NCBI GenBank assembly: GCA_022616475.1
Contig: JAKEEP010000088.1
Location: 1-32,698 of the forward strand
Source: Phycisphaerales bacterium
GTDB taxonomy: Bacteria; Planctomycetota; Phycisphaerae; Phycisphaerales; SM1A02
Direction: 5' to 3'
DNA length: 32,698 nucleotides
Positions 1 to 32,698 of this stretch are shown one piece after another; within the stretch, counting starts at the first letter, position 1, and each line of letters opens with the position of its first letter. The notes beneath the pieces were generated by a model. That model was not told the DNA's origin and did not search any database. It saw only the letters and a list, made by a program, of their open reading frames with translations. A program made the translations under genes and the position numbers.

Positions 1-2
1 AC

Positions 3-902
3 CGTCTGGTTCATGAAACCGGCCTGAGTGCGTCGGCCCCGTTTCCCCGGCTTTACGGCGCCGACGGCCGGGCTTTGGTGCCGCCGCTCAGCGATGATCC
101 AGATGCACGGCTGCCGCGCGTCATGCTGCCCGAAGCCATCGTGCAGTATCGCGAGCGCTACAACGGGTTCAATCCGTTTGTCGCCAACCCGATACCGACA
201 ACCGGCTATCCCTTCGGCCCGAATTACTCAGGGTTCCCGTCGAGTTCCTCAGACCGAATCGGCCCACGAGGCGTGGCTGCTATCGGCGAGCTGCTGATGC
301 TCAGCCAACCGGGACAGGGATTGGCCGATTCCGGGCTGCCTCCGGTCCAACACGGCTATATCGATCGGGTTGGCACCTTTAACAACTCCGGGGTCGACCG
401 GATCTTCAATCAGCATTGGAAGATCGATCTGGGCGCGGCGGTCGCCTTCGACGAGGATGATCTTGACATCGTCGACCCGCCCGAACTCAATCCGCGCAAG
501 CCGTTCCGCAATGCGACGTCAACGAGCGCTTCCCCATTGCTGCCGCCGCAGGTTTCGATGCGGATCAGCACCGACCGGCAGGACGCGTATTTCCCGGCGC
601 CCTTGCCGCCAACAGGTCATCCGCAGATTCGCCCAGACTTTGTCGCGGGCGACGCCGAGGAGGCGAACATGCTCTTCGCGGGCGTCTCCAACCTGGTGAC
701 GACGCGAAGCGACACGTTCACGGTGTACTTCCGCGTGAGGACGTTCCGCCCCAATGCGACGACCAATCCGCCGGTGTGGGATGCGACCAATCCCGAGTAC
801 ATTCTGGATGACAGCCGCTACGTCATGCTGGTGGATCGATCCGAAGTGAACCGCCCGACCGACAAGCCGAAGATTCTCTATTTTGAAAAGCTGCCAAACT
901 GA
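3..902 (+). CDS. Large unknown protein, C-terminal part (5' end outside window)
   Basis: The frame is open from the first bases of the window to TGA at 900-902, so about 299 C-terminal residues are present and the real start lies upstream; an apparent TTG start near 75 is only internal. The sequence is rich in Pro, Asn and Asp. It ends with a beta-rich stretch in which I can read SNLVTTRSDTFTVYFRVRT followed by DSRYVMLVDRSEVNRP. That ending resembles the C-terminal domain of large pseudopilin or type II secretion-like proteins of planctomycetes and verrucomicrobia (GspK or Verru_Chthon cassette type), but this is only an impression from the 'TTRSDxFTVYFRV' phrase. A strong terminator follows, so this is the last gene of its transcript. 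Function unknown; coding status is clear. Confidence 0.75.
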   Translation, partial: RLVHETGLSASAPFPRLYGADGRALVPPLSDDPDARLPRVMLPEAIVQYRERYNGFNPFVANPIPTTGYPFGPNYSGFPSSSSDRIGPRGVAAIGELLMLSQPGQGLADSGLPPVQHGYIDRVGTFNNSGVDRIFNQHWKIDLGAAVAFDEDDLDIVDPPELNPRKPFRNATSTSASPLLPPQVSMRISTDRQDAYFPAPLPPTGHPQIRPDFVAGDAEEANMLFAGVSNLVTTRSDTFTVYFRVRTFRPNATTNPPVWDATNPEYILDDSRYVMLVDRSEVNRPTDKPKILYFEKLPN

Positions 903-938
903 TTCGATCACAGACAATGAGGAGTTGTTATTGGTAAT

Positions 939-967
939 TGGTCATTCGTAACTGGTCATTCGTAACT
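939..967. repeat. 14-bp direct repeat, two copies
   Basis: The unit TGGTCATTCGTAAC occurs twice back to back and is followed by a further T, in the AT-rich stretch just after the first gene. It is preceded by related words (ATTGGTAATTGG). Similar low-complexity words recur at 7277-7371 and 11059-11124, suggesting one family of intergenic word repeats. Confidence 0.75.
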
Positions 968-988
968 CGAACCTGCTTCGACATTCCA

Positions 989-1036
989 AACCGCGCCCCG
1001 TCACGCTCATCCGCTGTGGGGCGCGGTTGTTTTTTT
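989..1036 (+). terminator. Strong Rho-independent terminator
   Basis: A perfect 11-bp GC-rich stem (AACCGCGCCCC at 989-999 pairing with GGGGCGCGGTT at 1018-1028) closes an 18-nt loop and is followed by a run of seven T at 1030-1036. It lies about 90 bp after the stop of the first gene, which it should terminate. Confidence 0.9.
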
Positions 1037-1148
1037 CTCTGGGCTGCGCGAACGAGTGATGAAGCGCTGAGATCCATTTCTGAGCGCGAGCGCGGAGCAG
1101 TATACTTGTGGCAGGATCGGTGGCAGAGCCTTCGCAAGACGCGCAACA

Positions 1149-2834
1149 ATGCTTCGATGTCGAGTCAATTCGTCGGATCGCGACCATGCCGGGCCGCTCG
1201 GCCTGGTGGGAATCGCTCGGGGGCCAAGAGCAGCGCTTCTCTCGACCCTCACTTTTGTCATTGCGAACACGATCGCATGCAGCGCGTGCCTGGTCTCCTG
1301 CGCCCCTGACCCGATCCAGCGCGCCACCGAATCTGGCGGTCCCGGATCAAGTCCGACCGATCAACCAAATTGGATCACGCAAAGCGACGATTGGTATTCG
1401 CTGACGCTGGCGGCTGCTCGCGCGGGTTGGATGCGCGTGGTCCGCGAGGATGATGGCCATCGTTATCGAACCACGAATGAGATGACCTTGAAGTTCAATC
1501 AGGGGGGAGCGCAGTTCGACATTGATAGCTACGTTGAATGGATTGAGGGTCACGATGGCCAGCCGCTCCGCCTGGTCGTCGCGCGTAAGGACAAGGAGAA
1601 ACTGGCAAGCGTCGATGCCGCCAACGCCTCGGTCTGGGAGAAGACTCGCGACGGCGATCCGCTGGGCCTGCTGACCTCCAAGCGCGCGTGGGAGTTCGAT
1701 GGAACCGAGGTAACCAAGATCGCGTCGCACGGCGAAAGGAAAGTCGTTCGAACCTCGGCTCCCAAGCCGGGCGGGGAGTGGCTCACGCCCGCCGCAACCC
1801 AGGAGTTGATCCGCCGCCGCATCAGCGAGGATGCAGGCGCCATTGAGTACGGCATGATTGATGCACCCGACTCACTGCGATACGTGGGTGTCACAAGCAC
1901 GTTGGTCGGCCGGAGCGAGTTTGGGTTTGATGGAGTGTTGATCCCGGTCACGGTCTGGCGAACGCAAACGTCGATCAATCCTGGGCAAACCATTTCACAC
2001 TATTCGCCAGATGGAAAGCTCATGTCCTCTTCGGTCGATCTCGGAGTCGGCGTGCTCGAAACCCGCCTCTGCAAGAAGGAAGAAGCGCTGTTCGACGCCG
2101 TCGCGGCGCTGCCGGTCAAGCCAACGGCAGTGAAGCCCGACCGGGAGTTGACCGCGACCTCGAGGACGGTTTTTGAAGTGCGGTTGAAGGAAGGGAAGTT
2201 GCCGCAACTGCCCAGCGCCGGCTCGCAAACGGTGGAAATTTCAGCGGACGGGGCTTCAGCGCGAATCACGGTCGTGACCGGGACGAGCTCGGCGGCGACG
2301 AGCGCTGAGCTCGAGGATGTTCGACTTCGGGAGGGCTCGCCGATCGTGGGTTCAGCCGATCCGGTGATCCTGGACTTGGCGGCGCACTCGTTGCGCGAAA
2401 CGGAAGGGATGGACAATCTCGACCTGGCCAAGTCGTCTCGAGCAGTTGTTCATCGGCACTTCGCCCGGAGGATCGCCGACGGCTCGTCGGCACCTGTTCC
2501 GAAAGGGGGCATGCAACTTTTCGATACGGACCTTGAGCGGGCGAAAACGCTCTGCGCCGTGCTGCGAATTCACAGAATTGCGTCTCGCATTGTGAGCGGG
2601 TTGGCCTATGCGGCCCAGCCGAACGGACAGGGTGTGTTTGAGTGGACGATGTGGACGCAAGCGTTGGTGGATGGCCGATGGGTGGACTTGGACCCGACCG
2701 GCCTCGATCAGTTCAACGGTGGGCACATTCTCACCGGCTTGGGCAGCTTGAGTGCCATGAGCACCGATCCCGACCCTGTCGGATTCGCCAAACTCTTGTC
2801 TCAGGTCGAGATCAAAGTCGTTTCGCAACAATAG
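1149..2834 (+). CDS. Lipoprotein with degenerate transglutaminase-like domain
   Basis: The 561-residue product starts with a charged stretch, then a hydrophobic segment (TLTFVIANTIACSACLVSC) ending in a lipobox-like Cys near residue 51. An in-frame GTG at 1206 would give a more normal lipoprotein signal peptide and may be the true start; neither start has a clear ribosome binding site. The middle part is an unassigned beta-rich region. Residues about 420-530 follow the plan of the transglutaminase-like family: a helix reading LERAKTLCAVLRIHRIASRI, then VSGLAYA, then WTMWTQALVDGRW and VDLDPTG. Known enzymes carry a Cys-His-Asp triad in GDCxxxA, HxW and DPT. Here the Cys position appears to be Asp (DTDLERA) and the His position Thr or Met, while the Asp of DPT is kept. 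The protein is probably a binding or structural homologue, not a protease or crosslinker. Confidence 0.75.
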   Translation: MLRCRVNSSDRDHAGPLGLVGIARGPRAALLSTLTFVIANTIACSACLVSCAPDPIQRATESGGPGSSPTDQPNWITQSDDWYSLTLAAARAGWMRVVREDDGHRYRTTNEMTLKFNQGGAQFDIDSYVEWIEGHDGQPLRLVVARKDKEKLASVDAANASVWEKTRDGDPLGLLTSKRAWEFDGTEVTKIASHGERKVVRTSAPKPGGEWLTPAATQELIRRRISEDAGAIEYGMIDAPDSLRYVGVTSTLVGRSEFGFDGVLIPVTVWRTQTSINPGQTISHYSPDGKLMSSSVDLGVGVLETRLCKKEEALFDAVAALPVKPTAVKPDRELTATSRTVFEVRLKEGKLPQLPSAGSQTVEISADGASARITVVTGTSSAATSAELEDVRLREGSPIVGSADPVILDLAAHSLRETEGMDNLDLAKSSRAVVHRHFARRIADGSSAPVPKGGMQLFDTDLERAKTLCAVLRIHRIASRIVSGLAYAAQPNGQGVFEWTMWTQALVDGRWVDLDPTGLDQFNGGHILTGLGSLSAMSTDPDPVGFAKLLSQVEIKVVSQQ

Positions 2835-3031
2835 GCGGCCACCAGGCCGCCGATTTCGTCGTGCGACTGAGGCGGCAGAAGGTCTCGCGACCGTTGAGTC
2901 TCGTCAGAAATCTGCTGTATCGTCTTGAACTGGCTGTTGGCGTGGGTTAGATTGAATTGCTCAGCCAGATGGCGCCGACATTCGGCCGTCGAAGGTTGGG
3001 TTGACAAGTCGGATAGCGAGGAGAACAAGAC

Positions 3032-5653
3032 ATGCGTATTCTAATTGGTGGAATTGCAGTGGCGTTGTTGTGCGCGCCTGTAGCGGCAATCGAGATTGAT
3101 CCTGATTGGTCGATCGCTCGAACGTGGAACGAGCAGAACCTCTTCTGCATCCGGCGCAGCACGCCAAGACCTCCCGTGCATGCACGAAATCTCTACCACG
3201 TCAACGCGGCGATGTACGACGCGTGGACGGCGTACTCACCGACGGGACGGGGCGTGTTCTTCACGGAAAAGCACGTGGCGGGAAATCCGGATGGGGCGCG
3301 GCACGTGGCCATATCACATGCGGCATATCGCATTCTGAAGGCCCGCTATGTCGCCGGCAACGGGCCAAACATCGCGCAGATTCAGGCGGACCTCGACGCT
3401 ACGTTTGTTGCGCTTGGATACGATCCGGCTTTCACGAGCACTGTTGGCGACTCGCCTGCAGCAATCGGCAACCGCATCGCGGCGACAATCCTGGCCGCTG
3501 GGCTCCTCGACGGCTCCAACGAACAGAACAACTATGCGCCCAACAATGGCTACGCGCCGGTCAATGATCCGATGCCGTTCAAGATTCCGGGCACCGTGAT
3601 GGACGACCCGAATCGCTGGCAGCCATTGGCCTTCGATTTCCTCGTACTCCAGAACGGCGAGATCATCGGCCAGGCCGTCCAGGTGGTCGTCTGCCCGCAC
3701 TGGAACAATGCCCAGCCGTTTGGCATGAACGACTATGAACGGAACCCGCTGAACAATCTCTATCACGATCAAGGCCCGCCGCCTCTGATTGGCACTCAGG
3801 AGATGCGCGACCAGGCCGTTTCCATGCTGGAGCATTCGGCCATTCTCGATACCGCACAAGGCGTGATGGTCGATGTCAGTCCGACCGCTTGGGCAAATAG
3901 CCCGCTGGGATCGTACGAACAGCCTGGCTATGGGCTCAATCCTGTGACGGGCGAGGCGTACGCGTCGAACGTCGTCAATTTCGCCGACTACGCACGGGTC
4001 AACGCGGAATTCTGGGCCGACGGCGCCGACTCTGAAACGCCGCCCGGGCACTGGCACGTTGTCGCGAACATGGTTGCCGATGATCCGGAATTCGAACACA
4101 AGCTCTATGGCGACGGACCCTCCCTCAATCGGTTGGAGTGGGATGTGAAAATGTATCTTGCCGTTGGCGGAGCCGTTCACGATGCGGCGATCACTTCCTG
4201 GGGCATGAAAGGCGTCTACGACAGCTCTCGGCCGATCTCGTTCGTTCGCTACATGGGCCAATCAGGTCAGTCGTCGGACCCCAAACTCCCCAACTATAGT
4301 CCCAACGGACTGCCGCTGATTCCGGGCCTTGTAGAGATCGTTCAACCTGAAGATGTGCTGCCGGGCGGCGAGTTCGAAGATTTGGCGCAGCTTGTTTACA
4401 TACCCGAGATTGGAGAGCCGATCGGCGTGGACGACCATGTCGGAGACATCGTGGTGAAGTCGTGGTTGGGCGGGTTCTCAGCGGGCACGACGACCGGAAT
4501 TCAAGTCACCGGACCTATCCCTGGACACATCTATCGCACAGATTCGGGGTGGCACATCGGTGACTGGGATCTTGGCATAGATGACACTCCCGGCACCCTC
4601 AACCCTGATTTCGCACCCAAGTCGGTTGTGATCTCTGAAGCCCGCAACGCGCAGCGCGGAGCCGACACCGATGAGTATGTCGAACTCTCGGGCCCTCCCG
4701 GCGCCTCGCTCGATGGCCTTTCGTTTATCGTGATTGGCGATGAGGTCCAGACTGGGGTTCCAAGTCCACAAGGCCGCGTGCAAGTCGAAATCGATCTTAC
4801 CGGCTACTCGATCAATGCCAACGGAACATTCCTGATCGGGCGGAGCACACTCTCTCTGGCGAAAGCCGACATCGTGAATGTTCTGAGCTTGAAGGAGATC
4901 GGCAATACGACGTACGCGCTGGCTCAGGACTTCACCGGCTACCCAGGGCAAGAGCTAGACTTCTTCGAGAATGGCCAGCTTACTGCTACGCCGTGGACCA
5001 GCATCATGGATTCGGTTGGGCTCCGCCGGAACACGAATCCGCAAGGGATCTATTTCGGCGCGCCGACGCTTGGACCGGTGAATTCGCAGACGCAAACATA
5101 CGGCGTCGGCTGGCAGCTTGCCACATACTGGATGACCTATCAAGCCTCGAACTTCGTGAATCCTCCATTCCCGGGTTATACGTCGGGGCACAGCACGTTT
5201 AGCCGATCAGCCGCCGAGGTTCTGACCGGCCTCACCGGAAGCCCGTATTTCCCGGGCGGTTTCCAGACGTACACCATCCCGGCTGGGTGGCTGAAGTTTG
5301 AAAACGGTCCTGAACAGGACCTGGTCTTCAACTGGGTGCGCTACGCCGACTTGGCTGACCAAGCAGGCGAGTCGCGAATTTGGGGCGGCATTCACCCGCC
5401 CGTCGACGACCTACCGGCACGCGTGAGCGGGTACGCGGTCGGACATCGCGCCTTCCAGCGGATTCAGGCCCTGTTCAACGGCTACGCGGTCACGACCGAC
5501 ATCACCGGCGACGGCGTGGTGGACGGGCAGGACCTCCTCGCCCTGGTTGGCTCATGGGGGCCGTGCTTGTCGCCACCGTGTGCCGGAGATTTCAACGGCG
5601 ACGGAGTCGTCAACATCTTCGATCTGTTGCACCTCCTCAACGAATGGGGTTGA
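3032..5653 (+). CDS. Secreted vanadium haloperoxidase/PAP2-family protein with lamin-tail-like insert and dockerin-like tail
   Basis: 873 residues with a clear signal peptide (MRILIGGIAVALLCAPVAA) and a good ribosome binding site (AGGAG, 8 nt before ATG). The three phosphate/vanadate-binding motifs of the vanadium haloperoxidase-acid phosphatase superfamily are present: K393-x6-R400-P401, S718-G-H720, and S781-R782-xxxG-x-H788 with a following Asp. The early phrase HARNLYHVNAAMYDAW is also typical. Between motifs 1 and 2, residues about 530-675 look like a lamin-tail-like beta domain (VVISEARN then DEYVELSGPPG, then LDGLSFIVIGD). The C-terminus has two calcium-loop repeats at about 825-845 and 852-873, each GDGVV...DLL...W, like type I dockerin repeats common in Phycisphaerae. 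Likely role: an exported halide-oxidising or phosphatase-like enzyme anchored or sorted by its tail; substrate unknown. A terminator follows directly. Confidence 0.85.
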   Translation: MRILIGGIAVALLCAPVAAIEIDPDWSIARTWNEQNLFCIRRSTPRPPVHARNLYHVNAAMYDAWTAYSPTGRGVFFTEKHVAGNPDGARHVAISHAAYRILKARYVAGNGPNIAQIQADLDATFVALGYDPAFTSTVGDSPAAIGNRIAATILAAGLLDGSNEQNNYAPNNGYAPVNDPMPFKIPGTVMDDPNRWQPLAFDFLVLQNGEIIGQAVQVVVCPHWNNAQPFGMNDYERNPLNNLYHDQGPPPLIGTQEMRDQAVSMLEHSAILDTAQGVMVDVSPTAWANSPLGSYEQPGYGLNPVTGEAYASNVVNFADYARVNAEFWADGADSETPPGHWHVVANMVADDPEFEHKLYGDGPSLNRLEWDVKMYLAVGGAVHDAAITSWGMKGVYDSSRPISFVRYMGQSGQSSDPKLPNYSPNGLPLIPGLVEIVQPEDVLPGGEFEDLAQLVYIPEIGEPIGVDDHVGDIVVKSWLGGFSAGTTTGIQVTGPIPGHIYRTDSGWHIGDWDLGIDDTPGTLNPDFAPKSVVISEARNAQRGADTDEYVELSGPPGASLDGLSFIVIGDEVQTGVPSPQGRVQVEIDLTGYSINANGTFLIGRSTLSLAKADIVNVLSLKEIGNTTYALAQDFTGYPGQELDFFENGQLTATPWTSIMDSVGLRRNTNPQGIYFGAPTLGPVNSQTQTYGVGWQLATYWMTYQASNFVNPPFPGYTSGHSTFSRSAAEVLTGLTGSPYFPGGFQTYTIPAGWLKFENGPEQDLVFNWVRYADLADQAGESRIWGGIHPPVDDLPARVSGYAVGHRAFQRIQALFNGYAVTTDITGDGVVDGQDLLALVGSWGPCLSPPCAGDFNGDGVVNIFDLLHLLNEWG

Positions 5654-5687
5654 TCGCAGGGCTCGCGTTACCACGTCCAAAGACACG

Positions 5688-5723
5688 GCCCCGCAAGTCC
5701 TTTGACGGCCTGCGGGGCTTTTT
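5688..5723 (+). terminator. Rho-independent terminator after the haloperoxidase gene
   Basis: GCCCCGCA (5688-5695) pairs with TGCGGGGC (5711-5718) and is followed at once by five T. It lies 35 bp after the stop codon of the preceding plus-strand gene and just before the 3' end of the opposing tRNA gene. Confidence 0.9.
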
Positions 5724-5729
5724 GTTGAG

Positions 5730-5803
<74 letters not shown>

Positions 5804-5847
5804 ATCATTCCATTGTCTGCGGTCCGCGGCCTGTCGCCGCGGCAGCC

Positions 5848-5873
5848 GCCCCATCGAGCTGAGCTACGCCCCG
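5848..5873 (-). pseudogene. Truncated tRNA copy (5' acceptor strand and D arm only)
   Basis: Seventy bases upstream of the tRNA-Pro start, the minus strand repeats its first 17 bases exactly (CGGGGCGTAGCTCAGCT) and continues through a D arm that can still pair (GCTC with GGGC). It then breaks off into a GC-rich palindrome (CCGCGG...CCGCGG, about 5825-5842). No anticodon arm follows. It looks like the remnant of a tandem tRNA duplication or a recombination scar. Confidence 0.75.
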
Positions 5874-5920
5874 CGATGGGCAACAGTATAGGGCTGCCGG
5901 TATGAACGCGGCGCGGCGCG

Positions 5921-6226
5921 TCACGGCTCGCGCCGAACAACGTAGTACTTGCGCACTTCCTTGCGCGAAGCGCCGCCAAACAAGGTCCCCAAATCGGCCA
6001 ACACAGCAATGACCACGACCACCAGGCCGATGCCCTGGATCGATCCGTTGCCGTAATGCCAGGCCCACGCGTAGGCCAGCGTGGTAAACGGCATGAAAAT
6101 GAACCCCAGCACCGGCCAGATCGTCGTCTGGTAGGCTTGCTGCAGATATGGCGGGTTCAAGAGATAGAGAAGAACCAGGGCGATCCGCGGGAAGAACAGA
6201 GCCAGGCATCCAAGCAGGCAGGGCAT
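5921..6226 (-). CDS. Small multi-pass membrane protein, unknown function
   Basis: 101 residues. Three hydrophobic segments can be read: the N-terminus (CLLGCLALFFPRIALVLLYL), the middle (IWPVLGFIFMPFTTLAYAWAW), and GIGLVVVVIAVLADLG, with a basic C-terminal tail (RKEVRKYYVVRREP). The organisation, including 'FPRIALVLLYL' and 'WPVLGFIFMPFTTLAYAW', matches conserved hypothetical membrane proteins I have seen in several phyla, but no function is known to me. It is divergent from nuoA, with about 93 bp between their starts. The ATG at 6224-6226 is the first start in frame before the first membrane segment. Confidence 0.7.
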   Translation of the reverse strand: MPCLLGCLALFFPRIALVLLYLLNPPYLQQAYQTTIWPVLGFIFMPFTTLAYAWAWHYGNGSIQGIGLVVVVIAVLADLGTLFGGASRKEVRKYYVVRREP

Positions 6227-6319
6227 GAGCGTATTGTGATCGTCGAGCGACCTTGAGGCAAATCGGGCGGCCGATTATGCTGCCACGCTCGTTGGCTTGG
6301 CATTTGGAGCGTGTTTGAC

Positions 6320-6706
6320 ATGCTGGCTGTCGATCTCAACGCCTATATCCCGGTGGGCATCCTCGTGCTGATGGCGATCATTTTTGTGATCGTCAACCTG
6401 GCGGCCACGCACGTGCTTGGCCCCAAGCGGCACGGGGCTGAGAAAGACATCGCCTATGAATCGGGCATGAACCCGATCGGCACCGCGCGGAAGCGATTCA
6501 ACGTGCGCTTCTACATCCTGGCCATGACGTTTCTGGTGTTTGACGTCGAGATCATCTTTCTCTATCCGTGGGCGGTAACGTTCACGAAGCTAGCGCCGCA
6601 AAGCGATGAAGCGACGCTGTTCCTGGGCCGCATCATGTTCTTTATTGCCACGTCGATCCTGGCGTATATCTACGCGTGGCGCAAGGGCGTATTTCGCTGG
6701 GACTGA
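6320..6706 (+). CDS. nuoA: NADH-quinone oxidoreductase subunit A
   Basis: 128 residues from the ATG at 6320, which has GGAG ten bases upstream; a GTG three codons earlier (6311) is too close to that site. NuoA is a small membrane subunit of respiratory complex I, helping form the junction between the quinone site and the proton-pumping arm. Three membrane helices are visible (YIPVGILVLMAIIFVIVNL; FYILAMTFLVFDVEIIFLY; LGRIMFFIATSILAYIYAW). The family signature is intact: YESGMNPIG, then RFNVRFYILAM and FDVEIIFLYPW. Length is normal. Unusually, no nuoB or other complex I gene follows: the next 665 bp are non-coding and the next gene is on the opposite strand. Confidence 0.93.
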   Translation: MLAVDLNAYIPVGILVLMAIIFVIVNLAATHVLGPKRHGAEKDIAYESGMNPIGTARKRFNVRFYILAMTFLVFDVEIIFLYPWAVTFTKLAPQSDEATLFLGRIMFFIATSILAYIYAWRKGVFRWD

Positions 6707-6821
6707 GGCAATTTACGATTTCAGATTTCAGATTTACGATTCTTCAGGCGCGACTCCAACGGTGAACGGTGACGGGCCAAACAATCGAAATCGTAAATCC
6801 AAAATCGTAAATCAATAAAAT
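6707..6821. repeat. AT-rich word repeats after nuoA
   Basis: This stretch is built from repeated words such as TTTACGATT, ATTTCAGATT and AATCGTAAATC, present in both direct and inverted forms (for example ATTTACGATT near 6730 and AATCGTAAAT near 6788 and 6804). It is far lower in GC than its surroundings. The words resemble dispersed intergenic repeats commonly seen in planctomycete genomes. Short ORFs in it are low-complexity and not credible genes. Confidence 0.65.
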
Positions 6822-6852
6822 CCCCGAAGCAGTGGTGGGGACCGCTTCGGGG
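6822..6852 (-). terminator. Probable terminator of the nrdJ transcript
   Basis: CCCCGAAGC (6822-6830) pairs perfectly with GCTTCGGGG (6844-6852) around a 13-nt loop. On the minus strand the hairpin is followed by ATTTTATTGATTT, a T-rich tail; on the plus strand it is followed by purines. It would therefore serve minus-strand transcription, giving nrdJ a 3' untranslated region of about 520 nt. Confidence 0.6.
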
Positions 6853-7371
6853 GGAAGGGAAGGAAGAAGCCGTGATGCTCAGCAGCGTGGTGGCGCCGCG
6901 AGCGGGCTTCCCCAGATCTGTTGGCCGCCGACGTCCGGCGGTCCTTGTTGAACCAAACAAAATGCGATGGGCAGCGATCGCCTTGGAGCTAGCCTCCCTG
7001 CGGTTGAGATTCGGCTTCCCGAATCATCAATGAACTGCAGGGGGTTGGGATCACTCGTGTCCTTGTTTTCCCAACCGTGCAAGTTCATCCATCCACTCGC
7101 CGACCGTTGGAATCTCCGTTCCGTGCCTGCTGCCCATCGCCGAGAACGAAGCGGACCGCCGGAGCATGCGGCCGCCGCGTCCCGTTTTGAGGCGACAAGT
7201 CTGAACAACGAGCAAGCATCTTTCGCAGCTGGGCTCGTCGTCATTCTTCCTCCATGCGCCTCGTGCATAACAAAGTTCCGAGTTCTGAGTTCTGAGTTCC
7301 GAGTTATTGGTTCTTGGTTATTGGTATTGGTTTGCGCTATCGACCAACAACGAACGACGAACAACGAACGA
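6853..7371. other. Non-coding stretch between nuoA and nrdJ
   Basis: I see no convincing gene in these 519 bp. ORFs on both strands run through it, but they are Ser/Arg-rich, lack family features and cross the repeats. Near 6921-6941 there is a GC-rich palindrome (CCGCCG-ACGT-CCGGCGG). From 7277 to 7371 the sequence dissolves into word repeats (GAGTTCTGAGTTCTGAGTTC, then TTGGTTATTGG, then ACGAACAACGAACGAC). The stretch is probably the 3' untranslated region of nrdJ plus repeat debris. Confidence 0.5.
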
Positions 7372-10300
7372 CTAACTGCATCCCATCGAATTGCCGCAGT
7401 TCATGCACTTGTAGCAACTGCCGTTGCGCACGGTGATCGACCCGCAGCCGTCGCATGCCGGCGCGTCGCCCATTAAGGCGGCGTTTGATTGGTCTAGCGG
7501 ACTAGCCAGCGCGATACCGGCCGCACCCGAGCTCTCGGCCGCAATCTGCACTGACTCCTCGATGTGCCTGGTCATGAGGATCGAAGCGCTGCTCATCGCC
7601 CCGGGAACGCCAACCCCCGGAACGCCAACTCCCGGAATGCCAACCCCCGGAATGCCAACCCCCGGAATGCCAACCCCCGGAATCGCCCCGGGAATCCCAG
7701 CCCCCGGAACACGGCCATTCCCACCGGCCACAGCCATGCTCGTGGTCGCACGCATCGAACTCGATGGCCCGTCGATCTTCGCCCGGCCGTCGATCTCGCT
7801 CAATCGCTGAACCGCCGCGCTCGACGGTCGATTCAAACCGCTGGTGCCGGTCGCGCCGATCACGCTTGATTTCGGGCTTGCCAGTCCTGGTCCCGAGCCA
7901 AGATTCGAGTCTTTCTCCAGCCATCTCGCGCCCTCCTGAACCGCCTCAGACCTGATCCCCGTGCTTGGAGGCGGCGTTTGCGTTCCCGTCTTCACGCCCT
8001 GCGTACGCGGCGGGGCATTCGCTTGCCGATACCCGGGGATGAACTCCATCCCCATCCACCGGAAGATGTAATCCACGAGGCTCTTGGCGATGGGGACGTC
8101 GGCATTGGTCGTCATCCCCATCGGCTCGAAGCGCTGATGAGCGAACTTGTTGACCAGACTCTCTATCGGCACGCCGTATTGCAACGCAACACTGATCGCC
8201 GTGCCCAAAGAGTCCATCAACCCGCCGATGGTCGAGCCCTCCTTGCTCATCGTGATGAACAACTCGCCAGGCGAGCCGTCATCATACTGGCCGACGGTCA
8301 AATATCCCTCGTGCCCTGCAACATTGAAGTGATGCGTGATCGATCGCCGGGTGTCGGGCAGGCGGCGGCGCATCGGGCGCTCGATAATGCGCTCCACGAT
8401 TCTTTCGATATACGCCGGGTGGTCGTGCGGAGCCGGATGTTCATCGCCGTTATTGCTTGCTAGCATCCGGCTGATCACCGGCTGGTCGGTTCGGCGCGCC
8501 GGGTCCAGATTCCCTGGAGTGACGGACGTGGGGGGGTCGGAGAATGTCGATGAGGTCGATGTCCCAGCACGCTCCGCTGCCGCAGCTTCGGTTAATGCTT
8601 CCCCCAGCACAGCCTCGACCTCCTCGGCATTGATGTCTTCGCCGGTCTGGTCATCCGATTCAACATCCGACTTGGTGCTCAACGGTTGACTCAGCTTGCT
8701 GTTGTCGCGATAGAGCGCGTTGGCTTTCAAGCCAAGCTCCCAACTCAGGTGATACGCGGCACCAATCGCGCTCACGCTCGCCTCTTCGGGCAGGTTGATG
8801 GTCTTGGAAATCGCTCCGCTGATGAAGGGCTGCGCGGCCGCCATCATTCGAATATGCCCTTGCGGCGCGATGAATCTTGTGCCGGTGGCGCCGCACTTGT
8901 TGGCGCAATCGAACACCGCCAAATGCTCTGGCTTGATATGGGGCGCGCCTTCGATGCACTGGGTGCCGCAGACGATGCGGTTGAGTTCATCGATCTGGCG
9001 CGTCGTGAGTCCTAAAGCCTTCAAGCCGTTGAAGGTCGAATCCTTTTTCGCCTTCTCCGGATCAATGCCGAACGATTTCAGGACGCGCTCCGGCATCGAC
9101 CACGCCGTGAACGCAAAGCTCAGCTCGAACACTGTTGGCAGCGTGTTCTCAACCTCGACCAGCTCGTTCGAGTGGTAGCCACGCGACTGCAGATAGTCGC
9201 GGAACGTTTTGCTTCCCGATTGTTGCGATGCCGGCAGCGGCGTATCGATGCTCAGCGTGCCCATCACGTATGTCACAATGTCGTCGATCTGCCTGGGCGA
9301 ATAGCCGAGCGACTTGAGAGCCGGCCTCAACGAGGCATTCGCGATCTTGAAGTAGCCACCGCCCGCCAGCTTCTTGAACTTCACCAGGGCGAAATCCGGC
9401 TCCACGCCGGTTGTGTCGCAGTCCATGAGCAGGCCGATCGTGCCGGTGGGCGCGATGACCGTCACTTGCGCGTTGCGGTAGCCGTAACGCTGGCCCAGTT
9501 CCATCGCGTCATCCCACGCCTTGGTCGCTCGCTCGAACACGTCACTCGCGTTTTCGAGATTCATTGAACCGGTCTTGAACCGCTCGTGATCGATCGGCAC
9601 GGGCTTGATCGAAAGACCTTCATACGCATCCGAATCGCGCGGCACGCCGTAGGCGGCGCGGCGATGGTTGCGGATCACCCGCATCATCGCTTCGCGGTTC
9701 TTGGAGTAGCCGGGGAATGGCGTGAGCTGGCCGGCCATCTGCGCGCTCATGGCATACGAGCGGCCGGTCAGAATCGCGCTCAGGGCGCCGCAGATCGCCC
9801 GCGCGTCCTCGCTGTCGTAGGGGATTCCGGCCTGCATGAGCATCGCACCCAGATTCGCATAGCCCAGGCCCAGCGTGCGGAAGCGGAAGCTCTGGCGCGC
9901 GATCTCTTCCGAAGGGAACGAAGCCATCAGGACGCTGATTTCGAGGACGATCGTCCACAAGTTGATGGCGTGCTCGTAGCCTTCAAGATCAAATCGTCGG
10001 CGATCGGCGTCGAAGAACTCCATCAAGTTGATCGACGCCAGGTTGCACGCGGTGTCGTCGAGGAACATGTACTCGCTGCACGGATTGGACGCGTTGATGC
10101 GGCCGGAGTTGGGGCAGGTGTGCCAGTCGTTGATCGTCGTGTCGTACTGCACGCCCGGATCGGCGCAACGCCAGGCGGCCCGGCAGATCTGGTTCCACAG
10201 GTCACGGGCCTTGAGGGTTTTGGAGATCGCGCCATCGGTTCGACGGCGCAAGTGCCAGTCGCCGTCGTTCTCAACTGCGCGGAAGAAGTCGTCCGTCAGG

Positions 10301-11328
10301 CGTACAGAGTTATTGGAGTTCTGGCCGCTGACGGTGTAGTACGCTTCGCCGTTGAAGTCGTAGGTCAGTTTGAGACTGAGACTGTCGGCCAGTTCCTTCT
10401 GATCCTTGGGCAGGTGCTTCATGCCTTCGACCAGCGCGGCCACCTTCAGCTCTTCGCGAACCTTCCAGTTCACGAAGGCTTCGATGTCGGGATGATCGGC
10501 ATCGAGGCAGACCATCTTCGCGGCGCGGCGGGTCGTGCCCCCAGATTTAATCGCGCCCGCCGCACGGTCGCCGATGCGCAGCCAGCTCATGAGGCCAGAG
10601 CTGGTTCCGCCGCCCGAGAGCGGTTCGCCCTCGCCGCGAAGGGAGGAGAAGTTCGTGCCTGTGCCTGAGCCGTATTTGAAGAGTCGCGCTTCGCGCGTCC
10701 ACAAGTCCATGATTCCGCCACCCCCCACAAGATCATCCTTTACAGATTGAATGAAACAGGCGTGCGGCTGGGGATGCGTGTAGGCGTCAGCCGCCAGCCG
10801 CACGGCGCCGGTTTCGGGATCGGCGATGAAGTGTCCTTGGGGCGGGCCGCTAATGCCGTAGGCCCAGTTGAGGCCTGTGTTGAACCACTGGGGCGAGTTG
10901 GGCGCCGCCATTTGGTGCAGCATCATGTAGGCGATCTCGTCGTAGAACGCCTGGGCATCCTCGGCGGAGTCGAAGTAGCCATGCTCCTGCCCCCAGTGCT
11001 TCCAGCAACCGGCCAGGCGATGGACAACCTGGCGGACGGATTTTTCGGGACCTGTGTGTGGTTCGTGGTTCGTGGTTCGTGGTTCGTTGCTTTTGACTTG
11101 TTGACTTGTTGACTTGTTGACTTGTGCCTGCGGCACTCCCGCCTTGCGGAAATACTTGCTCACCATGATGTCGGTGGCGAGCTGGCTCCAGCTCTTGGGG
11201 ACCTCGGCGTCCTTCATCTCGAACACCGTCGAGCCATCGGCATTGGTGATCTTACTTGTGCGCAGCGTCCACTCGACCGTGTTGTACACGTCGTGCCCGG
11301 CCGTCGTAAACCTGCGCGTGATCTTCAT
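7372..11328 (-). CDS. nrdJ: Vitamin B12-dependent (class II) ribonucleoside-diphosphate reductase
   Basis: 1318 residues. It reduces ribonucleotides to deoxyribonucleotides using adenosylcobalamin, needing no separate small subunit or oxygen. Clear landmarks: MAAPNSPQWFNTGLNWAYG near the start, KYGSGTGTNFSSLRGEGEPL, the catalytic NPCSE motif (N415, C417, E419), APTGTIGLLMDCDTTGVEPD, and GTQCIEGAPHIKPEH. A TSCPD domain lies at about 1000-1110, and a Cys-rich C-terminus at 1292-1316 (CDGCGS, CYKCMNCG, CS) is the likely redox tail. Oddities: residues about 67-93 are an in-frame low-complexity insert, and the linker at about 1205-1243 holds tandem GVGIP pentapeptides. dcd lies upstream on the same strand, with two low-GC genes between. 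No cobalamin riboswitch is recognisable in the 95 bp upstream. Confidence 0.95.
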   Translation of the reverse strand: MKITRRFTTAGHDVYNTVEWTLRTSKITNADGSTVFEMKDAEVPKSWSQLATDIMVSKYFRKAGVPQAQVNKSTSQQVKSNEPRTTNHEPHTGPEKSVRQVVHRLAGCWKHWGQEHGYFDSAEDAQAFYDEIAYMMLHQMAAPNSPQWFNTGLNWAYGISGPPQGHFIADPETGAVRLAADAYTHPQPHACFIQSVKDDLVGGGGIMDLWTREARLFKYGSGTGTNFSSLRGEGEPLSGGGTSSGLMSWLRIGDRAAGAIKSGGTTRRAAKMVCLDADHPDIEAFVNWKVREELKVAALVEGMKHLPKDQKELADSLSLKLTYDFNGEAYYTVSGQNSNNSVRLTDDFFRAVENDGDWHLRRRTDGAISKTLKARDLWNQICRAAWRCADPGVQYDTTINDWHTCPNSGRINASNPCSEYMFLDDTACNLASINLMEFFDADRRRFDLEGYEHAINLWTIVLEISVLMASFPSEEIARQSFRFRTLGLGYANLGAMLMQAGIPYDSEDARAICGALSAILTGRSYAMSAQMAGQLTPFPGYSKNREAMMRVIRNHRRAAYGVPRDSDAYEGLSIKPVPIDHERFKTGSMNLENASDVFERATKAWDDAMELGQRYGYRNAQVTVIAPTGTIGLLMDCDTTGVEPDFALVKFKKLAGGGYFKIANASLRPALKSLGYSPRQIDDIVTYVMGTLSIDTPLPASQQSGSKTFRDYLQSRGYHSNELVEVENTLPTVFELSFAFTAWSMPERVLKSFGIDPEKAKKDSTFNGLKALGLTTRQIDELNRIVCGTQCIEGAPHIKPEHLAVFDCANKCGATGTRFIAPQGHIRMMAAAQPFISGAISKTINLPEEASVSAIGAAYHLSWELGLKANALYRDNSKLSQPLSTKSDVESDDQTGEDINAEEVEAVLGEALTEAAAAERAGTSTSSTFSDPPTSVTPGNLDPARRTDQPVISRMLASNNGDEHPAPHDHPAYIERIVERIIERPMRRRLPDTRRSITHHFNVAGHEGYLTVGQYDDGSPGELFITMSKEGSTIGGLMDSLGTAISVALQYGVPIESLVNKFAHQRFEPMGMTTNADVPIAKSLVDYIFRWMGMEFIPGYRQANAPPRTQGVKTGTQTPPPSTGIRSEAVQEGARWLEKDSNLGSGPGLASPKSSVIGATGTSGLNRPSSAAVQRLSEIDGRAKIDGPSSSMRATTSMAVAGGNGRVPGAGIPGAIPGVGIPGVGIPGVGIPGVGVPGVGVPGAMSSASILMTRHIEESVQIAAESSGAAGIALASPLDQSNAALMGDAPACDGCGSITVRNGSCYKCMNCGNSMGCS
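7604..7678 (-). repeat. 15-bp tandem repeat encoding elastin-like pentapeptides in NrdJ
   Basis: Five 15-bp units lie end to end: units at 7604, 7619, 7634, 7649 and 7664, differing only by C/T changes at two positions. The last three are identical (GGAATGCCAACCCCC on the plus strand). Each unit encodes GVGIP or GVGVP in NrdJ. Degenerate copies continue on both sides, giving the GAIPGVGIPG and RVPGAGIPG phrases. Confidence 0.95.
11059..11124 (-). repeat. Word-repeat insertion inside nrdJ
   Basis: Four copies of the 7-mer TGGTTCG (11059-11086) are followed by four copies of the 8-mer TTGACTTG (11093-11124). Read in the nrdJ frame they encode a Thr/Asn/His/Gln/Ser-rich stretch (NKSTSQQVK, then EPRTTNHEPH) in an otherwise conserved N-terminal region. 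The reading frame is preserved on both sides. Confidence 0.9.
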
Positions 11329-11383
11329 ACTTCAAGTCCTTTCCGTGCGAGCGCTCAGCATGAGTTAAGCCTTGACACTGCCT

Positions 11384-11420
11384 CATCGATGGGGGTAGCG
11401 TTAGCTACCCCCAATCGATG
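11384..11420. other. Strong hairpin between the 66-aa gene and nrdJ
   Basis: CATCGAT-GGGGGTAGC (11384-11399) is mirrored by GCTACCCCC-A-ATCGATG (11404-11420), with a GTTA loop and a single bulged A. It begins three bases after the stop of the 66-aa gene and lies 56 bp before the nrdJ start. No T-run follows on either strand, so it may be an intrinsic RNA stabiliser, a leaky terminator or attenuator for nrdJ, or a dispersed palindromic repeat. Confidence 0.7.
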
Positions 11421-11423
11421 ATG

Positions 11424-11624
11424 TCATTTCTTCCCATATGGGGATTGATTCGTTGGCTTGAGAGGAATGTTTTTGTCTGAAGCCTTTGAATAAACCGCGT
11501 CTTCTGTTCGCCCAAGTTTCAAGCCGATGACGCGGGTCGGCGTATTCCCCTTTGCAAGGTCACGAAGCTGAGCTACATCTGTTTTCGTCCACTGTTTGCC
11601 ACTATTGCGATTTGACTTGCTCAT
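11424..11624 (-). CDS. 66-aa HTH/Myb-like small protein
   Basis: The product is a single small helical domain: WTKTDVAQLRDLAKGNTPTR, then VIGLKLGRTEDAVYSKASD and a tail ending KPTNQSPYGKK. The spacing of Trp, the central helix and 'GRTEDAVYSKA' resembles SANT/Myb-type or recombinase-like helix-turn-helix domains, and small conserved proteins with the 'NTPTRVIGLKLGRTEDAV' phrase occur in many bacteria. Likely a DNA-binding or chromatin-like accessory protein; function unknown. It follows the NDT/TIR-like gene by 58 bp on the same strand and shares its low GC (26 of 60 bases G/C in the line at 11461). A hairpin follows its stop codon. Confidence 0.8.
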   Translation of the reverse strand: MSKSNRNSGKQWTKTDVAQLRDLAKGNTPTRVIGLKLGRTEDAVYSKASDKNIPLKPTNQSPYGKK

Positions 11625-11682
11625 TATTGTTCTCTGGAAAGTGTTTCAAGTTACGTGTTAACAACCATCGACCCTTCGCCAT

Positions 11683-12963
11683 TCACTTGTCATTCAGAAC
11701 AAACCGCGCATTTGGACAGTAAGCGAGGATGGGATTGTTCGTAGTGACACCATCCGCAAGTACCTGTCGGATTTGTTGAGCAATCTCTGCTTTCGATGTT
11801 TCGAATTTCGCCAGCAGGGGATAGACGGACCGCACTGGCAAGAAGATGGTGCGGAAGTTGTTCACGTCAAAAGGAATGTCCTCACCCTCGCGAATAAGGT
11901 GCACGGTCGGCTTTCCAGTCACGTGCCTAAGACACAATTCATAGAACACATTTGGGTCATGGAAGGACATATCCACAACGACAAGCTTGCTCTTCAAGAT
12001 GTACTCAATAACTTGCGCCGAAATCATTCCCGGTTTGGCGATCTTGTCTGCCCGGATGATCTTCAGGCCATGCTCTTTCAAAAGCGGTTCGACGAACGAG
12101 GAAAGAATTGCATCGGAATGTTGGCGATGTTCGCTGTTTTCGTCGTCGATGGGAGCCATGAAAAAGCAAATCTGGTCATAGGCAACTTCAGTCGTGTCGG
12201 CCGCCTCCCCGTTCGGAGTCAAATGAGCTATCGGCGCCTGGTGCGGCAAGCCGCTGCTGCCCGCTGGTAATTCCTCGAGCAATTGTTCGATCGTGAGTAG
12301 ATGCGCCGCACCTTCTCTCGTCTGCAAGATCCCGACGATCTTTGCATTCGAAATGAAGATATCTACGCATTGCGGCCTGTCACCAACATCCAATTCCTCA
12401 AGTGCATCGCGCATGACCTCCGGAACCGGCATCTTCCCACCCTTGAATTTCTCATACAGCTTGTTGAACGGCTCGACGCCCTTGATAGCGAGATCGAATC
12501 GTGCCTGAGTGCGCTGCCGCACAGATGCAGCGCTATCGACGGCCAATTGACCTGCTTTCGTTAACTTCAGTTCTTTGGCGTCGTGTGCGCCCTGGGTGAT
12601 TGCATATCGACTTGAGTTAGTAATGAGGTTGCGAGTCGATTGGTTGTTTGGCAACTTCAACTTGGCAAGCAACGTGCTGCGTTGCATCGGGTGACCTGCA
12701 CCATGCTGAACAATCCCCTGACCAAGAATCATTGCCTCTTCAAACGTCATAACGGGGTACGGCTTTGGACCGCGCCGGCGCACACCATCAGTGGACCCAT
12801 CCAAGATTGCCGCCATTCGATTCTTTGTGCCAAGCTTCCTTCGCCTCCTTTTTGCGACCGGCTTCGAGTGTGGCGTGCCCTCGGTCGTTGGCTCAGGAGC
12901 ACTCTCGGAACCGTTTGCGACCACGGTTGGCTCAACCTTTATGGTGGGATCAATCTTTACCAT
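11683..12963 (-). CDS. Winged-helix protein with C-terminal NDT/TIR-like domain, candidate defence effector
   Basis: 426 residues from the ATG at 12963, preceded by AAGG eight bases upstream; a TTG at 12987 would overlap dcd and is less likely. The N-terminus is disordered and basic (KRRRRK). Residues about 68-150 look like a winged helix (MTFEEAMILGQGIVQ, then LITNSSRYAITQG and LKLTKAG). Residues about 265-385 match the nucleoside 2-deoxyribosyltransferase/TIR-like fold: ICFFMAPIDDE, RADKIAKPGMIS, VVVDMSFHDPNVFYELC and GKPTVHLI. The Glu of FYEL (E342) corresponds to the catalytic Glu of NDT enzymes. Domains of this type are known as nucleotide- or NAD-consuming effectors in bacterial immunity. 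The start is 16 bp after the dcd stop. GC is low: 25, 35 and 25 of 60 in three sampled lines. Acquired defence gene is an inference; nucleotide salvage is the alternative. Confidence 0.7.
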   Translation of the reverse strand: MVKIDPTIKVEPTVVANGSESAPEPTTEGTPHSKPVAKRRRRKLGTKNRMAAILDGSTDGVRRRGPKPYPVMTFEEAMILGQGIVQHGAGHPMQRSTLLAKLKLPNNQSTRNLITNSSRYAITQGAHDAKELKLTKAGQLAVDSAASVRQRTQARFDLAIKGVEPFNKLYEKFKGGKMPVPEVMRDALEELDVGDRPQCVDIFISNAKIVGILQTREGAAHLLTIEQLLEELPAGSSGLPHQAPIAHLTPNGEAADTTEVAYDQICFFMAPIDDENSEHRQHSDAILSSFVEPLLKEHGLKIIRADKIAKPGMISAQVIEYILKSKLVVVDMSFHDPNVFYELCLRHVTGKPTVHLIREGEDIPFDVNNFRTIFLPVRSVYPLLAKFETSKAEIAQQIRQVLADGVTTNNPILAYCPNARFVLNDK

Positions 12964-12979
12964 GTCTCTATCCTTTGAC

Positions 12980-13552
12980 TCAATCAACTCTCGGCAGCGT
13001 CAACCCTGACTGATCCTGATACTTCCCCGCCTTGTCGGCGTAGCTCACCGCGCACGTGCGGTCGGCCTTGATGAACACCATCTGTGCGATGCCTTCGTTG
13101 GCGTAGATCTTGGCCGGCAGGGGGGTGGTGTTGCTGATTTCGAGCGTGACCTTGCCGCGCCACTCGGGCTCGAGCGGCGTGACGTTCACGATGATGCCGC
13201 AGCGGGCGTACGTCGATTTGCCAACGCAAATCGCCAGCACGTTGCGCGGGATCGAAATCACTTCGACTGTTTCGGCGAGCGCGAAACTGTTTGGCGGGAT
13301 GATGATGTGGTCTTTGCCCGTCGACCGCGTATCGACGGTGACAAAGAGCTCATCGTTAAAGTTTTTGGGATCGACGATGGCCGCTCCGCCGTTGCGGCTG
13401 ACGTTGGTGAAGATTTTGAAGAGGCTGCCGACGCGGACGTCGTAGCCGTAGGAGGAGACGCCGTAGCTGACCTTGCCGGGGCGCTTGCCGTTTTCTTCGA
13501 AGGGCTCGATCCCGATCAACTCTCGTATCTGGGTGTCGCAAAGGACGGCCAT
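12980..13552 (-). CDS. dcd: dCTP deaminase
   Basis: 190 residues from the ATG at 13552 (GGTGG about eight bases upstream); the open frame extends further but only into non-conserved sequence. It deaminates dCTP to dUTP, supplying dUMP for thymidylate synthesis, or to dUMP directly in bifunctional forms. Family landmarks: [67 protein letters not shown] (the active-site loop with the catalytic Glu) and [11 protein letters not shown], ending [14 protein letters not shown]. Length is normal. It heads a minus-strand group running to nrdJ, so it and nrdJ may be co-regulated as deoxynucleotide-supply genes. dCTP deaminases also occur as anti-phage proteins, but this one looks like the housekeeping type. 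Confidence 0.95.
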
Positions 13553-13878
13553 TTTTGATCCACCAATCTTCGTGATTTTAGGAACTTGTTTGGTGCAAGC
13601 TCGTCTCACCCCTTCACCCCGAGTGGCTGACCAATCCTTGCACCCTACCAAACTACCTAAAATCACTAACCGACCACTATCGTACCACTACAGGTTGTGC
13701 CTGCAACGATTTGTAGTCCAAAATGTTGAGCTTCGTGCAAATTAGGTACTTTCACCTGGTTTTGTGCAGGTTAACACATGGTTCAGAGCAACGTCAACCG
13801 CAACAAATTGTGTGGATAAGCTGGCGATTGAGCCTCGCCAAACCATATCTAGTGGTCAGACGGTGCATAATCTTCCAA
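13553..13878. promoter_or_regulatory. Divergent intergenic region between dcd and the helicase, with a long inverted repeat
   Basis: These 326 bp separate two divergent genes and must hold both promoters; I cannot assign -10/-35 boxes with confidence. The main structure is an imperfect inverted repeat spanning 13573-13666: outer arms GTGATTTTAGG and CCTAAAATCAC are perfect, inner arms GTGCAAG (13594-13600) and CTTGCAC (13637-13643) also pair. It begins about 20 bp upstream of the dcd start and would lie in its 5' leader. The rest is AT-richer than neighbouring genes. Confidence 0.55.
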
Positions 13879-16392
13879 ATGGCAACGAGCACGGCTTTGG
13901 AATCGAAATCCGACGAATACACTGAGGGCGTGCCGCACGCGTCCCCCGCCCCCGGAAGAAGCTCCAACCCCCCGGAAAACCCGGAAGACCCGCTCTTTGA
14001 CGGCCTAACCGAGCCACAGAGGCAGGCAGTAGGCCACATCGATGGCCCGCTTCTGGTTCTGGCGGGCCCAGGCTCAGGCAAGACCACCGTGGTCACCCGC
14101 CGCGTCGCCCACCTCATTGCCCAGGGCATCCCACCCTGGCAAATCCTCGCCCTCACCTTCACGAACAAGGCAGCCGGCGAGATGCGCGAACGCATCCAGA
14201 AGCTGCTCGCCAACCAGCCGGGCGATCCCCCGAATCGCGGGCTCACCGTCGCAACGTTCCACTCCTTCTGCGCGCGAATGCTCCGCCGCCACGCGACCGC
14301 TGCTGGGCTTTCATCGCGGTTTTCCATCTACGACGCCGCCGACCAGCGCGATGCGATCAAGCAATCGCTCAAAGAGGCGGGGCTGGACTCAAAAAACTGG
14401 ACGCCTGCCTCCGTCGGCCACGCTATCAGCAGCGCTAAGAATCAGCTCATCGATGCCACCGCGTACGCAACGCACGCCAGCGATTTTTACACGCGCTCGA
14501 TCGCCAAGGTGTACGCGATCTACGAGAAGCTTCTGAAGCGCAATGATGCCCTCGATTTCGATGATCTGCTCCTGGTCATGGCCAATCTGCTCAAGAAGAG
14601 CGAGGATGTGCGGCGCGATCTGCAGAAGCGTTTTCAATACCTTCTCATCGATGAGTACCAGGACACCAACTACGCGCAGTTCGTGATTGCGCATTCGCTT
14701 GCTGCCGCTCATGGCAACATTTGCGTGGTGGGGGACCCCGATCAATCCATCTACGGCTGGCGCGGCGCCGACATTCGAAACATCCTCGAGTTCGAAGAGC
14801 ACTACCCCAGCGCGAAGATCATTCCGCTGGGCCAGAACTTCCGTTCCACGGCGCACATTGTCGAGACCGCCGCCAAGCTCATTGCGAATAATCGCCGGCG
14901 CAAGCACAAGCGTTTGCACACCGAGTTGGGTAAGGGTGAGAAGCCCACTGTCGCGACGTGCTTCGATGAGCATCACGAAGCAGCGATGATCGTGGATGAG
15001 TTCAAGCGCCGGCACGAGGATGACGATCTGCCATGGCGCGAGATGGCGGTGCTGTATCGCATCAACGCGCTCTCGCGCGTGCTGGAAGACGCCTTCCGCA
15101 GCGCGAGCATTCCGTACTTGATCGCCCGCGGGACCGCGTTCTACGAGCGAAAGGAAGTGAAGGACGCACTGGCGTACTTGCGCCTGGTCGCCAATCCCAA
15201 CGATGAGGTTTCGCTGCGCCGCATCATCAACGTCCCAGCACGCGGCATCGGTTCGACCAGCCTCGACAAGATCGCCATCTTCGCGATCGATCGGCAGGTG
15301 GGTTTATTCGAAGCGCTGACCCGAGCGGGTGAATTGGCGACGGTAGGGCAGTTGTCATCGCGGGCGACCGGCGCGATCGCTAGGTTCGTCGCCATGGTCG
15401 AAGGCTGGCGCGATGCGGCGGTGGGCAACAGTACGACGACCAGTCACCTTTTGGGTTCCCAGGGCAGCAACCCCGCCCCCGGAAGGGCCGCGCTCGCCGA
15501 GCTGGTCGAGCGCATCATTCGCGAATCGGGACTCGAAGCGACGTATCGCCGCTCCAAGGTTGAGGAGGACATCGAGCGATTGGAGAATCTGGAGGAGCTC
15601 ATCAACGCAGCGGCCGAGTTTTCGCCGCCAATTCCGGGGGTGCTGGATGACCCCGTGGGGGGGCGCGAAGCCGCCCGCCACGGCGGATCTTCGACAAGCG
15701 ATGATGCGGGAATAAGCCTGCTCGACACCCTCAACGCCTACCTCGAATCGGTGGCGCTCGTGAGCGATGCTGATGCGATCGATCCCGCCAAGGGCGCGGT
15801 GACGCTGATGACGCTTCACGCTGCCAAGGGCCTGGAGTTTTCGGTCGTGGCGATGGCCGGTCTCGAGGAGGGCTTGCTCCCGCACTCGCGCGCCGCAAGC
15901 AGCGAGGCGGAACTGGAAGAAGAGCGCCGCCTCGCGTTTGTTGGCATCACCCGCGCCAAGAGGCATTTGCTGATCACGCGCGCCGCGATGCGGACCCAGC
16001 GCGGCTTGCTTGAGCGCACGATCCCCAGCCAGTTCCTTCGCGAGCTGCCCGAAGAATCGGTCATCTTCAGCGATCAGGCTGGCGCCGGATGGGAGCGCCA
16101 TGATGACGATGGCGATGACGGCCCGATCGAGTCTAAGAGCGGGGGGGAAAGTGGGTGGGGCCGCGCTTCGTACGATACCGCGCGCGACATTCGAAAATCG
16201 CAGCGCGATCGACTGCGCGCGATCACCATCGAGTTTCCCATCGGCTGCCTCGTCAGGCACCCCACCTTCGGCCTGGGGCGCGTTGAACTGATCACCCCGC
16301 GCGCCTCTGGCGCCAGCGCCCAGGTCGCCTTCAACTCCGTCGGCCGCAAGACGCTCATCCTCGAGTACGCCAAGCTCCAGCGCGTTGATTAG
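13879..16392 (+). CDS. pcrA: UvrD/PcrA-type superfamily 1 DNA helicase
   Basis: 837 residues from the ATG at 13879; the frame is open further upstream but that part is not conserved. It unwinds DNA 3' to 5' in repair and replication. Motifs in order: Walker A GPGSGKTT (about 62-69), TFTNKAAGEM, TFHSFCARML, DFDDLLL, LLIDEYQDTN (about 255-265), VVGDPDQSIYGWRGAD, LGQNFRST, VLYRINALSR, TLHAAKGLEFSVV and RRLAFVGITRAK. The C-terminus (GCLVRHPTFGLGRVELI...) is the small tudor-like domain typical of PcrA/UvrD. Two Pro-rich segments (near residues 15-35 and 520-540) share an exact 15-bp DNA word, and a Gly-rich piece near 590-610 (GVLDDPVGGREAARHGG) also looks inserted. No clear ribosome binding site. 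Confidence 0.95.
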   Translation: MATSTALESKSDEYTEGVPHASPAPGRSSNPPENPEDPLFDGLTEPQRQAVGHIDGPLLVLAGPGSGKTTVVTRRVAHLIAQGIPPWQILALTFTNKAAGEMRERIQKLLANQPGDPPNRGLTVATFHSFCARMLRRHATAAGLSSRFSIYDAADQRDAIKQSLKEAGLDSKNWTPASVGHAISSAKNQLIDATAYATHASDFYTRSIAKVYAIYEKLLKRNDALDFDDLLLVMANLLKKSEDVRRDLQKRFQYLLIDEYQDTNYAQFVIAHSLAAAHGNICVVGDPDQSIYGWRGADIRNILEFEEHYPSAKIIPLGQNFRSTAHIVETAAKLIANNRRRKHKRLHTELGKGEKPTVATCFDEHHEAAMIVDEFKRRHEDDDLPWREMAVLYRINALSRVLEDAFRSASIPYLIARGTAFYERKEVKDALAYLRLVANPNDEVSLRRIINVPARGIGSTSLDKIAIFAIDRQVGLFEALTRAGELATVGQLSSRATGAIARFVAMVEGWRDAAVGNSTTTSHLLGSQGSNPAPGRAALAELVERIIRESGLEATYRRSKVEEDIERLENLEELINAAAEFSPPIPGVLDDPVGGREAARHGGSSTSDDAGISLLDTLNAYLESVALVSDADAIDPAKGAVTLMTLHAAKGLEFSVVAMAGLEEGLLPHSRAASSEAELEEERRLAFVGITRAKRHLLITRAAMRTQRGLLERTIPSQFLRELPEESVIFSDQAGAGWERHDDDGDDGPIESKSGGESGWGRASYDTARDIRKSQRDRLRAITIEFPIGCLVRHPTFGLGRVELITPRASGASAQVAFNSVGRKTLILEYAKLQRVD

Positions 16393-16556
16393 CGGCAGGA
16401 GGCAGCAGGCTCACATGCCCTCGGTCTGCAAGAGCATCGCTTCACGAAGTTGGTTAGCTGGCAACAAAGACCCCTGGTGGGCAACGGACATCGAGTGATC
16501 GCCAGCCGCTGCATCAGCGTGCATCACTGTTTCGCCTTGTTCCCTAGCATATTTCC

Positions 16557-17783
16557 GTGAACGAGCGCGTGGATGACAACCAACGAATCCTCAACCGCTG
16601 CCGCGAACTGGGTTTCGGCCTCGCCGGCATCACCGATGCCGCACCGACGCAGTATGAGCAGGAAATGATCGACTGGCTCTCCGCCGGCAAGCACGGCGAA
16701 ATGGCGTACCTGCGCCACAACCTCAAGCTTCGTCTCGACCCGCGCGAGCTTGTTCCCGGGGCCGAGTCCATCATCTGTGTCGCCGATCGTTATTTTTCCC
16801 CTCTTCCTGTGGGAGAGGGGTTAGGGGCGCGGGCCGGAATCTCGAAAAGCGCGCCAAGTCATATTCAGCAAGGTATGCCCTCACCCCAGCCCTCTCCCAG
16901 AGGGAGAGGGCGTCCTACGGCTGCGCCGCAGCTGCCACCGCGCGGCCGTATCGCCCGCTACGCCCGTGGCGACGACTACCACGTCGTCATGAAGAAACGT
17001 CTGCACGCCCTGTGCAACGAACTGGCGAAACTCTTCCCCAACGAGACCTTTCGCGCCTGCGTCGATACCGCACCAATCCTCGAGCGCGAGCACGCCCAGC
17101 GCGCCGGCCTCGGCGCCGTGGGCAAGCACACACTCCTCATCCAGCGCGGCGTCGGAAGCTACCTATTGCTCGGTGAAATAGTCACCACGCTCCAGCTTGC
17201 CTCTTCGCGGCCGGCCGAGCCCGATCCCTGCGGCTCGTGTACTCGCTGCATCGACGCCTGCCCAACCAGGGCGATCACACCTTTCTCCGTCGATGCCACC
17301 AAGTGCATCAGCTACCTCACCATCGAGCATCGCGGCCCGATCGACGAGAGGTACCACCACGCCATGGGGGACTGGATCTTCGGCTGCGACATCTGCCAGG
17401 AAGTCTGCCCGCACAACCAGCCTACCGCGCGCAGCAGACCTGAAAATGCGCCGGCTCACGCCGCGTACACCGCGCGCCGTGATTCGTTCGACCTCTTGGA
17501 AATCCTGAACTGGAACGAAGAATCTCGGCGCGCCGCCTTCATCAAGTCCGCCATGAAGCGCGCCAAGCTCGACATGATCAAGCGAAACGCCTTGATCGCC
17601 GTAGGAAACTCCCTTCAACCAGGCGCCGCAGCCATTGACCTTCACGACAGAATTGAGGAGCTGGCGGCCTCGAACTCAGAGTCAGCAATCGTTCGACAAA
17701 CTGCGGCGGCAGTATTGAAGCGCCTGCCGCCGCAAAAGGTCAGTTCGGTGTCATTCGATCCTGCTCGAACTTCGCCCGCATAG
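16557..17783 (+). CDS. queG: Epoxyqueuosine reductase
   Basis: 408 residues, GTG start. It carries out the last step of queuosine tRNA modification, reducing epoxyqueuosine to queuosine using cobalamin and two [4Fe-4S] clusters. The clusters are supplied by CGSCTRCIDACP (first Cys at 225) and GCDICQEVCPHN (first Cys at 277). Other landmarks: ITDAAP near the start, ARGDDYHVVMKKRL, VDTAPILEREHAQRAGLG and GKHTLLIQRG. Residues about 81-125 are foreign to the family: they are encoded by a pair of inverted REP-like repeats (SPLPVGEGLGAR and SPQPSPRGRG) that interrupt the place where the sequence normally passes from CVADRYF to GRIARYARG. The frame is intact, so the protein may still work. The 3' end overlaps the opposing 84-aa ORF by 44 bp. 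Confidence 0.93.
   Translation: MNERVDDNQRILNRCRELGFGLAGITDAAPTQYEQEMIDWLSAGKHGEMAYLRHNLKLRLDPRELVPGAESIICVADRYFSPLPVGEGLGARAGISKSAPSHIQQGMPSPQPSPRGRGRPTAAPQLPPRGRIARYARGDDYHVVMKKRLHALCNELAKLFPNETFRACVDTAPILEREHAQRAGLGAVGKHTLLIQRGVGSYLLLGEIVTTLQLASSRPAEPDPCGSCTRCIDACPTRAITPFSVDATKCISYLTIEHRGPIDERYHHAMGDWIFGCDICQEVCPHNQPTARSRPENAPAHAAYTARRDSFDLLEILNWNEESRRAAFIKSAMKRAKLDMIKRNALIAVGNSLQPGAAAIDLHDRIEELAASNSESAIVRQTAAAVLKRLPPQKVSSVSFDPARTSPA
16798..16911. repeat. Paired inverted REP-like repeats inserted in queG
   Basis: The left unit (about 16798-16830) reads CCCTCTTCCTGTGGGAGAGG and on; the right unit (about 16877-16911) is its approximate reverse complement (CCCTCTCCCAGAGGGAGAGG in part). Each is itself partly palindromic. 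This GGGAGAGGG...CCCTCTCCC class of element is found dispersed between genes in many bacteria, so its place inside a conserved coding sequence is unusual. Confidence 0.85.
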
Positions 17784-17994
17784 CCTCGCCGACCGCATGC
17801 CGCACATCTTCGGCAGAGGCAAAGTCACCGGCTCGAACCTTTGCCGTAATCGGCCGCAGGTACTCAAGGCCTGAGTCCCACGTGAGCATCGCATCCGAAA
17901 GACCTTCGACGAACTCCCGTTTGTCGGTGTCGAGACGGCCGCAAATGACGCGGTGAGAACGCACGGCCTCTGGACTCCGTGCAAGCGCATGCAA
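17740..17994 (-). CDS. Small protein, possible remnant of the neighbouring lipoprotein family
   Basis: 84 residues with a TTG start; no ATG or GTG is available before an upstream in-frame stop. It is acidic and helical, ending KVRAGDFASAEDVRHAVGEA. That phrase matches the C-terminal motif of the next two larger genes on this strand (QIRNGEFKTAAEARSA and RIRAGEFKTLPEAVAA). It could therefore be a truncated copy of the same domain. It overlaps the end of queG by 44 bp on the opposite strand. Real coding is plausible but unproven. Confidence 0.45.
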   Translation of the reverse strand: MHALARSPEAVRSHRVICGRLDTDKREFVEGLSDAMLTWDSGLEYLRPITAKVRAGDFASAEDVRHAVGEAMRAKFEQDRMTPN

Positions 17995-18045
17995 ACCTCG
18001 GCGGGCAACCGCCGCCAGTTTACCATGGCTTGCCTTTGCTTTCGT

Positions 18046-18738
18046 TCAATCGCCTGTCGAACTCAGCAGCTTGCCCGCCTTCGACTTGGTCTTGAGCATT
18101 GCCATGCGGGCCGAGCGGGCTTCGGCGGCGGTCTTGAATTCGCCGTTGCGAATTTGGGCGATGAAGCCCGACAGGCCCTCCAATTCATTCGAGCCGCGCG
18201 ACATCGCGACCGCGAACGAGTCGGGGTCTTTGACCGTCATGGAATCCTCGAGCGTTCGGCCGGAAATCCACCACCGCCCGCCGGTCCACACCAGATACAG
18301 CTTGCGCGCTTCGCCGCGCGGGCCGGTGTACGTGCCCTCGGCTCGCCGATCGCCCTTGACGTTCAGCTTGGCCGGGCCGCACGCCTTGGGCAGCTCCTTG
18401 CCTGAATCATGCAAGAACGGCTCGTTGAACTTCTCGTACATCGCCTTGTCAAGCTCGTAGTACGAAGCGTTGTTCTTGAGCCAGATGACCCAGCCGCGCT
18501 GCAAGTCGCTCTCTGGCAGGTACTGTGAGGCGAGCGCGGGAACGTTCGGCGGCAATTGAGTGTTCTGCTGGTTGAAGTACTCCAGTAACCCCTCAACCTT
18601 CGCAAACTCCGGACTCCTGTCAGGCTCCACGACGGTCTGGCGCTTCGGTTCGGCCGCGCCGCAACCGGCAAACGCCGCCGCGATCAGAGCCAACAGAATG
18701 GTCAAATGAAACGAGCGTCGCCAATGCGAGATCCACAT
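18046..18738 (-). CDS. Lipoprotein of unknown function with RxGEF C-terminal motif
   Basis: 230 residues from the ATG at 18738, chosen because GGAG lies eight bases upstream (an ATG at 18759 lies before that site). The N-terminus is a lipoprotein signal peptide: WRRSFHLTILLALIAAAFAG followed by Cys. Its mature part has a beta-type segment (TYTGPRGEARKLYLVW, then GGRWWISGRTLEDS) and a helical end with QIRNGEFKTAAEARSA. Both pieces align by eye with the end of the 654-aa gene further along the strand (GPEGRFVLRKIDGSWWVDA; RIRAGEFKTLPEAVAA), so the two share a C-terminal domain. Likely anchored in a membrane facing the periplasm; no function recognised. Confidence 0.75.
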   Translation of the reverse strand: MWISHWRRSFHLTILLALIAAAFAGCGAAEPKRQTVVEPDRSPEFAKVEGLLEYFNQQNTQLPPNVPALASQYLPESDLQRGWVIWLKNNASYYELDKAMYEKFNEPFLHDSGKELPKACGPAKLNVKGDRRAEGTYTGPRGEARKLYLVWTGGRWWISGRTLEDSMTVKDPDSFAVAMSRGSNELEGLSGFIAQIRNGEFKTAAEARSARMAMLKTKSKAGKLLSSTGD

Positions 18739-18895
18739 GGTCATCTCTCCGCAGACCATTATCGAACCTTTTGCAACCGCACTTGTGGACCCAATATCGC
18801 TATCGAGCCGGGAGGGGGCCTTCTACCTCACATTTCCGGAACGTTGCCGAATCGTCTTGACGCGCTGGCCTATTTCCAGCGGGCGGAACGCGCTT

Positions 18896-19015
18896 TCAAA
18901 GAGGCTGATATCGATAGAACGGAGCCAGGAAACTGATGAAGCTATAGAGAATGAGCCCGAACAAGGCAATCAGCCAGAGCATACCCAGAGCAAACAGGGA
19001 GCCAGGCCCCTCCAC
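18896..19015 (-). CDS. Short membrane-segment ORF, likely the frameshifted C-terminus of the next gene
   Basis: In a second minus-strand frame, a stretch from a GTG at 19015 to TGA at 18896 reads GSLFALGMLWLIALFGLILY, then SFISFLAPFYRYQPL. This is a typical membrane helix plus short tail, whereas the 118-aa frame over the same DNA becomes Cys/Ala/Arg-rich and unconvincing. A +1 shift near 19015-19030 would join the two. It could instead be a separate 39-aa membrane peptide overlapping the upstream gene. Confidence 0.45.
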   Translation of the reverse strand: MEGPGSLFALGMLWLIALFGLILYSFISFLAPFYRYQPL

Positions 19016-19298
19016 GAGTTCTGGTCGACCTCAGCAGCACAATTCCACAGATCAAGGCTGGAACGGCCGCCACCGGCAGCCACGCCCGGTAGTTGATGCA
19101 GATTGCGGCAAGGGGCGGCAGATCGATCACAACTTCCGGGTTTTTGCGGATGTTGTCGGCCAATTTCGCCAGGGCGAACCAGCCAATTGTGGCAATCGCA
19201 AGCCAGCCGACGATGAGGAACAACCCGTTGAGGCGATAAACTGGGGAAGGCCTCGCACGTTTTTCTTGCGGCAGCATGGCCTTGGTCGGATCTGGCAT
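18942..19298 (-). CDS. Small membrane protein, probably frameshifted near its end
   Basis: 118 residues. The N-terminus is basic and cytoplasmic (MPDPTKAMLPQEKRARPSP), followed by a strong membrane helix (LFLIVGWLAIATIGWFALA), a soluble stretch (NPEVVIDLPPLAAICINYRA), and a second helix (WLPVAAVPALICGIVLL). After that the reading degenerates (RSTRTRGGAWLPVCSGYALADC). A good third membrane helix is present in another frame just downstream, so the true protein is probably about 130-135 residues with three helices, broken here by an indel or sequencing error. It sits 13 bp after the stop of the 654-aa lipoprotein gene and could share its transcript. Confidence 0.6.
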   Translation of the reverse strand: MPDPTKAMLPQEKRARPSPVYRLNGLFLIVGWLAIATIGWFALAKLADNIRKNPEVVIDLPPLAAICINYRAWLPVAAVPALICGIVLLRSTRTRGGAWLPVCSGYALADCLVRAHSL

Positions 19299-19311
19299 GA
19301 CGCGCCCGGAC

Positions 19312-21276
19312 TCATTGCTGGGCCGGCGGGGTCATTCCACCCATGCCCATGCTCGACATCATGGTTTGACCGAATGCGGCCACCGCCTCAGGCAGGGTCT
19401 TGAATTCGCCAGCGCGAATTCGGGTTTCGAGCGCTGCGCACTCCTTATCGAGCTTCGACATGATCTGCTCCATCATGGGCAGCATTTGTCTTTGCTGTTC
19501 GGTCATTTCATCAGCATCAACCCACCACGAACCATCAATCTTTCGCAGCACGAACCGACCCTCAGGGCCCATCGTGGCAAAGGAGTAGACAACTTTCTCG
19601 TCGGTTTGTTCGGTCACGGTGGCGTTGGCAAGGCTCGGCAGCGTGGCGGCCATACCGTCGTTGAAGCCGGGAGCGTCGACGAAACCGGCATTGAACTTGG
19701 CTTGCAAGGCCTTATCGATCCGAACAAACGCAGTCAACATCTTCTGGCTCGCTTGGAGCGAGCGTCGACCCTCAGGAGTTTCCGCTCGGAACCAAGCGTA
19801 GAACTCCTGGAAACCGCCAACTCCCTTGCCGAGCGAAGCATTGAGGTGAGCGAATAGGTCCTGGGCTGTGGCAAAGCCGCGCGATGGCGCGCCTGGATGA
19901 GCGCTGGCAGTCGCGTGGCCCGAATCGGTGGGCTCTTCATCCGGTTGACTGAAGTTGCCTTCCAGCGCGGCGGCTGCACGCTCCAGCTGTTGCCGATAAG
20001 CATCCAGCCCGGTCTGATCGCCGCGAGTTTGAACCTGACCCAGCGCTTCCTGCGCGCTGGCGTTGGCAGCCTTGGCCTGTTCGATCTCTTGGTCATAGGC
20101 AGCACTGACTGCTTTCAACTCATCCCCAAACCGGCCGGCTTCAAAGAGGGGGCCGGCTACCGCGAGTCGCTCCAAGAGGCTCCGATGGTCCCCCAAGCCT
20201 TGTGCCGCCGACCAATGCAACCGGCATTGCGCTTCGTGTATCGCGACCGCAAGCGGGCGGCCTGCGTCGTTGCCTCGCGCGGCCTGGACCTGGTTGGAGG
20301 CTTTCTCCAGCGCGCCAACCGCTTCGTCATATGAACTCTTGAGCTGATCCGACGATTCAGCGCCGATTTGCTTCACCGTCTGAATGACTTCAGTCTCCAA
20401 CGAGGTGATCTGCGCCCGCGTCTTAGCCTGGTCGGCGCTGAACGCCTTCTCGAGAGCATCCAGGCTTGCCTGGGCAGCTTCGATGACATCCACCAGGGAA
20501 TTGAGCTGTCTAACTTGCGCTTCAGCCATGGCGTGCTCGGGTTTGAGCGAGTAGGTCAGTTCGATTTCACGCTGGGCGATGGCATACTTGATCTTGTCGG
20601 CCTGGCGACCGACTTGAACCGAACGTTGAAAGGTTTCGAGCCCTGCCAGACGCCCCAATTCCCGGGCCTGCTGACGCAACTGACCGACTTCAATTTCCAG
20701 CTTCTCCACCTCCTGCGCGCTCGCTTGGTTCTCGCCAGTGTTTTGTTCAATGGGGCCCTGAAGTTGTGGGATCCTTCGGCTCAATTCCTCAGCACGCGCC
20801 TTGGCCGAATCAAGGGCGCGACTCAGTGCCTCGCGCTGCGCCGTGGGGTTGACCGAATCGACCGCGTCGGCCGCAGCCTGGAGATTCAGCGCCGCATCGA
20901 CCTTGCCGTGCAGAACCTGGCGCTGCTGACGGTGAGCGGTTTCAAGCTGCTGCGCTGTCGCCAGCTTCATGTTGGCCAGCTCGCGCAAGGCGGTCGCGCT
21001 GAGGATCGATTTGGAAGCCTGCTGGCCTGGCTCGCCGCCGTTGACTTGCGCCAGCCGGCTGATGATCCCGTTAAGCTTCTGCTCCTGCGCCGCAGCGGTC
21101 TCGGGCTCGGTTGTCTCAGCGCCTGCTACGGCGAGTTGAAACTCCCGCTGAATGTCCTGGATCGCTTGCTGCACCTGATCGCGCTGATTGGCGTTGGCGT
21201 CTTCACAGCCGTTTAGCAGGGCTGTCGCAGGTGCACCAAAGAGAATGGCTCCAATAAGAAGTCTTTGCACGGTCAT
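19312..21276 (-). CDS. Coiled-coil lipoprotein of unknown function
   Basis: 654 residues from the ATG at 21276, with GAGG seven bases upstream; a TTG one codon earlier is less likely. The N-terminus is a lipoprotein signal peptide (RLLIGAILFGAPATALLNG then Cys). Residues about 30-440 are Ala/Gln/Glu-rich and strongly helical with heptad-like stretches, a long coiled coil. A linker at about 440-470 is Pro/Ser/His-rich. The C-terminal region contains PEGRFVLRKIDGSWWVDA and RIRAGEFKTLPEAVAA, which is shared with the 230-aa lipoprotein. The end is Met/Gly-rich. It may be a cell-envelope scaffold; nothing more specific can be said. Confidence 0.8.
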   Translation of the reverse strand: MTVQRLLIGAILFGAPATALLNGCEDANANQRDQVQQAIQDIQREFQLAVAGAETTEPETAAAQEQKLNGIISRLAQVNGGEPGQQASKSILSATALRELANMKLATAQQLETAHRQQRQVLHGKVDAALNLQAAADAVDSVNPTAQREALSRALDSAKARAEELSRRIPQLQGPIEQNTGENQASAQEVEKLEIEVGQLRQQARELGRLAGLETFQRSVQVGRQADKIKYAIAQREIELTYSLKPEHAMAEAQVRQLNSLVDVIEAAQASLDALEKAFSADQAKTRAQITSLETEVIQTVKQIGAESSDQLKSSYDEAVGALEKASNQVQAARGNDAGRPLAVAIHEAQCRLHWSAAQGLGDHRSLLERLAVAGPLFEAGRFGDELKAVSAAYDQEIEQAKAANASAQEALGQVQTRGDQTGLDAYRQQLERAAAALEGNFSQPDEEPTDSGHATASAHPGAPSRGFATAQDLFAHLNASLGKGVGGFQEFYAWFRAETPEGRRSLQASQKMLTAFVRIDKALQAKFNAGFVDAPGFNDGMAATLPSLANATVTEQTDEKVVYSFATMGPEGRFVLRKIDGSWWVDADEMTEQQRQMLPMMEQIMSKLDKECAALETRIRAGEFKTLPEAVAAFGQTMMSSMGMGGMTPPAQQ

Positions 21277-21346
21277 CAAATCGCCTCATCTTGCATTTGG
21301 GGAAACACAGGGCCAGCCCGGAAAACTCCACCGAGAAGCCTCAGTG

Positions 21347-21414
21347 TAACAACAAAGCCCCGGCTGCAGAAGGGTTCGCCGGAGGTGGCCCGCAGGTTCC
21401 GTTAGTGACCGGGG
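21347..21414 (-). terminator. Possible terminator of the AmpG-like gene
   Basis: On the minus strand CCCCGG (21409-21414) overlaps the last codons and can pair with CCGGGG (21358-21363), followed by CTTTGTTGTT. The loop is about 45 nt and contains further GC-rich pairing possibilities, so the structure is weak. Confidence 0.35.
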
Positions 21415-22658
21415 TGGTTAATGGCTTGCTTGGGCAACCATGGCAGCATGGCCAGGCCTGGAATCGCCGCCACAATGGTCAAGAGGAGAAACCAAGGATA
21501 GCCAAAGGACTCAACGGCGAACCCCGCGGGAACTCCGGCTAACGAAGATGAAAGACCCATCAGACTCGATAGCAGCGCGTACTGCGTGGCCGAGTATCGC
21601 TGCTGGCACTGGCTCATCAGGAAGGCAATGAAGCCCGCCGCCACAAGCCCCATGCAGAAGTACTCGATGGAAACCACGGCAACCATCGCAATCTCGTTGG
21701 GTTCTCCCGCCAGCGCAAGGCCCAGATAACCAGCATTGGAAATCGCCTGGGCTGCCCCGAACAAGAGGAGTGCACGGGTGAGGCCCAGGCGCGAAACAAT
21801 CGGTCCGCCAACCAAGGCGCCGGGGATCGTAACGGCGGTGCCCAATCCAAGCGACCACAAGGAGATGGCCTTGTTCGAGTACCCCAGGTCAACCAGAAGC
21901 ACGTCCGTCATGGCGCTGGCCAGGTAGTCGGGAAGTTTGAAGGCGAAAATGAATGCGACAATGAGGACCGCCCGCCAGCCATTGCGGCGCATGAACTCGC
22001 CCACGGGATCAATGACCGCCTCGGCAAACGTGCGCGGCGGTGAGTCTTTCATCGAAGGTTCGGGGGCGATCAGCACCGAACCGACGCCCGCGAGCATGGT
22101 CGCCCCCACGAGCAAGTACGCGCCTGACCATGACATATGCGAAGCAAGGTAGATGACGCCCGCGCCTGAGACCAACATTCCAACTCGATACCCACAGGTA
22201 AACAGTGACGCTCCGTTGCCGCGCTCGGCGGGTTCCAGAACATCTGTTCGATAGGCGTCGACCACAATGTCGTGGCTCGCGCTGAGGAACGCCACAGCTA
22301 CGGCACAAGTGGCGAAGGCGCGCAGACTTTCCGAGGTCGCTGTCGCGTCTGGACCCGTGAAGGCGAGCCCCGCGATCGCCGCCAACAGGAGCGCTTGCAA
22401 GACAAGAATCCACCCACGCCGCCTGCCAAGCAGGGGTAGGCGGAAACGATCGAGCAGGGGGGCCCATAGAAACTTGTACGCGTACGGCAAGGCCACCAAG
22501 CTCAACAAGCCGATCGAGGCCAGATCGACCTCCTCCCTTCGAGCCCATACTTTCAATGTTCGCCCAGTTAGTAGGAGCGGCACACCCGAGGCAAACCCCA
22601 GCCCGATCAGGGCGATCATCTTGGGGTCGCGCCAGCTCCTCGATTTGTCACGGCCCAT
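21402..22658 (-). CDS. ampG: MFS transporter, AmpG (muropeptide permease) family
   Basis: 418 residues from the ATG at 22658 (MGRDKSRSWRDPK); the frame is open further upstream but that extension overlaps the divergent rplU promoter and start and is not membrane-like. Twelve hydrophobic segments can be traced. AmpG-family signatures are present: GFASGVPLLLTGRTLKVW, YKFLWAPLLDR, GRRRGWILVLQALLL and SHDIVVDAYRTDVL. AmpG brings anhydro-muropeptides from the periplasm to the cytoplasm for cell-wall recycling; some relatives carry other solutes, so the substrate is inferred. The gene diverges from rplU. Confidence 0.85.
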   Translation of the reverse strand: MGRDKSRSWRDPKMIALIGLGFASGVPLLLTGRTLKVWARREEVDLASIGLLSLVALPYAYKFLWAPLLDRFRLPLLGRRRGWILVLQALLLAAIAGLAFTGPDATATSESLRAFATCAVAVAFLSASHDIVVDAYRTDVLEPAERGNGASLFTCGYRVGMLVSGAGVIYLASHMSWSGAYLLVGATMLAGVGSVLIAPEPSMKDSPPRTFAEAVIDPVGEFMRRNGWRAVLIVAFIFAFKLPDYLASAMTDVLLVDLGYSNKAISLWSLGLGTAVTIPGALVGGPIVSRLGLTRALLLFGAAQAISNAGYLGLALAGEPNEIAMVAVVSIEYFCMGLVAAGFIAFLMSQCQQRYSATQYALLSSLMGLSSSLAGVPAGFAVESFGYPWFLLLTIVAAIPGLAMLPWLPKQAINHPGH

Positions 22659-22775
22659 CGTGTTGATATCGACTCTGCTCCGGCTGCCACGGAAAAAGAT
22701 GCCACGCTCGCGATCGATTTGGCATTCGTGATCGCCCCGGCTACACTGCAGGCTCATTTTCAGGAGATTTCCGCC

Positions 22776-23126
22776 GTGTACGCCATCATCGAAGACCGTG
22801 GCACCCAGATCAAAGTCGCTCCTGGCGACGTTGTGGACATCGATTTGTTTCCGGGTGAAGAGAAGTCCAAATCGCAAGGAAAGAAGAAGCAATCCGGCAA
22901 GCTGACGTTTGATCGCGTGCTGGTTGTGGGTGATGCCGAATCCAAGAAGCCCGCAAACATTGGCACGCCGTACCTTGACGGTGCGTCAGTTGATGCGGAG
23001 GTTCTGGAAGAGGTTAAGGGCGAAAAGCTCGATGTGATCATGTACAAGCGCCGCAAGGGCCAGCGACGAAAGATCGGTCACCGTCAAAGCTATCTGCGCA
23101 TCAAGATCACGAGCATCAACGCCTGA
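22776..23126 (+). CDS. rplU: 50S ribosomal protein L21
   Basis: 116 residues from the GTG at 22776, which has AGGAG nine bases upstream; upstream in-frame codons are not conserved. L21 binds 23S rRNA domain in the large subunit. It begins (V/M)YAIIEDRGTQIKVAPGD, has FDRVLVVGD, GTPYLDGASVDAEV and ends MYKRRKGQRRKIGHRQSY with LRIKI, all typical of L21, with a slightly longer Lys/Ser-rich loop (EEKSKSQGKKKQSG). Ribosomal protein L27 (rpmA) usually follows directly; here it does not, and the next gene is on the opposite strand. Confidence 0.95.
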   Translation: MYAIIEDRGTQIKVAPGDVVDIDLFPGEEKSKSQGKKKQSGKLTFDRVLVVGDAESKKPANIGTPYLDGASVDAEVLEEVKGEKLDVIMYKRRKGQRRKIGHRQSYLRIKITSINA

Positions 23127-23163
23127 CGGTTGTACCCAGCTTTTACTTCGAGCGACCTCGGAA

Positions 23164-23763
23164 CTATCGACGTGCTGTCAATTCGCGCGCTGCGCGGTTC
23201 ATCGCGCGATGAAGATCCTGCGCCTTTTGATCGTCGCGCACCGATCGAAACGCTCCGGTGAGCTGCGCAGGAGTGAGAAGGTCAACAAAGCCGGAAGTCG
23301 CCTGGTGCAACCGAAGCGATGAATCGCGAACGCTGACATGCACCGTTTCGTCTTCAGGCGACCCATCCAAAATTACAAATCCAGCGCCCGTGTACACGCC
23401 AACTTCACCCTTGGAGATAATGACGTGGTGGATCGTCGCATTGGTGCCCGTGGGCTTGAGCGGCGTCGCGCCGGCCTTGGGCAGCCACAGCAACTCGATC
23501 GTGAGCATCTGGCCTTCGTGCAGCGGATCGTTGCGCACCTCCTGGACCGGTGTGTCGGAGAGGACGAACCGAACGCCACCCTCAGGGTCGTTCGAGAAGG
23601 CTGACTCGACAAACGAGCCTTCGAGGAACACCGGATCGCGGCCCAACGATTGCGAGCGCACGCTACCAACGATTGAGCCGCATCCAGCCAGCGAACTGCC
23701 GAGAAACAGCGAAATCAGCAGAATTCCGAAGGCGGCGCGGTGCATGCGGCCAATCGTGGTCAC
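23164..23763 (-). CDS. Lipoprotein, unknown function, coupled to the amidohydrolase gene
   Basis: 199 residues with a GTG start that overlaps the amidohydrolase stop by four bases (GTGA), indicating translational coupling; an internal ATG (23745) is an alternative. The N-terminus is a lipoprotein signal peptide (AAFGILLISLFLGSSLAG then Cys). The mature part is beta-rich (GVRFVLSDTPVQEVRNDP, IELLWLPKAGATPL, TIHHVIISKGEVGVYTGAGF), suggesting a small beta-barrel or sandwich, with a helical C-terminus. No recognised domain. The organisation suggests a joint role with the amidohydrolase, though one protein is exported and the other appears cytoplasmic. Confidence 0.75.
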   Translation of the reverse strand: MTTIGRMHRAAFGILLISLFLGSSLAGCGSIVGSVRSQSLGRDPVFLEGSFVESAFSNDPEGGVRFVLSDTPVQEVRNDPLHEGQMLTIELLWLPKAGATPLKPTGTNATIHHVIISKGEVGVYTGAGFVILDGSPEDETVHVSVRDSSLRLHQATSGFVDLLTPAQLTGAFRSVRDDQKAQDLHRAMNRAARELTARR

Positions 23764-24704
23764 CCGAACCGCTCGCCGGCCAGCGTCGAATTATCAGCTA
23801 ACACAGCGACTTCAGCTGGCGCTTCATCTTCGACCGCCGCTCCATGACGAGCAGCAATCTCGCTTTCAATTCCCAGGCACGACAGACTGTCGCGCTCGAC
23901 GATGGCTCGAACCAGCGATCGCGGCACTGAGGGCAATTGAGTGCCATGGCTGTAGCTGTTGACGCTATAGATGGCTTCGATCGTTCTGGCCGGCGTGCTC
24001 AACGGGAACCCTGAGCCAAACAGAAGCTTGTCCATCACGCCCATACTCGCGGCGCTCAGCAGCGCGTTGTAGAGCTGCCACGGGCGAGACGCGACTCCAC
24101 TGATGGATGCGTGCAGGTTCGAGTGTTTACCCAACATCAACAGCATCTCGTCAATCCACGGATGCCCGAGCTGGCCAATCACGATGGGCAGGCTTGGGAA
24201 CGACTGCGCCACTTCATCCCACAGTACGGGGCGCCCGAACTCGAGTACAGCAGTTTCAGTCAGGGGTTCGATGGTGGTCACGAACAACGGCATCGAAAGT
24301 TCAGCGCAGCGTTCATACACGCGCATCGCAGCCGAGTGCGCCGGGTGGAATCCCTGGCAGGCGGGCGATACCACCGCTCCAACCAATCCGAGCTGTCGTC
24401 CCGCTTCGAGTTGATCGAGCGCATCGGCGCTCATTGGATCGATTCCGCAAACACCGATTCGACGACGCGGGTCCTTGGACACAAACTCCGCGATCAGCTC
24501 ATTTGGAATTCTCAAGCCCAGTCGATCGGACCTCAACCCCAGGACGAGCGCGCCGTCAACGCACGTCATCGCTCGCTCATGGGCCGAGGCGCTGGCGTCC
24601 AATTGCGACAATCGTCCCGACCAGCGTGAGCGCAGCTTACCGGCAATCTCGCGGCCAAGCTGCTCCAGGTTCGACCAGACGTGGGTGTGGATGTCAAGAA
24701 TCAT
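23760..24704 (-). CDS. Amidohydrolase-family (TIM-barrel) protein, probably catalytically altered
   Basis: 314 residues. The start MILDIHTHVW carries the HxH metal-binding motif of amidohydrolase family 2 (ACMSD-like). The barrel continues with RRIGVCGIDPMS, LGLVGAVVSPACQGFHP, LPIVIGQLGHPWIDEMLLM and LLFGSGFPLSTP. In active members the last motif is usually FGSDxP with a metal-binding Asp; here it is FGSGFP. The strand-5 position that normally holds a His in HTG reads FVTTIEP. It may thus bind metal poorly or act on an unusual substrate. C-terminal 20-30 residues are acidic and non-conserved. It is coupled to the following lipoprotein. Family call is firm, substrate unknown. Confidence 0.8.
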   Translation of the reverse strand: MILDIHTHVWSNLEQLGREIAGKLRSRWSGRLSQLDASASAHERAMTCVDGALVLGLRSDRLGLRIPNELIAEFVSKDPRRRIGVCGIDPMSADALDQLEAGRQLGLVGAVVSPACQGFHPAHSAAMRVYERCAELSMPLFVTTIEPLTETAVLEFGRPVLWDEVAQSFPSLPIVIGQLGHPWIDEMLLMLGKHSNLHASISGVASRPWQLYNALLSAASMGVMDKLLFGSGFPLSTPARTIEAIYSVNSYSHGTQLPSVPRSLVRAIVERDSLSCLGIESEIAARHGAAVEDEAPAEVAVLADNSTLAGERFG

Positions 24705-24802
24705 GGCTCAGTTTCCGTTCAATGCACTTGGAGGATAGTGCACAATAACAAAATGTTACTGGTTTTGTCGGCTAGTTGGGGCCGTGAAACGCAAAATACC
24801 TG

Positions 24803-24826
24803 CTGGTTCAACATGATTTGAACCAG
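24803..24826. other. Perfect 9-bp stem-loop after the M48 gene
   Basis: CTGGTTCAA and TTGAACCAG pair around a CATGAT loop. On the minus strand the hairpin is followed by GCAGGTATTTTG, so it could act as a weak terminator for the metalloprotease gene that ends about 55 bp earlier. On the plus strand no T-run follows. Confidence 0.5.
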
Positions 24827-24880
24827 GCACCGCTCTAAGGCGAGCCGTGAACTCACGCCGATTGGCGGCTGAACAGCCTC

Positions 24881-25696
24881 TCACCCACCCAAATGTGGTT
24901 GGGCACGCTGTTGAAACCGTTCCGCAAACTTCTTGTATTGGGGGTTGTTCACCGCATAACGGTATTCGGTGTCCAACAGTCGTTGAATGTCCTCCAATCG
25001 GCCGCGCGGGTCTGGGTGTGTCGAGAGAATCTCCATACCCCCTCCGCCTCCGGACTCAATCAGCACACGCATGACATCCAATGCGGCACTCGGGTCGTAT
25101 CCCGCTTTGGTCATGTATTTGAGTCCCTGACGATCGGCTTCGCTCTCCTGGTCGCGGCTGAACTTCAAGATGGTTCCTTGCGTCAACAGTTGTGCGCCAG
25201 CGTTCACCAAGTCTGAATTGGAGGCCTGACCAAGGAATTCCATGCCAAGTTGGGCCACCATCGATTGGCTGACTCGTTCGTCGACGTGACGTGCCGTCAC
25301 GTGCCCGATCTCGTGTCCAAGCACGGTGGCGACTTGCGCTTCATTGTTGAATTCCTGCAGCAGGCCGCGGCTGATGAACACCTTGCCGCCCGGAAGCGCG
25401 AACGCGTTGATCACATCCGAGTCGAGCGTGATGAACTCCCATTGGATGTCCTTGAACTCGGGCTCGACATGCCTGGCCAAGCGGCGTCCCACCGAAGCGA
25501 TGTACTGTCGCAGCTCTTGCGACTTGACTTCGCCACCCATTTCCCTGATCAGCTCGGGCTTGGCTTGTTCACCCATCGCCGCGACTTGCTCGGGGCTGAC
25601 AAGGATCAATTGGCTTCGCCCGGTCGATGGATTGGTTGCACAGCCGCTCAGTCCCAAGGACCCAGCCAGAGTCAGGCTCGTCAATATGTGCCGCAT
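24881..25696 (-). CDS. M48-family zinc metalloprotease, lipoprotein
   Basis: 271 residues from the ATG at 25696, chosen because a perfect GGAGG lies six bases before it and because it starts a clean lipoprotein signal peptide (MRHILTSLTLAGSLGLSG then Cys). The zinc-binding motif HEIGH (H128, E129, H132) is followed by ARH, and the third ligand lies in ESEADRQGL, all typical of M48 proteases of the BepA/LoiP/YcaL type. These act on misfolded or assembling outer-membrane proteins in the periplasm. Other family phrases: INAFALPGGKVFISRGLL and THPDPRGRLEDIQRLL. It diverges from ubiE with 54 bp between starts. Confidence 0.93.
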   Translation of the reverse strand: MRHILTSLTLAGSLGLSGCATNPSTGRSQLILVSPEQVAAMGEQAKPELIREMGGEVKSQELRQYIASVGRRLARHVEPEFKDIQWEFITLDSDVINAFALPGGKVFISRGLLQEFNNEAQVATVLGHEIGHVTARHVDERVSQSMVAQLGMEFLGQASNSDLVNAGAQLLTQGTILKFSRDQESEADRQGLKYMTKAGYDPSAALDVMRVLIESGGGGGMEILSTHPDPRGRLEDIQRLLDTEYRYAVNNPQYKKFAERFQQRAQPHLGG

Positions 25697-25750
25697 ACCG
25701 CACCTCCGAATATTCATTGAGCCTAGGAACCGCGAGTATGATCCTCAACA

Positions 25751-26548
25751 ATGACACGTGCAACGCCAATGCGTTCCACCGATCGATCGGCAGCGTGGGA
25801 ACAGGCGGATTTGATAGGGAATCCGCATGCGGCCGCTGACAAAGCCGAGCGCGTGCGGAAAATGTTTGCCGCCATCGCCCGCCATTACGATCTGAACAAT
25901 CGACTGCACTCCCTAGGTCGTGACCAGGTATGGCGGCGTCGAGCCGTTGCGCTTTGCCGGGTGCGTTCTGATGACCATGTGCTTGACGTTGCATGCGGGA
26001 CGGGCGATCTCACTGAAGCGTTCGTTTGCGCGGGCCCCGCATCGGTGACGGGAGTTGACTTCACTCTCGAAATGCTGGCAATCGCCCGCGCCAAAGCGCA
26101 GAACCGAATCGGGCGGCCCGGCATCCCGATCCCGACTTTCGTTCACGCCGATGCGCTGTCACTCCCCCTTGCCGATCAGTCGTTCGACATCGTCTCGATC
26201 GCCTTTGGAATCCGCAATGTCAGCGACCCGGCCGCGGCGCTTCGAGAGTTCCATCGCGTGCTGCGCCCCCGTGGGAGGCTGCTGGTTTTGGAGTTCAACC
26301 AGCCGTCGAACCCGATTGTGCGGTGGATGAACCAGGTCTACACCGCGCGCATCATGCCCGCCACGGCTTCATTCATCGCGCGAGATCGGTCGGGCGCGTA
26401 TCACTATCTGCCAAGGTCGGTGAGCACGTTCCTAAACACCGCAGAATTCACACACCTGCTTGGTCAATGTAGCTTTGCTCGCATATCGATTCAGCGATTC
26501 ACCATGGGCATTTGCGCCGCCTACCTGGCCCATAAGGATGGTGAGTGA
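25751..26548 (+). CDS. ubiE: Demethylmenaquinone/ubiquinone methyltransferase
   Basis: 265 residues; the first 25 or so are non-conserved, so a later start is possible. It methylates the demethyl precursor in menaquinone (MenG) or ubiquinone (UbiE) synthesis using S-adenosylmethionine; in planctomycetes menaquinone is the usual quinone. Landmarks: VRKMFAAIARHYDLNNRLHS, the SAM motif I VLDVACGTGDLT (about 76-88), VTGVDFTLEMLAIARAK, FDIVSIAFGIRNVSD and LREFHRVLRPRGRLLVLEF, all diagnostic for UbiE. The C-terminal helix with IARDRSGAYHYLPRSV is also typical. Length is normal. Confidence 0.93.
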   Translation: MTRATPMRSTDRSAAWEQADLIGNPHAAADKAERVRKMFAAIARHYDLNNRLHSLGRDQVWRRRAVALCRVRSDDHVLDVACGTGDLTEAFVCAGPASVTGVDFTLEMLAIARAKAQNRIGRPGIPIPTFVHADALSLPLADQSFDIVSIAFGIRNVSDPAAALREFHRVLRPRGRLLVLEFNQPSNPIVRWMNQVYTARIMPATASFIARDRSGAYHYLPRSVSTFLNTAEFTHLLGQCSFARISIQRFTMGICAAYLAHKDGE

Positions 26549-26797
26549 CAAACAGAACCTGCGTTTTGGTCCTGAATGATCGCCGATGACGTGAGCCTCG
26601 ATTTTGACGGCGCGCGATTATCGGGCGGCGTTGACCAAGTCGCACGTCCCATATCGCCCGCGAGTTCATCGGTTGGAGAAAACCAAAGGAAAATGGGCGG
26701 TGTGCTCGATTCGGGGTTTCCGGCAAGCACCGTTACAGCCTTGAGCTGGCGTGCGCTCAGTGCTGTTGTTCGACTTGCCCTTTAGGGAGCACCCTCC

Positions 26798-27517
26798 GTG
26801 AACGCCGAACTCATCATCGAACGCCTGTTCCAATCGCTCATTTCCGGCGACCGCAACTCCGCGCGGCAGATCGTTGCCGAGGCCCGATCCGGGGCGCCAT
26901 CGACCGAGGACCTCACGCATCAGATCTACTGGCCGGCGCTGGAGATGATCAATACCCTCTATCGCAGCGATCAGCTGACGGCTCTTGCGCATCACTACGC
27001 CACCCGACTGCTGCGGGTGCTGGTCGACCAAGCCCAGTCGCAATACCGCCAATCGCCGCGACGCAACACCAAGATCTGCATGTTCAGCGGTACATCCGAA
27101 GCCGATGAACTCGCCGGCCAACTGGTCGCCGACCTGATCGAAGCGGACGGCTACGAGGTGTTCTTCGCCGGCGGCGGCATTGCCAACGATGAAATCCTTT
27201 CCGAGATCGGAGAGCAACGCCCAGACATTCTGCTGATGTTCGCCTCCGCGCCGGCAGACGCCCCAAACATTCGACTCCTCATCGACACGATCCGTGGCAT
27301 CAACGCCTGCCCGAACATGCAGATCGTCGTCGGTGGGGGAGTGTTCAACCGCGCTCCAGGATTGGCCGAGGAGATCGGGGCCGATCTGTGGGCGCGCACG
27401 CCGCAAGAACTCCTGGAGAAGCTCGCCACCGGTCAGACGCGCCGCGCCACCGCCGATCAGCGCACCGTCGGCCGGAATCGCAAGGCCACAATACCGCGAA
27501 GGACCGCTGCCGCGTAA
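26798..27517 (+). CDS. Cobalamin-binding-domain protein lacking the usual His ligand
   Basis: 239 residues, GTG start with AGGGAG eight bases upstream. Residues 1-85 form a helical cap (B12-binding_2 type) with Y55-x9-H65-H66, where CarH-type photoreceptors have W-x9-E-H. Residues 92-215 form a Rossmann-like B12-binding fold: KICMFSGTS, VADLIEADGYEVFFAGGGI, ILLMFASAPADAP and IVVGGGVFNR. In classical domains the DxHxxG motif supplies the His that displaces the lower cobalamin base; here the region reads EADELAG (E101-G107), with no His. It may bind cobalamin base-on, another tetrapyrrole, or nothing. No methyltransferase or DNA-binding domain is attached. The last 25 residues are basic. Likely a sensor or adaptor. 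Confidence 0.8.
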   Translation: MNAELIIERLFQSLISGDRNSARQIVAEARSGAPSTEDLTHQIYWPALEMINTLYRSDQLTALAHHYATRLLRVLVDQAQSQYRQSPRRNTKICMFSGTSEADELAGQLVADLIEADGYEVFFAGGGIANDEILSEIGEQRPDILLMFASAPADAPNIRLLIDTIRGINACPNMQIVVGGGVFNRAPGLAEEIGADLWARTPQELLEKLATGQTRRATADQRTVGRNRKATIPRRTAAA

Positions 27518-27570
27518 TTTCGATTTCACCGCGGGGTCCCTCGCCGCCTGCGCCTGTGAGGCGCGCGGTT

Positions 27571-28383
27571 TCAGTTGCCGAACTCTGCGTTCACTTGCAC
27601 CTGACGGTCGTCAACGTGGATGCGCAGGTTGCGCAAGCGCACCTCGCCCAGCGAGAAGCCCATCAAGGGAATTTGCCTGCCGCTCAATCGCTCGAGATGT
27701 GGCCGCAGGAAACCGCACGCCATTGAACCGATGACCCCTTCCCCCTGACACGAGAGCTTCGCCAGCCGGATGTTGAGTTCGTTCTCGATCGTCAGCTGAC
27801 CGGAAATGTGAATGACGGCGCTCAGGACTTTCCTGGCGGTGACTTGGACCTCGGCCTCAACCGTGTCACGCTGTCCCGCGCGTTGATGCAGATCCACATG
27901 GACATCCTTGATCGTGACGCCGTGATTCGCGGCCGCTGCCTGAGCGGCCGCGAGCAAGAGCTGCTCCAGATCATCGCGGCCGATAGTTATCTCGACCCGC
28001 CCGTCCTTGGCGCGCTCAAGCAGGAGCACCGTTCCATTGCCCCTGTCCTTGGACAACCCGAAGGCGACATCCCGGGCGGTCAATTCGAGATCCAATTCGG
28101 CTCCTTGGTGCCGGATAGGGTGCCCGACCAATTCGAAGAGTTTGGCGCGAGGACCGGGTGCCTGTTTGCCGGTTGGATGCGGCCGAGGGGGAGGTTCGTC
28201 GAGCTCGATCTTGGCGCCGCTTAGATCGATACTGAGACTCTTGAGCGATGGATAATCATCCGGCTCGACCCTGACCACTTGGCGACCCCGAGGCAGCCAG
28301 AACACCTCTTTGAGAGACGACTCGATCGCGGCCGCCAATGACCGGGCATCATCCGGCGCTTCCCTTTGTGCCAAACGAAACAT
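27571..28383 (-). CDS. Conserved hypothetical protein, unknown function
   Basis: 270 residues if it starts at the ATG at 28383; the frame is open to 28485 but that would intrude on the divergent sigma-factor start. No signal peptide. The N-terminal half is mixed; a Pro-rich linker (EPPPRPHPTGKQAPGP) is followed by beta-rich repeats reading GAELDLELTARDVAFGL, GVTIKDVHVDLHQRAG, DTVEAEVQVTARKVLSAV and GEVRLRNLRIHVDDRQVQVN. The alternating strand pattern suggests an LmeA/DUF2993-like lipid- or polymer-binding fold, but this is only a resemblance. Diverges from the sigma factor. Confidence 0.65.
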   Translation of the reverse strand: MFRLAQREAPDDARSLAAAIESSLKEVFWLPRGRQVVRVEPDDYPSLKSLSIDLSGAKIELDEPPPRPHPTGKQAPGPRAKLFELVGHPIRHQGAELDLELTARDVAFGLSKDRGNGTVLLLERAKDGRVEITIGRDDLEQLLLAAAQAAAANHGVTIKDVHVDLHQRAGQRDTVEAEVQVTARKVLSAVIHISGQLTIENELNIRLAKLSCQGEGVIGSMACGFLRPHLERLSGRQIPLMGFSLGEVRLRNLRIHVDDRQVQVNAEFGN

Positions 28384-28505
28384 CCGACCCGATTCTACGT
28401 GCCCTGACTGCGGTCCATCTTCAACAAGGACCATTGCAACCCCAGCGTGAGCGCGTACCGCGCCAAGTTGATCCCAATTTTGCAACTTCTAGCCGAAACC
28501 GTGGT

Positions 28506-29111
28506 ATGTACAATGAAATGGCCATGATGCCTAAGTCTTCCGAGCATGCCTTGATTCGCAAAGCCAGGCGTGGCGACGGTGCAGCCATCGAAGGACTGAT
28601 CCGGGCTCATCAGGAGGCCCTTTACGCGTTCCTGCTGCGCATGTCGGGCCGGCCTGAAACGGCCGAAGATATCGTTCAGGAGGCCTTTGTGCGGGTGCTC
28701 AAAAACCTGGATCGCTTCGACAGCCGGTTCCGCTTTTCGACCTGGCTGTTCACGATCGCCAAGCGGCTCTATGTGAATTCGATCCAGAAGCGTCGCCCCG
28801 CCTACGACAGCGAAACTGTCGGGGCGCTCGAGGGCGGCCATGACTCGCCGGGTTTGGACGCCGCGCAATCCGAAACCATCGCAAACGTGCGCCGCATCGT
28901 TGATTTCGCGCTCAAGCACCTTGGTCCCCAGCAGCGCGAAATCATCTTGCTGTTCCATCAGCAGAATTGGCCGATTACCGAGATCGCGCTTTATCTCGAC
29001 ATGCCGGAAGGCACGGTCAAGAGTCACCTCCACCGGGCGCGCAGGCGCATGAAGGTTGCCATCCAGTCCTCAGGAAAGATGAACCGCCACGCTCAGGAGG
29101 CATGGTCATGA
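28506..29111 (+). CDS. ECF-type sigma-70 family RNA polymerase sigma factor
   Basis: 201 residues from the ATG at 28506 (other ATGs at 28518, 28524 and 28527 are possible; no clear ribosome binding site). Region 2 is clear: LIRAHQEALYAFLLRMSG, then AEDIVQEAFVRVLKNLDRFD and FSTWLFTIAKRLYVNSIQKR, covering -10 recognition and core binding. Region 4 has LGPQQREIILLFHQQNWPIT, EIALYLDMPEGTVKSHLHRA and RRRMK, for -35 binding. The stop overlaps the next ATG (ATGA), the usual arrangement with a cognate regulator. The signal it answers is unknown. Confidence 0.92.
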   Translation: MYNEMAMMPKSSEHALIRKARRGDGAAIEGLIRAHQEALYAFLLRMSGRPETAEDIVQEAFVRVLKNLDRFDSRFRFSTWLFTIAKRLYVNSIQKRRPAYDSETVGALEGGHDSPGLDAAQSETIANVRRIVDFALKHLGPQQREIILLFHQQNWPITEIALYLDMPEGTVKSHLHRARRRMKVAIQSSGKMNRHAQEAWS

Positions 29112-29590
29112 GCCACCATCGCCACGCACCTGATCGCTTCGATGAGCCCGAGGCTGAACGATCGCGGTTCGATCAATCAATACTCAACCGATTGTCGGAG
29201 CGGGTTGGCGCTCCTGACTTGACCAGGCCGATCATGGCGCGGCTGGGGTACATGCACGTCTCGCCGGCGGTAGCCCGGCGCCGGCGCATTGGCCGGTGGA
29301 CGGGCCGGGCTGGAACATTGTTGGCGGCGGTGATGGCACTCGCTGTGGGGGCGGAAATCTATCGACACAGCCCCATGGCTCGGCGCGCCGCGGATACGAC
29401 GCTGCCTGCGGCCATCGGTCGTGACCTTCAGCGGCATCACAATCACGTGGGCACGGTGATCCAAACCATCCGCATGCTCGCTCCGTCGCCACGCCAGGCC
29501 GCGCCGGAGCCATCGACGGAACCTGACTCGCCGCCGCCGGTTGATGAGGACGTCAACCGGTCGATCGCGGCTGCGATGCGGTGGGTGTAG
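29108..29590 (+). CDS. Single-pass membrane protein, putative anti-sigma factor
   Basis: 160 residues from the ATG at 29108, preceded by AGGAGG seven bases upstream and overlapping the sigma-factor stop by four bases. The cytoplasmic half (about 1-65) is helical and charged (RSRFDQSILNRLSERVGAP), then one membrane helix (TLLAAVMALAVGAEIYR), then a Pro-rich outside part ending NRSIAAAMRWV. Context and topology fit an anti-sigma factor. The usual zinc anti-sigma motif (HxxxCxxC) is absent: there is no Cys in the protein, so the inhibition mode, if any, would differ. Alternatively it is a membrane sensor of another kind. Confidence 0.7.
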   Translation: MSHHRHAPDRFDEPEAERSRFDQSILNRLSERVGAPDLTRPIMARLGYMHVSPAVARRRRIGRWTGRAGTLLAAVMALAVGAEIYRHSPMARRAADTTLPAAIGRDLQRHHNHVGTVIQTIRMLAPSPRQAAPEPSTEPDSPPPVDEDVNRSIAAAMRWV

Positions 29591-29598
29591 ATAATTCC

Positions 29599-31164
29599 AT
29601 GAGTTCCGCACGATCATTCCTGGTCTTGGCTGCGCAGTTAGCGTGGATGCAGCTTCCGCAATCGGCGCTTGCCTGTCCTTCCGATCCGCTTCAATTCACT
29701 GAGATTGCGCCGCCGGACGTCTCAGTCTTTGTGCACGTGAGCAACGCGGCGCAGATACGCCGCGATCTTGCAGGTCGGCCTATCTCGGATTGGTTTGATT
29801 CGGTCTGGACCAACAGCGCGTTCCAGAAGGCGTGGTCAACCCTGGCCAAGACGGCCCACATGGACGAATCCAAGCTGTTTGATGCGTGCTTCGGACGGGC
29901 ATTCAGCTTCGTGTCGCGCGGCTCGGAATGGGCGCTTGCGACCGACGTTGACAAGAACCAAGCGACCGCAATGCTGCAGCAACTTCGACTCGCGCTTCGC
30001 GAGCCGGCCGCCGGCATGGCCGTCTACGACTGGCCCGAGCAGGAAATGCTGATTGCACGCGATGAGCAGCGCCTGATCATCGCACCGGCGAATCACCCAC
30101 AGCTCTTTTTCGAATTGCTGCCTCGATTCAAGGACCCGAAGGCTGATTCACTCGCCCAACATCCGGCGATCAAGGAAATCAGAGGCTTCGAAGCGGCGTC
30201 GATGGCGGTGTTTGTTGAGCACGACGATTCGATCGGCGGCGCTTCCGCCGCTGTGGCGGAAATGCGGGACAACCGCGTGATCATTCAGCATGCCGCCAGT
30301 TTCGGGCGGTCGCCGTTTCCGCACGACACAACGAATCTGACGTGTGACTTCTCGCCGATCCTGGGTTTTGAGAACCGCGCCCTGGCGGCGATCATTCAAC
30401 CGGCCGATGTCGCCAATGAATCGGTCGACGCACTTTTGGCCGACAACCTTGGTCAGAACATTGTCAGTGCGCAGTTGAGCGAGAACCTTGCGGAACGCCG
30501 GCTCATCGTGGTCAATCAAATCGATGGCCGGTTGTTTGAGGAGCCCGTTGACTTGTTGTGGGCCAGCATGGCCAGCTGCCTGGAATTGAAGCACGCCGGA
30601 CCGGAAGTAAAGAACCAAGTGGATCGTCAAATGGACGGCGTGATCAAGCGCGTGCGGCAGCTCTCACATGGCACGCTCCTTCAGAACGCGCCCGCCCAGG
30701 GTCGATTGGAAAACCAGGAGTTTGGCCATGCCGATGTGCCCGCCAGCGGCGACCAGTGTTTGAGCGGCGGATTCCCAATCATGAAGGACGTCTCTCTTGC
30801 TTGGGGCGTTGCCGATGGCCCGCATGGATCGTGGCTCGTCGTGGCCAGCCACCCGCGCTCCGTAGAAGAAGTGGTGGCGGTGCTGCAAGAGAGCCTGCCC
30901 ACCGACCAACGATTGGTGGGCAAGTTCGACATGTGCGGCGTTGGCTGCGGCGATCGCATTCAACGGCACCTTCAGACCTGGAGCATCGCCGCGGGCGAAT
31001 TCGCAGCCGAAACCGACAGCGCAAGAATGAAAGATTTCAGCAGCACCCTTCACCTCATGTCGCAGCTCGCCGGCGGCATCAAGTGCTGCTGCTGGCAACT
31101 CTCGCGACCAAGCGCCAACCAAATGCGGTTGGATCTGCAGATCGAACTAGCCCCTCCATATTGA
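29599..31164 (+). CDS. Secreted protein of unknown function, third gene of the sigma-factor operon
   Basis: 521 residues from the ATG at 29599, eight bases after the preceding stop. A signal peptide is visible (SSARSFLVLAAQLAWMQLPQ then SALA|CPSD). The sequence continues with APPDVSVFVHVSNAAQIRRD and GRPISDWFDSVW, a pattern I associate with DUF3352-like exported proteins of planctomycetes, whose function is unknown. Several Cys occur, including a CCCW near the end (IKCCCWQLSR) and CGVGCGD. No catalytic motif. It probably depends on the upstream sigma factor or its regulator for expression. Confidence 0.8.
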   Translation: MSSARSFLVLAAQLAWMQLPQSALACPSDPLQFTEIAPPDVSVFVHVSNAAQIRRDLAGRPISDWFDSVWTNSAFQKAWSTLAKTAHMDESKLFDACFGRAFSFVSRGSEWALATDVDKNQATAMLQQLRLALREPAAGMAVYDWPEQEMLIARDEQRLIIAPANHPQLFFELLPRFKDPKADSLAQHPAIKEIRGFEAASMAVFVEHDDSIGGASAAVAEMRDNRVIIQHAASFGRSPFPHDTTNLTCDFSPILGFENRALAAIIQPADVANESVDALLADNLGQNIVSAQLSENLAERRLIVVNQIDGRLFEEPVDLLWASMASCLELKHAGPEVKNQVDRQMDGVIKRVRQLSHGTLLQNAPAQGRLENQEFGHADVPASGDQCLSGGFPIMKDVSLAWGVADGPHGSWLVVASHPRSVEEVVAVLQESLPTDQRLVGKFDMCGVGCGDRIQRHLQTWSIAAGEFAAETDSARMKDFSSTLHLMSQLAGGIKCCCWQLSRPSANQMRLDLQIELAPPY

Positions 31165-31244
31165 ACGCGATGGGTTGCAACAACGACGCGGGGACTCGTT
31201 GTCGATTCATCTCCACGCAGCCTCTGGGCCTATTATCTCGGTTC

Positions 31245-32698
31245 ATGAAGTCCAGCTCGAACCCACTTCTCCGCAACGTCGCGATCATTGCGCATGTCGA
31301 TCATGGCAAGACGACGCTGGTCGATGCCCTGCTCGCTGGCTCTGGCGTGGGCGCGGCTCTTAATCACCTGGGCGACTGCATCCTCGATTCAAATCCGCTC
31401 GAGCGCGAACGCGGCATCACCATCTTCTCCAAGAATTGCGCGGTCAACTATACCGCCCACCGGGGCCGCCACGCCGGCAAGCTCTTCCGCATCAACATCA
31501 TCGATACCCCGGGCCACGCAGACTTCGGCGGCGAAGTCGAGCGCGTGCTCCGCATGGCCGACGGCGCGCTTCTGGTCGTTGATGCGTTTGAAGGGCCAAT
31601 GCCGCAGACACGATTCGTTCTCAGCAAGGCTCTTCAGCTAGGCCTGAGGCCCATTGTCGTCGTGAACAAGTGCGACCGCGAGGAAGCCCGACCCAACGAA
31701 GTTGTCTCCGAAGTATTCGACCTGCTGGTCGATCTGGACGCCGATGACCGCGCGCTGGATTTCCCCATCGTGTACGCCTCCGGCCGCAACGGCTGGGCGA
31801 CGCACGATCTCGAGCACCCGGCCACCGACATGGTCGAGCTCTTCGAGACGATCGTCGAGCGCGTTCACCCTCCCGAGGGCGACCCCAGCGCGCCGCTTCA
31901 GATGCTCATCACCACCTTGGACTACTCTGATTACGTCGGCCGCATCGCCATTGGTCGGGTGTACAACGGCACGCTGCTGGGCAACCAGCCGGTCGGCGTG
32001 TGCCGCGCCGATGGCTCGGTGACCACAACCCGCGTGCAAAAGCTGTTGCGGTTTGAAGGCCTTGGCCGCGCTGCGGTCGAAAAAATAGAAGTGGGGGACC
32101 TCTGTGCCATCGAGGGTCTGAAGGAATTCGACATCGGCGACACGGTCGCCTCGATCGATGAGCCCAAGCCGATGGATCGCGTCCATGTTGATGAACCCAC
32201 TCTTCACATGGTTTTTCGAATTAACGATTCGCCGTTTGCCGGCAAAGAGGGAAAGTACGTCACCTCGCGTCAGATCGCTGAGCGCCTGGAGAAGGAACTT
32301 CAATCCAACGTTGCACTCAAGGTCGCGCCGGGCGATTCAGCTGAGGAATTCAACGTTTCCGGACGCGGCCTTCTCCACCTCGGTGTGCTTCTGGAGAATA
32401 TGCGCCGCGAAGGCTATGAACTGTCAGTCGGAAAGCCCGAGGTCATCGAGAGGGACGTCAACGGCGTGATGTGCGAACCGATCGAGCGCCTGACGCTCGA
32501 CATCGCGACCGAATCGATGGGGCCGGCGATGGAGTTGATCGGCAGCAGGGGGGCTGAAGTCAAGACCATGAATAACCGGGCCGAGCGCATGCACATCGAA
32601 TGCGAAATCCCCGCGCGTGGTCTCATTGGCCTTCGTTCTCGCATGCTGACAGCCACAGGTGGGGAGGCGGTGATGTATCACAGCTTCTCCCATTACGC
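31245..32698 (+). CDS. typA: Ribosome-associated GTPase TypA/BipA (3' end outside window)
   Basis: 484 complete codons of about 600 are present; the frame is open at the window edge. TypA/BipA is a translational GTPase that binds the ribosome and supports large-subunit assembly and growth at low temperature or under stress. Motifs: G1 [11 protein letters not shown]2 [13 protein letters not shown]3 [15 protein letters not shown]4 NKCDR and G5 SGRNGWA, then domain II ([15 protein letters not shown]) and domain III with [34 protein letters not shown] and the family-specific [13 protein letters not shown]. The ATG at 31245 is the first start consistent with the family; its ribosome binding site is weak. 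Confidence 0.96.

Follow-up and report, generated by a model that had tools for sequence, protein, structure and literature searches.

An inverted pair of TM_ECO-type palindromes in frame within queG of a Phycisphaerales bacterium, and DUF559 nuclease genes as candidate partners of such repeats

The queG gene of a Phycisphaerales bacterium was found to carry an inverted pair of GGGAGAGGG palindromes inside its coding sequence, which raises the questions of what class of repeat this is, whether the enzyme tolerates it, and how repeats of this kind spread and enter genes. The locus lies in a window of 32,698 nucleotides, the whole stretch of DNA that was analysed, which is the entire contig C188 of a MAG of 3.66 Mb (88% complete, 331 contigs).

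The queG gene and its extra loop

The gene (16557–17783, plus strand) starts with GTG and encodes a 408-residue epoxyqueuosine reductase that exceeds the QueG equivalog cut-off of TIGR00276 in a profile search (299.6 versus 200 bits). The repeat pair spans 112 bp (16799–16910), with its two opposed palindromes at 16799–16819 and 16890–16910. The open reading frame continues through it, the palindromes being translated as QueG residues 81–123 (encoded by 16797–16925, plus strand). An earlier, sequence-only reading of this DNA had described an opposed repeat pair that keeps the frame of queG, and the open frame and the profile score bear this out. Its figure for the gain, about 45 residues (81–125), had to be lowered: the loop between the strand CVADRY and GRIARYARG is 49 residues long here and 8–44 residues long (median 13) in 29 relatives, which gives a net gain of approximately 36 residues. 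In a second set of 39 QueGs of named genomes, which shares some genomes with the first and from which one sequence with a cut frame (L141) was dropped, the same loop is 9–32 residues long. The closest named relatives are Phycisphaerales/Planctomycetota MAGs. No conserved domain was present at this position in the 29 and 39 related QueGs of these overlapping sets, as the sequence-only reading needed, and a conserved extra QueG domain, absent from every relative compared, was rejected. An Rfam RNA was also rejected as the identity of the repeat; the Rfam scan of the window returned tRNA and no other RNA.

An AlphaFold2 model of QueG (39 sequences; pLDDT 89.9, pTM 0.86) gave the QueG structures 5d0b and 5d08 as best PDB matches. 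Within it, residues 81–120 of the insert had block-mean pLDDT values of 47–66, with residues 96–107 below 50, and the remainder of the model was confident. The structural mapping proposed by the earlier reading thus places the insert between two strands, which it probably connects as a disordered loop. That reading had left two outcomes side by side, tolerance at a surface loop or inactivation. Inactivation, with queG a recent pseudogene still open by chance, appears quite unlikely. Folding might suffer from a 36-residue insert placed between two strands in the N-terminal half, but the loop is naturally variable in length, the frame downstream of the repeat is intact with a coding score of 0.22 per codon, all columns invariant across the 39 QueGs are retained, including the cluster cysteines, and the first arm of the repeat (arm A, below), although decayed, has gained neither frameshift nor stop. 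Because the downstream frame is intact, its coding potential normal and the invariant columns all preserved, tolerance is better supported than inactivation. Our best reading of this copy, whose insertion and frame are directly visible, is that it would be tolerated in a permissive loop.

Class, copies and landing sites of the repeat

Arm B (16878–16910, minus strand) fits the published TM_ECO pattern CCCTCNCCC-N3-6-GGGNGAGGG-N3-GGGNGAGGG exactly, as a type-B arm, and this pattern occurs once in the window, within the queG insert, and in none of 200 mononucleotide shuffles of the window. Arm A (16799–16833, plus strand; stem 16799–16807/16811–16819, linker GTTA, third strand 16824–16833) fails the strict pattern, its stem and third strand being decayed; it was recognised by its position in the doublet, and its class, type A with a linker of TTA type, was assigned from doublet comparison. 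A spacer of 44 bp (16834–16877) separates the arms. The repeat strand folds as a long hairpin (z −2.63), with 1 of 200 shuffles equally good. Terminal inverted repeats of the kind expected of a MITE are present, as opposed arms at either end, and inspection by eye of the 14 bp on either side of the listed doublets showed no constant direct repeat such as a target-site duplication would leave.

TM_ECO, formerly PIT, is a G/C-rich intrastrand-triplex motif (Holder et al. 2015, PMC4666352), and in vitro work has demonstrated that the E. coli sequence forms such a triplex. The accessible text of that paper counts 3,610 copies across 262 proteobacterial genomes, tabulates type-A and type-B arms of this kind in inverted pairs for E. 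coli, and describes the motif of E. coli K-12 as always intergenic. The same palindrome forms part of a CCCTCTCCCXX(X)GGGAGAGGG repeat with 100 copies in Enterobacter sp. 638 (PMC2869309). The queG element resembles these: arms of type A (TTA as linker) and type B (CTG/CCG as linker) form an inverted pair like those of E. coli. It differs in that it is found in a planctomycete and in frame within genes, whereas those reported in the accessible text are proteobacterial. Judged by its pattern, the queG repeat belongs to the TM_ECO (PIT) triplex motif and not to the GTAG/RAYT REPs. The term REP-like in the sequence-only reading needs correction in that the element is not a classical REP. By eye, neither a GTAG nor a CGTC tag was present at the palindrome foot in the window element or the listed doublets, and a classical RAYT-driven REP was rejected on this ground and on the lack of arms at 10 Y1_Tnp loci.

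In-frame palindromic insertions are already known as a kind, from Rickettsia palindromic elements (RPEs) and intragenic REPs. Conserved genes in a number of species harbour in-frame dimers of GTAG/CGTC REPs, and such REPs have been reported also from Planctomycetes and Verrucomicrobia (Di Nocera et al. 2013, PMC3733652); the tag is present there, whereas here there is no tag and no RAYT gene beside the arms examined. RPEs (Ogata et al. 2000, as reviewed in PMC10969869) are in-frame palindromic repeats in unrelated genes. With these elements the present repeats share in-frame insertion into unrelated conserved genes, nine in this genome. To our knowledge, no nuclease partner of RPEs has been named. 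That TM/PIT repeats lie in frame within many genes is new as far as searched, and the literature searched contained no paper linking the peptide PLPLGEG with palindromic repeats.

Other copies of the repeat, which the earlier reading had expected, are plentiful in this genome: 88 BLAST matches were obtained, the looser pattern CCCTCTCCCN{1,12}GGGAGAGGG occurs in 114 places (its reversed pattern in 0), and 122 places match with at most one mismatch, or approximately 120 copies. Repeat matches at E ≤ 0.001 were also seen across species, in 14 of the 41 genomes searched, its own included. For a census, 104 exact palindromes (3-base loop) from the 114 looser-pattern places were grouped into 80 clusters, and a cluster was labelled in frame when the mean codon score, trained on 11 window ORFs, was above 0 on both sides. 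By this measure, 17 of the 80 clusters, queG included, fall within a single open frame that shows coding signal to either side, and the other 63 are mostly near or between genes; the view that such elements are usually strictly intergenic thus fails in this genome.

The two sides of 14 of the 16 non-queG in-frame clusters were scanned separately against Pfam (C46 and C292 were left out), and nine genes had family support on both sides: queG and those for 6PGD, an E2 acyltransferase, a PaaB-like protein, Lhr, PutA, a CN-hydrolase, a B12-MeaB protein and a histone-deacetylase-like protein. Where both sides of the insert matched one family, the profile coordinates adjoined: 1–126 and 141–290 for 6PGD, 25–339 and 349–459 for the aldehyde dehydrogenase of PutA, 3–114 and 133–244 for the CN-hydrolase, 1–95 and 98–297 for the histone-deacetylase-like protein, and 3–42 and 51–164 for the DEAD profile of Lhr. 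The E2 acyltransferase contains two doublets, one in each linker between its lipoyl, E3-binding and catalytic domains, and other inserts lie between the B12-binding and MeaB domains and between two PaaB-like domains. For B12-MeaB, 21 of 26 genomes searched (own included) gave a match, and homologues covering both halves show a gap at the insert. Six further in-frame candidates (C4:1957, C12, C30, C71, C243 and C4:485) have one-sided family support or a special arrangement. The element is read in several frames, so a single conserved peptide does not account for the in-frame set. Separate loci (C81, C172, C190, C276 and C179) contain whole doublets that are nearly identical and share the same spacer. 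Two doublets of 143 bp (L015 and L067, in C208 and C196) have an extra GGTCTCCGCAGGCGACTCGCCG(C/T)GGCGAGG inside one arm, suspected to be a nested insertion.

Long QueG loops of other species are likewise repeat-derived. In genome G033 the loop holds an inverted AAGTGGCCGAGTGG repeat, and AAGTGGNCGAGTGGNC occurs in 17 places in that genome and in 0 of six others (reversed-pattern control: 4+4 in G000, 1 in G011 and 1 in G033). The loop of G041 (L148, JADZCD010000027.1) is made of AGTTNGGAGTT units, and AGTTNGGAGTTNGGAGTT occurs in 35 places in that genome, 3 in G033, 1 in G011 and 0 in the other four. In G008, a single-contig genome, the loop carries a decayed type-B TM arm (score 26–31 against three TM references, equalled by 0–1 of 500 shuffles). 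Together with the window, these loops show that one QueG loop has received insertions from three or more unrelated repeat families; struck in this way across species, it offers a natural map of insertion tolerance. The G008 insertion also bears on whether the queG junction is an assembly artefact, a repeat-mediated misjoin in the MAG. The junction is known from the assembly, and many of the 331 contigs end in the repeat, but across the junction QueG continues in frame and without a break in family coordinates, the same situation recurs at 8 further genes, and a related insertion is present in a single-contig genome, making a misjoin highly improbable.

Further long QueG loops, in L055 (G036) and L205 (Anaerolineales UBA5797), have DNA resembling additional repeat families (AAAATTCA... 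and GAGCGGAGTGA, respectively). Short repeats of ATTTACGATTTC, AGTTCCGAGTTCTG and TTGACTTG types at 6711–6813, 7274–7308 and 11093–11124 of the window resemble simple repeats in the QueG loops of other species. The B12-dependent ribonucleotide reductase encoded by a minus-strand ORF (7372–11328) contains an in-frame 15-bp tandem repeat (GIPGV units) at 7599–7725, preceding its cysteine-rich C-terminal end.

DUF559 nuclease genes between TM arms

The queG insertion, which shows TM/PIT repeats entering genes in frame, led to DUF559 as a candidate TM partner. In cluster C4:485 of this genome, a DUF559 gene lies between TM arms and forms an in-frame fusion with an amylo-1,6-glucosidase domain (GDE_C). 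DUF559 is a family of PD-(D/E)XK nucleases; Vsr is picked up by a profile of YcjD (PMC1189080), and the structure of a relative has been solved (3hrl). In Caulobacter, the DUF559 protein VsrA reportedly drives a DNA-damage response in cells without a methylase (PMC12907096). A scan of the viral_contigs set with a DUF559 protein gave no relative.

A total of 49 DUF559 loci were compiled: all 11 strong matches (E < 1e-20) in the 41 genomes, 26 among the best new matches from 392 planctomycete genomes, in which many more matches exist, and 12 from 29 plasmid-collection records. A TM arm with at most 4 substitutions was found within 150 bp of the gene in 41 of the 49, and on both sides in 24. Arm-bearing loci make up 31 of 37 in Planctomycetota and 10 of 12 in Pseudomonadota, Deinococcota and Cyanobacteriota. 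Close to the DUF559 genes there are 74 arms (5.0 per kb). At greater distance these loci have 18 arms in 87 kb (0.21 per kb), and the control loci have 2 in 552 kb (0.004 per kb); the controls comprised 80 + 29 queG loci, 11 weak DUF559-like matches and 10 Y1_Tnp loci. Because the 4-substitution limit had been chosen after the first loci were viewed, a motif-free test was also run, in which the best repeat common to both flanks was compared with shuffles; the flank pair beat all 60 shuffles at 41 of 49 DUF559 loci and 8 of 94 controls. Of the 8 DUF559 loci lacking an arm within 150 bp, 3 also failed this test. Arm orientation at DUF559 loci is mixed, with both inward and outward arms.

DUF559 genes with such arms also enter genes in frame. 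In other planctomycetes, DUF559 lies in frame between HSDR_N and SWI2_SNF2 of HsdR, at the same site in L250, L255 and L257 (the HsdR scans covered the N part only in L255 and the C part only in L250). In L248 it occupies a different position of HsdR, and in L253 it sits inside the HsdM domain N6_Mtase. Arm-derived peptides lie at the sides of the inserted DUF559.

A RAYT gene would be expected to have its own REPs on either side, and the possibility that RAYT (Y1_Tnp) transposases spread the TM doublets, with DUF559 a passenger captured in repeat-rich spacers, has the published REP-RAYT model behind it. Y1_Tnp is found in 12 of 14 TM-bearing genomes and 13 of 27 others (p = 0.041), and co-occurrence across the 41 genomes does not favour DUF559, for which p = 0.064; a strong DUF559 gene is absent from 8 of the 14 TM-bearing genomes, and such a gene is present in 4 of the 27 without TM matches at E ≤ 0.001. 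However, of more than 100 Y1_Tnp matches, the 10 whose loci were examined, 4 of them from this genome, had 0 TM arms, as against arms at 41 of 49 DUF559 loci, and we regard RAYT-driven spread as rather unlikely. Equally doubtful is spread with no enzyme, by replication slippage or template switching at triplex or hairpin structures, with breaks there favouring DUF559 insertion. Some TM-rich genomes, e.g. that of G008, are without a strong DUF559 gene, and Holder et al. link TM sites with local instability and report no mobility genes around E. coli TM sites (PMC4666352). Against this, the near-identical whole doublets at separate loci call for copying of the whole unit, and the DUF559 link recurs in four phyla, Planctomycetota among them.

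DUF559 is proposed as a candidate TM mobiliser, known here from sequence association, and could alternatively be cargo. In the REPIN-RAYT system of Bertels and Rainey (2011), the inverted doublet is reportedly the mobile unit, and a nuclease gene is said to be flanked by the same repeats. The likeness lies in the inverted doublet and in the nuclease gene between the same repeats; the difference is that the candidate partner here is a PD-(D/E)XK protein and not an HUH tyrosine nuclease. We lean slightly towards the view that TM/PIT repeats derive, by lack of the gene, from a widespread family of mobile elements. In its autonomous form this family would consist of two TM arms enclosing a gene for a DUF559 (YcjD/Vsr-like PD-(D/E)XK) nuclease, and both forms would invade genes in frame (the short one queG and others; the nuclease-bearing one hsdR, hsdM and the glucosidase gene). 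The nuclease may recognise or cut the arms, or stalled hairpin or triplex structures, and so drive copying, a role analogous to that proposed for RAYT on REPs.

For the queG insertion, we consider it likely that a TM_ECO/PIT doublet, consisting of a type-A arm, a 44-bp spacer and an inverted type-B arm, entered the naturally variable queG loop and would belong to a DUF559-driven kind. Its length and phase preserved the frame, no stop codon arose, and the copy would have persisted because QueG tolerated the extra disordered peptide. The same process acted at many genes here, surviving coding-region copies being those in frame, several in interdomain linkers or loops, and the doublets would be the short gene-less form of the mobile unit. 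If true, a large family that carries the label 'domain of unknown function' would acquire a part in the mobility of repeats. The link between TM repeats and DUF559 is new as far as searched: within literature that was mostly without subscription papers, no joint mention of DUF559 and inverted repeats was found, and nothing relevant on mobile palindromic repeats with a Vsr-type endonuclease domain.

TM copies and ycjD in E. coli

The DUF559 gene of E. coli K-12, ycjD, lies between sapF and fabI and is followed by TM arms; the table of Holder et al. (PMC4666352) lists TM no. 9 at this place (1351239–1351204). Since ycjD adjoins a TM copy, the proposed part of DUF559 is open to experiment in a laboratory strain. 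The gene is present in 3,365 of 5,426 complete E. coli genomes, and the accessible part of PMC12817139 assigns it to phylogroups A, B1 and C, with eefRABCD in its place elsewhere. Sixty records spread evenly down the BLAST ranking were sampled, and a 504-kb contig and a plasmid were dropped. The 36 ycjD-positive chromosomes contain 16–32 TM places (median 20.5, ycjD locus counted) and the 22 ycjD-negative chromosomes 2–23 (median 6); with one place subtracted from the positive strains, p = 8e-8, which is not a fair probability because the strains are related, and the contrast is confounded by phylogroup. Among ycjD-negative strains with at least 10 TM places the gap is small (median 15.5 versus 19.5). 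Counts from a further TM pattern were left unused, since it is near mirror-symmetric and its reversed control was correspondingly high (15 versus 11 in E. coli KE47, 32 versus 28 in H240 and 39 versus 34 in N. gonorrhoeae). Just upstream of ycjD, at L261 (2456–3085) and L273 (1958–2590), an inverted repeat of a different sequence was observed (CACCTCATTCTGACAA / TTGTCAGAATGAGGTG).
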